Shown: positions 1 to 64,000 of the stretch, one piece after another | How positions within the stretch are numbered: position 1 is the stretch's first letter | How the letters are laid out: every line of letters starts with the position of its first letter | NCBI RefSeq assembly: GCF_027286325.1 | Contig: NZ_CP114588.1 | Location: 1,302,001 to 1,366,000, forward strand | Direction: 5' to 3' | DNA: 64,000 nucleotides | DNA from: Salinivibrio kushneri | Lineage (GTDB): Bacteria; Pseudomonadota; Gammaproteobacteria; Enterobacterales; Vibrionaceae | Program-made: the position numbers and the translations under genes | Notes under the pieces: generated by a model | Seen by the model: the letters and a program-made list of their open reading frames with translations, nothing else | The model's database searches: none | Told to the model about the DNA's origin: nothing

Positions 1-258
1 GGTATCGACAAACCCCATGGAGGTTTGAGCTATTTGGGCAATAAAAACAGGCACGCTGAGCCGAATAATGGCTCTTGCTTCATCATGGTATTGCTGCACG
101 TCGGCCTCAACAGTTTGTGATTGAACGGAAGGGGAATGGAATCGCGCGCAATTATACGTGCTAGGGGAAGAGAAAGGGAAGCGTAGGCCGCATCAATTTC
201 GCACCCGCGATGATGCAAAGCTATTAAGGCAGGTAAGTAGTGGACGTGAGCTTAACGG
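1..258. other. Window edge, no convincing gene
   Basis: I cannot support a gene here. Short open frames exist on both strands. One on the plus strand ends at about 257 with a basic, charged tail (roughly residues from position 125 onward), which could be the 3' remnant of a gene whose upstream part has in-frame stops. A 62-codon frame on the minus strand (30-218) has no family resemblance and no clear ribosome site. Treat the stretch as intergenic or eroded sequence. Confidence 0.3.
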
Positions 259-462
259 TTAGAAGATTTGCTCATCATCCGCATCAATAAACAGGTTAAT
301 GGTTTTGTGTGATTCATCAATCTGCATATCGTAATGAATGGCATTGCAACAGTTTGGACAATCTTCATAAAACTCTTGGTTGCCGCCACTTAAATCCAAT
401 GTGATATCAAAGCGATGACCACAGTGCGGGCAATTTACGATCCGGTCAGTAATATCATCCAT
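259..462 (-). CDS. CPXCG motif-containing small cysteine-rich protein
   Basis: A 67-residue protein with two paired-cysteine knuckles, CPHCG (Cys11/Cys14) and CPNCC (Cys35/Cys38/Cys39), separated by about 20 residues. This is the layout of a small zinc-ribbon, as in the CPXCG cysteine-rich family common in gammaproteobacteria. The C-terminal half is acidic. The start at 462 is chosen because an AGAGGT ribosome site precedes that ATG; the open frame continues upstream (to 609) but that extension looks unlike protein. Role unknown; metal or nucleic-acid binding is only a guess. Transcribed in the same direction as yniC and yniA but about 170 bases further on. Confidence 0.75.
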   Translation of the reverse strand: MDDITDRIVNCPHCGHRFDITLDLSGGNQEFYEDCPNCCNAIHYDMQIDESHKTINLFIDADDEQIF

Positions 463-635
463 GGTTACGCACCTCTTACTTGATTCTCTGTACTTAAACC
501 CAGTATAGATGAGGATAGTAACGGGATAAACGTAGGGGAGAATACGATCGATAAACTGGGCTTTGCGTCGCGATAAATGGCATATCACCTTAATGCCGGT
601 GAATGCCATTTATGCTGCTATCGTGATGTAGACGG

Positions 636-1289
636 CTAGAGCGATTCGAGATTATCTGCGCTAAATGCGCGAAGGCTCGCCAGCTTTTGGTCGGCAATCA
701 CAAAACGGGGGTCTTCCCACTCATGGGCTGCAGGCACAACGATGGTTTTCATCGAGGCCGCTTTGGCGGCAAGTAGACCGGTAAATGAATCTTCAAAGGC
801 GACACAATGCTCGGGCTCCACACCCAAGGCGTTGGCGGCGTTAAGATAAACTTCTGGATGAGGCTTGCCGTGTTTAAGCGCGCCCGCTGACTCGACAATG
901 GCAAATTGCTCACTGAGTCCTAATGCATCGAGGGTTGGATGAATAAGTGTAAGGGGCGATGACGATGCTAAGCCCACTTTTAGTCCAGCTTGATGGCAAA
1001 TCGCTAACGCTTCTTTAACGCCTGGCATCATCGGCTTCTCGTCTTTCACTAACTCCACCACACGGTCGACGATCCGTGCTTGTACATCGGCATTGGAGGG
1101 ACCCTGCCAAGGCTGAGTGCGTGCGTAGTATTTGACTATCTCGTCAATTCGAACGCCTGTGGTGTCACGCGTGTCTTGCAAACTGATGGAAACACCCAGC
1201 TCGCTCAACACGTCAATTTGTGCACGTTGCCAAAACGGCTCTGAGTCAACCAACAGGCCGTCCATATCAAATATCGCGGCAGATAACAT
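636..1289 (-). CDS. yniC: HAD-family sugar phosphatase (HxpB/YniC-like)
   Basis: A 217-residue cytosolic haloacid dehalogenase phosphatase resembling E. coli YniC/HxpB, which removes phosphate from hexitol and 2-deoxyglucose phosphates. The nucleophile motif DMDGLLVDSE gives Asp8 and the acid/base Asp10; LASSS is motif II, the Lys of HGKPHPEVY is motif III, and FEDSFTG carries the magnesium-binding acidic pair. The ATG at 1289 is preferred over an in-frame GTG at 1301 because GAGG lies just before it and the HAD motif normally starts within ten residues of the N-terminus. It follows yniA on the same strand, an association also seen in enterics, suggesting a shared role in dealing with off-pathway sugar phosphates. 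Confidence 0.88.
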   Translation of the reverse strand: MLSAAIFDMDGLLVDSEPFWQRAQIDVLSELGVSISLQDTRDTTGVRIDEIVKYYARTQPWQGPSNADVQARIVDRVVELVKDEKPMMPGVKEALAICHQAGLKVGLASSSPLTLIHPTLDALGLSEQFAIVESAGALKHGKPHPEVYLNAANALGVEPEHCVAFEDSFTGLLAAKAASMKTIVVPAAHEWEDPRFVIADQKLASLRAFSADNLESL

Positions 1290-1324
1290 TGCCAACCTCA
1301 CTCTTAATTTGTGTGCACCGCATC

Positions 1325-2194
1325 CTACACCGTCAGTGTGAGTTTTGTCAGCAATTGTTCTGCTTGTGTGAGGTATGGGCCGCCGAATAAGTTGACGTGG
1401 TTAAGCACATGATAAAGGTTGTAAATGTCTTTTCGATTTTGATAACCCTCATCTAACGGCCACTCGGCTTGATAGCCGTTATAGAAGCTTTGCGGAAAAC
1501 CACCAAAGAGCTCTGTCATGGCAATATCGGCTTCACGGTCGCCCCAATAACAGGCAGGGTCAAACACCACAGGGCCATTGACCGACAGCCCCATGTTGCC
1601 CGACCAAAGATCCCCGTGAAGCAAGGAAGGCTTTGGGGTATGGCCAACAAGTTGGGTTTTGACATTCTCGATAATGGTATCGATGTCGCCAAAATGCAGC
1701 GAGCGCTCAGCCGCCAATTGCAGTTGCCACCCAATACGTTGTTCAGCAAAAAAACGACACCACTTGCGGTGCCAACAGTTTCTCTGCTCCGTGGTGCCGA
1801 TGAAATTATCGTCATCGAAGCCGTACTCTGCTTGCTCCCCCCAGCGATGATGACGCGCTAAGTGTTGCCCCAACAAATAAGCCTGCGTGTCATCTATCGG
1901 TTTGATGGGCAGGTAGTTGAGCACCAAGACAGCACTGTCTTTCACGGGGCCGACAAAATACACCTGAGGCACAAGAATATGGCCGCTCATCGCGAGTTGA
2001 CGCAACCCTTCTGCTTCGGCTTCAAAGGCGGGGAGTAGGGCGCGCTCGTTCACCTTGACGAAAAAACGTTGATCACCGCCATCGCCAATGCAATAGGCAT
2101 TATGGATGTCGCCACCGCTGAGCGCGTGTTTTTCGGTGATCTCAAAATCAATCCCGAGTTGTTCGGATAGGTGTACAGACAGGGCATGCCACAT
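1325..2194 (-). CDS. yniA: Fructosamine kinase family protein
   Basis: A 289-residue protein of the fructosamine-3-kinase family, matching E. coli YniA in length. These kinases phosphorylate ketosamines made by non-enzymatic glycation so that the adducts fall off. Visible motifs are the N-terminal FFVKVN strand (ATP-contacting Lys), the catalytic loop LLHGDLWSGNMG with its Asp, and the metal-binding VFDPACYWGDREADIAMT, all typical of the aminoglycoside/choline kinase fold. A GGAG element precedes the ATG. The gene ends 35 bases before yniC and is probably cotranscribed with it, pairing a deglycating kinase with a sugar phosphatase. Confidence 0.9.
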   Translation of the reverse strand: MWHALSVHLSEQLGIDFEITEKHALSGGDIHNAYCIGDGGDQRFFVKVNERALLPAFEAEAEGLRQLAMSGHILVPQVYFVGPVKDSAVLVLNYLPIKPIDDTQAYLLGQHLARHHRWGEQAEYGFDDDNFIGTTEQRNCWHRKWCRFFAEQRIGWQLQLAAERSLHFGDIDTIIENVKTQLVGHTPKPSLLHGDLWSGNMGLSVNGPVVFDPACYWGDREADIAMTELFGGFPQSFYNGYQAEWPLDEGYQNRKDIYNLYHVLNHVNLFGGPYLTQAEQLLTKLTLTV

Positions 2195-2294
2195 AAGCGA
2201 CTCCGTTACATCGAGGTAAAGGGGGAAGTAACAGCAACTGGTTATATAGTAGCCCAGGATGTCGCCTTATATCTGTGGATATGGCAACAGTTTG

Positions 2295-2324
2295 AATAAA
2301 AAAACGGCTCATGAAGAGCCGTTT
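2295..2324 (-). terminator. Intrinsic terminator downstream of hutH
   Basis: A 9-bp stem (AAACGGCTC at 2302-2310 with its complement at 2316-2324) and a 5-nt loop are followed, on the minus strand, by a run of seven U. It lies 31 bases past the hutH stop and would end the hutIGUH transcript. Confidence 0.88.
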
Positions 2325-2354
2325 AACAGTTAGATTTGGTGCTTATTGCTGCGG

Positions 2355-3899
2355 TTACGAGACGGAAGATAAGCTCGGCAAGATGCCGTTTGGCATCAAG
2401 CGGTTATAGGTCCCGGTTTTAAGCAGTGCATTGGCCTTTTCGATATCGGGAGCAAAGTAGCGGTCTTTGTCGTAAAACGGCACGACACCACGTAACTCCG
2501 CTTTGGCTTGCTCTAAGCGCTCTGAGCTTTTATGGGGAGCACGAAAGTCAATGCCTTGACTGGCTGAGAGCAGTTCGACGGCCAAAATACCGCGTGTGTT
2601 GCTGCTCATATCATGTAGGCGGCGAGCAGCAAAGGTCGCCATAGAGACATGATCTTCTTGGTTTGCTGAGGTAGGCAGGCTGTCAATCGATGCGGGGTGG
2701 GCCAGAGTTTTGTTTTCACTGGCCAACGCGGCAGCAGTGACCTGTGCGATCATAAATCCTGAGTTAACGCCACCGTTGTTAACCAAAAATGCCGGGAGCT
2801 TGCTGAGGTTAGTGTCGATGAGTAGTGCCATCCGACGTTCCGACAAGCTACCCATTTCTGCAATCGCTAATGCCAGGTTGTCTGCAGCCATGGCAACGGG
2901 CTCGGCGTGGAAATTGCCCCCAGAAATGATGTCGCCATCTTCTGGGAACACCAGTGGGTTATCGGATACCGAATTGGCTTCAGTGATAAGCACGTCGGCT
3001 GCTTGGCGAATTTGCTGCAAGCAAGCGCCCATCACCTGTGGCTGGCAGCGCAGAGAGTAAGGATCTTGCACTTTTTCACAGTTTTGGTGGCTGTCGCCAA
3101 TTTCACTGGACTCATTCAATAGGTGGCGGTAGGCGGTAGCAGCATCCATTTGGGTTTGGTGGCCGCGTACTGCGTGAATGCGCGGATCGAAGGGGCGTCG
3201 GCTACCAAGTGCCGCTTCCACTGACAATGCGCCACAAACCGTGGCGGCGGCGTACAGATCTTCGGCCTCAAACAGACCCTCGAGGGCAAAGGCCGTGGAC
3301 GCCTGTGTTCCATTAAGAAGCGCCAGCCCTTCTTTTGGCCCCAGTGTAATAGGCGATAACCCGGCGATCTTTAACGCGGCTTCACCTGAAATCACTTCGC
3401 CTTTATAACGCGCTTGGCCTTCACCCAGTAATACCGTGCTCATATGCGCGAGAGGTGCAAGGTCGCCTGAAGCGCCCACGGAGCCTTTTTTGGGGATGCA
3501 GGGATACACCTCGCGGTTGACCAACTCTGCCAGCGCTTTGACGACCTCAAAGCGGATCCCTGAATAACCACGCGCCAAGCTCGCAATTTTGAGCACCATC
3601 ATCAGGCGCACGGTAGCATCGTCCATAAACTCACCGATCCCCGCCGCGTGAGACAACACAATCGAGCGCTGGAGCGTTTCGAGATCGTCAAGCTCAATGC
3701 GGGTATTGGCCAATAAGCCAAAGCCCGTATTGATGCCGTATACCACCCGTCCTTGTTCAAGGACGTTGGTGACAGTGTCCGTGCTGGTTTTCATGGTGGC
3801 TTCAATACCGTCAGCAAACGCCAGTTGCACGGGCTCTCGGCTGACTTGTCGTAGTTGGTCCAGGGTGAGCTCACCAGGTTGTAGCGTTAATGTGTACAT
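2355..3899 (-). CDS. hutH: Histidine ammonia-lyase
   Basis: First enzyme of histidine catabolism: removes ammonia from L-histidine to give urocanate in the cytosol. At 514 residues it matches the usual HutH length. The Ala-Ser-Gly triad that cyclises to the MIO electrophile is at residues 143-145 in [13 protein letters not shown], and the YGINTGFG segment near residue 54 supplies the active-site Tyr. The start at 3899 follows AAGGAGAGC; the open frame runs 33 codons further into hutU, but that stretch has no homology and would overlap hutU by 89 bases. It is the last gene of hutIGUH, 10 bases after hutU, and an intrinsic terminator follows. Confidence 0.97.
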
Positions 3900-3909
3900 C
3901 TTGCTCTCC

Positions 3910-5598
3910 TTAGCGCAGCGGTTGGTTAGGTAAGTCCAACAGCGGCAGATCGAGTTGTTCTTCTTTGGCACAATCAATGGCAATATCGTAGCCGGCATCG
4001 GCGTGGCGCATTACCCCTGTGGCAGGGTCGTTTCGTAGCACACGTGCCACACGCTGGTGGGCATCATCGGTGCCGTCACAGACAATCACCACGCCTGAGT
4101 GTTGCGAGAAGCCCATGCCAACACCGCCACCATGGTGTAATGATACCCAGGTGGCTCCTGATGCTGTGTTTAACATCGCGTTGAGTAATGGCCAATCAGA
4201 CACCGCGTCCGAGCCATCGAGCATGCCCTCGGTTTCACGGTTCGGGCTCGCGACTGAGCCTGAGTCTAAGTGGTCACGGCCAATCACCACGGGCGCTTTG
4301 AGTTCGCCATTTTTCACCATTTCGTTAAAGGCAAGAGCCAAGCGGGCACGGTCTTTGACACCCACCCAACAAATACGAGCCGGTAAGCCTTGGAACTGAA
4401 TGCGCTCTTTGGCCATATCCAGCCAGTTGTGCAGGTGCGGGTCATCCGGGATTAGCTCTTTGACTTTTTGGTCGGTTTTATAGATATCTTCCGGATCGCC
4501 TGACAGGGCCGCCCAGCGGAACGGACCAATTCCTTGGCAGAATAACGGACGAATATAGGCAGGGACAAATCCTGGGAAATCAAAGGCATTGTCGACCCCT
4601 ACTTCGAGGGCCATCTGGCGAATGTTGTTGCCGTAATCCAAGGTCGCCGCGCCGCGCGTTTGCAAATCAAGCATTGCTTTTACTTGTACGGCCATTGATG
4701 CTTTCGCGGCTTTCACGACCTCTGCTTCGTTTTCTTTGCGCTGAGCGGCGGCTTGCTCCATGGTCCAGCCCTGTGGCAAGTAACCATTGAGAGGGTCGTG
4801 GGCTGAGGTTTGGTCGGTGACCACGTCCGGGGTGATATTGCGCTTAACTAGTTCAGGGAAAATATCAGCCGCATTGGCCAGTAACCCAATGGAAACGGGC
4901 TTACCAGACTGGTTGGCGTCTTTAATCATCCCAAGCGCTTCATCGAGTGACGTTGCTTTGCGATCGACATAGCCGGTGCGTAGGCGATAATCGATTCGGC
5001 TTTCATCACACTCAACCGCAATCATTGAAAAGCCAGCCATGGTGGCTGCTAGCGGCTGTGCGCCACCCATGCCACCCAGACCACCGGTTAGGATCCAGCG
5101 CCCCTTGGCCTCACCATCGAAATGCTTTTTAGCGACAGCAACAAAGGTTTCGTAAGTGCCTTGAACAATGCCTTGTGAGCCGATATAAATCCAACTCCCT
5201 GCGGTCATTTGGCCATACATCATCAAGCCTTGCTTATCCAGCTCATTGAAATGTTCCCAGTTGGCCCAATGCGGCACCAAGTTTGAGTTGGCAATAAGCA
5301 CACGGGGCGCATCTTTGTGGGTCGGGAATACGCCAACAGGCTTACCTGACTGAACCAGCAAGGTTTGATCGTCATCGAGACGTTTAAGTACTTCGACGAT
5401 CTTGTCGAAACATTGCCAATTGCGAGCAGCACGTCCAATCCCACCATAGACAACTAAGCCATTAGGGTGTTCGGCCACGTCTGGGTGTAGGTTATTCATT
5501 AGCATGCGAAGGGGGGCTTCGGTCAGCCAGCTTTTCGTATTAAGCTCTGGCCCAGTTGGGGCTTTAACCGTGCGTGAATCAAAACGTGGATCCGTCAT
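3910..5598 (-). CDS. hutU: Urocanate hydratase
   Basis: Second step of the pathway: adds water to urocanate to make imidazolonepropionate, using tightly bound NAD+ as an electrophile. The 562-residue length is typical. The glycine-rich [18 protein letters not shown] region is the NAD-binding signature, and the [12 protein letters not shown] and [16 protein letters not shown] segments are the most conserved parts of the family. AAGGAGAG lies in front of the ATG. It sits 2 bases after hutG and 10 bases before hutH, so the operon is tightly packed. Confidence 0.97.
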
Positions 5599-5600
5599 GG

Positions 5601-6611
5601 TTACTCTCCTTGTGAATCAATGTGGTGCGACGTAGCGTGTAGCATGGTCCAAGCCATGCGAGCCGCTAATCGACTGGTTTGCCGGTCGCGGTCGTAGTTG
5701 GGGTTAACTTCAGTGATGTCGCACACGGGGACACGAATACGTTGCCGGTCGGCTTCACCAAAAATAAACTGAATCAGTGGTTCAATGACCTGTACTGGGA
5801 CGCCGATTGTCGCTGGTGCGCTTACTCCCGGCGCGGCACTGGCAGGAAAAACATCCATATCTAGCGTGAGGTACAAGTAATCACACCCTTGGATAAATTT
5901 GCCTAACTTCTCCTTCAGCGCAGGGATTGCCGCCACATGCATCTCAGTATCTTCTTCTACCCAGCATCCAAGTTGCTCGGCTTTATCAAATAGCGCTTGG
6001 GTGTTGCTGGTTCGGCTTACGCCTAAGCAGGCATAGTGAAATGGCCAGCCTTTTTGCTGACAAAGCTGGGCGATTTGCGCGAAGGGTGTGCCTGAGCTGC
6101 CGGCTTTGCTGAGCCCTTGGGGTGTGCGCAAGTCAAAGTGCGCATCAAAATTAATGATACCGATCTTGGGTGTCTGCAAGGGTGAACCATGGCGTGACAG
6201 GTAGCCGGATAAGCCTTGAAAGCTGGCCCACGCGGTTTCGTGTCCGCCCCCCAGCACCAGAACATTATGCTGTGATAGTGTTTGGTGAATGTGTTGACTT
6301 AGCCCTTGTTGTGCTAGGACAAGGTCGGTGTCATCACAAGCGACATTGCCACCATCATAGAGGGCAGGGGCGTTGTGCCAGGCAAAATTCGCCAATGCAT
6401 GCCGAATAGTATCCGGTGCCAGCGCCGCGCCTTGACGACCTTTGTTGCGAGCGACGCCTTCATCACAAGCAAAACCGTAGATCACCACACCGCCTTGTTC
6501 ACAAGAAGGCGTGTATGAGGTAACCACTTGGTGCAAGCGCAGTCCGCGCTCACCGTCCTCTGGGTCAACACGTCCTTGCCAAAGCGTCATATCAGTTGGT
6601 AAGTGTTTCAT
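5601..6611 (-). CDS. hutG: Formimidoylglutamase
   Basis: Last step of the direct route: splits N-formimidoyl-L-glutamate to glutamate and formamide. It belongs to the arginase/agmatinase superfamily with a two-manganese centre; the ligand motifs [17 protein letters not shown] and LDMDVFPAS are all visible. Having this arginase-type HutG rather than a formimidoyl-glutamate deiminase/deformylase pair shows the four-enzyme version of the pathway. Length is 336 residues. Its start codon overlaps the hutI stop by 4 bases, implying translational coupling. Confidence 0.95.
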
Positions 6612-7831
6612 CCGCGGATCCCCTGGTTGTCATACCATGTTCCGCCAACGATGCGCCCAGCAAGTGGCGCAGTGCCCACCATGTAGCTAAGCTCAGCCGG
6701 TGAGTCGCAGTGCCAAACAGCCAAATCCGCGTCAAATCCGACAGCGATTTGACCTTTGTTGTTTAGCCCCATGGCTTGCGCAGCATGGCGGGTGACACCA
6801 TAGAGATTCTCTTTAGGCGTCAATCTAAAAAAGGTCGAGGCCATGTTCATCATCAGAGTTAACGAGGCAAAGGGTGACGTTCCTGGGTTAAAGTCAGTCG
6901 CGAGTGCCATGGGTACTTGGTTGTCACGCAATGCTTGAATTGGAGGGTGTTGAGTTTCACGCAGAAAGTAAAACGCGCCAGGGAGCAAGGTCGCAACCGT
7001 GCCGAACTCAGCCAATAGCTGAGCGTCGGCTTCTGATAGGTATTCAATATGATCCACCGACAAGGCGCCTGCTTTTGCGGCTGCCACACTGCCACCGAGA
7101 TCGCTTAGCTGTTCGGTGTGAGCTTTAATTTTTAATCCATGTGCATTGGCTGCGGCATAGACTTTTTCTGCTTGGTCGACGCTAAAGGCTATTTTTTCAC
7201 AAAAAACGTCTACCGCATCGGCCAGTTGTTGTTCTGCCGCGGCAGGGATTAGCGTATGACAAACAAAGTCAATGTAGTGATCGGCATCATGTTGATATTC
7301 AGGTGGCAGTGCATGTGCTGCTAACAAGGTAGTGGAAATGTTAACCGGCAAGTGCTGCTCAATGGCGCGTGCGACGCGCAGCATTTTTAGCTCGTCTTCA
7401 AAAGTAAGGCCGTATCCTGATTTTATTTCGATGGTTGTCACACCATCTCGCATGAGTGCTTCAGCGCGGGGCAGCGCGAGCCTAAGTAGCTCGTCCTCGC
7501 TGGCTGTGCGAGTGGCGTTGACGGTGGACAAGATCCCACCGCCTTGCTCAGCGATGGTTTGGTAAGGTACACCGTTAAGGCGCTGCTCAAACTCACCGGC
7601 ACGATTGCCTGCAAATACCAAGTGTGTGTGACTATCGATAAGCCCTGGCGTCACTAGGCCACCATTCAACGACTGCTTAGGCCAATCAAGCTGCTTGGCT
7701 TGTTGTCCTATCGCGACAATTTTGCCGTTCTCGACAGCGATCGCTGTATTGGGTTGGCACTGGTAGCCAGCATCGTCACGAATATCGCTCGCCATACTGA
7801 CCACATTTGCTTCGGTAAATACCTTCTTCAT
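6608..7831 (-). CDS. hutI: Imidazolonepropionase
   Basis: Third step: hydrolyses 4-imidazolone-5-propionate to formimidoylglutamate. A 407-residue amidohydrolase with the metal-binding SHTHLVFAGNRAGEF near residue 67, the IEIKSGYGLT substrate loop, KAHTEQLSD with a further metal His, and the late Asp in LATDFNPGT. First gene of hutIGUH; an AAGG element precedes the ATG. The leader directly upstream carries a HutC-type palindrome, so histidine or urocanate probably induces this gene and the three after it. Confidence 0.96.
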   Translation of the reverse strand: MKKVFTEANVVSMASDIRDDAGYQCQPNTAIAVENGKIVAIGQQAKQLDWPKQSLNGGLVTPGLIDSHTHLVFAGNRAGEFEQRLNGVPYQTIAEQGGGILSTVNATRTASEDELLRLALPRAEALMRDGVTTIEIKSGYGLTFEDELKMLRVARAIEQHLPVNISTTLLAAHALPPEYQHDADHYIDFVCHTLIPAAAEQQLADAVDVFCEKIAFSVDQAEKVYAAANAHGLKIKAHTEQLSDLGGSVAAAKAGALSVDHIEYLSEADAQLLAEFGTVATLLPGAFYFLRETQHPPIQALRDNQVPMALATDFNPGTSPFASLTLMMNMASTFFRLTPKENLYGVTRHAAQAMGLNNKGQIAVGFDADLAVWHCDSPAELSYMVGTAPLAGRIVGGTWYDNQGIRG

Positions 7832-7856
7832 GGCGAATACCTTGCTGCTTCATAAA

Positions 7857-7897
7857 TGTCTATACAAATGTATAGACAAATAAGTGAGCAAGTACAA
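7857..7897 (-). promoter_or_regulatory. HutC operator overlapping the hutIGUH promoter
   Basis: A perfect inverted repeat lies at 7857-7878: arms TGTCTATACA and TGTATAGACA around AA. This resembles the TGTATATACA-type sites bound by HutC, a GntR/HutC-family repressor encoded nearby. On the minus strand a promoter-like pair, TTGTAC (7892-7897) and TATACA (7869-7874), is separated by exactly 17 bases, and the -10 lies inside the palindrome, so bound HutC would block polymerase. The promoter call rests on moderate matches only; the palindrome is unambiguous. Confidence 0.8.
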
Positions 7898-7975
7898 GAG
7901 GGGTTGTAAAGTTTTTGTGATCGGTTCGATCGTTTTTGGATAGATAAGAAAGATTAATGGTGTGAAAGGTGACTA

Positions 7976-8767
7976 TTAGTCGTATGCGCCGTTCTCAAAA
8001 TCCGTGATCAGCTCATCGTAGCGTCCGGATTGATGCAAGCGTTCTAGCCCTTGATTGAACGCTGAAATGTACTCATCCGTCTGTTCTGTCTCTCGACTGA
8101 TCAGTACATGCAATGAGGTGACGCGAAAAGGGCGTGAATGACGAACAATATTACCACGCTCTTGTTCGTCGAAGTGCTGTCTGAGTACTCGCTCGGCAAT
8201 GAGGCGGTTACTGATGACAATATCGACTCGGCCCCCAATGAGGGCACGAAAGTTCTGCAGTTCTGTGGTGGTCGCTTGATAGTTAATGTATAAGCCACGT
8301 TTTTGCATTTGTTGCAGCATGTATTCGTCAAGGTAACCACGGTTAACACCGAGTTTTATACCTTCCAGATCAGCTTCCTCTTGCCAGTCAAAGGCATAAT
8401 GCTTTCGGTGATAAAGGTAAACATGCTCAGGAAAGATGGGCGCTGAGTAGGCAAAGTATTTCTCACGTTCTGCGGTGTAACCCCACGCAACAGAGCCATC
8501 CCAGTAGCCACTTTTTGCCATCACATAGGCACGTTTCCACGGAAAAAAGCCATAATGAACGCGATAACCACTTAGTGCCGCCGCTTCTTCAACAATATGG
8601 TTGATAAGGCCTCGATGTTTGACCTTTGCCGACATGAGCGGGGCGAATTCGCCGCTCGTAAGGCGGATGATTTTGTCTGTGGCACCAGCGGAGGGAGTGT
8701 GCAGCATCAAAACGATCACGATGGATAGACAATAGCGGCTGAATAGGGTTAGAACTCGCGCAATCAT
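7976..8767 (-). CDS. Periplasmic substrate-binding protein, amino-acid (SBP_bac_3) type
   Basis: A 263-residue secreted protein: hydrophobic signal sequence (residues about 5-27, ending near SAGA), then a family-3 solute-binding fold. The FPWKRAY, DGSVAWGYTAERE and LGVNRGYLDEY segments resemble the TonB-era vibrio/Shewanella binding-protein paralogues that have no cognate permease. The ATG at 8767 is preferred over an in-frame GTG at 8785 because GGGGT lies before it. It is 57 bases after hutC and probably cotranscribed with it, ahead of the hutI operator. No ABC permease or ATPase gene is near, so it may present ligand to another transporter or act as a periplasmic sensor. A role in histidine or urocanate binding is inferred from position only. 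Confidence 0.75.
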   Translation of the reverse strand: MIARVLTLFSRYCLSIVIVLMLHTPSAGATDKIIRLTSGEFAPLMSAKVKHRGLINHIVEEAAALSGYRVHYGFFPWKRAYVMAKSGYWDGSVAWGYTAEREKYFAYSAPIFPEHVYLYHRKHYAFDWQEEADLEGIKLGVNRGYLDEYMLQQMQKRGLYINYQATTTELQNFRALIGGRVDIVISNRLIAERVLRQHFDEQERGNIVRHSRPFRVTSLHVLISRETEQTDEYISAFNQGLERLHQSGRYDELITDFENGAYD

Positions 8768-8824
8768 TTCGTTACCCCGATACACGATCTTTCAACAAGC
8801 ATAGCTTATAGAAACGGGGATAGG

Positions 8825-9529
8825 CTATCTGTCCGTACGCGACGTTAGCTTATAACGTGAACCTGGATGATACAGTAATGCGGCACTGACCAACGTTTGC
8901 TGACTCCAGGTGCGGCGATGGAGCAAAAGGCAGGGCTCATCAGACTTCATCGCCAATGCCTCTTTGACTGCTGCTGATGGATTAATCGCTTCGACACTAT
9001 GCTCAATGGTGTTAACCGGGCACACTGACGACAAGTACTCATTGGGGGTGGTCTGGTTGAAGTCTTGTTCGAGATAGGCAGGCGCAAGCGCTGGATTCAC
9101 CCAGCGCTGCTCGAGCTGGAGCGGTATCTCATCACCATAGTGGACAATTTCGCTGTAATAGACGTCGGTGCCTAACATCACCCCCAAGCGCATTGCCACA
9201 TCAACGGGCGCAGAGAGGCGTTTCAAGGCATGGATGACACTGTGATAGTGCTGACCGCGTGCGGTGACTTCATCGGCAATATTACGAATGTCCATCAACG
9301 GTGATTCCGCCTTGGGTTCAGTGACAAACGTGCCTAGCCGTGGCGTGCGCTCGAGTAGCCCCTCAGTTACTAAGTCACGAACCGCCTTATTGACCGTCAT
9401 CCGGCTAACGTTGAATAGATCGCACAGTTCGTATTCGGTAGGGATACGCGTACCAACCGGCCAAACCCGTGTCTCAATTTTTTCTTCTATATAGGCTTTG
9501 ATTTGTTGATAACGAGGCGCGTTGGCCAT
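8825..9529 (-). CDS. hutC: Histidine utilisation repressor, GntR/HutC family
   Basis: A 234-residue transcription factor. Residues about 5-70 form the GntR winged helix (TEYELCDLFNVSRMTVNKAV recognition region, then the wing at LERTPRLGTFV); residues about 95-230 form the UTRA ligand-binding domain, which in HutC binds urocanate. AAGGAA precedes the ATG. It is transcribed in the same direction as the hut enzymes, with a palindrome in its own leader that suggests self-repression. The direct link to the hut operon and the matching operator sequences make the assignment strong. Confidence 0.93.
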   Translation of the reverse strand: MANAPRYQQIKAYIEEKIETRVWPVGTRIPTEYELCDLFNVSRMTVNKAVRDLVTEGLLERTPRLGTFVTEPKAESPLMDIRNIADEVTARGQHYHSVIHALKRLSAPVDVAMRLGVMLGTDVYYSEIVHYGDEIPLQLEQRWVNPALAPAYLEQDFNQTTPNEYLSSVCPVNTIEHSVEAINPSAAVKEALAMKSDEPCLLLHRRTWSQQTLVSAALLYHPGSRYKLTSRTDR

Positions 9530-9545
9530 ACAGTTTCCTTGTCAA

Positions 9546-9560
9546 AATTGTGTATACAAA
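9546..9560 (-). promoter_or_regulatory. Probable HutC autoregulatory operator
   Basis: An 8-bp palindrome TGTATACA (9551-9558) with flanking T/A-rich bases sits 22 bases before the hutC start. It shares the TATACA half-site with the longer palindrome before hutI. Shorter and so weaker evidence than that site, but in the right place for autorepression. Confidence 0.6.
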
Positions 9561-9740
9561 TCAGGATTGATGAAGTCTCGCGTAAAATCAAGTGAATGAT
9601 AGAAAACTTGATTGTTTATCACGCTGATTCTCGCGTAGAAATTATTGTTGGGATGACTTGCATCACAAATGCGGGATCTTCATAATCGTTATTCTACTTG
9701 CACTGTGCGGTTACTTACTAATCGCCAAAATACACTTCAT

Positions 9741-9761
9741 GTGCCACTTGGTGTGTGGCAC
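9741..9761 (+). promoter_or_regulatory. tRNA-Thr anticodon-like hairpin in the thrS leader
   Basis: A 7-bp stem (GTGCCAC with GTGGCAC) closes a 7-nt loop, TTGGTGT. This is the exact geometry of a tRNA anticodon arm: U at the position equivalent to 33, then GGU at 34-36, the anticodon of a threonine tRNA. It lies a few bases before the ribosome site (about 9767-9773) of thrS. In E. coli, ThrRS represses its own translation by binding a leader with an anticodon-like hairpin near the ribosome site, so the same mechanism is inferred here. Confidence 0.75.
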
Positions 9762-9782
9762 CACTGAGAAGGATTGTTATCA

Positions 9783-11711
9783 ATGCCTCTAATTACTCTC
9801 CCTGACGGTAGTCAGCGTGCTTTTGACCATCCGGTTTCTACTTACGATGTCGCCAACGATATTGGTCCAGGCCTTGCCAAAGCTTGTATTGCCGGCCGTG
9901 TAAATGGTGAACGTGTTGACGCGTGTGATCTTATCGAGCAAGACGCCCAACTGGAAATCATTACCGCGAAAGACGAAGACGGGTTAGAAATCATTCGCCA
10001 CTCATGTGCGCATCTTTTAGGTCATGCGATTAAGCAGCTTTTCCCTGACACTAAGATGGCGATTGGCCCAACCATCGACAACGGTTTCTACTACGACATA
10101 GACATGGATCGCTCGCTCACCCAGGATGACCTGGACGCCATTGAAAAGCGTATGAAAGAGTTGGCGAAAACCAAATATCAGGTAGTGAAGAAAAACGTCA
10201 GCTGGCAAGAGGCGCGCGACACGTTTGAAGCACGTGGTGAATCATACAAGATGGAAATCTTGGATGAGAATGTATCACGTGACGACCGTCCGGGCTTGTA
10301 CCACCACGAAGAATACGTTGATATGTGTCGTGGCCCACATGTGCCAAACATGAGTTTTTGTCAGAACTTCAAAGTCCTGAATGTGGCTGGCGCTTACTGG
10401 CGTGGTAATAGTGACAACAAAATGCTGCAGCGTATTTACGGCACAGCATTTGCGGATAAAAAGCAACTTAAAGCACACTTAGTGCGTCTCGAAGAAGCCG
10501 CGAAGCGCGATCACCGTAAGCTGGGTAAGCAACTTGACCTGTACCACATGCAGCAAGAAGCGCCGGGTATGGTCTTCTGGCATCATAACGGCTGGACGAT
10601 TTTCCGTGAGCTTGAGCAATTTATTCGCGACAAGCTGACTGAGTATGATTACCAAGAGGTGAAAGGGCCGCTTATCATGGACCGCGTGCTTTGGGAACGT
10701 TCGGGCCATTGGGATAAGTACGCGGACTACATGTTCACCACCAATTCAGAGAACCGTGAATACGCCCTTAAGCCGATGAACTGTCCTGGGCATGTGCAGA
10801 TCTTTAACCAAGGCCTTAAGTCGTACCGTGATCTACCGTTGCGTATGGCGGAATTTGGTAGCTGTCACCGTAATGAACCCTCAGGTGCATTGCATGGTTT
10901 GATGCGTGTTCGTGGCTTTACCCAAGACGATGCGCACATTTTCTGTACTCCAGAACAGGTGCAGCAGGAAGTCAGTGCGTGTATCGAGATGGTCTATGAG
11001 ACATATCAGACCTTTGGCTTTAACAACATTGAAGTCAAGCTCTCTACCCGTCCAGAAACACGTGTCGGCTCCGACGAAATGTGGGATAAAGCCGAGCAAG
11101 CCTTGAATGAAGCCCTAACGGCAATGGATATTCCATTTGAAATTCAAGAGGGTGAAGGTGCATTCTACGGACCTAAGATTGAGTTTACGCTACATGATTG
11201 TCTCGATCGTGCATGGCAGTGTGGTACAGTACAACTTGATTTCGCGTTGCCCGAGCGCTTAAGCGCGACCTATGTAGGGGAAGACAACGAACGTCATACG
11301 CCGGTGATGATTCACCGCGCTATTCTGGGCTCGTTGGAACGTTTCATCGGGATTCTTATCGAAGAATACGCGGGACACTTCCCTGCGTGGTTATCACCAC
11401 AACAAGCGGTTGTGATGAATATCACGGATAAACAAGCAGATTACGCACAAGAGATTGCGAAAAAACTGCAAAAAGCTGGATTTAGAGCCTCTGCGGACTT
11501 GAGAAACGAGAAGATTGGCTTTAAAATCCGCGAACACACTTTGAAGCGTGTTCCGTATATGTTGGTTTGTGGTGACCAGGAAATGGAAGCTGGCGAAGTC
11601 GCAATACGGACCCGTAAAGGTAAAGATTTGGGTAAAATTAAGATTGATGACTTCTTAGCGCAGTTGCAGCAAGAAGTGCAAGATCGAACACTCAATATTG
11701 TGGAGGAATAA
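9783..11711 (+). CDS. thrS: Threonyl-tRNA synthetase
   Basis: Class II synthetase charging tRNA-Thr; 642 residues, identical in length to the E. coli enzyme. Order: TGS domain (about 1-60), editing domain with the [10 protein letters not shown] zinc-like motif near residue 73, catalytic core with the [11 protein letters not shown] motif (zinc-binding Cys) and [15 protein letters not shown] class II motif 2, then the anticodon-binding domain from about 535. Start is the ATG at 9783; an in-frame TTG nine bases earlier is rejected because GAAGGA is well spaced from the ATG. infC starts three bases after the stop, so the two are coupled. Confidence 0.98.
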
Positions 11712-11714
11712 GGT

Positions 11715-12260
11715 ATTAAAGGCGCAAGAAAAGCCCCGGCAAAGAAGAACGCTCATCGTCTAAACAACGAAATTCGTGGTGTTAAGGAAGTCCGTCTGAC
11801 TGACGCCGACGGTGAACAAGTGGGTATCGTCCCATTTGATGAAGCACTCGCCAAAGCAGAAGAGGCGACTCTTGACTTGGTAGAGATCAGTCCGAACGCT
11901 GAGCCGCCGGTTTGTCGTATCATGGATTACGGCAAATTCCTTTACGAGAAGAGTAAAGCTGCGAAAGAGCAGAAGAAAAAACAAAAGACTATTCAGGTTA
12001 AGGAAGTTAAATTCCGTCCTGGCACGGATGTAGGCGACTATCAGGTAAAACTACGCAACCTGGTTCGCTTCATTGAAGAGGGCAACAAGGTCAAGGTCAC
12101 TATCCGATTCCGCGGTCGCGAAATGGCGCACCAAAGCATCGGTGTTGACGTGCTGAACCGCTTGAAAGAAGATACTGCTGAAATTGCTTCAGTAGAAAGC
12201 TTCCCTTCACGCATCGAAGGCCGTCAGATGATCATGGTTCTGGCCCCAAAGAAGAAGTAA
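11715..12260 (+). CDS. infC: Translation initiation factor IF-3 (AUU start)
   Basis: IF-3 keeps ribosomal subunits apart and proofreads start-codon choice. The protein is 181 residues when started at ATT 11715, matching the 180 of E. coli; a start at the GTG at 11820 would remove 35 conserved residues, including the basic N-terminus and the LNNEIR segment. The non-standard AUU codon is the known basis of IF-3 autoregulation: excess IF-3 rejects it. Only three bases separate it from the thrS stop, and the TAAGG around that stop serves as ribosome site. The C-domain runs from [11 protein letters not shown] to the end. Confidence 0.96.
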
Positions 12261-12281
12261 TTCTGGCTTCCAAGTAACATG

Positions 12282-12310
12282 CGGCTGCGCCCGTTGGGTG
12301 CAGCCGTTTT
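12282..12310 (+). terminator. Hairpin between infC and rpmI (terminator or attenuator)
   Basis: An 11-bp stem (12282-12292 with 12296-12306, one G-U pair) and 3-nt loop followed by TTTT. It could end or attenuate transcription before rpmI. In enterics this gap also takes part in L20-mediated control of rpmI-rplT, which needs a longer-range structure I cannot confirm. Confidence 0.6.
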
Positions 12311-12356
12311 GTTCGCCAAATTGCTATGTTATTAACACAATGCGGAGTTATTCATC

Positions 12357-12551
12357 ATGTCTAAGATGAAATCCAACAAAGGTGCTGCTAAGCGTTTCAA
12401 GAAAACAGCTGGTGGCTTCAAGTACAAGCGTGCAACCAAGCGTCATATCCTGACTAAACGTACTACTAAGAACAAGCGTCAGCTTCGTCCAAATGCGGTT
12501 CTTCCTGCGTGCGAAAACGCGCAAGTAGCTCGCATGCTGCCATACGCATAA
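12357..12551 (+). CDS. rpmI: 50S ribosomal protein L35
   Basis: A 64-residue very basic protein with the L35 signature [14 protein letters not shown] followed by a lysine-rich [18 protein letters not shown] core. Normal length. A CGGAG element precedes the ATG. Lies between infC and rplT, the conserved bacterial order; expression is probably controlled by free L20. Confidence 0.97.
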
Positions 12552-12587
12552 GTTTTTAGTTTTATAATTTAGTTTAGGAGAGAGACA

Positions 12588-12941
12588 ATGGCTCGCGTAA
12601 AACGTGGTGTACAAGCTCGTGCACGTCACAAGAGTGTAATGAAGCAAGCGAAAGGCTACTATGGTGCGCGTTCACGCGTATACCGCGTAGCTTTTCAGGC
12701 GGTAACGAAAGCAGGTCAATATGCTTACCGTGACCGTCGCAACAAGAAACGCCAATTCCGTCAACTGTGGATCGCACGTATCAACGCTGCGGCTCGCCAA
12801 AACGGTATGTCATACAGCCGTCTGATTAACGGTCTTAAAAAGGCATCTATCGAAATCGATCGTAAGATCCTTGCCGACATCGCGGTATATGACAAAGCAG
12901 CATTCTCTGTGCTGGTAGAAAAAGCGAAAGCTTCACTGTAA
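12588..12941 (+). CDS. rplT: 50S ribosomal protein L20
   Basis: A 117-residue basic protein, standard L20 length, with the conserved RVKRGV N-terminus and [19 protein letters not shown] rRNA-binding region. L20 is an early assembly protein of the large subunit and a translational repressor of its own operon in E. coli. AGGAGAG lies before the ATG, 36 bases after rpmI. A strong terminator follows, and pheS, which comes next in enterics, is 10 kb away here. Confidence 0.97.
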
Positions 12942-12965
12942 TTTTTACAGTAAAGAATTGCTGAG

Positions 12966-12992
12966 AAAGGAGAGCTTCGGCTCTCCTTTTTT
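12966..12992 (+). terminator. Intrinsic terminator of the thrS-rplT operon
   Basis: A 10-bp stem AAAGGAGAGC/GCTCTCCTTT around a stable TTCG tetraloop, ending in a run of T. It closes the translation operon. Confidence 0.93.
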
Positions 12993-13107
12993 GTTATCTC
13001 TAATGTCTAGATAATCGCACTTTATGCGTATAAAAATGTGCGCTAGTACTTCCTTCCTGTTCCTATCATCATGGTATAGTGCTTAAAAGTGAAATTAAGG
13101 GCACATA

Positions 13108-13398
13108 ATGAACCGATACGTCTTTTTTTGTCAGCCTAACCACTGTGAGCAGTTTACTTACTTGATCAAGGGATCCCCCAGCTATCTTGCTGAAAAAGAA
13201 GCATTGTTAGAGCAGGGATTGATCATCGAAGGAGATGTGATTGTTGCTGATTGTGCGGAGACTGCGATTGAAAAATTCCGCCAGATTAATCTCAATGCAA
13301 TCGAGGATTACATTCAACACGATCCTACCGTTGGCTTTACGACCTTTATCATGGAAATGTATCATTCGCTGCGTCGCCGGCTTGGAATGAAGTTATGA
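13108..13398 (+). CDS. Hypothetical protein coupled to PhzF gene
   Basis: A 96-residue protein I do not recognise. It has no signal sequence or membrane segment. A cysteine- and histidine-containing start (MNRYVFFCQPNHCEQF) is followed by alternating helices, a run of acidic residues in the middle and a basic end (SLRRRLGMK). The ATG follows AAGGGCAC. Its stop overlaps the start of the PhzF-family gene by four bases, so the two are translated together. An independent cytosolic role is likely but undefined. Confidence 0.75.
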   Translation: MNRYVFFCQPNHCEQFTYLIKGSPSYLAEKEALLEQGLIIEGDVIVADCAETAIEKFRQINLNAIEDYIQHDPTVGFTTFIMEMYHSLRRRLGMKL

Positions 13399-14198
13399 CT
13401 GTTGATATGTATCAGGTTGATGCCTTTAGTGCGTCATTGTTTCAGGGAAATCCGGCAGGGGTGTGCATTTCGGCGTCCATGTTGGATGAAGCAACTATGT
13501 TGGCCATTGCTGAGGAAATGGCGGTCTCTGAAACGGCATTTCTTGCCTTGGACACCATGTCCTTACGCTGGTTTACACCGACAGTAGAAGTCGCACTCTG
13601 CGGTCATGGCACACTCGCCACAGCACATGTTTTGGCTGAGCGTGGTGACGTCAAAATTAGTGACAGTGTCACTTTTTATACGCAGTCTGGACCGCTTGAG
13701 GTGACGGTAAAACGCGAGGGGATAGCGATGGCATTTCCTGTTCCTGAGCTTGTAGAAGTAAGGCCAAGTCCATCGCGGCTAGAAGCTTTGGGTCTACATG
13801 GCTTTGGTATCCGCGCGAGTTATTGTTTTGGTGAAAAAGAGTTATTGGTGGTTGACTCTGAAGACGATGTAAAAGCGCTGTCTCCTGATTTTACGGTGCT
13901 AAATACGCAGCCTGGGCGTGGTGTGGTGGTGACTGCGGCAAGCTCTGATAACACGGTCGATATTGTCTCTCGCTACTTCGCCCCTTGGGTGGGGGTGAAC
14001 GAAGACCCAGTGACAGGATCCGCGCATTGTGCGCTGGCAGCTTATTGGTCTCAAGCACTGAGTAAAAAGCAGCTTATCGGTTATCAAGCGTCCGCGCGCG
14101 GTGGGCAGATCAAGATGACGCTTAGCGACGATTATGTGTTGCTACAAGGCCAAGCAGTGACTGTATTCAGCGGAAAGCTGGATTTAAGCAAGAAGTAG
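13395..14198 (+). CDS. PhzF-family isomerase-like protein
   Basis: A 267-residue member of the PhzF/DapF-fold family. The N-terminal FQGNPAGVC and the SETAFL segment carry the catalytic Glu; CGHGTLATAHVL and EDPVTGSAHCALAAYW are the repeated family signatures of the two pseudo-symmetric halves. True PhzF isomerises a phenazine precursor, but most bacterial members have unknown substrates, and no other phenazine gene is present here. Overlaps the preceding small gene by four bases. It runs toward the sugar-binding-protein operon with only four bases between the two stops. Confidence 0.9.
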   Translation: MTVDMYQVDAFSASLFQGNPAGVCISASMLDEATMLAIAEEMAVSETAFLALDTMSLRWFTPTVEVALCGHGTLATAHVLAERGDVKISDSVTFYTQSGPLEVTVKREGIAMAFPVPELVEVRPSPSRLEALGLHGFGIRASYCFGEKELLVVDSEDDVKALSPDFTVLNTQPGRGVVVTAASSDNTVDIVSRYFAPWVGVNEDPVTGSAHCALAAYWSQALSKKQLIGYQASARGGQIKMTLSDDYVLLQGQAVTVFSGKLDLSKK

Positions 14199-14202
14199 TC
14201 AT

Positions 14203-15450
14203 TTATTTTCCCCGCGGTATATTTTCAAGGCGCAGAATAAATTCCTCTGGGCCAATGCTTTCATCATTAAAATACCGATAGATCTCACTGGTCGTTGCTT
14301 GTTGAACGATGGGGCTTACAGCCATTGAATCAACTGTACTAGGAAGCAAGCGGCCGTTTTGTTCTGCTTGCTCCATATCATGATGGGCTTGGCGAGAGCA
14401 CGGGTTGAACTGGCTTAGGTCGATATCTTTACGAGCGGGCAGTGCCCCTTTTGCTTGATTAAAAGCAGTAAGAAATGCTTTGGATGATAAGGCGCGAGCG
14501 AGCGTATTGGCCGTTTTTCTACTACTGCGCGCGCTATTAAAGAGCGCGAAACTGTCCATATTGTAAATAAAACCCGTGTGCTTGGCGGGGGCTTGATAGC
14601 AGCCGATTGCTTCTGGAGCCGCTACATGTTTGGCCAATAGCTCTCCCAATACCCAATCGCCAGAAAACTGAAATGCGTGTTTGCCTTCAATCAGCAACTG
14701 AGTTGCTTCATTCCAGCGTATGTGAGAAATCGTTGGCTGGATGAGGCGGCTAATCTCTCGGAACAAACTTAAAATCTCAAACGTGGTTGCGCTCCGCAGT
14801 GTATGCTCATCCATATCCATAAATGCACGTCGATAATAATCCGCACCGCCGTAGCCAAATGCAAGATTTTCAAACAGTAAGGCGATTTGCCATTGATCAT
14901 TGCCGATGGCTAGCGGTTGCACATTATGACGCTTTAAGGTTTTAAATGTATCGATTAGTGCTTCCCAGTTGTCAGGTGGCGATAGGTTGTATTGACGAAG
15001 CACGTCATGATTCACCCACATCCAATTTAATCGATGAATAGTCACTGGCGTTGCCACAAATCTCCCTTCAAATTGATTGACCGCGCGCGCAATGGGATAG
15101 AGCTGCGAGCGCCAATGCTCTTGATTGGCTAACTGTTCTAGGTCGTAAAGAAAACCCAGCGCTGCCCATGACTGGATCGCGGGCCCCTCGAGCTGAGCGA
15201 TGGTTGGCGGTGTGCCCGCAATTGCGCGAGCTTGTAAAATAGACATTGCAGTATCCCCGCCGCCACCTTGAATTGCCTGCTGTTCAACGTGAACGTTAGC
15301 CTCCTCAAGCGCCTGTTTAGCGATGTTGGCAGCGCGGACTTCACCTGCTGATGTCCACCAATGCAGAAATTCAACAGATGCTACGGTGGACTGTGCTGCG
15401 TTAATGGGGAAAGCGATTGCGAATAAAAGGGTAAGCAAGTATTTTTTCAT
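14203..15450 (-). CDS. Orphan sugar-binding protein, ABC family 1 type
   Basis: A 415-residue secreted solute-binding protein: signal sequence MKKYLLTLLFAIAFPINA, then a family-1 binding fold with LHWWTSAGE and AIQGGGGDTA, motifs seen in glucose/mannose-binding proteins such as those of Pseudomonas. The cognate permease and ATPase genes are absent. Instead its start overlaps the sensor-kinase stop by four bases, so kinase, regulator and binding protein form one operon, and the glucose PTS gene lies divergently beyond. The likely job is sensing: sugar-loaded protein touching the kinase's periplasmic domain. That is an inference from gene order; a lost or distant transporter is the alternative. 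Confidence 0.88.
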   Translation of the reverse strand: MKKYLLTLLFAIAFPINAAQSTVASVEFLHWWTSAGEVRAANIAKQALEEANVHVEQQAIQGGGGDTAMSILQARAIAGTPPTIAQLEGPAIQSWAALGFLYDLEQLANQEHWRSQLYPIARAVNQFEGRFVATPVTIHRLNWMWVNHDVLRQYNLSPPDNWEALIDTFKTLKRHNVQPLAIGNDQWQIALLFENLAFGYGGADYYRRAFMDMDEHTLRSATTFEILSLFREISRLIQPTISHIRWNEATQLLIEGKHAFQFSGDWVLGELLAKHVAAPEAIGCYQAPAKHTGFIYNMDSFALFNSARSSRKTANTLARALSSKAFLTAFNQAKGALPARKDIDLSQFNPCSRQAHHDMEQAEQNGRLLPSTVDSMAVSPIVQQATTSEIYRYFNDESIGPEEFILRLENIPRGK

Positions 15451-16892
15451 AGTTCACACGCCAACTGAATGGTGACAATAAGCCCTTGTTGGGGGTGGTT
15501 TTGTACATAGAGATCGCCGCCGTGGCTTCGAGCAATACTGCGGGAAATGGTGAGGCCTAGCCCGGATCCGAGATGTGTTTTTGCATCAACGCGAAAGTAC
15601 GGTTCGAAGACTTTTTCTTGCCACTTTGTCTCCAAGCCCGGGCCAAAGTCGCGCACCTGAATAACAACCTTGTCATGATCGTCGTAAAGACCAACTTCAG
15701 CGGAGCCACCATATTTAATAGCGTTGTCGATGACGTTATAAAGGCACCGTTTAATCGCAAGGGGTTTACCCAAGAATCGGCTTTCAACTGGTAGCGAAAG
15801 CTGAACCTTACGTTTACTGCGGTTGTAGTACGCTGCGCATTGTTCAAGCGTATCGACCAAATTAATCCATTCAACTTCCTCATGGATGTCAGTTTCACGA
15901 ATACACTGCAAGGCGCCCTCTAACAACACATCAAATTCAGTCAATACGGTCTCAAATTTTTGCCGCTCTGCATCATCTTCCAACATTGCCGTGCGTAATT
16001 TCAGGCATGCTAATGGCGTCTTTAAATCGTGTGATATGGCCCCGAATAGCATTTCGCGGTCGCGGATATAGGCGCGTATACGTCGCTGCATTTTATTAAA
16101 TGCTCGCACAGCAGCACGTGTTTCTTTACTGCCTTCTTCTTGTACTTCTTCGACATATAGCTGTCCGCTCATCAGCGTCGCGGCTTTAGCCAGTCGCCGA
16201 ATTGGACGAATTTCTAATCGCAATAACCAGACCGTACAAAAGACAAGGAGTAACGAGGATATCCCCAAAAAGACCAGCTGTTTTTGGTCAATAAACTGTG
16301 GCGATAAGGTAGAGAAGGGGACAGGTAGCGTTGCCGCGAGATAAAACCATTCGCTTTGTGACATTTGGATCTGTACCACAACGATAGGTAAATCCAGATC
16401 GCCTAAGGCTAAGCTGTAGTCGGCCCAGATAGCAGGCAATGCCTCAAGCTTAATACCTGAGTTAAACACTTTGAGGTCTTGGCGTCGGCTTAACGCAACA
16501 TCAATGTGTTGCGCGTGGCGCACTGATTTAGACAACCGCGTCGATGCCTGCTCTAAAATCATGGCGGTACGCGCAGTTTGCGTGGGCAACCCAACATCTA
16601 ATTTGCGTTGGTTGATGGAGATAAAGAAGCGTGTGCCACCCATCTCTCGAATTTGGTTCAAGATGAGGTAGCGATAACTGACGGGAAGTGCCTCAAAATA
16701 GTTGTAAGTATCAGCAACATTACTGGTTAGGCTTTGTACCGTTTTCTGTAGACTCTCTTGCTCCTTTTGCGCACTGGTTTGGTACCAAATCAACCCGGCG
16801 ATCAGTTGGGCGATAACAATCACGATCAATAAGGTCGCGCCAATACGAAATCGAATGGAGGTGAACAACGATAGCGCAAGCGTACGCATCAA
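15447..16892 (-). CDS. Sensor histidine kinase of the sugar two-component system
   Basis: A 481-residue inner-membrane kinase. Membrane segments at about 15-35 and 206-225 enclose a periplasmic sensor domain of roughly 170 residues. A HAMP linker (about 226-280) leads to the HisKA helix with AISHDLKTPL (phosphorylated His288) and the ATPase domain with N-box NVIDNAIKYGG, DFGPGLE and GSGLGLTISRS. Overlaps the regulator stop and the binding-protein start by four bases each. The stimulus is probably the binding protein made from the same message. Kinase families with this layout include GltS-like glucose sensors, though I do not assign that name. Confidence 0.92.
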   Translation of the reverse strand: MMRTLALSLFTSIRFRIGATLLIVIVIAQLIAGLIWYQTSAQKEQESLQKTVQSLTSNVADTYNYFEALPVSYRYLILNQIREMGGTRFFISINQRKLDVGLPTQTARTAMILEQASTRLSKSVRHAQHIDVALSRRQDLKVFNSGIKLEALPAIWADYSLALGDLDLPIVVVQIQMSQSEWFYLAATLPVPFSTLSPQFIDQKQLVFLGISSLLLVFCTVWLLRLEIRPIRRLAKAATLMSGQLYVEEVQEEGSKETRAAVRAFNKMQRRIRAYIRDREMLFGAISHDLKTPLACLKLRTAMLEDDAERQKFETVLTEFDVLLEGALQCIRETDIHEEVEWINLVDTLEQCAAYYNRSKRKVQLSLPVESRFLGKPLAIKRCLYNVIDNAIKYGGSAEVGLYDDHDKVVIQVRDFGPGLETKWQEKVFEPYFRVDAKTHLGSGLGLTISRSIARSHGGDLYVQNHPQQGLIVTIQLACEL

Positions 16893-17593
16893 TGCACCTC
16901 TGTCGCGATGACATCAGTGGCGAGCATGTAACCTTTATTCCTTACCGTTAAAATGAGCGAACGCTCGTCGTCGTGAAGGTGCTTACGTAATCGGCTGATT
17001 TGCACATCAATCCCGCGTTCAAATGGCTCTGCATCTCGCCCCCAAATGCAGCGGGCAATATCATCTCGACTCAAAAGCTGATTGGGTTTTTCTAGCATTA
17101 AGCTGATCAGATTAAAGTCGGCGCCAGACAATTGTTTGCACTCACCGTGAGGGCTAACTAATTGACGCTTCAGCAGGTCACACGTCCATCCGGCGAAAGT
17201 GACTTTATGGCCGACACCGGATGATTGGGTCATATGTGTACGCCTCAATAAGGCTTTAATGCGTGCCAGTAGCTCACGTGGGCTAAAGGTTTTTGTAATG
17301 TAATCATCGGCGCCCACTTCCAGCCCTGCAACACGATCAGCTTCATCTGTCACAGCCGTGAGCATGATGATGGGGACGTTAGAGTGTTTGCGAATTTGGC
17401 TACATAGCGTTAGCCCATCATCGCCCGGCAGCATAATATCGAGAATGATGAGATCCGGTGCGTGCGTTTGATAGTGTGCCCACATTTGCTCACCGTCACT
17501 GGCAGTAAGAACATGAAACTCAGCACGCCCTAGGTAATCGGTGAGTGCATCTCTAAGCGATTGATTGTCATCCACAACGAGGATGGTTTTCAT
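16889..17593 (-). CDS. OmpR-family response regulator
   Basis: A 234-residue regulator: receiver domain (about 1-115) with acidic pocket VVDDN, phosphorylated Asp52 in IILDIMLPGDDG, and the conserved Lys in ITKTF, where Thr replaces the nearly invariant Pro; then a winged-helix output domain ending in the DVQISRLRKHLHDD recognition helix. Start at 17593 follows AGGA; nine extra in-frame codons upstream lack support. First gene of the regulator-kinase-binding protein operon and divergent from ptsG across a 200-base gap, so ptsG is its most likely target. Confidence 0.92.
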   Translation of the reverse strand: MKTILVVDDNQSLRDALTDYLGRAEFHVLTASDGEQMWAHYQTHAPDLIILDIMLPGDDGLTLCSQIRKHSNVPIIMLTAVTDEADRVAGLEVGADDYITKTFSPRELLARIKALLRRTHMTQSSGVGHKVTFAGWTCDLLKRQLVSPHGECKQLSGADFNLISLMLEKPNQLLSRDDIARCIWGRDAEPFERGIDVQISRLRKHLHDDERSLILTVRNKGYMLATDVIATEVH

Positions 17594-17793
17594 CTTGCAC
17601 GTTCCTGTGTTTTTCACCAATACCTTGTGTATACCTCAATTAAAACGAGATCACTATTGGTGCAAGCTGATATTGCCACACCGGTAGGCGTTGGTATGTA
17701 ACAGCCTGCTTACAAACTCATAGGCTTTTGTAACCTTGGGAGAGACGCTTTTCTTTATCGTGTGTATGTCTCTACATAAAAAAGGAACATCAC
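17594..17793. promoter_or_regulatory. Divergent control region between the regulator and ptsG
   Basis: Two inverted repeats stand out: TGTAA and TTACA at 17697-17714 (8-base spacer), with a further TTTGTAACC copy at about 17727-17735; and TATGT/ACATA at 17765-17778, just before the ptsG ribosome site (AAAAGGAAC). Repeated GTAAC elements are plausible response-regulator half-sites. I do not see a good CRP palindrome. Confidence 0.45.
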
Positions 17794-19230
17794 ATGTTTA
17801 GTCACGCGTTTGGATTACTACAACGGATAGGGCGCTCTTTGATGCTGCCTGTGGCCGTATTACCTGTTGCCGGTCTATTACTCGGTATCGGTTCTGCTAA
17901 CTTCGCATGGATACCGGATAGTGTCTCTGAAATCATGGCCATGTCAGGCGATGCCGTATTCAGCAATCTGGCACTTATCTTTGCGATTGGTGTCGCTCTG
18001 GGTCTATCAGACAACGATGGCGCGGCTGGGCTGGCGGCGACGGTTGGCTTTGCCATTATGACCGCAACCTTAGGGGTAATGGCTAACATCCACGGCATTG
18101 AGCCTGCGATGATCATCGGGATCCCTAGTCTTAATACTGGGGTATTCGGCGGGATTATGATTGGGGCTGTGGCAGCCTATTTGTTTAATCGTTTTCATAA
18201 CATCCAGCTTCCTGAGTACTTGGGCTTCTTTGCCGGAAAACGCTTCGTCCCTATCGTTACGGGTATTGCTGCAATATTTCTTGGTATTGCGCTCAGCTAT
18301 ATCTGGCCTCCCATTGGCGGCGCAATCAAGAGTTTTTCGCACTGGGCGGCTTATCAAAGCCCAACCACAGCTTTTGGTATTTACGGGTTTGTTGAGCGTT
18401 CTTTGATTCCTTTTGGCTTGCACCACATTTGGAACGTGCCTTTCTTCTTTGAAGTGGGGGAATATGTCGACCCTGAAAGCGGAAAAGTGATCACCGGTGA
18501 AATTCAACGCTACCTTGCTGGTGACCCTACTGCCGGCAATCTAGCCGGAGGCTATTTGTACTCAATGTGGGCGTTACCAGCGGTGGGGTTAGCTATTTAT
18601 CACTCAGCTCGCCCTGATAAACGCGCACTGGTTGGCGGGATTATGGCTTCGGCAGCGTTAACATCTTGGCTGACGGGTATTACCGAACCGATGGAGTTTT
18701 CTTTTCTATTTGTCGCGCCGGTGTTGTATGCCATGCATTGTGTCTTAACGGGGATCGGTTTTGCACTCGTCACAACGTTAGATATCCACCATAGCGTCAC
18801 CTTCGCACATGGCGCAATTGACTTCCTTATCTATTACCCACTGTCGACCAATGCTTGGCTTTTCGCACTGATTGGCCCGCTCTGGGCGTTAATGTATTAC
18901 AGCTTGTTTAGATTAACGATCAGTAAGCTTAATTTGCTGACACCAGGCCGAGAAACCGCTGAAACCGAGGTGAGTCAACTTTCGGAAATCGGTTCAGAGC
19001 TGGCACATCAATTGGTCAGTGCGCTTGGAGGAAAGGAAAATATTAAAAATGTGGATGCCTGTATCACGCGACTGCGAGTCAGCCTGAATGATATCCAGTA
19101 TGCTGATATTACCGCAATTAAGCAGCTCGGCGCCAAAGAGGTACTGGTTGTTGGCGACAACCTTCAGGCTATATTTGGTACGCAATCAGACACTATCAAA
19201 TCTGAAATAAAAGCGGTGCTTGTTGGGTAA
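17794..19230 (+). CDS. ptsG: Glucose PTS permease, EIICB component
   Basis: A 478-residue phosphotransferase permease, one residue longer than E. coli PtsG. The EIIC membrane domain spans about 1-385 (LLLGIGSANF start, ERSLIPFGLHHIWNVPFFFEVG and LTGITEPMEFSFLFVAPVLY signatures), followed by the EIIB domain with the phospho-cysteine Cys423 in KNVDACITRLRVSL. It imports glucose while phosphorylating it; EIIA-Glc must come from elsewhere. GGAAC precedes the ATG. A family relative (N-acetylglucosamine or maltose type) is possible but the GLHH/ITEP sequence favours glucose. Probably regulated by the divergent two-component system. Confidence 0.92.
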   Translation: MFSHAFGLLQRIGRSLMLPVAVLPVAGLLLGIGSANFAWIPDSVSEIMAMSGDAVFSNLALIFAIGVALGLSDNDGAAGLAATVGFAIMTATLGVMANIHGIEPAMIIGIPSLNTGVFGGIMIGAVAAYLFNRFHNIQLPEYLGFFAGKRFVPIVTGIAAIFLGIALSYIWPPIGGAIKSFSHWAAYQSPTTAFGIYGFVERSLIPFGLHHIWNVPFFFEVGEYVDPESGKVITGEIQRYLAGDPTAGNLAGGYLYSMWALPAVGLAIYHSARPDKRALVGGIMASAALTSWLTGITEPMEFSFLFVAPVLYAMHCVLTGIGFALVTTLDIHHSVTFAHGAIDFLIYYPLSTNAWLFALIGPLWALMYYSLFRLTISKLNLLTPGRETAETEVSQLSEIGSELAHQLVSALGGKENIKNVDACITRLRVSLNDIQYADITAIKQLGAKEVLVVGDNLQAIFGTQSDTIKSEIKAVLVG

Positions 19231-19258
19231 CTCTTTAATAATTAAAAGGTATTACAGA

Positions 19259-20179
19259 ATGCATAGATCACTTGCTAGAAAGCTATCGACGGCCTGTCTT
19301 ATCATGAGTATGTCCGCTATGTCGACTGTATCCGTAGCAGAGCCGTTGGATATTACACATGAAAAAATCTTTTTCTTAAGTCCTCATCCGGATGATATTG
19401 CACTGACATTTGGTGGCTTGATTAATAAGCTTGCTAAAGAGGATGGGTTGCTACAAAAAAAGCCAGTCACAGAAGTCTATTTTTCGGTATCTAATTACAC
19501 TACTAATCACCTAGATATCTCGACAAATAAGAGAGTTATCGATGTGACCTCGATGAGATTCAACGAGGACATCAAGGCTCATACAGATATGTTTAACAAG
19601 TGGAGTAATTTTAGGTACAAAACGTCAGGTTTTTATGATGCGCCATTGAGAAATTATGAAGGGTCGACAACGGCTGGGGGAGGACCGGCTGGAACGTTTG
19701 AAGACTTTAGGCAGCAAGAAATAGAGATTTACCAGACTATTACAGCTAGCGTAAAGCCTATTCTACAACAAGATAATTGTGCAGCATTTGTTCTATTGGC
19801 TAATGGTAGTCACATCGATCACTTCGTCGTGAGGGAAGCGATTTTAAAAGCTGCTCATGACTTAGGTTCACAAGCTAAATGCGACATTTACTTAGGGCAA
19901 GATCAACCTTATACGGGAGCAAACCCTACTGATGCGATGGTAGAGGTTAATAATTTAGCAGCCAGATTACCCCCTAACGCATTAATACCAATGAGATATT
20001 GGATAGACAAGGAACATAAGGTTAATTTATTCGAGACTTACTTCCTGAGCCAATACGATAAATCATACATTCCAGCGCTCGATAGTGCGGATACTGAGAC
20101 AATATACAAATGGGAGAAATCAACATACTCTCAGCTCAGTCCTCACCAAAAATGTAATTCAGAGTACTGTCGCTGGTAG
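19259..20179 (+). CDS. Secreted PIG-L (LmbE-like) deacetylase
   Basis: A 306-residue protein with an N-terminal signal sequence (about 1-27, ending VSVAEP) and the PIG-L zinc-site motifs SPHPDD (His43, Asp45, Asp46) and GSHIDH near residue 188. The family removes acetyl groups from N-acetylglucosamine-type sugars; secreted members are few and poorly studied. Codons are visibly richer in A and T than the neighbours, suggesting recent acquisition. It begins 28 bases after ptsG on the same strand and may share its transcript. The start at 19259 follows AAAAGG; earlier in-frame codons overlap ptsG and do not improve the signal sequence. Substrate unknown. Confidence 0.85.
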   Translation: MHRSLARKLSTACLIMSMSAMSTVSVAEPLDITHEKIFFLSPHPDDIALTFGGLINKLAKEDGLLQKKPVTEVYFSVSNYTTNHLDISTNKRVIDVTSMRFNEDIKAHTDMFNKWSNFRYKTSGFYDAPLRNYEGSTTAGGGPAGTFEDFRQQEIEIYQTITASVKPILQQDNCAAFVLLANGSHIDHFVVREAILKAAHDLGSQAKCDIYLGQDQPYTGANPTDAMVEVNNLAARLPPNALIPMRYWIDKEHKVNLFETYFLSQYDKSYIPALDSADTETIYKWEKSTYSQLSPHQKCNSEYCRW

Positions 20180-20181
20180 TC

Positions 20182-20208
20182 AAAAAAGAGGCCAAACGGC
20201 CTCTTTTT
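20182..20208. terminator. Bidirectional terminator between the PIG-L and POT genes
   Basis: A 9-bp stem AAAGAGGCC/GGCCTCTTT with loop AAAC, flanked by A on the left and T on the right, so it can stop transcripts from both converging genes. Confidence 0.92.
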
Positions 20209-20227
20209 CATTATTGAAGTGGGGGGA

Positions 20228-21616
20228 TTACGCCACTTGTACTTGCTGTTGTTCGATTTCTTCACTTGGTGTGGCACCAGACTCAGCACCGTGCATCCAA
20301 CGAATCAGTGTGCCGGATAGCGCCAGTAAGATAACACCGGAAATCGCGGCTGTTGCTGCAATACCACCGAAGATGGCCATAGCGCCATAATCACCTACAT
20401 GCGAGCCAATGATCCCCGCCACATAGTTGGCGATCGCGTTAAAGCCGAACCAGGCCCCCATCATCAGTGAGGCCAAGCGTAGCGGCGCGAGCTTAGTAAC
20501 CAAGGATAAACCGATAGGTGAGAGGCAAAGTTCGCCTAGTGTGTGGAAGAAGAACGCGCCCACCAACCAAAACATCGACGTTTTCACTGTGGTATCACCG
20601 CCTTGCTCTAACACTGCGCCAATCATGCACACAAACCCCAGCGCCAACATAAATAAAGCCATCGCGAATTTCACGGGCGAGCTTGGCTCTTTAGGTCCCA
20701 AACGAACCCATAATGAGGCTGCAATAGGGGCACAAACAATGATGAAGAAAGGGTTAAGCGATTGGAACCAAGCGGCTGGTATCTCAAACCCGCCAACCAT
20801 ACGATCCGTATACTCTTGGGTATAAATATTCATCAAGCCACCGGCTTGTTCAAAGCCTGCCCAGAAAATAATGACAAATAACCCCATCAATAAAATTACT
20901 TTGAGGCGATCGATTTCTTGCTTAGTTAATGGGGCATTGGTCTTGGAATGATTGGCATCTCGCGCTTGTTGTGCGGCTGGAACTCGGCCTATTTCGCCGA
21001 GCCAAGCGTTGGCCATGGTTAGCTGGATCACGAGGCTAATCACCATTCCCACGCCCGCTGCAAAGAAGCCATATTGCCAGCCGTAAGCGCTGCTCACCGT
21101 GCCCGCAACAAAGCCAGCTAGCAATGAGCCAATATTGATGCCCATATAAAAGATGGTAAACGCACCATCCCGACGATGATCGCCTTCATCATAAAGGTCA
21201 CCCACCATCGTCGAGATGTTGGGTTTAAATAAGCCAGAACCCGCAATCAGTATGGCTAAGCCTGCATATAAGGTATGTACTGTATCTAAGCCATATTGGT
21301 GAGCAGGGAAGGCCAGAGTGAATTGACCGATGGCCATTAATGCCCCACCGAGAATGACAGCGCGACGTTGGCCAATAAAGTTATCGGCAATCCATCCACC
21401 AATCAGCGGCGTGATATAGACGAGGCCAGTATAGTAACCATATAGTTCGAGTGCGTCTTTGGTTGACCAGCCTAAGCCGCCATTAATGGTTTGGTCAGTG
21501 AGATAAAGCACCAAGATCGCGCGCATTGCATAATATGAAAAGCGCTCCCAAAGCTCAGTGCCAAAAAGTAAGAACAGTCCCCGAGGGTGACCAAGTATTG
21601 TTTTTTGGTTTTCCAT
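20228..21616 (-). CDS. POT-family proton-coupled peptide transporter
   Basis: A 462-residue inner-membrane transporter of the POT/PTR branch of the major facilitator superfamily, importing di- and tripeptides with protons. The N-terminal GTELWERFSYYAMRAIL carries the ExxERFxYY motif that couples protons; GLFKPNISTMVGDLY is the second family signature. Length and about 12-14 hydrophobic segments fit. It is close to the E. coli Dtp proteins but I cannot tell which paralogue. It is alone on its transcript, with a long leader containing palindromes. Confidence 0.92.
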   Translation of the reverse strand: MENQKTILGHPRGLFLLFGTELWERFSYYAMRAILVLYLTDQTINGGLGWSTKDALELYGYYTGLVYITPLIGGWIADNFIGQRRAVILGGALMAIGQFTLAFPAHQYGLDTVHTLYAGLAILIAGSGLFKPNISTMVGDLYDEGDHRRDGAFTIFYMGINIGSLLAGFVAGTVSSAYGWQYGFFAAGVGMVISLVIQLTMANAWLGEIGRVPAAQQARDANHSKTNAPLTKQEIDRLKVILLMGLFVIIFWAGFEQAGGLMNIYTQEYTDRMVGGFEIPAAWFQSLNPFFIIVCAPIAASLWVRLGPKEPSSPVKFAMALFMLALGFVCMIGAVLEQGGDTTVKTSMFWLVGAFFFHTLGELCLSPIGLSLVTKLAPLRLASLMMGAWFGFNAIANYVAGIIGSHVGDYGAMAIFGGIAATAAISGVILLALSGTLIRWMHGAESGATPSEEIEQQQVQVA

Positions 21617-21938
21617 AACTATCTAATTATTCGTTGAATGATTGTTGGGTCTGCATGGGGCTAGCCGGGTGCAGGGTGTTGGCGTTAACGCCTGTGTAAA
21701 ACAGCCTCCTGTGTTTTGTAACAAAATATGTAAAACTAGCGTAATGGTTTTTTACCAAAATTAAAAACTATTATTCAAGCCACATTAACGTGGATAATAA
21801 TAGTTTGTCTATTATGTGTGGGATATATAACCAGACGGTGCCTGTCACCTATAGTGACGTGACAGGCGTTTGCGTCTTTGCGTGGGATCAAAGGAGAGGG
21901 GATTATGTGATAGAGGTCACTCTAGCCGTGTTCAGCGA
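21617..21938. promoter_or_regulatory. Leader of the POT gene, rich in palindromes
   Basis: No gene here. Three inverted repeats: a perfect 12-bp GGCGTTAACGCC (21681-21692); an 11-bp pair AAACTATTATT/AATAATAGTTT (21765-21775 and 21796-21806) with an inner CCAC/GTGG; and GCCTGTCAC/GTGACAGGC (21840-21848 and 21859-21867). The third may form the end of the lplA transcript, though no T run follows. The first two lie upstream of the POT gene and look like regulator sites. Confidence 0.5.
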
Positions 21939-22967
21939 TCAGGCGATGGCTTGACGTAACCACAGGGCAATATCTTCGTACATAATTTGATGACTTTGGT
22001 CTGCATCAGCCCAGCTCATCACAAAGTGGTAAAGTTTTTCAGGGTGGTAGGCTTGTCCGACCAATTGATTGGCCAGGGTTTCTAGCGGTCCTGGCATTAA
22101 ACTATCAGTGAATAACTGGCAATCGATGATTTCTCCATGTTTCACATCCAAGTGTAGCTCAACGCCTCCCCACTCAAAACGCTCATCAAAGGTGTGCATG
22201 AACTGCGGGCTGTTACCGAAATTCCACGCCCAGCTGCACTGTTTTTCATAAATCGCGTCAAACCCCTCGACATCGGGCTTAGCGTCGGGAGAAATATACT
22301 CAATCTCAGTGGTATGACCGTAATGGCGGAAAAAGGCAGACTTAATCGCTTCACAGACGCGTTGGTGATCAATGTCCGGGACAAAGTCAGCAATATTGGC
22401 CACGCGGGCTCGGACAGATGAAATCCCCTTGGCTTGTAGCTTTTTAGGATCAGGGTTGAGGTAGTCACCCAGTCGCGACAAGTTGGCATTAATCAAGAGC
22501 GTACCATGGTGAAAGCCGCGATCTTTGGCTTCTTTGTAGGCAGAGCCCGATACTTTTCTCGGGCCGTCGGGCGTATCCATAGTGAGATCATTTCGGCCAC
22601 TGGCTGAGGCACTGATCCCGAGCGTTTTCAGGGCATCGAGTACAATTTGCGTTGATACTGACTTATCATAACCCGGCTTACCTGCCATAAAGGTAAAATT
22701 GGTGTTGCCCAAATCATGAAACACTGCGCCCCCGCCGCTTTGCCTTCTCGCTAACACCACAGCATCTTGTTCCATTTTGCGCGTATTACACTCGCGCCAT
22801 GGGTTCTGGCCGCGTCCAATGACTACCGTATTGTCATTACGCCAGAGGAATAGGACGTTCTGCTGTGCCGACATGGTACGAAATATGGTGTCTTCCACGG
22901 CGAGATTGAACCAAGGGTGGGTGGACGTCGAAACAAACACACGTAAAGGACGACTGGTGTCTTGCAT
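21939..22967 (-). CDS. lplA: Lipoate-protein ligase A
   Basis: Attaches free lipoate, through lipoyl-AMP, to the lysine of 2-oxoacid dehydrogenase and glycine cleavage proteins. 342 residues, like the E. coli enzyme (about 338). The adenylate-binding motifs [14 protein letters not shown] and [20 protein letters not shown] are intact, as is KVSGSAYKE with the catalytic Lys; the accessory C-terminal domain follows. Single gene; no lipB or lipA neighbour. Confidence 0.95.
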
Positions 22968-24390
<1,423 letters not shown>

Positions 24391-24409
24391 TCAGTGGGGC
24401 AAGATAATA

Positions 24410-26812
24410 ATGAAATTCAGTGAATCTTGGTTGAGAGAGTGGGTAAACCCAGCAAACGACACCGACGCGCTTGCCCATCAGATCACCATGGCCGGCCTTG
24501 AAGTCGATGAAATTGCACCCGTTGCTGGCGACTTTAGCGGTGTAGTTGTGGGTGAAGTGGTTGAGTGTGGCCAACACCCAGATGCAGACAAACTGCGTGT
24601 TACCAAAATCAATGTTGGCGACGATGAATTGCTTGATATCGTTTGTGGTGCACCTAACTGTCGTCAAGGCCTGAAAGTCGCGGTCGCAATGGTTGGCGCG
24701 GTATTGCCAGGTGACTTCAAAATCAAAAAAGCGAAGCTACGTGGTCAACCGTCCTTCGGTATGCTGTGCTCATTTACAGAGCTAGGGATTGATATTGAAT
24801 CTGATGGCATTATCGAACTGCCTGCCGACGCGCCAATTGGAACCGACATTCGTGAGTACCTCGCACTAAACGACGTAACCATCGATGTTGACTTAACCCC
24901 GAACCGTGCTGATTGCTTGAGCCTACGTGGCTTGGCACGTGAAGTCGGCGTATTGAACCGCACTGATGTCACTGAACCGACTATCACACCGGTTACTGCC
25001 AGTATTGACGACAAGGTATCCGTGCATATCGATGCACCACAAGCATGCCCACGTTATTTAGGTCGTGTGGTAAAGAATGTCGATCTTAATGCGCAGACCC
25101 CACTGTGGATGCAAGAAAAATTGCGCCGCAGTGGCATTCGCGCTATCGACCCTGTCGTGGATGTCACCAACTATGTGATGCTCGAGCAAGGGCAGCCGAT
25201 GCATGCCTTTGATCTTAGCAAGCTTGAGGGTGGCATTGTGGTACGTATGGCAGAAGAGGGCGAAACGCTCACATTACTCGATGGCAATGAAGCAACCCTT
25301 AATGCCCAGACATTGGTTATCGCGGATGAGAAGAAAGCCTTGGCGATGGCCGGGATCTTTGGCGGGCAAGACTCTGGTGTCACCACAGACACCCAAGATA
25401 TTTTACTCGAATCGGCGTTTTTTGCTCCTGACGTGATCCGCGGCCGTGCGCGTAGCTATGGGTTGCACACAGATTCCTCTCACCGTTTTGAACGTGGCGT
25501 CGACCCTGCGTTACAAGCGGCGGCGATGGAACGAGCGACTGAACTGCTATTGGCAATTTGTGGCGGTGAAGCGGGAGAGATTGTTACCGCTGAGACGGCA
25601 GAAACACTACCCACTCGTGACACCGTCACTCTCCGTCGAGAGAAGTTAGATGGCCTATTGGGTCATTCTATCGATAACAGTGATGTTCAAGCCATTTTGT
25701 CCCGCCTTGGCTGTGCGGTAACGGAAACCGAGAAAGGGTGGCAAGCAACGGCACCTAGCTGGCGTTTTGATATTGCCATTGAGCAGGATTTGATTGAGGA
25801 AGTCGGGCGTATTTACGGCTACGACAACATTCCAACTCGCGCGCCTAAAGCCGCACTGACAATGCGCGAATATAAAGAAGCAGCGATGCCACTGAAACGT
25901 GTCCGCGATTTGTTGGTTGACCGAGGCTTCCACGAGGCGATTACCTACAGTTTTGTCGAGCCAAAACAGCAAACGCTGGTTGTTCCCGATGTTGAGCCGC
26001 TGATCCTGCCAAGTCCAATTTCTGCGGACATGTCAGCCATGCGCCTGAGCTTGCTTCCTGGCCTTTTAAACACGGTGGCCTACAACCAAAAACGTCAGCA
26101 GCCTCGTGTGCGCTTGTTTGAATTTGGCTTACGCTTTACCCCAGAAGGTGAAACCGGTGGCACCGTTCGCCAATCGAGCATTCGCCAAGAGAGCATGCTT
26201 GCGGGGGTGATTGCAGGTCCTGGTAGTGAAGAGCATTGGGATCTGGCGAGCGCTACCGTTGACTTTTTTGACTTGAAAGGCGATCTAGAAGCGGTACTGG
26301 AACTCACAGGTAAGTTGAAAGACTTCCGTTTCGTGTCAGCCTCTCATCCTGCCATGCACCCAGGTCAAACCGCTGCTATTGAGTTTGACGGCAAAGTTGT
26401 GGGTCACATTGGTACCCTGCACCCTGAGCTTGAGCGTGAGTTTGGCTTAAATGGTCGAACTGTGGTGTTTGAGCTGGAGTGGCAAGCCATTGACGAACGC
26501 TTTATTCCCGAAGCAGCAGGGCTCTCAAAATTCCCTGCCAACCGTCGTGACATTGCGGTGATTGCCGACCAAGCGCTTGCGTCTGGTGACGTAGTGGCTG
26601 CTTGTTTGCAAAGCGGCAACCCATTGCTCAAGGACGCACAGCTTTTCGACCTTTACACCGGCAAAGGTGTGGAAGAGGGCAAGAAGAGTCTAGCGATCGC
26701 ACTGACCTTGCAATCTGATGCGCGCACGCTTGAGGAAGCCGATATCAGTGATGCAGTGTCTGGTGTTGTCAGCCATTTATCAGAGAAATTAGGCGTTACC
26801 TTGCGTGACTAA
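24410..26812 (+). CDS. pheT: Phenylalanyl-tRNA synthetase beta subunit
   Basis: 800 residues (795 in E. coli). Domains in order: EMAP-like tRNA-binding domain (about 40-150, [20 protein letters not shown]), B3/B4 editing domain (about 210-380) that hydrolyses mischarged Tyr-tRNA, B5 domain, catalytic-like core with no active site of its own, and the ferredoxin-fold anticodon-binding domain at the end ([13 protein letters not shown]). Forms the holoenzyme with PheS. In enterics ihfA follows closely and shares the transcript; here a strong terminator and 360 bases intervene. Confidence 0.97.
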
Positions 26813-26828
26813 CCTAACGTCATCCCAA

Positions 26829-26854
26829 AAAGCAGCGGAAACGCTGCTTTTTTT
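26829..26854 (+). terminator. Intrinsic terminator of pheST
   Basis: A 9-bp stem AAAGCAGCG/CGCTGCTTT with a GAAA tetraloop and a T run. Separates pheST from ihfA transcriptionally. Confidence 0.93.
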
Positions 26855-26855
26855 A

Positions 26856-27217
26856 TGCCTAAATGGTCTAACATCTATCCATTTGAAAAACTAAATAAAT
26901 TCACTATATTTGATGAGTAAGTGTTCAGATATTGATAAAAAAGCCTAATATTAAGCAGCTTAGCAGTCTATTGGCTATGCTGGTAAAGAAAACCCTTGTA
27001 ACATCTTGGTTTGAAAGGTCAATTTTTTGGACATTGTTCGTGCTTTTTTAATGTAAAAAAGTTGGCGCAAATCAGCCAGTTGGCATACACTTGTTCTGAG
27101 CTGGCCTTTAAATATCCCTAAAATACAAGGGCTAAAGACGTATAGGCCAAGTGTAGAATGGTGGTGTCGATACTGCGGTATTGCATATGTGTTCAACAAT
27201 TCTTGAGGGAAAAACCT
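26856..27217 (+). promoter_or_regulatory. ihfA promoter region with an IHF consensus site
   Basis: No gene. The sequence AATCAGCCAGTTG (27070-27082) matches the IHF consensus WATCARNNNNTTR at every defined position and has an A/T-rich tract immediately upstream, as real sites do. IHF represses its own genes in E. coli, so autoregulation is a fair inference. The core promoter itself is not clear to me. Confidence 0.65.
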
Positions 27218-27514
27218 ATGGCGCTCACTAAGGCCGATTTGGCTGAGAACCTGTTTGAAAATATCGGGATTAGCAAACGGGACGCCAAGGAGACAGTCGA
27301 GGTGTTTTTCGAAGAAGTTCGGAAAGCGCTCGAAAGTGGCGAACAGGTCAAGTTATCAGGGTTTGGTAACTTCGACTTGCGAGACAAGAATGAACGTCCC
27401 GGTCGAAATCCTAAAACAGGGGAAGATATTCCGATCACTGCGCGTCGCGTTGTGACATTTCGACCAGGCCAAAAACTCAAAGCGCGAGTTGAAAACGCAG
27501 ACGTTGAAAAATAA
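27218..27514 (+). CDS. ihfA: Integration host factor alpha subunit
   Basis: A 98-residue DNA-bending protein (99 in E. coli) that works as a dimer with IhfB in recombination, replication and gene control. The HU-family core [22 protein letters not shown] includes the Pro that intercalates into DNA. The ATG at 27218 follows GAGGG and begins the conserved [10 protein letters not shown]; twenty in-frame codons upstream are not part of the protein. Confidence 0.97.
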
Positions 27515-27553
27515 CGCTGCGTGCCCCCGACAGTGGTGACGACACCACACTAG

Positions 27554-27584
27554 AAAGCCGTGTGCCTATGCGCCACGGCTTTTT
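27554..27584 (+). terminator. Intrinsic terminator of ihfA
   Basis: A 9-bp stem AAAGCCGTG/CACGGCTTT with an 11-nt loop and a T run. Confidence 0.88.
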
Positions 27585-27684
27585 AATTTGTCTATACATG
27601 ATCACATTGTGAGTGGAAAATCCTGGGTTTATTGGTTATCTCGCTGTAACGTTTTGTTGTCTAGTTGTAATAAAAGGATGCATT

Positions 27685-28725
27685 ATGCTGACAGCACGTC
27701 CAGGTGCCTTTATTGATGCTGCACTCACCGCCCCCCATGCCTTTGCGCCAGACTCGTGGCGAGTGGGCTCGCTTACACTCAATCACAGCGCCCCCGGTAT
27801 TATTTCGATACAGCCCGACGTCACCAAGGTTTCGCGTTGTGTTGTATTGTCTTCAGGTATTCATGGTGACGAAACCGCGCCCATCGAGCTCATTGACCGT
27901 CTGCTCGCCGATATATTGTCAGAGCAATTTACCCCCAATGTGCCGCTGTTACTGATCATTGGCCATGCCGAAGCGATTAAAGCCCACACCCGCTTTATTG
28001 AGGATAACCTCAACCGCTTATTCGGAGGTTGGAATGAGGAAAAAAACGAAGAGCACTACCTTGCTAACCAATTGCAAAAAGCAGTAAGTGACTTCTTTAC
28101 CGCCCAGTCAGACGACTTGACTCGTTGGCACCTCGACTTACACAGTGCGATTCGCGAGTCCTACCATTATATGTTCGGTGTGATCCCCACTACACCGACC
28201 GAGAAAGATGTACGTCCATTGGCGGCGTTATTGAATGATGCCCAAATGGACGCCACAGTGTTGTCTCAATCCCCATCACCGACGTTTAGTTGGTATAGCG
28301 CCAACTATCATGATGCGCTAGCTGCCACCTTAGAAATGGGCCGTGTCGCGCCTTTGTTTGAAAATGATATGCGGGAGTACGAGCCGCTTGATCGCACCCT
28401 ACGAGGCTTGCTAAAAGCCGCCACCTTGCCGACTGAATTGTCGCCAATGCGCTTTTACCGCGTGACACGAACCTTGACCAAGCACACAGAACAATTCGCG
28501 CTTACGTTTCCCTCGTCGGCTAAGAACTTCACACCGTTTGAAAAGGGGGTGTTATTGGCGACCGACAAGGGACAAGAAATCTATGCTGAGCACGAGGGGG
28601 AAGTAGTGATCTTCCCCAATGCCAATGTCCACGTAGGTCATCGCGCTGGATTACTCGCCACGCCCTTTAAGCCTAATGTCAATCAGCCACTCTTTGTGCA
28701 CGCACCACAAAAAGCCTCGGCGTAG
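27685..28725 (+). CDS. astE: Succinylglutamate desuccinylase
   Basis: A 346-residue zinc carboxypeptidase-fold enzyme that releases succinate from N-succinylglutamate, the last step of arginine breakdown by the AST pathway. Zinc ligands His60 and Glu63 (SGIHGDE) and His153 (HLDLHSAI) are present, with the catalytic Glu in TLEMGR. The start at 27685 follows AAAAGGATG; 24 extra in-frame codons upstream look like membrane-spanning noise. It stands alone between ihfA and btuC, away from any astCADB genes. Confidence 0.88.
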   Translation: MLTARPGAFIDAALTAPHAFAPDSWRVGSLTLNHSAPGIISIQPDVTKVSRCVVLSSGIHGDETAPIELIDRLLADILSEQFTPNVPLLLIIGHAEAIKAHTRFIEDNLNRLFGGWNEEKNEEHYLANQLQKAVSDFFTAQSDDLTRWHLDLHSAIRESYHYMFGVIPTTPTEKDVRPLAALLNDAQMDATVLSQSPSPTFSWYSANYHDALAATLEMGRVAPLFENDMREYEPLDRTLRGLLKAATLPTELSPMRFYRVTRTLTKHTEQFALTFPSSAKNFTPFEKGVLLATDKGQEIYAEHEGEVVIFPNANVHVGHRAGLLATPFKPNVNQPLFVHAPQKASA

Positions 28726-28787
28726 CGCTTTTCAAGCTGGCAATCAGTCGGTAAAGTGCGTCACAGTATTGGTTTAATGGATGACGC

Positions 28788-29771
28788 ATGCGAGTGTCAG
28801 AACTCACCGCCCGCCAACAGAGCCGTTGGCGGCGCGCGTTACTTACTTTCTCGGCTTTACTGCTGTTGGTGTGTGGGCTTGCGCTGAGTGTGGGCGAGAT
28901 ATGGATCAATCCGTTCGCGCCTGACTCAACATTAGAGCAGCAGTTACTCTTACAGCTTCGCCTCCCTCGTGTGTTGGTCAGTGTGATGATAGGGGCCTCA
29001 CTGGCAATGGCCGGGGCAAGCCTACAAGTGCTATTGGGTAATCCATTGGCAGAGCCCGGTGTCTTAGGCATTTCCGGTGGCGCAAGCATTGCCGTGGTCT
29101 TATTGTTGTTACTCGCACCAGCTTGGGCGTCGAGTGGCAGTATGGCCGTCACTGCCATGTTAGGCGCCAGCTTGTTTACCTTTATTTTAGTGATATTAGC
29201 CCGTCGCGCTCTAGCGACTGCACGCATTTTATTGGTCGGAGTTGCGCTTAGCATTTTGGCAGGGGCAGGTGTCACCTTGGCGTTTTACTTCAGCACTGAC
29301 TTTAATTTGCGCCAATTAATGGTCTGGTTAATGGGATCGCTGTCCGGCATGCGATTGGAGCATGTGGGTATACTGACAATGACCTTACCTTGTATTGCGT
29401 TATTGTGGCGATACGGGCATAAGCTCGACCAACTAATGCTAGGAGAGTCTCAGGCGCAGCAATTAGGACTAGACACACATCAACTACGTTGGCAATTGAT
29501 TGCCTTAATTAGCGTTTTAGTCGGGGTATCTGTCGCTGTGGCGGGTGTTATTGGCTTTATTGGTTTAATTGTTCCGCATTACTTACGCCTGTGGCTTGGT
29601 AGCCGTAATCGTACTTTGTTGCCCATGTCTGCGTTGGCAGGGGCGCTATTATTAGTCAGTGCCGACACCGTTGGCCGACTTATTCTTCCCTCAGCGGAAC
29701 TTCCGGTGGGGGTAGTGACCAGTGTGCTTGGTGCGCCATTATTTATTTGGATGTTGGTGAGGGCGGGATGA
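28788..29771 (+). CDS. btuC: Vitamin B12 ABC transporter permease
   Basis: A 327-residue FecCD-type inner-membrane permease with about ten hydrophobic segments. LRLPRVLVSVMIGASLAMAG and the GNPLAEPGVLGISGGA loop are the family signatures, and FIGLIVPHYLRL is near the coupling region. It transports cobalamin with BtuD and the periplasmic BtuF. The stop overlaps the btuD start by four bases. btuF is not in this window, and btuE, found between the two in E. coli, is absent. Confidence 0.92.
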   Translation: MRVSELTARQQSRWRRALLTFSALLLLVCGLALSVGEIWINPFAPDSTLEQQLLLQLRLPRVLVSVMIGASLAMAGASLQVLLGNPLAEPGVLGISGGASIAVVLLLLLAPAWASSGSMAVTAMLGASLFTFILVILARRALATARILLVGVALSILAGAGVTLAFYFSTDFNLRQLMVWLMGSLSGMRLEHVGILTMTLPCIALLWRYGHKLDQLMLGESQAQQLGLDTHQLRWQLIALISVLVGVSVAVAGVIGFIGLIVPHYLRLWLGSRNRTLLPMSALAGALLLVSADTVGRLILPSAELPVGVVTSVLGAPLFIWMLVRAG

Positions 29772-30541
29772 TCGTTCACGCTAAAGATTTGAGCTTAGCG
29801 CCACGTTTATTACCGATGTCCTTATCGGTTGATGCCGGACAAGTGGTACACCTTATCGGCCCCAACGGAAGTGGTAAAAGCACTTTACTAGAACTGTTGT
29901 CGGGCTTGGAAGCCCCTCAGTCGGGGAGTGTTTGGCTGCAAGGGCAACCCGTATCAGGACAAACTCGATATGATTTGGCTCAAGTGCGGGGATACCTGAT
30001 GCAGCAACAGCGCCCTGCGTTTGTCATGGCGGTATTTGAATACCTCAATCTCGTGCTCGATAGTGTGCAATTGGCAACCGGTGAAATTCGAGACAAGACG
30101 GTCGCGGATGTGGTGTCTCGTTTGGCTATCAGCGACAAGCTCCACCGAAGAATAGACAGCTTATCGGGCGGAGAGTGGCAACGGGTGCGATTGGCGGGCG
30201 TCATGTTGCAAGTTTCAAAGGCGTTAAATCCACATGCGCGTTTACTTTTGCTTGATGAGCCGTCAAGCGGACTTGATGTCGCGCAACAGGAAGTGATTTA
30301 CCAAGAAATGACCGCCTTGGCGCGAGAGCAGGAAATCGCAGTTATCATGGCCAATCACGACTTAAACCGCACCCTTGAGCACGCGGATACGGTTGTGGTG
30401 CTTAAACAAGGTCGTGTTGTTTCACTAGGCCCGCCGAAAGCGGTATTGACGGATCAGCTGCTCTCAGATGTTTTTGCCACGCCACTGGAACAGGTATCAA
30501 CCGCCAATGGCCCAGTGATCATGCGCGCGTCCTCGGCATGA
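29768..30541 (+). CDS. btuD: Vitamin B12 ABC transporter ATPase
   Basis: A 257-residue ABC ATPase. Walker A GPNGSGKST, signature LSGGEWQRVRLAG, Walker B LLLLDEPSSGLD and the switch His in MANHDLN are intact. The start is set at the ATG 29768, inside the btuC stop (ATGA), with GAGGGCGGG before it; the frame opens seven codons earlier. Drives cobalamin import by BtuC2D2. Confidence 0.93.
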   Translation: MIVHAKDLSLAPRLLPMSLSVDAGQVVHLIGPNGSGKSTLLELLSGLEAPQSGSVWLQGQPVSGQTRYDLAQVRGYLMQQQRPAFVMAVFEYLNLVLDSVQLATGEIRDKTVADVVSRLAISDKLHRRIDSLSGGEWQRVRLAGVMLQVSKALNPHARLLLLDEPSSGLDVAQQEVIYQEMTALAREQEIAVIMANHDLNRTLEHADTVVVLKQGRVVSLGPPKAVLTDQLLSDVFATPLEQVSTANGPVIMRASSA

Positions 30542-30557
30542 CTTCCAACGTTTTGAC

Positions 30558-31022
30558 CTAGCTTTCGCTGTCATCGCTTTCAATCACGTTAAGCTTGGCA
30601 CGAATAAACTCGGCATGATCGACATAAAGCAGTTCGGCGGTTTTACGGATCACCGCTTCTTCGAGCGGGTCGATATTTTCATCGGCATACGCTACCGACC
30701 ACATGGCTTCAATCAGTTCAATCCGTGCTTGTGGGTCTAAATCACGCAGCTTGTCCGTGTATTCATATAGTGATGTCGCTTGTTTACTGTGAGCTTGTGC
30801 CTCTGCCAACAGTGTATCTGCTTGCGATGGCTCGAGACTCAGCAATTGGCAAATGCGATCGCGCTTGGTCACAAACTCACGCTCATCAATATCGTGATCG
30901 GCCATGGCCACCTCACTCAATAAGCCAGCCATCGCTTGATGCAGCGACAGCCCAGCGTCACTGTGTTGCGTCGCGTCAGCGGCGAGGGCGGATTCGAGTT
31001 TTCTAAAAAGCTGTTTTAGCAT
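30558..31022 (-). CDS. TerB-family protein
   Basis: A 154-residue, mostly helical and acidic cytosolic protein with the TerB-like repeated pattern VAMADHDIDEREF and VAYADENIDPLEE, which resembles a metal-binding helical hairpin. The family is named after tellurite-resistance TerB, but stand-alone copies such as this one occur widely without ter genes and have no defined role. It converges on btuD with 16 bases between. Confidence 0.82.
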   Translation of the reverse strand: MLKQLFRKLESALAADATQHSDAGLSLHQAMAGLLSEVAMADHDIDEREFVTKRDRICQLLSLEPSQADTLLAEAQAHSKQATSLYEYTDKLRDLDPQARIELIEAMWSVAYADENIDPLEEAVIRKTAELLYVDHAEFIRAKLNVIESDDSES

Positions 31023-31049
31023 GGCTGCTCTCCCAAACTGCGGGGTTTA

Positions 31050-31145
31050 TTGGCTGTCTTTAAGCGTTTATACGCGACGAACGGCCAACGCGTTTACTTT
31101 ATCGCCGCCACGTTGGTGGTGAGCGCGTGGCTGGCGCGGCTTTGA
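31050..31145 (+). CDS. Possible 31-residue membrane peptide
   Basis: A short frame with a TTG start preceded by GCGGGG. The product has a basic N-terminal half and a hydrophobic end (VYFIAATLVVSAWLARL), a pattern seen in small single-span proteins. An imperfect GC-rich stem and T-rich stretch overlap and follow the stop. The non-ATG start and tiny size keep this speculative. Confidence 0.18.
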   Translation: MAVFKRLYATNGQRVYFIAATLVVSAWLARL

Positions 31146-31246
31146 TTCTTTTTACTTTGTGATAGGATGCGACACCAATCAACCTTATTTATCGGCTGTG
31201 ACACTGATAAACGCCTTAAAAGATTAAGCAGTAAGCAGGAATCGCC

Positions 31247-34200
31247 TTGAGTTCACGTCATCACAACACGCCAGAGACACTGTTTGCAGCGCTAAACGAT
31301 TGTATGCTGCAAGACCGTTTTCGTTTTAAAAAGCGCATCCATGGCGCGCAAAAAATCAAAAAAGACGACGCCAAACAGGCGGTATACGACCAAATTGCCG
31401 CTGAAATGGCGCAGAGTATGCAGCGCCTGCTCGCCCGTGGTGCCAATACGCCAACCGTTCGCTATCCGGAAGAATTGCCAGTCAGTCAGAAGAAAGATGA
31501 CATTGCCGAGGCGATCGCGAACAACCAAGTCGTGATCATTGCGGGGGAAACGGGGTCAGGCAAAACTACTCAGCTGCCCAAAATCTGTATGGAGCTTGGG
31601 CTAGGCGTCGCCGGTACCATAGGCCACACTCAGCCACGTCGCTTGGCTGCGCGCTCGGTCGCTTCACGGATAGCTGAAGAGCTTGACGTCGAGTTAGGCA
31701 GCAGCGTGGGCTATAAGGTGCGCTTCAACGACAAAGTCTCAGAGTCGACGCAAGTCAAACTGATGACGGACGGGATCTTACTGGCCGAAATTCAGCACGA
31801 TCGGTATCTGAATCAGTACGACTGCATCATTATCGATGAAGCCCACGAGCGCAGCCTAAACATCGATTTTATTCTCGGCTATTTGCGCGAGTTATTGCCC
31901 AAGCGTCCTGACCTCAAAGTCATCATTACCTCGGCAACCATCGATCCTGAGCGTTTTTCTAAGCACTTCAATAACGCGCCTATGATAGAGGTGTCTGGCC
32001 GAACGTATCCGGTGGAAGTGCGCTACCGTCCATTGGTGGAAGAGGACGATAGCGATCGTGACCAGCTGGAAGCGATCAGCGATGCGGTCGATGAACTGTG
32101 TCAGGAAGGGCCGGGTGATATCCTGATTTTTATGAATGGTGAGCGTGAAATTCGCGACACCGCTGATCACCTTCAGCGTCGTCAATTACGCGATACCGAA
32201 ATTTTACCCCTATACGCGCGGCTTTCTGCTGGCGAGCAAAATCGTGTATTCCAATCTCACTCGGGACGCCGGATTGTACTGGCCACCAACGTCGCCGAGA
32301 CCTCGCTAACCGTACCGGGCATTAAGTATGTAATTGATCCCGGCACGGCACGGATTTCTCGCTATAGTTACCGAACTAAGGTGCAGCGACTGCCAATTGA
32401 GCCGATTTCACAGGCCAGTGCTAATCAGCGTAAAGGACGCTGTGGCCGTGTGTCGGAAGGCATTTGTGTGCGTTTGTATAGCGAAGAGGACTTTTTAGGC
32501 CGTCCTGAATTTACCGACCCAGAAATTCTGCGGACTAATCTGGCTTCGGTGATCTTGCAAATGACGGCATTAGGGCTCGGTGATATTCAAGCCTTTCCGT
32601 TCGTTCAGCCGCCTGATAGCCGTCACATCAAAGATGGTGTCCGTTTGCTCGAAGAGTTGGGGGCGATCAAGCCCGGCCAAGCCACTGATAAACGTAAGCT
32701 GACCGCGATTGGTAAAACCTTGGCCAAACTGCCGATTGACCCGCGTTTGGCACGCATGGTGATTGAGGCGCCCAAGCATGGTGCCTTAAATGAGGTGATG
32801 GTGATTGCCGCGGCCTTGGCAATCCAAGACCCGCGTGAGCGTCCAGCGGATAAGCAGCAACAAGCGGATGAAAAGCACCGTCGTTTTGCCGATAAAGAAT
32901 CGGACTTTTTGGCCTATGTAAACCTTTGGGACTACGTTAAAGAGCAGCAAAAAGCGCTATCGAATAACCAGTTCCGTAAACAGTGTAAAAAAGACTACCT
33001 CAATTACTTGCGCGTGCGAGAGTGGCAAGACGTTCACTATCAGATCACCCAAGTGATGAAAGAGCAGAATGCGCAATTCAACCAAGAGCCCGCCAGTTAT
33101 CAGGCCATTCACATGGCCCTGCTAGCAGGGCTATTAAGCCACATTGGCCTGAAAGACCAAGAAAAGAACGAATACCAAGGCGCGCGAAATGCACGGTTCC
33201 ATATTTTCCCGGGCTCTGGGCTTTTCAAAAAGCAGCCTAAATGGGTGATGGTTGCCGAGCTGGTTGAAACCTCGAAACTCTGGGGGCGAATTGTTGCGCG
33301 AATCCAACCTGAATGGGTGGAGCCATTGGCGCAGCATTTGATTAAGCGCAGCTACAGTGAACCACATTGGTCACGCAAGCAAGCGGCTGTGATGGCCAGT
33401 GAGAAGGTCACGCTATACGGGATCCCGATTGTCGCCAGCCGCAAAGTCAATTATGGCCCCATCGATCCGGTGCTGAGCCGTGAGCTGTTTATTCGTTCGG
33501 CATTGGTTGAAGGGGATTGGCAAACCAAGCATGCCTTTTTCCGCCAAAACCAAAAGCTGTTGGCGGAAGTGGAAGAGCTCGAGCTCAAATCTCGCCGACG
33601 CGATATTTTGGCAGACGACGATACCTTATTCGACTTTTACGATCAGCGCCTCGATCACAGTGTGGTCAGTGGGCGTCACTTCGATACCTGGTGGAAAAAG
33701 GCACGTCAAGACAATCCGGACCTGCTTAACTTTGAAAAAGCCATGCTATTACAAGGCGACGCTAGCCATGTCACGGAGCTGGATTACCCCAATTTTTGGC
33801 ATCAAGGCAACTTGAAACTCAGGTTGAGCTACCAATTTGAACCGGGCCAAGACCATGATGGGGTGACGGTGCATATCCCGTTGCCGATCCTTAATCAGGT
33901 GTCAGAAGAAGGCTTTGATTGGCACGTTCCTGGATTGCGTCACGAACTGATTGTCGCGCTGATTAAATCGCTGCCTAAACCGTTACGACGTAACTTTGTT
34001 CCAGCGCCAAACTATGCCGATGCGATCTTACAGCGCGTGACGCCGATGGAGGCGCCCTTGCTCGATAGCATGGAGAAAGCCTTAAAGCAGATGTCCGGTG
34101 TCACCATTGAGCGTGACAGCTGGAACTTCAGTCAGCTTCCCGAGCATTTGCGTATCCAGTTCCGTGTAGTCGACGATAAGAATCGGACATTGGCCGAAAG

Positions 34201-35140
34201 CGAAGACTTAAATGCGCTTAAAGTCTCACTGAAAGACGAGGTACAAGCGACCTTATCGGATGTGGCAGATGATGACATTGAGCAGCAAGGGCTCACCCAA
34301 TGGAGCTTTGGGGCATTGCCTCAGCGTTATCAGCAGAAAAAGCATGGCTTTGAAGTCAAAGCCTATCCTGCCTTAGTGGATGAAAAAGACAGTGTTGCCA
34401 TTCGTCTTTTCGAAACGGAACATCAGCAACAGAAAGCCATGCAAGCGGGACAGCGTCGATTGGTCTTGCTCAATGTGCCATCGCCGATAAAATACCTGCA
34501 CACCCATTTGCCCAATAAGTCGAAACTCGGTCTGTATTTTAACCCCTATGGCCGTGTTTTGGATTTGATTGATGACTGCATCGCCTGTGGCGTGGATAAA
34601 CTCATTGAGCAACACGGCGGGTTAACCTGGGAAGCGCAAGCATTCGAAGCTCTTAAAGAGACGGTGCGTGCGGAGCTAGGTGATACCGTGGTGGAGATTG
34701 CTCAACAGGTCGAACAGATTTTAACCCATGCCTTTAGCATCAATAAAAAGCTAAAAGGTAAAGTGGATCTTTCCATGGCGTTTGCGATGTCGGATATCAA
34801 AGCTCAGCTAGAAGGGCTGATTTACAAGGGCTTTGCTACCGAATCAGGCTGGCAGCGGCTGCCCGATATTTTACGCTATATGAAAGCGATCGAACGCCGA
34901 TTGGAAAAGCTTCCCGTGGATCCTACCCGCGATCGTAATCACATGCTCAAGATAGAATCTGTGATGAACGAGTATAAAGCATTGCTAAATAAGATCCCTA
35001 AAGGCAAGCCCGTGCCTGATGAGGTGAAAGCGATTCGTTGGATGATTGAAGAGCTGCGCGTGAGCTATTTCGCGCAACAACTCGGCACACCTTACCCCGT
35101 CTCGGATAAGCGGATTAAAAACGCCATTGCGGCGATATAA
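31247..35140 (+). CDS. hrpA: ATP-dependent RNA helicase HrpA
   Basis: A 1297-residue DEAH-box helicase, implicated in E. coli in rescuing stalled ribosomes and processing mRNA. Walker A GETGSGKT (near residue 98), DEAH box IIDEAHERS, motif III TSATID and motif VI QRKGRCGR are all present, followed by the HA2/OB domains and the long C-terminal region specific to HrpA. The start is the TTG at 31247 with GCAGGA before it: residues 1-33 align in spacing with the E. coli N-terminus (LMLRDRLRF versus CMLQDRFRF). The first in-frame ATG would delete 18 residues. Confidence 0.95.
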   Translation: MSSRHHNTPETLFAALNDCMLQDRFRFKKRIHGAQKIKKDDAKQAVYDQIAAEMAQSMQRLLARGANTPTVRYPEELPVSQKKDDIAEAIANNQVVIIAGETGSGKTTQLPKICMELGLGVAGTIGHTQPRRLAARSVASRIAEELDVELGSSVGYKVRFNDKVSESTQVKLMTDGILLAEIQHDRYLNQYDCIIIDEAHERSLNIDFILGYLRELLPKRPDLKVIITSATIDPERFSKHFNNAPMIEVSGRTYPVEVRYRPLVEEDDSDRDQLEAISDAVDELCQEGPGDILIFMNGEREIRDTADHLQRRQLRDTEILPLYARLSAGEQNRVFQSHSGRRIVLATNVAETSLTVPGIKYVIDPGTARISRYSYRTKVQRLPIEPISQASANQRKGRCGRVSEGICVRLYSEEDFLGRPEFTDPEILRTNLASVILQMTALGLGDIQAFPFVQPPDSRHIKDGVRLLEELGAIKPGQATDKRKLTAIGKTLAKLPIDPRLARMVIEAPKHGALNEVMVIAAALAIQDPRERPADKQQQADEKHRRFADKESDFLAYVNLWDYVKEQQKALSNNQFRKQCKKDYLNYLRVREWQDVHYQITQVMKEQNAQFNQEPASYQAIHMALLAGLLSHIGLKDQEKNEYQGARNARFHIFPGSGLFKKQPKWVMVAELVETSKLWGRIVARIQPEWVEPLAQHLIKRSYSEPHWSRKQAAVMASEKVTLYGIPIVASRKVNYGPIDPVLSRELFIRSALVEGDWQTKHAFFRQNQKLLAEVEELELKSRRRDILADDDTLFDFYDQRLDHSVVSGRHFDTWWKKARQDNPDLLNFEKAMLLQGDASHVTELDYPNFWHQGNLKLRLSYQFEPGQDHDGVTVHIPLPILNQVSEEGFDWHVPGLRHELIVALIKSLPKPLRRNFVPAPNYADAILQRVTPMEAPLLDSMEKALKQMSGVTIERDSWNFSQLPEHLRIQFRVVDDKNRTLAESEDLNALKVSLKDEVQATLSDVADDDIEQQGLTQWSFGALPQRYQQKKHGFEVKAYPALVDEKDSVAIRLFETEHQQQKAMQAGQRRLVLLNVPSPIKYLHTHLPNKSKLGLYFNPYGRVLDLIDDCIACGVDKLIEQHGGLTWEAQAFEALKETVRAELGDTVVEIAQQVEQILTHAFSINKKLKGKVDLSMAFAMSDIKAQLEGLIYKGFATESGWQRLPDILRYMKAIERRLEKLPVDPTRDRNHMLKIESVMNEYKALLNKIPKGKPVPDEVKAIRWMIEELRVSYFAQQLGTPYPVSDKRIKNAIAAI

Positions 35141-35227
35141 CCCGGCAAGCTTATGCCGCTGCGGATTAGATGAAGACGGGCAAAGCGTCGACGTGAAATA
35201 ATTTATATAAATATCAATAAATAATCG

Positions 35228-35253
35228 AAACCGTGTCACATGGCACGGTTTTT
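35228..35253 (+). terminator. Intrinsic terminator of hrpA
   Basis: An 8-bp perfect stem AAACCGTG/CACGGTTT, extendable by two weaker pairs, followed by T-rich sequence. Confidence 0.85.
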
Positions 35254-35320
35254 GTTTTTGTCAATACGAACGACAGACAGCTCGGTGGTTCGTGTTACCG
35301 TGGCAAGAAAGGAGCAAAAA

Positions 35321-35956
35321 ATGAAACAAGCAGGTGTGGCCCCTTGGTATCGGGTAGTTTTATATGTATTGGCGCTAAGCATGCCAACCTCAGTTTGGGC
35401 CAGTTTTAAAGATGAAGTCAGTGGTTTATATCAATCACTCAATCTCGCTGGGGAGGTGTCGTACCAAGCCTTTTCTGATGCGTATCGCCATTTTAAGCAC
35501 AACCCAAGTAGCAAGCCAGTGATGACACTGATTGATTACGGCAAACCGTCGTCAGAAAAGCGGTTTTGGGTGATTCATGTACGTGATCGCCGAGTTCTTT
35601 TTCGCTCTTATGTATCACACGGAAAGAACAGCGGCGCCCTTTACGCAAAACGTTTCTCGAATCAGATTAATTCCTTGCAAACATCATTGGGGGTCTATCG
35701 TGCTGCTGAAACCTACCATGGTAAACATGGCTATTCATTACGCCTCGATGGTTTGTCAAAGGGATTAAATGACAATGCACGTGAAAGAGCGATTGTTATT
35801 CACGGTGCCGATTACGCCCATCCGAACGTGATCAAACAAAGTGGCCAGCTCGGTAGAAGCTGGGGGTGTCCGGCGTTACCTAGCTACTTATCCGCCCGCG
35901 TGATTGATGCAATCAAAAATGGCACCTTTATTTACGCGTTTGCCAGCCAAGCTTGA
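35321..35956 (+). CDS. Secreted L,D-transpeptidase-like protein
   Basis: A 211-residue protein with a signal sequence (about 10-28, ending SVWA) and a YkuD-related catalytic region: IVIHGADYAHP (His161) and GRSWGCPAL (Cys183). It matches the group of proteins called murein L,D-transpeptidase catalytic domain family. A role in peptidoglycan cross-linking or lipoprotein attachment in the periplasm is likely. The ATG at 35321 follows AAAGGAG; earlier in-frame codons would overlap the hrpA terminator. Confidence 0.83.
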   Translation: MKQAGVAPWYRVVLYVLALSMPTSVWASFKDEVSGLYQSLNLAGEVSYQAFSDAYRHFKHNPSSKPVMTLIDYGKPSSEKRFWVIHVRDRRVLFRSYVSHGKNSGALYAKRFSNQINSLQTSLGVYRAAETYHGKHGYSLRLDGLSKGLNDNARERAIVIHGADYAHPNVIKQSGQLGRSWGCPALPSYLSARVIDAIKNGTFIYAFASQA

Positions 35957-36128
35957 TGGCTATAGATTGAGTACTCGCCCCTGTTTCACGAGTCATTTCA
36001 CGGTAGGCGGTGTAACATCTGCGCACTGTTCACCGTGAACGTAAATTCTCTACCAACAAAAAATAAAGGCATGTTGATATGCGTTGTATCGCGCTAGCGT
36101 ATGCTCCTTACCACTGAGGAGGAATGCC

Positions 36129-36986
36129 ATGGCACGCCTAAATCCTTTTACTTTATGCTTACTCTCCGCCTTTACCCTGCTTCCTACCAGTGATGCTGAT
36201 GCTGCACCGTCGGCGCCAGCGTTGATGCATGGTATTGACGGACAGATTGCCGAACAAGACTATTGTGGTTATTGGGCCAGTGAAAAGCTCGATGGGATCC
36301 GTGCCTATTGGACGGGGTCTCGATTATTGACGCGGCAAGGCAATCCTATTCACGCCCCTGAAGCGTTTATCCAATCGCTTCCCCAGACCCCCTTAGATGG
36401 CGAGTTATGGGCCGGAAGAGGCGAGTTTCAAACCGTGTTGCGTACCGTGTTGGACGATAAACCGGATCCTGACGCGTGGCAGAACGTTCGCTTTTATGCC
36501 TTTGATTTACCCGATCATCCAGGTCCATTTTCGGCACGCTATGCGGCATTAAGACAGATCGTGTCTAAGACAGCATCGCCGCACTTTGCGTATGTCCCAC
36601 AGAAGCCTGTGACGAGCAATGAAGCACTTAAGGAGAGGTTGGCTACCATCAATGAAGCAGGCGGTGAGGGTTTGATGCTGCATCATCCTGATAGTGTGTA
36701 TGTGGGTCAGCGGGTAGAAAGCGTGGTTAAGTTGAAAACCTACCAAGAAAAAGATGTGATTGTAGTAGGGATGAATCCTGGCAAAGGGCGGTTACAAGGC
36801 TTGATGGGCTCTCTGGTGGTACGCCTGGCTGACGGCACCGAGTTTAGCGTGGGATCTGGTTTTAGTGATGCGCAACGGGCCAACCCGCCACAGATTGGCA
36901 GTTCTATCTTGGTGCGCCACAATGGTATGACGCAAAAGGGCATTCCACGCTTTGCTCGCTTTATTCGCGAGATACCTTCCCTTTAG
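36129..36986 (+). CDS. ATP-dependent DNA ligase with signal sequence (Lig E type)
   Basis: A 285-residue minimal ATP-dependent DNA ligase. The nucleophile Lys53 lies in SEKLDGIRAYW, followed by the other nucleotidyltransferase motifs LDGELWAGRG, FYAFDLP, GGEGLMLHH and SVVKLK, and an OB fold to the C-terminus. A hydrophobic leader (about 6-25, ending DADAAP) predicts export. Lig E proteins of this form are known from Haemophilus, Neisseria and vibrios, with links to DNA uptake or extracellular DNA. The start at 36129 has GAGGAGG before it. Monocistronic. Confidence 0.9.
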   Translation: MARLNPFTLCLLSAFTLLPTSDADAAPSAPALMHGIDGQIAEQDYCGYWASEKLDGIRAYWTGSRLLTRQGNPIHAPEAFIQSLPQTPLDGELWAGRGEFQTVLRTVLDDKPDPDAWQNVRFYAFDLPDHPGPFSARYAALRQIVSKTASPHFAYVPQKPVTSNEALKERLATINEAGGEGLMLHHPDSVYVGQRVESVVKLKTYQEKDVIVVGMNPGKGRLQGLMGSLVVRLADGTEFSVGSGFSDAQRANPPQIGSSILVRHNGMTQKGIPRFARFIREIPSL

Positions 36987-37029
36987 AGAAAATCCCGCCA
37001 ACGGAGACTAAAACGCACCGTTGGCGGGA
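36987..37029 (-). terminator. Intrinsic terminator of dld
   Basis: A perfect 12-bp stem (36993-37004 with 37018-37029) followed on the minus strand by TTTTCTCT. Lies between converging ligase and dld genes; the T run favours the dld direction. Confidence 0.88.
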
Positions 37030-37055
37030 CGCCACTAACGTAAGGTGCGGGAGCC

Positions 37056-38849
37056 TTAGATGTGCTCCTGTGTGACAGAAGAGGAGGAAGCGCTAGCCTG
37101 TTGGCGCAGTTGATGATCCAGACACTGGCAATCGACACTGTATTTTTTCTTCCCGGTTTTTCCTATCCCGGGATTAAAGCTGTTGGTCGGGTCGAGCTGA
37201 TGGTAGAAATGGGCTAAATCCGGCTCGGCGGCATAGAGATGCCCGACATTATGCTCGGCAGGGTATTTGGCACCTCGCTCATTCAGCAACGCTAGCATCT
37301 TCGCCTTAATGGCCGACACGTCCGCACCTTTTCTCACCACATAGTCTTGATGGAAGACGTGGCAGAAAAAGTGCCCATAATAAAGCTTGGCCTCCATCTC
37401 TTGTTCTATCTCGACGGGTAAGTGTTCTTCCCACTCGGTCTCGTTGCGCTTAAGCGCAATATCTAACGCGAGAATGTCTTCCACATCTCGGCTGTGCATG
37501 GTTTGGTAACGAATTGCCGCACCGGCTGCCGCAAAACGGTGAAGCATGGCTTTTTTCGCTTCATCTTCACTACAGGCAAAATAATCACTGTCTGAGTGTT
37601 CGGCAAAAAAACGGCTTAGAAACGCCGAGGCTTCTTCTATCCCTTCATCTGAAGCTTTGAATATTAGGTGGTGCTCGAACCTATCGCGAAACGCGAGCAT
37701 GCGTTTGGGTAAGTGTTGGGGAAAAAGCTGACTGGCGTATTGCATCACTTTGTCTGGCAGTGCTTTTGGCAGTAACGGCACGTTGTCTAACCAGGCCGTG
37801 ATTTTTGCTTTCAAGGCAAACATTTTTGGGATTGAATCGGTGCCCAGACGACCAATCGCTAAAAACACATCTTTGCCGTACCGCTCGGCGATATCAAAGG
37901 CGTCACGGTGCATGTATTCCGCCACTTCAGGTAGCTGAGAAAGCTCGGTAAGCACACGACGACGCAATGTATTAAGTACGTCTGGGTTATTGGTGCCTAT
38001 GTAAAAGACTTGCTCGCGCTCAGGGATAGGGTAGGTATCAAGACGCACGGCAAATACCGCAAGTTTCCCCGCACAGCCGCTCACTTCGTGCAAGCGGTGT
38101 GTGTCGGCATTGTAACGCGCGGGGCTGTCAGCATCGACGTCACGTAAAATTTGCTCATAATCATCCGCAGAGGCTTTACGCTCATCATAGATGACATCAT
38201 CTGGCCGATACTCACCGTGTTCAACACGCGAGAGAATGGTTTCCGGGTCGTCACCTAGGGCAATGCCTAAATGATTCACAAGCGTCAGTTCACCCTCCTC
38301 ATTTAACTGTGCAAATAATGAATACTCGGTATAAGCTGGCCCACGCTTGACCAGCGCTCCTCCGGAATTGTTGGCCACACCACCGACAATCGATGCCCCA
38401 ATACAAGAAGAGCCAATCACCGAATGGGGGGCGCGATTGAGTGGCCTAAGTGTCTGTTCTAAATGATGTAGTGTGGTTCCTGGAAAGCTCAACACCTGTT
38501 TGCCATTATCAATCAGCTGCAAGCCGTCCAAGCGCGTGGTATTGATGATCACCACGTCGCGGTCATAGTCATCCCCCTTTGGTGTAGAGCCTTCGGTTAA
38601 GCCCGTATTCGCGGCTTGCATGATCATCACCACATCAGCGTCCACACAGGCTTTAAGTACTCGCCATTGCATCACTAAAGAGGTAGGGAAAATAACCGCC
38701 AACGCTGGACCGCCCCCAGAGCGAAAGCCAGTGCGATAATGCTGAGTTTGACTGGTTTCTGTTAATAAATTGCTTTCGCCTACGATGTCCGTCAAGGTCG
38801 AAATAAACGCTTGTTGCTGCGATGACGACAAACGTGATGGGGTGTTCAT
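37056..38849 (-). CDS. dld: D-lactate dehydrogenase, quinone-dependent
   Basis: A 597-residue membrane-associated flavoenzyme that oxidises D-lactate to pyruvate and passes electrons to quinone. The FAD-binding PCMH domain (about 45-260) contains ANTGLTEGSTP and SCIGASIVGGVANNSGGALV; the membrane-binding domain follows, with NVGHLYAAEPDL and NSFNPGIGKTGKKK at the end. About 25 residues longer than E. coli Dld, mostly at the C-terminus, which adds a Ser-rich tail. AAGGAACG precedes the ATG. Downstream of the lactate permease, so uptake and oxidation are together. Confidence 0.94.
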   Translation of the reverse strand: MNTPSRLSSSQQQAFISTLTDIVGESNLLTETSQTQHYRTGFRSGGGPALAVIFPTSLVMQWRVLKACVDADVVMIMQAANTGLTEGSTPKGDDYDRDVVIINTTRLDGLQLIDNGKQVLSFPGTTLHHLEQTLRPLNRAPHSVIGSSCIGASIVGGVANNSGGALVKRGPAYTEYSLFAQLNEEGELTLVNHLGIALGDDPETILSRVEHGEYRPDDVIYDERKASADDYEQILRDVDADSPARYNADTHRLHEVSGCAGKLAVFAVRLDTYPIPEREQVFYIGTNNPDVLNTLRRRVLTELSQLPEVAEYMHRDAFDIAERYGKDVFLAIGRLGTDSIPKMFALKAKITAWLDNVPLLPKALPDKVMQYASQLFPQHLPKRMLAFRDRFEHHLIFKASDEGIEEASAFLSRFFAEHSDSDYFACSEDEAKKAMLHRFAAAGAAIRYQTMHSRDVEDILALDIALKRNETEWEEHLPVEIEQEMEAKLYYGHFFCHVFHQDYVVRKGADVSAIKAKMLALLNERGAKYPAEHNVGHLYAAEPDLAHFYHQLDPTNSFNPGIGKTGKKKYSVDCQCLDHQLRQQASASSSSVTQEHI

Positions 38850-38919
38850 AAGCGTTCCTTTTCCTTTATGTTACGACAGAGGCGAGCGTCAGCCGGACTA
38901 ACCCGCTTGTGGTAAGAAA

Positions 38920-38939
38920 GGCCGAGTAATCACTCGGCC
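38920..38939 (-). terminator. Hairpin between lldP and dld
   Basis: An 8-bp stem GGCCGAGT/ACTCGGCC with a 4-nt loop; on the minus strand TTTCTT follows. A weak terminator that may reduce dld expression relative to lldP. Confidence 0.6.
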
Positions 38940-38953
38940 GTGTAATGATAAGA

Positions 38954-40645
38954 TTACGCCCCGGTAAGCACATCGGCAAACTGCAAAACATTGACTAAGA
39001 CAATGCCGATGACAGCGGCGGCAATCAGATAATAAATAGTCGGTAAGACGGTTTTCCGTAAGGTGACACCTTCACGGCCCAGCAAGCCAACCGTCGCTGA
39101 TGCGGCAACCACATTATGGATAGCGATCATGTTGCCGGCCGCAGCACCGACGGCCTGTAGGGCGATGACAACCACAGTAGAGGCACCTAGGGTTTGTGCC
39201 ACTTCAAATTGGAACTGGCTAAACATCATATTCGATACGGTGTTCGAACCGGCGATAAATGCGCCCAACGCCCCAATAGTGGCGCTCAGCGCTGGGAAGC
39301 CATTTCCTACTAAGTCGGCCGCGAAGCGTGCAGTCATGACCGGCATACTCACCAAGTCGGCACCATTAACGCCAGAGTTAATAAAGATTCGCACCATAGG
39401 GATGGTAAATACCAACACAAACCCAGCACCAATCAGTGTTTTACTCGATTCACGCGCAGCCGTTATCAGCGGCGACAATTGACGCGCCTGAAGCAACACG
39501 GCTAATAAAGCCACGAACGCAAGGATGCCGCCCGGTAGATAAAGTGGCTGAATGGCGGCGTTGACTCCTGTTTCACCAAACAATGAGGAAAAGCCAAGGC
39601 TGACATCGGTCAGCGCCGTTTTGACCGTCGGGCTAACACGGCTGATCACTAAGAAAACTGCCAATAACACATAGGGTGTCCAGGCCATGGCCATGCTCAT
39701 TGGCTTTTCTTGAACCTTAAGATCCATTTTCAGAGAGCCTAACCAATGGCTTGGCCATGTCGACTCATCATCAAAATCCCACTGTGTTTTCGGTACCAAA
39801 AAACCTTTACGTGCGGCTGTTGTGACCAATACGATACCGGCAAGGCCACCGAGTAATGAGGGAAATTCTGGTCCGAGTAACCAGCCGGTGAGAGCATAAG
39901 GAACGGTGAACGCTAAACCGGCAAAAATCGCAAATGGGGCAACTTCTAAGCCTTCTTTCCAGCTCTTATTTTTGCCGAAAAAGCGGGTTAACATCATTGC
40001 CATCAACAAAGGCATGAGGGTGCCGATCACCGCGTGAATAAACGATACTTGCGTGGTAATAGATTGTAGATAGGTGGCCCAATCACTGCCATTGGCGGTG
40101 AGTGTTTGCCCAATTGCATGGCTGTCTAACCCTTTGTTTACCCCCACGATAATAGGTGTACCAACCGCACCAAAGGAGACTGGCGTCGATTGGATCATCA
40201 TACCCACGACAACGGCGGCCAACGCGGGGAAGCCTATCGCGACCAATAACGGCGCAGCGATGGCGGCGGGCGTACCGAACCCTGACGCTCCCTCGATAAA
40301 CGAGCCAAAGCACCACGCAATAATGATGGCCTGAATACGTCTGTCATCAGAAATGGTGGTAAAGCCGTTACGTATCACGGTAATCGCGCCGGTGTGTTTT
40401 AAGGTGTTAAGCAAAAGGATGGCACCAAACACGATCCAAAGTACCGCGGCAGTAATGATTAACCCCTGTGCGATAGAGGCAGACACACGGGCTGCACTCA
40501 TCTGCCACTGGAATAGTGCGATCAAGACTGTCATTATAAAGGCGACGGGCATGGCTTTCTTAGCTGGCCAATTCAAGCCGACCAATAAGATAGCCGCCAC
40601 CACGATGGGTGAAAACGCGACGAGGGCGTATAGGGTATCTGTCAT
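38954..40645 (-). CDS. lldP: L-lactate permease family transporter
   Basis: A 563-residue inner-membrane protein with many hydrophobic segments, of the LctP family that imports D- and L-lactate (and glycolate) with protons. [18 protein letters not shown] and [18 protein letters not shown] are the two repeated re-entrant signatures. AAGGAACAC precedes the ATG. It is first in a lldP-dld pair and divergent from a LysR gene. Confidence 0.93.
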
Positions 40646-40782
40646 AAGTGTTCCTTATTAGGTATCTCTTCCGTTGAATCACGTTTAAATGTTCAGGTCA
40701 CCAATGTGTTGTTATTTTGCTGACAGCTCGGTGACATGATGTTAACTGTATGTGACATTACGCGTTTGCATTTTTCTGATAT

Positions 40783-40811
40783 ATGGAAATAATGAAAATA
40801 ATTACTTCCAT
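40783..40811. promoter_or_regulatory. Inverted repeat in the lldP/LysR divergent region
   Basis: ATGGAA and TTCCAT (40783-40788, 40806-40811) with further symmetric TAAT/ATTA inside. It ends 12 bases before the LysR start codon, as expected for a LysR-type self-binding site that also controls the divergent lldP. Confidence 0.5.
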
Positions 40812-40823
40812 AAATGACATAAT

Positions 40824-41726
40824 ATGCCGAAGACAGATGATCTCGTTCTCTTTGCTCAAGTCGCCGAATTAGGCTCTTTTAGCAAGGTAGCGGAAATAAA
40901 TTCCCTGACAAATTCCGTAGTTAGCAAGCGGATTAAAAAGCTCGAAGAAGGGTTGGGCGTGCAGCTTTTGTATCGCACCACGCGCAAGCTGACACTTACC
41001 GATGCCGGACGTACCTTGTATCAAGGTGCAAAAAATGTGAAGCAGGCCGCTGATGAAGCGTTTGATGCGGTAGCAGGGCTTGGCGAAGCTATTACGGGAC
41101 AAATCAAAATATCGGTCCCGACGATTTCTGGCGAGTTATTGTTAGCTGAAGCGGTGGCGGCGTTTTGTGGGCAATATCCGGGCCTTAACATTGATATGTC
41201 GCTGGATAACCGCTTTGTCGATTTAATTGATGAGGGGTTTGATCTGGTTATCCGTACTGGTTATCTCGAGGACTCTAGCTTGATTGCTCGCCATATTATC
41301 GATTCTCAATGGGTGGTGTGTGCGGCGCCGAGCTATATTGCGCGTCATGGCCGCCCGCAACATCCTATTGAATTAAAACAGCATAATTGCTTGCAATATG
41401 CTTACCAAACCACGGGAGCCAGTGACTGGGAGTTTAAAGGTGAGCATAAAAACCAAGTCATTAAAGTGGCCGGTAACTTTTCGACCGACAACCCCATCGC
41501 TTTGCGGCAAGGAGCGCTAAGTGGCCATGGCATCGCGTATGTACCGCGGTGTTTGGTGTATGACGACTTGATGCAAGGCGTATTGGTTGATCTTTTCCCT
41601 GACCAAGTGGGCAAAAAACTCGGGATTTATGCAGTGTATCCATTCACTCGCCAGCCGCCTAAAAAAGTACGTTTGCTGATAGAGCACATCCGCAACAAAT
41701 ACCTTGCGATTCAGCATTGCTTTTAG
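40824..41726 (+). CDS. LysR-family transcriptional regulator
   Basis: A 300-residue LysR-type regulator: N-terminal helix-turn-helix (about 1-60; LGSFSKVAEINSLTNSVVSKRIKKLE) then a periplasmic-binding-like effector domain. The sequence belongs to the large subgroup that includes many vibrio regulators of unknown effector. Its divergence from lldP-dld suggests it controls lactate use, replacing the GntR-type LldR of E. coli. No clear ribosome site lies before the ATG. Confidence 0.88.
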   Translation: MPKTDDLVLFAQVAELGSFSKVAEINSLTNSVVSKRIKKLEEGLGVQLLYRTTRKLTLTDAGRTLYQGAKNVKQAADEAFDAVAGLGEAITGQIKISVPTISGELLLAEAVAAFCGQYPGLNIDMSLDNRFVDLIDEGFDLVIRTGYLEDSSLIARHIIDSQWVVCAAPSYIARHGRPQHPIELKQHNCLQYAYQTTGASDWEFKGEHKNQVIKVAGNFSTDNPIALRQGALSGHGIAYVPRCLVYDDLMQGVLVDLFPDQVGKKLGIYAVYPFTRQPPKKVRLLIEHIRNKYLAIQHCF

Positions 41727-41739
41727 GAAGCACCCGTCG

Positions 41740-41760
41740 TGGGCTCATATATTGAGCCCA
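41740..41760. terminator. Symmetric hairpin between converging genes
   Basis: An 8-bp stem TGGGCTCA/TGAGCCCA with a 5-nt loop between the LysR and HDOD genes. No T run on either strand, so termination is uncertain. Confidence 0.4.
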
Positions 41761-41778
41761 TGCGATGGATGATAGACG

Positions 41779-42603
41779 CTATTTAAGCATTTTTGCCATT
41801 TCACGCCCTGAGCCAATGACATCGTCGATATTAGCGACCACGGTTTTAGGCAAACCGAGAATGTTGTATTCGAGCTGCTGATCGAGCCAATCGAGCTTAG
41901 AGTCGGTGGTGACAAACTCGCCCCAAGCGGCGTCAATTTTGTTGGCTAAGCGGAGTATGCCCGCCAATGGCGAAAACTGCTCATCGTGTACGGGCGAAAA
42001 CTGATAACGAATTGCATCGCTTAAGCGCTGGGGAAAGTTCCAAGTTTGTGCGAGCTCGCCACCTAACTCGGCACTGGTGATCCCCAATATAAGCTGTTGT
42101 GCTTCTTGCTTGGGCTTACCCGCTTCCATATGCAGATTAATACGGTCCAACTTGTCATAGGCGGTGGTCATGATCAGCAGCTCACCGAGGTTGTGAAGCA
42201 TACCCGCGGTAAATGCTTCGTTACCGTCCATTCTTAAAGCGTTTGCCAAGGCTTTACTCAAGGTTGCAATTTCGAAAGTGTGTTGCCAAAACGCATCCAT
42301 ATCGACTTCTTCATCAACATCAAAGGCACTCATCAACGCACTTGACACCACTAGGGTTCGAACTGGGCCCAAGCCCAGCCGAATGACCGCTTCGTTGACA
42401 GAGCCCACGTTTCGGGCGCGGCCAAAATAGGCTGAATTAGACAAACGAAGCACACGCGCAGAGATGACTTGGTCGTAGGCGATTTTTTCAGCGATTTGAT
42501 TAAGCTCAGCGTCATGGCTGTTGACCAACTCAATCAACTCTTGCACGACTTTGGGGATTTTCGGGAGACGATCGATAAGCTCGACCAAGCTATTGGATTC
42601 CAT
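41779..42603 (-). CDS. HDOD domain protein
   Basis: A 274-residue protein filled by a single HDOD domain (about 15-215), with the LSNSAYFGRARNVGSVNEAVIRLG signature and GMLHNLGELL. HDOD domains resemble HD phosphohydrolases but lack the metal site and act as signalling or scaffold modules, often around chemotaxis, cyclic-di-GMP or stress responses. No output domain is fused to it. The ATG follows GGAAGTT. Downstream of the DUF3581 gene on the same strand, with a hairpin between. Confidence 0.88.
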   Translation of the reverse strand: MESNSLVELIDRLPKIPKVVQELIELVNSHDAELNQIAEKIAYDQVISARVLRLSNSAYFGRARNVGSVNEAVIRLGLGPVRTLVVSSALMSAFDVDEEVDMDAFWQHTFEIATLSKALANALRMDGNEAFTAGMLHNLGELLIMTTAYDKLDRINLHMEAGKPKQEAQQLILGITSAELGGELAQTWNFPQRLSDAIRYQFSPVHDEQFSPLAGILRLANKIDAAWGEFVTTDSKLDWLDQQLEYNILGLPKTVVANIDDVIGSGREMAKMLK

Positions 42604-42620
42604 AACAACTTCCTTCGGCG

Positions 42621-42652
42621 TTGGCTCTGATTTAACTATAGATCAGAGCCAA
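42621..42652 (-). other. Intercistronic hairpin between DUF3581 and HDOD genes
   Basis: An 11-bp perfect stem TTGGCTCTGAT/ATCAGAGCCAA with a 10-nt loop, about 18 bases before the HDOD start codon and near its ribosome site. No T run follows, so it may affect RNA stability or translation rather than end transcription. Confidence 0.55.
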
Positions 42653-42670
42653 AGGCTTCAGGGAAGAAAA

Positions 42671-43390
42671 TTACTCCGAGGCGGTCGTGGCGCAGTAAGC
42701 CTGTTTTCTGGCATTAAAACGCTCCACCAGGTTTTGAATGGCCTCTTCGCAGTAGGGGCGCAGCCCACTGGCAACCATGGTTTTGCATCCGTGTCCCACA
42801 CGCCGCCCATCGACGATAAAATCAAAAGCAAGATCGACTTTTCCGCGTTTGCCGCTCACTTGCATCACCGAATCCGATAAAGCGACATCGGCAGAGTCTA
42901 TTGATAGATCATCAAACGCCAAGCTCATTTTCTCGTACATGACGAGTGGACGTTCAGTGTTGATCATCATTTGTTGCTCCCGCATTAGCGGCACCATGAT
43001 ATGCGGGAAGTTCTTACCGGAAAATTGCACGTAGTGCTCGGCGATCTCTGTTGCTAATGCTTTATCGTGGCGTGTCTGTCCATGGCGCGTCATGGTGAGA
43101 TAAAGCTTTTGATTATCGTCGATGACGGTAACGCCTTCGTCTGTTTCGACAATCGACAAGGGCGTATTAGCACTGATCATCCCATTGAACTGAATCTCGA
43201 TTTGCTCGCTGATCCCTGTTTTGGCCAATAAGATAGAAAGCAGCAAATCCCCAGGCACACAGAATCGTGAAGCGTCTGTATCATGAATCGGGTTAAAGTC
43301 GCCAGCGATACGTTTAGCAAAGTCACTTGCTTGCTGGCGAGTAAAAATCAGTTTGCCATCTTGCTCGGTGTAATAATGTTCTAATTTCAT
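42671..43390 (-). CDS. DUF3581 family protein
   Basis: A 239-residue protein typical of marine gammaproteobacteria, with the family features FTRQQASDFAKRIAGDFNPIHD near the start and RFCVPGDLLLSILL. The GDFNPIHD run resembles the hydratase motif of the MaoC/hotdog fold, so a hotdog-like enzyme is possible; function is unproven. The ATG at 43390 is the family start; 26 in-frame codons upstream lack similarity. Cytosolic, no signal or membrane segments. Confidence 0.85.
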   Translation of the reverse strand: MKLEHYYTEQDGKLIFTRQQASDFAKRIAGDFNPIHDTDASRFCVPGDLLLSILLAKTGISEQIEIQFNGMISANTPLSIVETDEGVTVIDDNQKLYLTMTRHGQTRHDKALATEIAEHYVQFSGKNFPHIMVPLMREQQMMINTERPLVMYEKMSLAFDDLSIDSADVALSDSVMQVSGKRGKVDLAFDFIVDGRRVGHGCKTMVASGLRPYCEEAIQNLVERFNARKQAYCATTASE

Positions 43391-43579
43391 AATGGGTAAC
43401 AGATGCGAGAAATAAGCAGACATTGTAACCCAAGCGAAGCGCGGCATTGGTCTAGCCAGTCGTTGCATTATCTTTTTGTGATTAGAGTCAACGACTAAGG
43501 TCTAAACCCTTACTACTTCAATGGTAAGCGTGAGAGTGTTATAAAGTAAATAAACAGGTCACTTGTATAGGAACGGCGT

Positions 43580-44296
43580 ATGGGATTCCCTTATCGACAC
43601 ATCGTAGTTTTGACAGGCGCGGGAATATCTGCAGAGTCAGGGATTAGAACCTTCCGAGATCAAGATGGCCTTTGGGAAGAGCATCATATTGAAGACGTTG
43701 CAACGCCTGAGGGCTTTGAGAGAAACCCGACCCTTGTTCAGCAGTTCTATAATGATCGTCGGCGCCAATTACAAGGAGAAATCACCCCCAATCCGGCCCA
43801 TGAGGCACTGGCACGCCTAGAGCAGGAAACCGAGGCCACTGTGCTCATTGTGACCCAGAATATTGATAATCTTCACGAGCGCGCCGGCACGCACAATATC
43901 ATTCATATGCACGGTGAGCTGTTAAAGGCGCGTTGTAGCCACTCGCAGCAAACCATCGATTGGACCGGTGATATCCAGGAGTCCGATCACTGCCATTGTT
44001 GTCAGATGCCCGCGCCCTTAAGGCCACACGTGGTGTGGTTCGGGGAGATGCCACTGGGGATGGGAAAAATTCATGATGCACTTAATCAAGCGGATCTGTT
44101 TGTTTCTATTGGCACCTCTGGGGCGGTGTATCCCGCGGCGGGGTTTGTGCACGAAGCAGCAATGCATGGTGCGCATACCATTGAAATAAATTTGGAGCCC
44201 AGCGCGGTGGAAAGTGAGTTCAATGAGCGGCGTTACGGGAAGGCAAGCACGCTCGTGCCGAAGCTGGTGGAGGAAATTCTGGCACTGGAGCAGTAA
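43580..44296 (+). CDS. cobB: NAD-dependent protein deacylase, sirtuin
   Basis: A 238-residue Sir2-family enzyme that removes acetyl and succinyl groups from lysines using NAD+. [15 protein letters not shown] binds [15 protein letters not shown] and HMHGEL supply catalytic residues, and the FYNDRRRQL segment has the Tyr and Arg that let class III sirtuins accept succinyl-lysine. The zinc region (RCSHSQ to HCHCC) matches E. coli CobB. CobB controls acetyl-CoA synthetase and other enzymes. The ATG follows GGAACG. Confidence 0.94.
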
Positions 44297-44314
44297 CGCA
44301 AGAGGGTACAGATA

Positions 44315-44345
44315 GAAAAAAGGGCTGCTGGTGGAATAGCAGCCC
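44315..44345 (-). terminator. Intrinsic terminator of potABC
   Basis: An 8-bp stem GGGCTGCT/AGCAGCCC; on the minus strand six U follow. It sits 12 bases after potC, before cobB on the other strand. Confidence 0.9.
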
Positions 44346-44356
44346 TCGCGCAAGGG

Positions 44357-45127
44357 TTATTTTAACCTGTCTTTCGCGAGCCATTGCGAGCACATGACTA
44401 ACACTAACGACACCAATAACATGATAGTGGCAAGTGCATTCACTTCGGGTGATACGCCCACTTTAACCATCGAATAAATCTTTAAGGGCAAAATTTCATA
44501 GCTTGGCCCGGTAACAAATGAGCTAACGATAACGTCGTCCAGCGAAAGGGTAAAACTTAGTAGCCAACCTGCACCGACCGCCGGTGCCGCCAGTGGCAAA
44601 ATAATCTTGCTGAGGATCACCCATTCGCTCGCGCCTAAATCACGTGCCGCTTCAAGCATTTTAACGTCAAAACCATTTAAGCGGCTGTATACCGTGACGA
44701 CCACGAATGGTAGGCAGAAGGTGATATGAGAAAGCAGTAGGGTTAAAAAGCCCAGTTGCGCACCCATCAAAACAAATAGTGCCAATAACGAAATCGCCAT
44801 CACAATATCCGGGGACATCATCACCACAAAGAGCATGCCATTGACAAACTGTTTACCACGAAAGCGGTAGCGAAAAAGGGCAACAGCGGTCAAGCTACCA
44901 ATTATAGCGGCAGCGCTGGCAGAAAAAACCGCAATGGTTAATGAGTTCCCCGCTGCTTGCATCAGGCTATGATTATTGACCAGCTGCCCATACCACTCCA
45001 ACGTGAAGCCTTTCCAACTCATGCCAAATTTGCTGGCATTGAACGAGTTAACGATCAACACCAGAATTGGGATGTAAAGGAAGGCGTAAACCAAGGAGAG
45101 AAAACTGTTCCTAAACCACCGGATCAT
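44357..45127 (-). CDS. potC: Spermidine/putrescine ABC permease PotC
   Basis: A 256-residue inner-membrane subunit with six hydrophobic segments and the [26 protein letters not shown] coupling loop that contacts the ATPase. The ATG at 45127 overlaps the potB stop by four bases, and is preferred over a start nine codons earlier. With PotA and PotB it forms the polyamine import channel. A terminator follows directly; potD, normally next, is missing. Confidence 0.93.
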   Translation of the reverse strand: MIRWFRNSFLSLVYAFLYIPILVLIVNSFNASKFGMSWKGFTLEWYGQLVNNHSLMQAAGNSLTIAVFSASAAAIIGSLTAVALFRYRFRGKQFVNGMLFVVMMSPDIVMAISLLALFVLMGAQLGFLTLLLSHITFCLPFVVVTVYSRLNGFDVKMLEAARDLGASEWVILSKIILPLAAPAVGAGWLLSFTLSLDDVIVSSFVTGPSYEILPLKIYSMVKVGVSPEVNALATIMLLVSLVLVMCSQWLAKDRLK

Positions 45128-45978
45128 GATAAGGCCTCCTTGCGATTCATCCACTTACCCACACGCCAATACGCAAACAGTAACAGCCCCATTAACACCG
45201 TCAGAGAAATACTGGCCGCTGAGCCAAATGGCCAATCGCGAACGTTCAAAATCTGACTTTTAATCACATTACCAATCAGTAAGTTTTTTGCTCCCCCGAG
45301 TAAATCCGAGACGTAGAACATACCTAGGGCGGGAAGAATCACTAGCAAACTGCCGGCAATAATACCGGGTGTGGTCAGCGGCAGGATCACACGCAAAAAG
45401 CATTGGAGTTTGTTGGCGCCTAAATCACGCGCTGCTTCCAGGTAGCTACGGTCCAATTTCTCAATGCTTGAATAGAGCGGCAGAATCATAAACGGCAGCA
45501 AAATATAGACAAGACCCACCATCACCGCATATTCGGTATACATAATACGAACGGGGCGTTCTATTAAACCAAGCCACATCATACTTTCATTGAGTAGCCC
45601 ACGGGTACCAAGAAATATTTTTAGCCCGTAAGTACGGATCAAGGAGTTAGTCCAAAACGGGACAATCACTAAAAACAGCATCAAAGGGCGTGTGTTTTTA
45701 GGCATTTTGGCAATGATAAACGCGAATGGATAGCCGATCAGTAGGCAGATCAGTGTCGCCAAAGCCGCCATATAGAAAGAGTGCCAGACTACTTTCGCAT
45801 AAAGAGGATCGAGAAGTTTCGCATAATTGCTCAGCGTAAAGGTCATCTCGATAAGATCAGCGTCATCGCGGGTTAAAAAGCTGGTCGCGATAATCATTAA
45901 GTTGGGTAAAAAAACAAAGATCAGCAACCAACCTACGACCAACCCCACGATGGCGGTTTGCAGATTAAGCTTTTTCAT
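45124..45978 (-). CDS. potB: Spermidine/putrescine ABC permease PotB
   Basis: A 284-residue permease closely resembling E. coli Pot[21 protein letters not shown] near the start, [17 protein letters not shown], then the [12 protein letters not shown] coupling loop and [14 protein letters not shown]. It has six membrane segments. Overlaps potA by 14 bases and potC by four. Confidence 0.95.
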
Positions 45979-47080
45979 CGGCCAGCACCACCTCCCAGCT
46001 TTCTACCCAAGTCAGAGCTACCTTCTGGTCGATGGAGTGATCGACGTCTGGGTCATCTTCATTGAAGAACTCACTCACCATCACGGTTTGCCCTGATGGC
46101 AACTCGAGCACCGAGTCGAGGGTCATACCTTTGTAATTTCGCTCGCGTACGTAGCCGACAATACCGTTGGGCTTGGCATTACCATGAATTTCTTCCAAGC
46201 GGATGTCTTCAGGGCGAAGCAATACCTTGATAGCGTCACCCGGATGCACATCGAGCTTGCAATACACTTCACACTCACGAGATTCAACCCGGGCCCAAAT
46301 ACGCTTGTCATCGATGCGTTTAATCACACTGGCATCAAACACATTGATTTCGCCAATAAAGCGCGCCACGAATAAGTTCTTGGGCTCTTCATATATCTCA
46401 CGTGGTGAGCCGTCTTGCTCGATTTCGCCATCACGCATAACGATAATACGATCTGACATCGAGAGGGCTTCTTCTTGATCGTGGGTAACGAAGATAAAAG
46501 TAATCCCCAGTTTGCGTTGCAGCTGTTTCAGCTCCATCTGCATTTGTTTACGCAGTTTGTAATCGAGTGCAGAGAGGGATTCATCCAGCAAGAGCACGCT
46601 AGGTTTATTCACCACGGCGCGTGCAATCGCGATACGTTGCTGCTGTCCGCCAGACAATTGATGAGGTTTACGAGAGGCGTAATGGTCAAGCTGTACCATT
46701 CGCAGCGCTTCCATCACCCGAGGTTCAATATGGTGATGATTCACGCCCTGCATGCGCAGGCCAAATGCGACGTTTTCAAACACTGTCATATGTGGGAAAA
46801 GCGCATAGCTTTGAAAGACAGTATTTACATTGCGTTTTTCTGCTGGGAGGGTCGTGACATCTTTGCCATCAATAACGACAGCACCACTGTCGGCATCTTC
46901 CAGCCCCGCAATCAAACGCAGTACGGTTGTTTTACCACAGCCTGAAGGGCCAAGGATCGTTAGGAATTCTCCGTTATTGACCGTTAGGTTGAAACGGGAG
47001 ATGATTTCTTTGCCGTCGAAACTTTTGGTTAGTGACGCGAGCTCGACAACCGGTTTGTGAGATACATTTGCGTGCTTCAA
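45965..47080 (-). CDS. potA: Spermidine/putrescine ABC ATPase PotA
   Basis: A 371-residue ATPase: Walker [10 protein letters not shown]-loop [12 protein letters not shown], signature [14 protein letters not shown], Walker [13 protein letters not shown], His-loop FVTHDQEEA, then the C-terminal TOBE domain that binds regulators in this family. First gene of potABC. About 260 bases upstream are without a gene up to the next divergent gene and contain nothing I can name beyond AT-rich sequence. Confidence 0.94.
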
Positions 47081-47340
47081 TGGTTCGTTCTCTCTCTACC
47101 TGGCAAATTGTCTTGTACATTCGTACCCATAAAACAGACGGCGCATAATAGACGCGTGTCAGTCGAAGTTAAAGCAGTTTTTCTCTCGTTTTGGTACTTG
47201 GGTGTCTGTTGTTCCAGCCTAAACCAGACCAGTGTCTACGCAAAGGCGTTCGGGTTATTTTTCCTTATTTGTCAGAATGATTTTTGGCTATGGGTTACAG
47301 TCAGATATACTGGGTGCATTAGTCATGATAGATAACGATT

Positions 47341-48174
47341 ATGAGTCAACAAGAATACAACAATGCTTTACATATCGGTGGGTCGATAGAAACGGCGCTA
47401 AACGGTCGCTACCGGCTCGATCCATTTGAAATCATCAAAGAAGCTTTCTCCCAGACTTTCAAGCACTTCTGGTCGTTTTTGCCCGCCACCTTATGTCTGT
47501 TCGCGACTCAAATAGGTATCTTAATGTTGATGCTGACGTTGTTGTTGGGGGCACCGTCGCATTTATTTGAAGCATTAGTCGGTCAACGTGAGCTCACCAC
47601 AGATATGATTTCATCCGTGTGGTTGGCGAATTTTACGTCCGAGGTGCTGATTGCGCCCTTATATGCAGGGGCGAGCTTAATGGGCTTGAGTCACGCTATA
47701 GGATTTCGTTCTAAACCACGCCATCTACTAAAAGGGCTCGTGTTTGCTTTACCCGTGACGGTCGTGATCTGCCTGTCGGCGACATTGCAAAGTGTGGCGA
47801 GCATGATTTTTCCATTACTGAGCCTTTATGTTGCGATGGCGTTTTCTATGTCGCCGCTATTGATTTGTGAAAAACGCCTCACGCCGGTTAAAGCACTCAC
47901 CGTGTCCTTCCGGGCGGTGAACAAGAAGCTGTTTCAAATGGCAACTATTTATGCGGTTGTTGGCGTGCTATTTCTCATTTCTTTTGCCACCGCTGGCTTT
48001 GCCTTGGTTTGGGCGTTACCCTTTCTCTTCAATGTTAAAGGTGTGATTTATCGAGAAATGTTTGGCGTCGGCGTAGAGGTGACAGTGTCACATGATGAGA
48101 ATGGAGAAAGGGCGCCAAATAGTAATAGTACGACTAATCCGTCGTCATCTGACCAAGACACCTTTGACGCCTGA
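47341..48174 (+). CDS. Uncharacterised integral membrane protein
   Basis: A 277-residue protein with about five or six hydrophobic segments (first about 45-70, then 95-120, 130-150, 155-180, 200-230) and a hydrophilic C-terminal tail rich in Ser, Asn and Thr. The layout resembles small multi-span YciC/BPSS1780-like membrane proteins; I do not assign a family. It precedes the DUF2987 gene by 30 bases and is probably cotranscribed with it. Its place between pot and ttcA is, as I recall it, shared with vibrios. Confidence 0.78.
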   Translation: MSQQEYNNALHIGGSIETALNGRYRLDPFEIIKEAFSQTFKHFWSFLPATLCLFATQIGILMLMLTLLLGAPSHLFEALVGQRELTTDMISSVWLANFTSEVLIAPLYAGASLMGLSHAIGFRSKPRHLLKGLVFALPVTVVICLSATLQSVASMIFPLLSLYVAMAFSMSPLLICEKRLTPVKALTVSFRAVNKKLFQMATIYAVVGVLFLISFATAGFALVWALPFLFNVKGVIYREMFGVGVEVTVSHDENGERAPNSNSTTNPSSSDQDTFDA

Positions 48175-48204
48175 TTCCGCTTTGAGTCTGCAACTGGAGT
48201 TCTG

Positions 48205-48855
48205 ATGAAAAAATTAGCCAGTGTACTGGTTGTGCTGGGAATGGTGAGTGTCCCGGCCAGTGCCGATACATACCGTTTTAGCTATAGCAAGCTATTTACT
48301 CAGCTTAAACATAACGTGGAAGAAGGGCATCCTGATATTGGTGTGGCGTACTTTATGGTCTCGGCCGAGTCGGGAGAGGTCTGCCCGATCTCTCGCGCAT
48401 GGATGAGCAAAGAAGAGCATTATGAAGCCTTTGACGTTCCAGCCTCTCAAGCGCTGCCGCTTCCTCTCGATAACCAGCTCCGCAAAGTGAACCCGGATGT
48501 CTTCGTTGAAACCCCCGCCGACCGTAACTGCGATATTTCGTTCCAGGTATTGGTTGATCAGCCAGTAGGAAAGAAATTAACTAGCCAGCAGATTAAGAGT
48601 TGGTTGCCTCAGATGGATACGATGATGGAAAATTTAGGCGGGATGTTTGCTTCTTGGTTTATGCCGAAGACACAGGGAGTCGTCTTGCATTTTTCGCCCT
48701 CGGTGACGGGGGCGGTGACTAGCAGTGAGGGAAAAAAATACCCAATCGATGCTCACCAAGCCATTATAGATGTCAATCACCTTGGCGATAGCGCCACGTT
48801 AACGCTGCCAGAGGCTCCCATCAAGGTGTCGCCTTGGTTGCCGAAAAACGGATAA
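48205..48855 (+). CDS. DUF2987 family secreted protein
   Basis: A 216-residue protein with a signal sequence (about 1-20, ending SASAD-like) and the DUF2987 N-terminal pattern YRFSYSKLFTQLKHN. Two Cys (in EVCPISR and NCDISFQ) could form a disulphide. Predicted periplasmic. Found in vibrios and relatives near ttcA; function unknown. A strong bidirectional terminator follows. Confidence 0.85.
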   Translation: MKKLASVLVVLGMVSVPASADTYRFSYSKLFTQLKHNVEEGHPDIGVAYFMVSAESGEVCPISRAWMSKEEHYEAFDVPASQALPLPLDNQLRKVNPDVFVETPADRNCDISFQVLVDQPVGKKLTSQQIKSWLPQMDTMMENLGGMFASWFMPKTQGVVLHFSPSVTGAVTSSEGKKYPIDAHQAIIDVNHLGDSATLTLPEAPIKVSPWLPKNG

Positions 48856-48927
48856 ACGGCGAGAGACTTCAAGCCTACACTGAGCTTCAAAGACACAGTG
48901 CGCAGGATGTAGAAAGCTGAAACGACA

Positions 48928-48959
48928 AAAAACGCCCACTGTTTAAAGTGGGCGTTTTT
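48928..48959. terminator. Bidirectional terminator between DUF2987 and ttcA genes
   Basis: A 13-bp perfect stem of AAAAACGCCCACT and its complement with a 6-nt loop; the A and T ends provide U runs in both directions. Confidence 0.95.
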
Positions 48960-49007
48960 ATTAGCAGGCCATTTAGGGCCAACGACAATTCTGTCATGCT
49001 TCAAACA

Positions 49008-49937
49008 CTATGTGCCGACATTGACCACGTCGAGTGATAAGTTAGGGTCAACCTCGACAGGGCTCTCTGAAACGGGCGCCGGATCGGTAAAGTTTTCCTT
49101 ATCGAATGCGGTATCACCATCCCCCTCAAACGCCATACCCGCTGCGACGGATTTAAAATTAAACAGCTCGGTATCGGCCATATGCGAAGGGACGATATTT
49201 TGCATTGCTCGGAACATCGTCTCAATGCGGCCTGGATAGCGCTTATCCCAATCTCGGAGCATATCTTTGATCACTTGGCGTTGTAGGTTGGGCTGTGAGC
49301 CACAAAGGTTACACGGAATGATCGGGAAGGCTTTTTGCTCTGAATAACGCTCAATGTCTTTTTCTCGGCAATAGGCCAGTGGACGGATCACCACATGTTC
49401 GCCGTTGTCAGAGACGAGCTTCGGTGGCATGCCTTTCATCTTGCCGCCATAGAACATGTTCAAGAATAAGGTCTCTAGTATGTCATCTCGGTGATGGCCC
49501 AATGCAATTTTGGTGGCACCCAGCTCTTTCGCTGTGCGATACAAGATACCGCGGCGAAGTCGCGAACAAAGTGAACAGGTTGTCTTGCCCTCAGGCACTT
49601 TCTCTTTGACGATGGAGTAAGTGTCTTCTTCAACAATTTTGTACTCGACGCCCAAGCCCTCTAAATACTCTGGCAAAATGTGCTCAGGAAACCCAGGTTG
49701 CTTTTGATCTAAATTGACCGCAATGAGTTGGAATGAAACTGGCGCGCTCTTTTGCAGGCTTTGCAGCATATCAAGCAGGGTATAGCTATCTTTGCCGCCT
49801 GATAAACAAACCATAATGCGATCGCCATCTTCGATCATATTAAAGTCGGCAATCGCTTGTCCGGTGTTGCGACGAATGCGCTTTTGCAGTTTATTAAATC
49901 CGTATTTTTGTGCTTTGCTCAGCTCTTCGGTGCTCAT
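49008..49937 (-). CDS. ttcA: tRNA 2-thiocytidine biosynthesis protein TtcA
   Basis: A 309-residue enzyme that thiolates C32 of some tRNAs using an iron-sulphur cluster. PP-loop [14 protein letters not shown] activates the base; CSLCSR and CNLCGS supply the cluster cysteines. The start at 49937 begins the conserved [18 protein letters not shown]; 28 in-frame codons upstream are unlike the family. Downstream of uspE on the same strand. The C-terminal tail after residue about 275 is acidic and slightly longer than usual. Confidence 0.95.
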
Positions 49938-50082
49938 AAGTACTATCGCGTTGTCAGGCAAGGTAAACGCATTACACTGCCAGTGTGCATGAATGGCGGG
50001 TATGATACGGATTTTGACCACAAATGCCAGTCAACAGCAGGCAGTGAATGCCACTGCCTGCTGTATGAGGGAATGAAAAAGG

Positions 50083-51030
50083 TTAATCGTTAGCGCGAGG
50101 ATCGAGTGGGCTAATGTAGCCATCAGGTTTGATGGCAAGTAAGTCACAGTCGAGTTGATCAATCATGTGCTCTGCGGTATTACCGATAAACACCGCGGAT
50201 AAGCCGGTGCGTCCTGTGGTACCGAGAATAACAAGCTCTGCATCCAGCTCTCGGGCAATGTTAGGGATAACATCTTCCGGCAACCCTTCTTGGACATGCG
50301 TGCGTGTTTCTTCGATGTGATGGCGCTGACGCAAGGCTTTCATTGCCGTGAGATGATGACCTCGTACCGCATCAGTATACGATGTTGGATCAAAGTCAGG
50401 CAGCTCGATAGTAATATTGACCGGCGTGGCAGGGTAGGCGTTAGCCAGGTGCAACTCAGCCCCTAACATCGCACTCATGATATTGCCTTCATCAACCAAT
50501 TTGTCGTTGAGCTCAGCGTGAGTTTCAGTTTCAGACGCTACATGAACAGAGGCGACTATCTTGCCTTTATCTGGCCAACCATGATCTTTAACTAATAACA
50601 CTGAACTTGGGCATTTGCGTAACAAGTGCCAATCGGTGGGGGTAAAGATGACAGAGCCTAGTGTGTCGTGTTGGTGTGTCGCTTTAACCACCAAATCGTG
50701 GTGGTGGCTCAGCACGCGTTCGACAATCGCTTCGTAAGGGCGGTTATGCCATACCACGACTTTTTCGATTTCACACGCTTGAGCATGGTGTGATTGAATA
50801 ACTTCATTCATCCATTCTTCACGTTGGTGCATCACACCTTGGCGCATCGCTTGCCGCTCATCAGATGAGAGCATGGATGTCATTTCGTAAGAGAAATCAT
50901 AAATGGCAAGAAACAGAGTGAGCTTAACCTTTGCATCGCTTCGCTGGCTAAGCGTGACTGCACGGGAAAGTGCAGGCTGTTGTTCTTGGGAAGGATCAAT
51001 GACGACGAGCAGGTTCGTGTACCTAGACAT
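50083..51030 (-). CDS. uspE: Universal stress protein E
   Basis: A 315-residue tandem Usp-domain protein like E. coli UspE: domain 1 about 3-150 (LLVVIDPS start), domain 2 about 160-310 with the GTTGRTGLSAVFIGNTAEHMID motif, a Gly-rich nucleotide-binding-type signature. The strong AAGGAGG ribosome site precedes the ATG. As in enterics it lies downstream of fnr, but a terminator lies between. Usually linked to oxidative stress, motility and aggregation. Confidence 0.93.
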   Translation of the reverse strand: MSRYTNLLVVIDPSQEQQPALSRAVTLSQRSDAKVKLTLFLAIYDFSYEMTSMLSSDERQAMRQGVMHQREEWMNEVIQSHHAQACEIEKVVVWHNRPYEAIVERVLSHHHDLVVKATHQHDTLGSVIFTPTDWHLLRKCPSSVLLVKDHGWPDKGKIVASVHVASETETHAELNDKLVDEGNIMSAMLGAELHLANAYPATPVNITIELPDFDPTSYTDAVRGHHLTAMKALRQRHHIEETRTHVQEGLPEDVIPNIARELDAELVILGTTGRTGLSAVFIGNTAEHMIDQLDCDLLAIKPDGYISPLDPRAND

Positions 51031-51116
51031 ATCTGCCTCCTTTGCACAGATGCATCGGTTAATTTCACTTTAACCTACTTAGCCCGTTCACGCGAAAGAA
51101 ATTGCTCACCACAGAG

Positions 51117-51149
51117 CAAAAAAGAGAAATGGCGCATAAAGCGCCATTT
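51117..51149 (-). terminator. Intrinsic terminator of fnr
   Basis: A 9-bp stem AAATGGCGC/GCGCCATTT with a 5-nt loop; on the minus strand TCTCTTTTTT follows. Confidence 0.87.
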
Positions 51150-51174
51150 ATTAACAACTTATTTACTTTTTCTG

Positions 51175-51924
51175 CTAAACAAAGCACTCTTCATCCGCAA
51201 GACGTGCAAGCTCTTCCAAGTCTAGAACCGTGATGTATTTACCTTTGACCGCCAAGATTTCTGACTTTTGGAAGCGGCCTAATAAGCGACTGATCGTTTC
51301 AACGGTGAGACCCAGGTAGTTACCAATATCACCTCGCGTCATGGTAAGGCGGAACTCTCGCGGAGAAAACCCACGCTGAGCAAAGCGTTTCGATAGACTA
51401 TAAAGGAAAGCGGCCAGACGCTCTTCAGCTGTTTTCTTCGATAACAGCAAAATCATATCCTGATCGCCTTTTATCTCATTGCTCATTAGTCGCATGATTT
51501 GTTGGCGAAGCTTGGGCATTTTACCGGAGAGGTCATCAAGGGTGTCGTAGGGGATCTCACAAATCATTGACGTTTCTAGCGCTTGAGCAAAGCTAGGATG
51601 CTCACTGTCATTAATCGCGTCAAACCCCACCAAATCTCCGGCAAGGTGGAATGCTGTTATCTGCTCATCACCTTGTTCTGTGATTGTGTAGGTCTTAACC
51701 GTACCTGAACGAATCGCATACAGCGCTCGCAGATTATCACCGGCTTTGAACAGTTCTTGGCCTTTCTGAATAGGTTTTTTTCGCTCAATGATGCTATCCA
51801 GTTGATCCAACTCTTGCTCATTTAACGTAAAGGGAATGCAAAGCTGGCTGATACTGCAATCTTGACAATGAATTGCACAACCGCCTGACTGAACCCGCCG
51901 AGTGATGATCTTATTCGACACCAT
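51175..51924 (-). CDS. fnr: Oxygen-sensing regulator FNR (EtrA)
   Basis: A 249-residue CRP/FNR-family activator that switches cells to anaerobic gene expression. Iron-sulphur ligands are at Cys20, Cys23, Cys29 and Cys122, exactly as in E. coli. The recognition helix [12 protein letters not shown] carries the Glu, Ser and Arg that read TTGAT half-sites. The N-terminal [20 protein letters not shown] block is nearly identical to the enteric form. An FNR box sits just before the gene. Adjacent to the cbb3 oxidase cluster, a typical FNR target. Confidence 0.97.
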
Positions 51925-51938
51925 ACACCTGCCTGAAA

Positions 51939-51952
51939 TTGATAAACGTCAA
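51939..51952 (-). promoter_or_regulatory. FNR box before fnr
   Basis: TTGATAAACGTCAA matches the FNR consensus TTGATNNNNATCAA at nine of ten positions. It ends 15 bases before the fnr start codon, a position that suits repression, matching known FNR autorepression in E. coli. Confidence 0.75.
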
Positions 51953-51989
51953 TAGACATATTACACCATGATTGTGTGCTAGGTCGACC

Positions 51990-52664
51990 TTATATCAGGA
52001 GTTTGAGCGCTGAATAAGCCGTATAAAAGCCATAAAGCGCTAACATTGTGGCACATATCAAACGCAGTAAGTGGTTGTTAAGAATTGGCTTAATCCGCTC
52101 GGCAAGGGCACCAACGGTTAACATCGCCGGTAACGTCCCTAATCCAAACCCGAACATTACAAGGCCGCCTCCCGATGCGCTGCCTGCAACAGCGGCCCAA
52201 CTCAGCGCTGAGTAAACGAGCCCACAGGGGAGCCAGCCCCACACAAGGCCAAAGGGATACGCATATAACGGCGAACGCAGTGGCATTAGTTTGGACGTTA
52301 GCGGAGAAATAACTCGCCAAAGTTTGCTACCCAGTCGCTCAATATAGCTAAGGCCATTCCACACTTGGGCCATATAGGCTGCTAATAGCAACATCATGAT
52401 TGCAGCAAACAGTCGCAATACCGCAAGGTGCTGCGTTAAATCAGACAAAGCAAGCAAGGAGGCTACGGTACCACCGATCATTGCGCCGGCAACGGTATAT
52501 GAGCTGATTCGCCCCAAGTTATACAAGACAAGATAAGGCCATTTGGCTTTTTGCGGAGGAATGCCAAGAGACATAGCCGCAGCAACCCCGCCACACATCC
52601 CTAGACAGTGGCCAGCCCCCAACAAGCCAATTACGAGGGCACCAATAAAATCAATGTTTGTCAT
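51990..52664 (-). CDS. TauE/SafE (DsbD-like) membrane protein of the cbb3 cluster
   Basis: A 224-residue inner-membrane protein with six or seven spans and a conserved GHCLGMCGG near residue 17 and YPFGLVWGWLPCGLVYSAL near the middle. The two Cys-containing segments resemble the thiol/metal-carrying spans of DsbD/CcdA. The gene commonly accompanies ccoS and ccoI in gammaproteobacteria; a role in copper handling or haem-copper assembly is inferred. The start at 52664 overlaps ccoS by 14 bases; an earlier in-frame start is inside ccoS. Confidence 0.85.
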   Translation of the reverse strand: MTNIDFIGALVIGLLGAGHCLGMCGGVAAAMSLGIPPQKAKWPYLVLYNLGRISSYTVAGAMIGGTVASLLALSDLTQHLAVLRLFAAIMMLLLAAYMAQVWNGLSYIERLGSKLWRVISPLTSKLMPLRSPLYAYPFGLVWGWLPCGLVYSALSWAAVAGSASGGGLVMFGFGLGTLPAMLTVGALAERIKPILNNHLLRLICATMLALYGFYTAYSALKLLI

Positions 52665-52866
52665 CTTGCGTCGACGCGTGAGGTTCGGTTGATTGGCTTG
52701 ATTGTGATCCGGTGTCTTTCTCCGGCTCTTCTTCATCAAAAAGGATCGAAGATCCTTGTCGTTCTAGATCCTCGAATTGATCAGATTTGACGGCCCAGAT
52801 AAACACGACGGCAGCCACGCAAACCAGCATGATGGCGATGGGGATCAAAATGTACAAACTAGCCAT
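52651..52866 (-). CDS. ccoS: cbb3 oxidase assembly protein CcoS
   Basis: A 71-residue single-span membrane protein with the usual CcoS order: a short lumenal start, one hydrophobic segment (about 4-26), then WAVKSDQFEDLERQGSSILFDE. It helps insert cofactors into cytochrome cbb3. Starts four bases after the ccoI stop. The C-terminal tail is rich in Ser, Gln and Asp. Confidence 0.93.
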   Translation of the reverse strand: MASLYILIPIAIMLVCVAAVVFIWAVKSDQFEDLERQGSSILFDEEEPEKDTGSQSSQSTEPHASTQDDKH

Positions 52867-52870
52867 AACG

Positions 52871-55249
52871 CTAATCCTCTTTTCTATTAAGTAGGCGCAG
52901 CGAGTTAGATACCACGATAATCGAGCTTGCTGACATGCCTACCACCGCAACGTAAGGAGCGACATAGCCCATAACCGCTAAGGGTAGGATAGTGATGTTG
53001 TAGCCAAGGGCCCAGGTTAAGTTCTCGCGGATAATACGGCGCGTTTGTTGGGCTAGACGTCTTGCCGTTAGTAGTTTCTCCAAATCATCACTTAACAGCA
53101 CCATATCGGCAGATGATTTGGCGATGTCAGTGCCTCCGCCCATCGCAACCGACAAGTGGGCGCCGGCTAAAACGGGCGCATCATTGACGCCATCACCGAC
53201 CATCAGCGTCACGGTGTCATCATCAAGGCTTTGAAGATACGCCAGTTTGCCTTGCGGAGATACGCCTGAAATCACAGAATCAATCCCAAGCTCATTCGCT
53301 ACTTGGTCAACGTTGCGAGACTGATCACCGGTTAGCATGGTGGTTTGAATCCCAGCTTGTTTAAATGCGGCTATCAAGCGTGCGCTACTGGGACGAATCG
53401 GATCGGTCAGTGAAAACGCGGCCACCACTTGCTCGTCACAACTGAGTACAACGGGATAGGAGTCATACTCAGTTTTAGGTGAAGATAGGGCAAACGCCGC
53501 TTTGCCAATACGCCAATGCTGGCCATTGATCTCGCCGCTTATCCCTTGACCAATATGGTTGTCTGCCGCTTTGACTGTCAGAAACTCAGTCGCTTTTGAT
53601 TGGAACGCGTTGGCGATGGGATGATTGGCAAATCCCTCTAAGCTGGCCGCAATGTTCAAGGCCGATTGTTCGCTAACGTCAGCAGCAAACATGTGGACTG
53701 AATCAATTTTCACCTCCCCCTCGGTCAGTGTACCTGTTTTATCAACCACCAATCGATTCACCTTGGTTAAGGTTTCCAAAACGTGGCCTCGGCGTAACAT
53801 GATACCGAGCTGGCCAAAGGTCGATGTTGAGCAAGTAAGGGCCGTGGGTGTGGCGAGTGACAATGCGCAAGGGCAGGTGGCAACAAGCACGGATAGCATG
53901 ATCCAAAAGGCATCCTCAGGTTGAACAAAATGCCAATAGAGCCAAGTCGATGCGGAAATAATTAAGATGGCGGCGACAAAGTAACGCGCGATATGGTCTG
54001 CCAGCACCGCCACCTTGGGTTTTGCCATTTGAGCTTCATCTTGCAAACGCACAATATGAGCCACGAGAGACTCTTTGTGATTACTCGTCACACAAATATC
54101 GACATTCCCTTCCACATTCATGGTGCCGGCATAAACGGCATCACCCAGTCGCTTAGTTTGTGGTAGTGACTCGCCTGTCAGCATGGCTTCATCGACGGAC
54201 GTCGTGCCAGACAATATTTTTCCATCGGCAGGAAAGGGCTCCCCGGGCAATACGCGAATGTTATCGCCTACTTTCAGACTGTTAGCTGGCACGGCTTCAC
54301 CGTTAAGACGGCGCGCCATTTTGGGAACCAGTTTTAACAAGTTGGCGCTGGCTGCTGCAGCCGTGCGGCGTGCGCGCATTTCCAGAAAACGCCCAAGTAG
54401 CAAGAAGAAGGTAAACATCGCCACCGATTCGAAAAACACTTCCCCTTTTCCGGTCACTGTGGCGTACAAGCTAGAAAAATAAGCAAATAACAAAGCAATA
54501 GAAACGGGCACGTCCATGCCCAATGTACGGGCTTTTAGGTTGCGCCACGCATTGGTGTAAAAGGGCAACGCAGAATAAAGTAAGACAGGCGTCGCGAAGA
54601 TTAAACTTATCCACCGGAAGTAATTGCGAAAGGTTTCATCCATATCGCCAAAAACTTCAAAATACATCGCCACGGCTAACATCATCACTTGCATGGTGGC
54701 CAGGCCAGCAATGCCCAGCCGATACAAGTATTGCTTCATATTACGATGGTATTGCTGCTCTTGCCTGTCGGCCTCAAAAGGCGCAGCCTTGTACCCAAGA
54801 TGGTGGATGCGCGTGAGTATTGTGCTCAGCGACGTTTCAGCGTCATCCCAACGCACCTGGGCGCGGTTCGTGGTCGTGTTGACCTGAATATGTGTCACGC
54901 CCGTGGTGCGCTGCAGTTGCTTTTCAATCAACCAAGCACACGCTGCGCAAGAAACACCATCAAGTGACAACGTCACCTCTTTTTGGTCTGCCACGTCGCG
55001 GACAAACTCTTGTTGTACATCTTGATTATCGTATAGCGTCAGTGATTTGAGCTCTTCGGGGACTAAGTCGGCCTTATCAGCGTTCTCTGTGCGATATTGA
55101 TAATAAGAACTCAAACCACTGTCTACGATCGTGGTTGCCACGGCTTGGCAGCCAGGGCAACACATAAGGCGGGGTTTATCGAAAATCACTACTTGGTAGG
55201 TGTCTCCTGTTAGCACAGGATCACCACAGTGATAACAAGGCGTGGTCAT
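52871..55249 (-). CDS. ccoI: Copper P-type ATPase CcoI/FixI
   Basis: A 792-residue P1B-ATPase that exports copper to the periplasm for the CuB site of cbb3 oxidase. An N-terminal cysteine cluster (CYHCGD, MCCPGCQA), an HMA domain with CAACAWLIEK, then eight spans, the CPC ion site in CPCALSLATP, phosphorylated Asp in DKTGTLT, and hinge GDGVNDAPVL. Starts two bases after ccoH. The CPC and N-terminal cysteine pattern distinguish it from the general copper-detoxifying CopA. Confidence 0.95.
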   Translation of the reverse strand: MTTPCYHCGDPVLTGDTYQVVIFDKPRLMCCPGCQAVATTIVDSGLSSYYQYRTENADKADLVPEELKSLTLYDNQDVQQEFVRDVADQKEVTLSLDGVSCAACAWLIEKQLQRTTGVTHIQVNTTTNRAQVRWDDAETSLSTILTRIHHLGYKAAPFEADRQEQQYHRNMKQYLYRLGIAGLATMQVMMLAVAMYFEVFGDMDETFRNYFRWISLIFATPVLLYSALPFYTNAWRNLKARTLGMDVPVSIALLFAYFSSLYATVTGKGEVFFESVAMFTFFLLLGRFLEMRARRTAAAASANLLKLVPKMARRLNGEAVPANSLKVGDNIRVLPGEPFPADGKILSGTTSVDEAMLTGESLPQTKRLGDAVYAGTMNVEGNVDICVTSNHKESLVAHIVRLQDEAQMAKPKVAVLADHIARYFVAAILIISASTWLYWHFVQPEDAFWIMLSVLVATCPCALSLATPTALTCSTSTFGQLGIMLRRGHVLETLTKVNRLVVDKTGTLTEGEVKIDSVHMFAADVSEQSALNIAASLEGFANHPIANAFQSKATEFLTVKAADNHIGQGISGEINGQHWRIGKAAFALSSPKTEYDSYPVVLSCDEQVVAAFSLTDPIRPSSARLIAAFKQAGIQTTMLTGDQSRNVDQVANELGIDSVISGVSPQGKLAYLQSLDDDTVTLMVGDGVNDAPVLAGAHLSVAMGGGTDIAKSSADMVLLSDDLEKLLTARRLAQQTRRIIRENLTWALGYNITILPLAVMGYVAPYVAVVGMSASSIIVVSNSLRLLNRKED

Positions 55250-55251
55250 GG

Positions 55252-55737
55252 TTACTGCTTACCGGTTAACGTCAGGGGAGTTGAGACAGGGAAATTGATA
55301 CGACCGTGAACTTTCCATTGCTTATCGAATGAAGTGATTTCGATAAACCAAGGCCCAGATATTGGTTCAGCAAGATCGATATGATAAACCCCTGCTTGGT
55401 TTGGATTTACCATCACATTCACATCTTTTCGCTCGAGCGTACGGTGTTGAATATGCACCTTGAGCGCAGGAAATGACTCGAGATCGCCTTTATCTAGTGC
55501 TATCGCAATTGCCTGGTCGCTAGACGATAGTTGTGCTGAGATCCCCAGCTGAGCCGCGACTTTCAGCTTGGAAAGATCAACATTAATCGCCTTGCCTTTC
55601 TTGTAATAGTCTTCTGCCACCAGAGACACAGAATTCATCGAAAAGACGGTCACAGTTAACAAACTCGCGACGACAACAGAAGCGGGAAGGGCAATCAGGA
55701 ACCAAGGCCAAAACTGCTTGTACCAGGGTGTTACCAT
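55252..55737 (-). CDS. ccoH: cbb3 oxidase assembly protein, FixH family
   Basis: A 161-residue protein with one membrane segment (about 12-35) and a periplasmic beta-rich domain containing the FixH-type SVSLVAEDYYKKGKAIN. Needed for assembly and stability of cbb3 in other bacteria. Starts the assembly group ccoH-ccoI-ccoS-TauE and is 73 bases after ccoP. ccoG (fixG), often found between, is absent here. Confidence 0.88.
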   Translation of the reverse strand: MVTPWYKQFWPWFLIALPASVVVASLLTVTVFSMNSVSLVAEDYYKKGKAINVDLSKLKVAAQLGISAQLSSSDQAIAIALDKGDLESFPALKVHIQHRTLERKDVNVMVNPNQAGVYHIDLAEPISGPWFIEITSFDKQWKVHGRINFPVSTPLTLTGKQ

Positions 55738-55772
55738 CAGAAGCTCCTCGGTTTGAGCATTTACATTTAAGA

Positions 55773-55792
55773 AGCCCCTGCAAGCAGGGGCT
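55773..55792 (-). terminator. Hairpin between ccoP and ccoH
   Basis: An 8-bp stem AGCCCCTG/CAGGGGCT with loop CAAG; on the minus strand TTCTT follows. A partial terminator that could make the assembly genes less abundant than the oxidase subunits. Confidence 0.65.
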
Positions 55793-55809
55793 GTATCACA
55801 CCTAAGTGC

Positions 55810-56790
55810 TTATTCTACTTCAGGATTACTCAAACGCCATACATAGGCAGAGAGTATCTGGATTTTTTCTTCGCCAAGGTGAGCTTCCCATGCGGGCATC
55901 ACGCCTTGACGACCACCACGAATGGTTTGCTCGACGGCACGACGAGAGCCACCATATAGCCAGATATTGTCAGTTAAATCCGGCGCACCAAAGGCAGGGT
56001 TACCTTTGCCATCCGTGCCGTGACATGCGGCACATACAACAAAGCGAGATTTACCCTTGGCAGCCATTTGCGGATCCACTTTACGACCTGACAAGCTCAG
56101 TGCATAAGCAGTGACTTCTTTCACGCCTTCTTCACCCATGGTGTCCAACCAAGCCGGCATGTTGCCTTTTCGGCCATGGAGAAGGGTGGCTTTAATGGTT
56201 TCAGGCTCACCGCCATACAACCACGCGTCGTCGGTGAGATTCGGGAAACCAGCCTGACCGCGCGCATCCGACCCATGGCAGGCCGCACAGTTTTGGCTAA
56301 ACAAACGTTGACCCACTTTCAAAGCTTCTTCATTACGCGCGATTTGAGTAATCGGACGCAATGATTTGCCATCTTCTTGGTAGGCGAGTTTGCGGAACGC
56401 TTCACCAAACACCTTGTCAGCTGCCTCGAGCTCCATCGCATATTGGTTAATGTGCTGCGCTTCTTGCGCTTTTGCCATTAACTCACGCGATTCCTCGACA
56501 CTGCTTACGTCTTGGTACGAACTTTTCCAGCCTAATACGCCAGCAAAGTTACCCAGCCCCGGATAGAGGATAAGGTACCCCAAGCCGAACACTAAAGTCG
56601 CCCAAAACATGTACGACCACCACTTAGGCAGTGGGTTGTTGAGTTCACGAATACCGTCATACTCGTGACCCATGTCATCGCCTTCTGCGACGCCCATTTT
56701 ATCTTTGGTTGTCCAAATGATAAGAGCAGCACAGCCAGCAATCGTGCCGAGTACGATGACTGTTACGAAGATACTCCAAAACGTACTCAT
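55810..56790 (-). CDS. ccoP: cbb3 oxidase subunit III, dihaem CcoP
   Basis: A 326-residue membrane-anchored dihaem cytochrome c. An N-terminal span (about 5-28), a second hydrophobic segment near 55-75, then two haem motifs, CAACHGSDARG and CAACHGTDGKG. Carries electrons from cytochrome c to the catalytic subunit. Its start overlaps the end of ccoQ by one base. Confidence 0.96.
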   Translation of the reverse strand: MSTFWSIFVTVIVLGTIAGCAALIIWTTKDKMGVAEGDDMGHEYDGIRELNNPLPKWWSYMFWATLVFGLGYLILYPGLGNFAGVLGWKSSYQDVSSVEESRELMAKAQEAQHINQYAMELEAADKVFGEAFRKLAYQEDGKSLRPITQIARNEEALKVGQRLFSQNCAACHGSDARGQAGFPNLTDDAWLYGGEPETIKATLLHGRKGNMPAWLDTMGEEGVKEVTAYALSLSGRKVDPQMAAKGKSRFVVCAACHGTDGKGNPAFGAPDLTDNIWLYGGSRRAVEQTIRGGRQGVMPAWEAHLGEEKIQILSAYVWRLSNPEVE

Positions 56791-56972
56791 TAGCGATTAT
56801 CTCCTGTCTTGTTATTGGACTTATCCTGATTGTTCTCCTCATCGTCGAAAATCAGGTTAGCCGCTTCATCAAAGTGCTTTTTGCGACGTTTGCTATAAGC
56901 CCAAACAACGATCCCAATGAAGCTCACAAAAAGGACAACTGTCCAGATACTATGAAAGGTGCCGATATCCAT
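56790..56972 (-). CDS. ccoQ: cbb3 oxidase subunit CcoQ
   Basis: A 60-residue single-span protein: MDIGTFHSIWTVVLFVSFIG, then the cytosolic WAYSKRRKKHFDEAANLIF. The layout is the canonical CcoQ. It stabilises the oxidase. Between ccoO and ccoP. Confidence 0.93.
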   Translation of the reverse strand: MDIGTFHSIWTVVLFVSFIGIVVWAYSKRRKKHFDEAANLIFDDEENNQDKSNNKTGDNR

Positions 56973-56984
56973 AGGCCCTCCTTA

Positions 56985-57596
56985 TTACTTCATTGCGTGA
57001 CCTAGTGACTGAAGATAAGCAATCAGCGCTTCTATCTCCGTTTTACCTTCAACTGCCGCCTTAGCATTCTCGATGTCCTCATCGGTGTATGGCACACCAA
57101 ATTGGTCACGGAATACTTTCAGCTTCGCGGCTGTTGTTTCCCCATCTAGCTTGTTCTCTGCTAACCAAGGGAAGCCAGGCATGTTCGATTCAGGTACTAC
57201 GTCACGTGGATTAATTAAGTGAACGCGGTGCCATTCGTCAGAGTAACGATCCCCAACTCGGGCGAGATCAGGACCAGTACGTTTAGAGCCCCATAAGAAG
57301 GGATGCTCCCAAACACTTTCCCCTGCGACAGCATAGTGGCCGTAACGCTCGGTTTCAGCGCGAAATGGGCGAACCATTTGACTGTGACACACGTTGCACC
57401 CTTCACGGATGTAGATGTCTCGTCCTTCCATTTCTAACGCTGTATACGGGCGAAGGTTGTCCACCGGTTCAGTGGTTTGCTTTTGGTAAATCAGTGGCGT
57501 TATCTCCACCAATGCACCAAAGCTGATTGCAACGATGATCAAAATCGCTAGCAAACCTGTGTTTTTTTCTACTATCTCGTGGCGATTTGAACTCAT
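56985..57596 (-). CDS. ccoO: cbb3 oxidase subunit II, monohaem CcoO
   Basis: A 203-residue membrane-anchored cytochrome c. One span (about 13-32) and haem motif CNVCH (Cys67, Cys70, His71) in [15 protein letters not shown]. The distal Met is in [16 protein letters not shown] precedes the ATG, 13 bases after ccoN. Confidence 0.96.
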
Positions 57597-57609
57597 TTAA
57601 TCGTCCTCC

Positions 57610-59037
57610 TTACACCGCAGGCTCAAGCGATTTCAAGCTAGCTTCAGGCGCACGAATTGTTTTATATGCGTTGTAAGCCATCAAGAACATACCTGATAGG
57701 AAAATCGCACCGCCGATAAAGCGGACGAAGTAGAACGGATAGGAGGCTTCCAATGACTCCACAAAGCTGTATGTCAACGTACCGTCAGTGTTGACCGCGC
57801 GCCACATCAGACCTTGCATCACACCAGAAATCCACATGGCAACGATGTAAAGCACGGTACCAATCGTGGCCAGCCAGAAGTGTACGTTCACCAAAGACAC
57901 CGAGTACATACGCTCTTGGCCAAACAGTTTTGGAATCAAGTGGTAGATTGAGCCGATAGAGACCATCGCAACCCAGCCGAGTGCACCAGAATGAACGTGA
58001 CCGATTGTCCAGTCGGTGTAGTGCGACAAGGCATTAACTGTCTTGATCGACATCATTGGGCCTTCAAACGTGGACATGCCATAGAATGACAAAGACACAA
58101 TAAGGAAGCGCAAAATGGGATCATAGCGAAGTTTATGCCACGCACCTGATAACGTCATAATACCGTTAATCATCCCGCCCCACGAAGGTGCAAACAAGAT
58201 TAACGACATCACCATCCCCAGTGACTGTGTCCAATCGGGCAGAGCCGTGTAATGAAGGTGGTGAGGACCCGCCCAGATGTAGAGAGAAATCAATGCCCAG
58301 AAGTGGACGATTGAAAGTCGATACGAATAAACAGGGCGACCCGCTTGTTTAGGTACGAAGTAATACATCATGCCCAAAAAGCCTGCCGTCAGCAGGAAAC
58401 CAACCGCATTATGTCCATACCACCACTGAACCATCGCATCAACTGCGCCAGCATAGATGGAGTAAGATTTCATCGGTGAAACAGGGATTGCCATGCTGTT
58501 GACGATGTGTAACACCGCGATGGTCAGAATAAAGGCACCGAAGAACCAGTTGGCCACATAAATATGTGACGTTTTACGCTTGATAAGCGTGCCAAAGAAC
58601 ACGATAGCGTATGCGACCCATACCACCGCGATGGCGATATCAATTGGCCACTCTAGTTCAGCGTACTCTTTAGAGGTGGTGTATCCCATTGGCAGCGAGA
58701 TGGCTGCAGAAAGGATGATGGCTTGCCAACCCCAGAAGGTGAACTCTGCTAACTTCCCTCCGAACAACCGTGTTTGACAAGTTCGCTGTGCAACATAATA
58801 AGAGGTTGCAAACAACGCACTGGTACCGAAAGCGAAAATCACTGCGTTGGTATGCAGTGGGCGCAGACGGCTATACGTCAAATACGGAATATCAAAGTTC
58901 AGTGCAGGCCACACTAATTGAGCGGCAATAAGTACACCTACAGCCATGCCCACAATACCCCACAAAATAGTTGTTAGGGTAAATAAGCGGACAACGCGGT
59001 AGTTGTAGTCTTGTTCAAGCTGCTTAACTTGGCTCAT
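57610..59037 (-). CDS. ccoN: cbb3 oxidase catalytic subunit CcoN
   Basis: A 475-residue 12-span membrane protein holding haem b and the haem b3-CuB centre that reduces oxygen at low concentrations. Histidine ligands lie in [28 protein letters not shown] and the [17 protein letters not shown] region. The ATG at 59037 fits the GGAAG ribosome site; a start five codons earlier is less well placed. First gene of ccoNOQP. I could not find a good FNR box in the upstream 280 bases. Confidence 0.95.
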
Positions 59038-59314
59038 ATTGCATGCTTCCACTTTTAGTTAACTACACTCACGTTTGATACGGACGAAGCCTCCGCTTCG
59101 CCTGTTAACATACCATTTTTAAGAAAACGCCCCGTTGCGTATGGTTTTTAACCACTTTGCACACTCCGTTGCTATTTCTTTGTAAAAATGGCATTTTCGA
59201 CCAGAATCATACTGTAGATACTGGTTAAAAAACAGGGTCTAACCCACACACTTAGTGCGGCTTACCAACCTTTCTTATAAAACTTTGACCTCTGTAACAC
59301 GGAGAAAGCTACCC

Positions 59315-59734
59315 ATGGCAGCAGAAAAACTCACTCGAGGACGACTCGCGCAAATCATCGTTATGCTTACACTTTTGGTGGTTGCTTTCTTCTGGAGGAC
59401 GCTGGTCTATACACCCGGATTGACCATTATAGACTGCGAAGGGGAACGTGGATTTTGTGGCACGTCACAATCTCAGCAAACGGTAGAGTTCTCGTGGAGA
59501 AAAGAACAGGATTATATAATATTTTCAGTGATTTCCGACAAAAAGCCACACTCGGCTTATTGGGGAGAAGAAGGGAACAAGCAGATCGAAATCAGCGATA
59601 TGCAGGACCAAAACGGGGATAAAATCACGCTAACTTGGCAGTGGAAAACACAAGATTTACCTCGAAATCCCATGAGGTTTAACCTTGTCTTTGATCAACA
59701 TCAATTTAAATTTAATTACCCTCAAATCGACTAA
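59315..59734 (+). CDS. Hypothetical small membrane-anchored protein
   Basis: A 139-residue protein with one hydrophobic segment (about 12-30) after a basic start, then a soluble domain predicted outside the membrane. Two Cys (in DCEGERGFCG) are close enough for a disulphide. The beta-rich rest has many Trp, Gln and Lys. The ATG at 59315 follows GGAGA; a longer start at 59255 lacks support. Divergent from ccoN; no family recognised. Confidence 0.75.
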   Translation: MAAEKLTRGRLAQIIVMLTLLVVAFFWRTLVYTPGLTIIDCEGERGFCGTSQSQQTVEFSWRKEQDYIIFSVISDKKPHSAYWGEEGNKQIEISDMQDQNGDKITLTWQWKTQDLPRNPMRFNLVFDQHQFKFNYPQID

Positions 59735-59776
59735 AAAACTGCGGTTTAAAGCTTATTTTTTCTCTCTAGTCATAAT

Positions 59777-59816
59777 TATAAAAGGAAATGCTTATTTATA
59801 AGTGTTTCCTTTTATA
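59777..59816. terminator. Bidirectional terminator, long hairpin
   Basis: A 12-bp stem TATAAAAGGAAA with its complement, plus an inner CTTAT/ATAAG stem, nearly 40 bases long. Placed between the converging small-protein and SDR-like genes. Confidence 0.85.
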
Positions 59817-59821
59817 TCCTG

Positions 59822-60382
59822 TCACAATTTTATTATAAACTCTTGATTAGTAATGCTATTTGCTTCATCCCCTAAAAGAAAGCATACCAAGGGAGATAAA
59901 ACTTCGCTCTTTTTACGCGACGGTAATGTTTCCACATCAGTGTTAATATTGTGATCCGACCAGAAACTTATACTGTTAATCCGTTGCAGGCGATTTGTAG
60001 CCAGTTTGTCATTTAGGGACGCGCTGCCCAGATGGCTGTTTGTATCAATAACGACACAACGAGCACCTATTTGACAAAATGAATCCAGCCCATCAACTCC
60101 CAGTGATTGTATATAGGCATGCCCCAGCTCAGACACGACAACGGCACCGATAAAAGGGGAGAGTTGTACGGTACACTGATCAAGCGTGGCGTGGAGCATA
60201 TCGGGGGTGAGCGCAGGTGCTTCTTTAAACCTGACTCTTGGATCATGAGCGACAATATCGAGCGCTGTCTTCTGATTGTGATCGACAATAATAGGGGTGT
60301 AGCCTTTTGCGGCTAATTGATAGGCGATAGTGGCACCCAAGGTGCAGGCTCCACCGAATAACGCAACGGGTCGACAATCCAT
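59822..60382 (-). CDS. Shortened SDR-like protein
   Basis: A 186-residue Rossmann-fold protein of short-chain dehydrogenase descent. The nucleotide-binding glycine loop is recognisable (LFGGACTLGATIAYQLAAKG), and later segments parallel the SDR end (RINSISFW, VCFLLGDEANSITNQ). However the NNAG segment and the YxxxK catalytic pair are missing, and the protein is about 60 residues shorter than usual. It may have lost catalysis and kept a binding or regulatory role, or it is a decaying gene. Composition is AT-leaning. Divergent from the FIST gene. Confidence 0.7.
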   Translation of the reverse strand: MDCRPVALFGGACTLGATIAYQLAAKGYTPIIVDHNQKTALDIVAHDPRVRFKEAPALTPDMLHATLDQCTVQLSPFIGAVVVSELGHAYIQSLGVDGLDSFCQIGARCVVIDTNSHLGSASLNDKLATNRLQRINSISFWSDHNINTDVETLPSRKKSEVLSPLVCFLLGDEANSITNQEFIIKL

Positions 60383-60526
60383 GTTGAGCGCTCTAGCGAT
60401 ATAAATAGGATATACAGGATACGTGATTTTAAGCGCTATTTCAGCCGACTAGCGCAATGATTTGATTGCCTGATACAGGTATCATTAAAATCGTGATAGA
60501 TAGCGAGAACGATAACGAACGTTAAG

Positions 60527-61717
60527 ATGAAGATAGCGACGGCATGCACACAAAATCCAGACGCAGTGGACGCTGCGCAAACACTGGCACGCACTTTGTT
60601 GGGTCGTCTAAAAGCCCCTAAGCTTTTAATGCTCTACTGCACGGAGCAATACGATGTTGATGCACTCCAGCAAGCGATGGTCGTGCTTTTCCCTGGCGTG
60701 CCAATAATAGGTTGTACGACATGCTGTGGTGTCATGACGCAAGCCGGTTATACCGAAGGGCCAACAGCTGCAGTCTGGGCTTGCAGCGATGAAAAGGGGA
60801 GTTACGGCACATCCCTCGTACCACATCAAGCCCATCGTCCAATACACGAGTCAGCGCGCATTGCGCTTAATCAAGCAATAGAAGAGAGCGGCCGTTGTGG
60901 CGAGCTCCCCAAACTCATTGCTTTACACAGTACACCGGGTGATGAGGAGACAACATTAGCTGCCATTCGCGAAGAGTTGGGTGTATCGGTCCCAGTGATA
61001 GGTGGATCCGCAGCGGCCGATACCGTCGGCGGACAATGGGCTATTTTCGATAATAAACAAACCGCGCGATCTGGGATCGCAATCAGTGTTTTTTATCCAA
61101 CAGCACGGGTGAGCTATTCATTTCACTCTGGCTATGCGGCAACAACGAAAAAGGCCATCGTCACAGAGGTACGTGGGCGCACTTTAGTTAGCTTGGATCA
61201 CAAACCCGCATCGATGGTTTATAAAGGCTGGTACGAAGAAGAAACCGGGCAAAAGCTGGATTTAGGGGACTCGCTGTTCGCACGATCAACCTTGTATCCG
61301 CTCGGTACACAAACGGGCAAGATACACGGCTTACCTTATTACACCTTGTCACACCCCATGTTTGTTAACCAAGACGGCCACATGGAACTATTCTCGCAAA
61401 TAGCCGTAGGACAAACCGCGCACTTTATGACTGGTACCAGTGAAGGGTTGATTGCTCGTGCAAGTCGAGTGGTGGAATCGGCAAACGATCATGCACTGCG
61501 TACGCCTCAACCTCTCGGTGGACTGGCGATTTACTGTGCGGGGTGTATGCTTCATGTCAAGGATCGCCTTGACCAAGTGGCCGACAATATCAACACCGCT
61601 TTATACACGGCACCGTTTGTCTGCCCGTTTACCTTTGGTGAACAAGGCTTGTTTAAAGGTGGTGAGTTGTCCCATGGTAATTTAATGATCTCGGCTGTGT
61701 TATTTCATAAGGATTAA
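60527..61717 (+). CDS. FIST domain sensory protein
   Basis: A 396-residue cytosolic protein spanning a FIST N domain (about 25-220; VVLFPGVPIIGCTTCCGVMTQAG) and FIST C domain (about 230-390; GYAATTKKAIVTEVRG, then YCAGCMLHVKDRLDQVADNI). FIST proteins are thought to bind small ligands such as amino acids and feed signalling proteins. It ends two bases before a hybrid histidine kinase, so the pair forms an operon and likely a signalling unit. Cys residues are plentiful near the N domain. Confidence 0.9.
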   Translation: MKIATACTQNPDAVDAAQTLARTLLGRLKAPKLLMLYCTEQYDVDALQQAMVVLFPGVPIIGCTTCCGVMTQAGYTEGPTAAVWACSDEKGSYGTSLVPHQAHRPIHESARIALNQAIEESGRCGELPKLIALHSTPGDEETTLAAIREELGVSVPVIGGSAAADTVGGQWAIFDNKQTARSGIAISVFYPTARVSYSFHSGYAATTKKAIVTEVRGRTLVSLDHKPASMVYKGWYEEETGQKLDLGDSLFARSTLYPLGTQTGKIHGLPYYTLSHPMFVNQDGHMELFSQIAVGQTAHFMTGTSEGLIARASRVVESANDHALRTPQPLGGLAIYCAGCMLHVKDRLDQVADNINTALYTAPFVCPFTFGEQGLFKGGELSHGNLMISAVLFHKD

Positions 61718-61719
61718 TC

Positions 61720-63840
61720 ATGACGTCGAAACGCGTATCGTCCTCTGAACGTTCAGACTCTGAATCTTTACAAGAAACCTTATTTGAGCTCAGTCGTGTT
61801 GAAGCAAGAGAAAAGCGGTTAAGGGAAGAAAACGATGCGATTTTGTCGGCAATCTCAGCCATGACAGAAGCGACGTCAAAAACCGATATTTTTGCTTCCT
61901 TGCTGGATGTGATCCGCCGGTATGTCAACTTTGATAGCGCCGTGGCGCTAAGCCGTAACCGAGAAACAGAAGATGCGTTTCGCTGTCTAGTGTCGACTGA
62001 ACGCTTACTCGAAACAGTTACTTGGCAAACAGGGGATGTGTTCCGCCGCTGTGTGAGTGGCGAAACGGTTGCTATCTACAAACCTGGCATGGTGAAAGAG
62101 CTGCATTGCTTAACGCATCAATACGCCAGTTATTTACAAGGTACTGCGCTGATTAGCGGGCTGACGGTAAACGACAGTGAAGTCATGCTTATATTACTGT
62201 CACACCGCCGCGATGCATTTAATAATGAAGCCCAGCAAGTGATAGACCGGTTTCGACCCTTGATTGAACGCACCATAATGGATATTGACTACCGCCACCG
62301 TCTCCATGCATTAGTGGGGAGTCGAACCCAAGAACTGAATGCTAGCCGACAGCGTTTTCAAGACTTTGCCCAAACAGCCAGTGATTGGTTTTGGGAACTC
62401 GATAACCAATTTCAACTTACCTACCTATCATCACCCAATACTGATACTGACATCGACGCTGAAGCCCTGCTGGCAAAGCTCAAGTCAGACGCCGAATTAA
62501 AAACGAAATTAGAAGAGTACATATATACAGAAGAAGCCTTCAGCGATATTGAGTGGCACATAGAGTCTCGTCACCATGATTATTGGGTGAGCCTATCAGG
62601 CCGTCCTTGCTATAATAAGCGCGGTGAGCTCGCCGGTTATCGGGGGACGGCTAAAGACATCACCGCGACCAAACGTCGCGTTGTCGAATTGCAAAAGGCT
62701 CGCCAGCAAGCTGAGTTAGCCAATAACGCCAAGTCGCAGTTCCTTGCGGTCATGAGCCACGAAATCCGCACGCCGCTCAATGCTGTTTTAGGATTGATCG
62801 ATGCATTGCAACACTCTTCATTAACGCAAGAACAAAAGCAGTGGGTAGGGCAAATGGATAAATCTGCTCAGCTATTGCTGATATTGATCAGCGATGTTCT
62901 AGATTTATCTAAAATTGAGTCCAACCGGTTTTCGCTATCTCCCTCATTGATGAAGCCCAGCGATAGCGTATCGAATGTATATCAACAATTGATTGAGCGT
63001 GCCGATAAAAAGCGCATAAACCTCTCTGTCAGTGTTTCTTCTTCTGTGCCCACCATCTTGTTTATGGATGAGAACCGCTTTACGCAAATATTGCTTAACT
63101 TGGTGGCCAATGCCTTAAAATTCACAGATCGTGGAGGGGTGACAGTGTCACTTGATGCCCATGATGATGTCCTTGAGCTATGGGTGAGAGATTCGGGCAT
63201 AGGTATCGATGAAAAGCAGATTGATCGAATATTTGAGCCTTTTACTCAAGCGGATGGCAGCATTACTCGCCGCTTTGGCGGTACCGGCCTCGGATTATCC
63301 ATTTGCAAAAAGCTGGTAGAGATGATGGGGGGCAGTATTCACGTGGAAAGTGAGCCTTACCAGGGAACTGACTTTTGCGTTCGCTTACCGATTGTCGAAA
63401 CACCTCAAGATGCAGAAAAGCACCACGCACAGCTTAATGCCCCGGTCGATGCCGTGCAGCCTATGTCGATATTAGTCGCCGAAGACAGCCGTGCTAACCA
63501 AATGGTGGTGCGGTTAATGCTTGAAAAGCAAGGTCATACCGTCGCGTTGGCATCCAATGGTGAAGAGGCACTGGCATTGGCAAAAGAAACAGAATTTGAC
63601 CTAGTGCTTATGGACATGTCGATGCCCGTAATGGACGGCATCGCTGCCACCAAAGCACTGCGCGCGTCCGGGTTTAAACGTCCAATTGTTGCCTTAACGG
63701 CTAACGCGATGGACGAAGACAAACAACGTTGTGTCCGTGCAGGTATGGATGACTTTGTGACTAAACCCATTAGGGCCGCGAGCCTGAATGCTGTGTTACA
63801 TGCACATCAGCCACTTGATCTTTCGACTAATTACCGCTGA
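61720..63840 (+). CDS. Hybrid sensor histidine kinase/response regulator
   Basis: A 706-residue cytosolic hybrid kinase. Coiled coil (about 15-45), GAF-like sensor (about 50-190), a PAS-like domain (about 215-325), HisKA with VMSHEIRTPLNA (His347), ATPase domain (about 410-560; NLVANALKFTD, GGTGLGLSICKKL), and a receiver domain (about 585-700) with phospho-Asp632 in VLMDMSMPVMDG and Lys in FVTKPI. No membrane spans, HPt domain or output domain, so phosphate must pass to a partner elsewhere. Two bases after the FIST gene, which probably supplies its signal. Confidence 0.93.
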   Translation: MTSKRVSSSERSDSESLQETLFELSRVEAREKRLREENDAILSAISAMTEATSKTDIFASLLDVIRRYVNFDSAVALSRNRETEDAFRCLVSTERLLETVTWQTGDVFRRCVSGETVAIYKPGMVKELHCLTHQYASYLQGTALISGLTVNDSEVMLILLSHRRDAFNNEAQQVIDRFRPLIERTIMDIDYRHRLHALVGSRTQELNASRQRFQDFAQTASDWFWELDNQFQLTYLSSPNTDTDIDAEALLAKLKSDAELKTKLEEYIYTEEAFSDIEWHIESRHHDYWVSLSGRPCYNKRGELAGYRGTAKDITATKRRVVELQKARQQAELANNAKSQFLAVMSHEIRTPLNAVLGLIDALQHSSLTQEQKQWVGQMDKSAQLLLILISDVLDLSKIESNRFSLSPSLMKPSDSVSNVYQQLIERADKKRINLSVSVSSSVPTILFMDENRFTQILLNLVANALKFTDRGGVTVSLDAHDDVLELWVRDSGIGIDEKQIDRIFEPFTQADGSITRRFGGTGLGLSICKKLVEMMGGSIHVESEPYQGTDFCVRLPIVETPQDAEKHHAQLNAPVDAVQPMSILVAEDSRANQMVVRLMLEKQGHTVALASNGEEALALAKETEFDLVLMDMSMPVMDGIAATKALRASGFKRPIVALTANAMDEDKQRCVRAGMDDFVTKPIRAASLNAVLHAHQPLDLSTNYR

Positions 63841-63894
63841 CTTGAATCGATTTAGGCCAATCCATAATTGGAATAATCAAGATTAAAGGAAGTA

Positions 63895-63928
63895 GTAATT
63901 AGCTATTTTATGGTAAATAGCTAATTAC
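63895..63928. terminator. Hairpin after the FIST-kinase operon
   Basis: A 14-bp perfect stem GTAATTAGCTATTT with its complement and a 6-nt loop, starting 55 bases after the kinase stop. Followed by GTTTAATG, so a weak terminator at best. Nothing else is seen up to the end of the window. Confidence 0.55.
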
Positions 63929-64000
63929 GTTTAATGACATAGATGAAGTAGAGAAGCGTATGGTTAAGTGGCAGATGTCACACTCAATCAGATATCATAT

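Follow-up and report, generated by a model that had tools for sequence, protein, structure and literature searches.

The thrS locus and its leader

The window, by which we mean the whole 64-kb stretch of Salinivibrio kushneri DNA that was analysed, carries thrS, the gene for threonyl-tRNA synthetase (ThrRS). This gene heads what we take, from their sequences, to be infC, rpmI and rplT, and a presumably GntR-like regulator gene lies divergent from thrS at 8825-9529. The features of the leader and of thrS are the following:

9658-9686, forward strand: probable thrS promoter, TTGCAT-17-CATAAT (from the sequence); all eight genus members have the same two hexamers
9707-9725, forward strand: second leader hairpin, GCGGUUA[CUUAC]UAAUCGC, without a threonine anticodon; one-sided changes (G-C/G-U) only, in L086 and L088
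9741-9761, forward strand: anticodon-arm mimic, 7-bp stem and 7-nt loop (sequence, folds, covariation, covariance model)
9762-9766, forward strand: CACTG, 3' of the arm; the same in 108 of 110 leaders and in 100 of 106 class-wide leaders
9769-9773, forward strand: AAGGA, probable Shine-Dalgarno sequence (from the sequence); unchanged in all eight genus members
9783-11711, forward strand: thrS, threonyl-tRNA synthetase, 642 aa (ORF list; aligns over its full length with chain 1qf6 of E. coli ThrRS)

The arm joins GTGCCAC (9741-9747) to GTGGCAC (9755-9761) by seven Watson-Crick pairs and encloses the loop TTGGTGT (9748-9754), in which U33 corresponds to 9749 and G34-G35-U36 to 9750-9752; in RNA form it reads GUGCCAC[UUGGUGU]GUGGCAC. 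It directly precedes the thrS ribosome binding site, and 21 nt separate its end from the thrS ATG at 9783. The promoter TTGCAT-17-CATAAT was not picked up by a simple promoter scan; we infer from the sequence that transcription would start near 9693, giving a leader of about 90 nt. Three stretches were folded, and the hairpin is part of both the minimum-energy and the centroid structure of each; their total fold energies improve only moderately on those of shuffled sequences (z -1.56, -1.71 and -2.12). A 7-bp Watson-Crick stem with a loop of the form NU[CGU]GUNN occurs at a single site of the window, 9741-9761, and the same pattern was found on average 0.225 times (maximum 1) in 40 dinucleotide shuffles of it. 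One such hairpin per 64 kb is therefore unsurprising, and it is its place and its conservation that carry weight.

The window ThrRS is 90% identical to that of Enterovibrio coralii and 76% identical, position by position, to that of Escherichia whittamii (L052), which represents the E. coli type. The structure of E. coli ThrRS with tRNA is known (1qf6), and residues 575 N, 600 E and 609 R, which we take to be those that read the anticodon, are the same in the window enzyme as in 1qf6. Entry 1kog is presumably the structure of a fragment of the E. coli thrS operator. A reading of infC that begins at ATT, a rare start codon, 3 bases past the thrS stop is also possible (11715-12260, 181 residues); its start in the ORF list is a GTG further downstream, at 11820. 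The E. coli infC start codon is AUU too.

Conservation and covariation of the arm

A total of 110 thrS leaders were picked by the ThrRS protein alone: that of the window and those of 80 named genomes, seven more genus members and 22 family members (the family set comprised 30 loci listed among 197 genomes, eight of them from the genus). An arm with a 7-nt loop and 6 or 7 pairs, followed by CACTG, is found in 108 of these leaders, 16-25 nt before the start codon. In the other two leaders, the arm site has decayed (L077, an insect endosymbiont) or holds an arm of 5 bp with the loop UUCGUAG (L081, an Anaerobiospirillum). The 108 arms reduce to 79 distinct 33-nt sequences, and the sampled genome sets may overlap.

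Among the 79 distinct arms, 98.7% of 553 base-pair cells are paired and 120 are double changes. The initial annotation had proposed to look for covariation of the stem across relatives, and compensatory double changes, with both sides altered, are indeed seen in six of the seven pairs. The covariation score is 0.665, against 0.243 for shuffles, none of which gets there, and sliding the partners by 1-3 columns as a control left 28.6-58.4% of cells paired. The hairpin is thus more than the chance occurrence that a single window would allow, because it is conserved across leaders. The arm of L052 is a row of the same alignment, and the window arm is in this way homologous to the E. coli-type arm, with a stem kept by covariation. 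The threonine anticodon-arm mimic first noticed in the thrS leader is confirmed.

The similarity to domain II of the E. coli thrS operator consists in the place before the thrS ribosome site, the 7-bp stem and the 7-nt loop that holds a threonine anticodon, with G35-U36 in the anticodon register; the window and L052 moreover share a GUG...CAC stem base, followed by CACUG. The window arm differs in reading GGU where E. coli has CGU. When compared with the anticodon arm of tRNA-Thr(GGU), its loop starts with UUGGU, as in the tRNA-Thr genes of the same genome; however, positions 37-38 are GU in the arm and AA in the tRNA, and the leader is without any other tRNA part.

Distribution in Gammaproteobacteria

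A covariance model, R1, was built from the 79 distinct arms. On the whole 3.46 Mb genome it gave one match, the thrS arm (E = 4.5e-11, with the window among the 79 training rows), and at a class threshold of E 0.05 or better it matched in 130 of 369 sampled genomes of Gammaproteobacteria. Of the 139 matches listed, 110 were read, window included. ThrRS is encoded directly downstream of 106, and 105 of these leaders have the arm by rule; in the remaining one (L235), visual inspection shows an arm whose loop has 8 nt. The other four (L225, L234, L237 and L241) have no ThrRS nearby, also within 2-kb stretches, and the same applies to the second matches L257, L262, L263 and L264 and to L270 and L271. 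Conversely, 30 class genomes negative for R1 yielded 29 ThrRS and 26 readable leaders. No arm by rule was found in 24 of these 26, one of them (L277) holding a degraded look-alike; the other two have an arm with 6 of 7 pairs and GU, which looks real in L275 and weak in L300. In a phylum sample, 60 of 299 genomes matched R1, eight of them outside the class; these eight belong to one family (best E 2.8e-6), and none of the four matches examined is at thrS. The arm is thus a feature of much of Gammaproteobacteria but not of the whole class, and the 299-genome sample holds no evidence for it at thrS outside the class.

Searches with Rfam 15 gave no match at gathering score in the window, and the three matches at the window leader are all far below that score. 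There was no Rfam match at the thrS leaders of L052, L004, L013, L142 and L155 either; two matches in these five loci correspond to a Phe leader and a tRNA, not to the thrS leader. T-box leaders of Gram-positive thrS genes link thrS output to tRNA-Thr and bind the tRNA itself, using a specifier codon. The window differs from such leaders in having no Rfam match. Our literature search, in one open-access library, returned nothing on conservation of the thrS operator beyond E. coli.

Several other arrangements were met during these searches. The thrS leader of L185 (G630:C281:41634-42266) has two tandem anticodon-like arms 37 nt apart, GTGGCCT[TGCGTAG]GGGTCAC and GTGACCT[CTCGTAC]CGGTCAC. At about 1000-1040 of L257 (G581:C18, near 33394) there is an orphan copy of the operator arm, TGTGATCT[GTCGTAT]GAATCACCACTGGAGCATA, with no thrS nearby; it is nearly the same as the thrS arm of that genome (L176) and lies directly 3' of a stretch resembling a tRNA 3' end, and it looks like a duplicated tRNA-plus-leader piece. 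L271 (G037:C1:3332474-3333627) has three equal weak R1 matches about 250-290 bases apart, away from thrS and not tRNAs by ARAGORN, which are perhaps a repeat array. Finally, a tRNA-Val(GAC) gene is found directly upstream of thrS in seven gammaproteobacteria (L281, L287, L291, L293, L297, L276 and L142); six of these leaders are without the arm, and L142 has both.

What the loop keeps

G35-U36 is invariant in all 108 arms of the ThrRS-selected leaders. Position 34 is C in 59 of them, G in 43, U in three and A in three, and position 33 is U in 79, G in 17 and A in 12. The same two letters are invariant in 105 class-wide arms, though the model by which these arms were retrieved favours G35-U36; position 34 is there C in 65, G in 26, A in seven and U in seven. 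Vibrionaceae are divided between G34 (24 of 47 leaders) and C34 (23). A tree of the ThrRS proteins (FastTree) requires at least 14 changes at position 34, at least 18 at position 33 and none at G35-U36. Invariant G35-U36 next to a variable position 34 is what would be expected if the enzyme reads G35 and U36. The expectation that relatives keep a threonine anticodon thus holds for G35-U36 and is mildly contradicted elsewhere in the loop: AGU occurs in three of 108 and seven of 105 arms, and 29 of 108 are without U33. A passage in PMC7373986 states that the E. coli thrS stem-loops contain G and U, which are identity elements in tRNA-Thr, and a table in a review gives G34, G35 and U36 as identity letters of bacterial tRNA-Thr (PMC9976931). 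From the G34 of this table the arms depart, more than half of the 108 having C34.

Unexpectedly, positions 33 and 34 are coupled. U33 accompanies G34 in 43 of 43 arms of the first set and in 26 of 26 of the class-wide set (the window being in both), and a letter other than U33 is found with C34 in 26 of 59 and 11 of 65, respectively. On the tree, no change at position 33 falls on G34 branches (length 3.89), 12 to 13 fall on C34 branches (length 2.46) and 5 to 6 elsewhere; if changes were distributed at random by length, 0 of 13 on G34 branches would have a chance of 4.5e-6, a rough figure obtained by parsimony on one tree. Perhaps G35-U36 stays exposed next to G34 only through the U-turn; alternatively, a purine in front of GGU could be selected against as a false Shine-Dalgarno sequence.

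The search for a second arm in the leader

The second domain of the E. coli operator is likewise described as mimicking an anticodon stem (in parts of PMC9976931 and PMC7373986), and both operator loops are said to read CGU (a passage in PMC7373986). Upstream of the arm, 72 of 108 leaders have a second hairpin with GU in its loop (7-8-nt loops, 5-bp stems), where shuffles would lead one to expect 19.5. Several Vibrio, for example, have CGGTA[TTCGTGT]TACCG, and Enterovibrio-like genomes have TTTTG[ATTTGTAC]CAAAA. The rule used may miss a true second arm, since in L052 it picks AGAGUGAA, as opposed to the CGU given in the review. Such a hairpin is found in 35 of 39 other Vibrionaceae leaders as opposed to one of eight in the genus, and the single genus case is about 137 nt before the loop of the arm, thus upstream of the presumed promoter. 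A search of the eight genus members for unbroken stems of at least 4 pairs with a 6-9-nt loop, GU near its middle and a loop start at -125 to -40 found no second arm with a threonine anticodon. The further tRNA-like arm suspected by the initial annotation has a counterpart in the hairpin at 9707-9725, which is without a threonine anticodon. On this negative evidence the window does not show the complete two-armed E. coli operator, from which it would further differ in its leader of about 90 nt, if the presumed start is right.

It is conceivable, although we hold it to be rather doubtful, that the loop follows a grammar unlike that of tRNA, in which G34 demands U33 and C34 frees position 33, giving two ways to present G35-U36 with many switches between lineages, and that the genus has a single-arm operator, with the ThrRS dimer held by one arm or bridging two mRNAs.

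Position 34 and the tRNA-Thr isoacceptors

GGU in place of CGU had originally been read as the mimic tracking a different tRNA-Thr isoacceptor: GGU would have been selected since the genus relies on tRNA-Thr(GGU) and is without tRNA-Thr(CGU). The genome itself fits, with two tRNA-Thr(GGU) and two tRNA-Thr(UGU) genes and no CGU gene found by a pattern with one mismatch allowed. An exact CGU pattern over the 110 genomes matched 25, of which 19 (14 of 50 and 5 of 60) were read as having a true tRNA-Thr(CGU), these being Enterobacterales, the insect endosymbiont L077 and Aeromonas diversa. In raw counts, C34 is found in 16 of 18 arm-bearing genomes with a CGU tRNA as against 43 of 90 without, a skew that is due to Enterobacterales. 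The 108 genomes comprise 43 with C34 and no CGU tRNA, 16 with both, two with the tRNA and no C34, and 47 with neither. C34 arms without a CGU tRNA by pattern occur in Vibrionaceae, Shewanella, Pasteurellaceae and Pseudoalteromonas. The two genomes with a CGU tRNA and another arm are A. diversa (L031), with GGU, and Lelliottia, with UGU, and the AGU arms of L037, L068 and L070 stand beside GGU and UGU tRNAs only. Nine tree-independent pairs differ in C34, and on average 8.3 of these show no difference in tRNA-Thr(CGU); there is no link in such pairs, which are too few for a strong test. The tRNA pattern may miss odd tRNA genes. A looser pattern was run on 20 genomes; among the matches listed, which cover 12 of these genomes in full, a CGU tRNA is seen in L031 and L032 only and no tRNA-Thr with AGU is seen.

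The tracking of isoacceptors is therefore very improbable and we abandon it: C34 occurs where the patterns found no CGU tRNA, AGU arms where they found no AGU tRNA, and position 34 changed many times on the ThrRS tree. Given the even split of position 34 in Vibrionaceae and the lack of an isoacceptor link, GGU in this genus is, as far as sequences can tell, one of several neutral states.

Other explanations for the hairpin

Attenuation by a leader peptide, in which a short upstream frame with threonine codons controls thrS, would find a candidate in a 17-codon frame (9739-9792) that starts just before the arm, overlaps the thrS start and has two adjacent Thr codons; some short frame with at least three Thr codons exists in 34 of 108 leaders, a count made without a control. 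We reject this scarcely credible alternative, as no more than 37 of the 79 distinct arms retain an ATG at this position and 74 of 108 leaders lack a short frame with at least three Thr codons. Moreover, there is no terminator-like site between the arm and the ATG (the sole one found by a terminator scan is inside thrS), and the arm covaries as RNA. That the hairpin is due to chance, or is purely structural without binding ThrRS, for example as a standby site or an mRNA-stability element, could appeal to the shuffle count and is extremely unlikely in view of the arm's recurrence in nearly all leaders, its double changes and the invariance of G35-U36 beside varying positions 33 and 34, which structure alone would not need.

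Probable autorepression of thrS and its meaning

Very probably, the hairpin serves as domain II, the arm bound by ThrRS, of a translational operator of thrS, by which ThrRS would repress its own synthesis as in E. coli. The structure, the covariation, the invariant G35-U36, the fixed place, the homology to the E. coli type and the conserved enzyme are all observed. Binding, repression and relief by tRNA-Thr in this organism are inferred by analogy with E. coli, for which the sources, in the parts available, describe ThrRS on the hairpins as blocking binding of the 30S subunit (PMC3858243; PMC11088916) and tRNA-Thr as competing for ThrRS (PMC7373986). Free ThrRS would bind its own mRNA at the anticodon-like loop, where it would recognise G35 and U36 the way it does in tRNA-Thr, and, once bound next to the ribosome binding site, would keep the 30S subunit off. 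tRNA-Thr would compete for ThrRS, and ThrRS output would in this way be matched to demand. The base at position 34, which is G in this leader and C in that of E. coli, would be read little or not at all. A comparable principle is described, in a part of PMC6542539, for yeast HisRS and AspRS, which bind an anticodon-like arm of their own mRNAs; these are other enzymes of a eukaryote, and no sequence relation is claimed.

The autorepression reading is supported by the presence of the arm in 108 of 110 leaders, by the 106 of 110 matches at ThrRS genes, by covariation and by G35-U36. Against it count the lack of a second threonine-anticodon arm in the genus, the G34 of the table and the 24 of 26 armless leaders in genomes negative for R1.

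The thrS operator of E. coli is a textbook example of an mRNA that mimics a tRNA. The arm described here is probably a new instance of it, and the comparison adds evolutionary data on a broad scale. The arm is common to many gammaproteobacterial families, and its covariance model is absent from Rfam. Evolution has kept only the two letters that were called identity elements in E. coli work and has let the wobble letter go. Two predictions would follow, namely that any base works at position 34 and, less expected, that G34 depends on U33 in order to work. From a changed anticodon in a mimic one need not conclude that the tRNA partner has changed.
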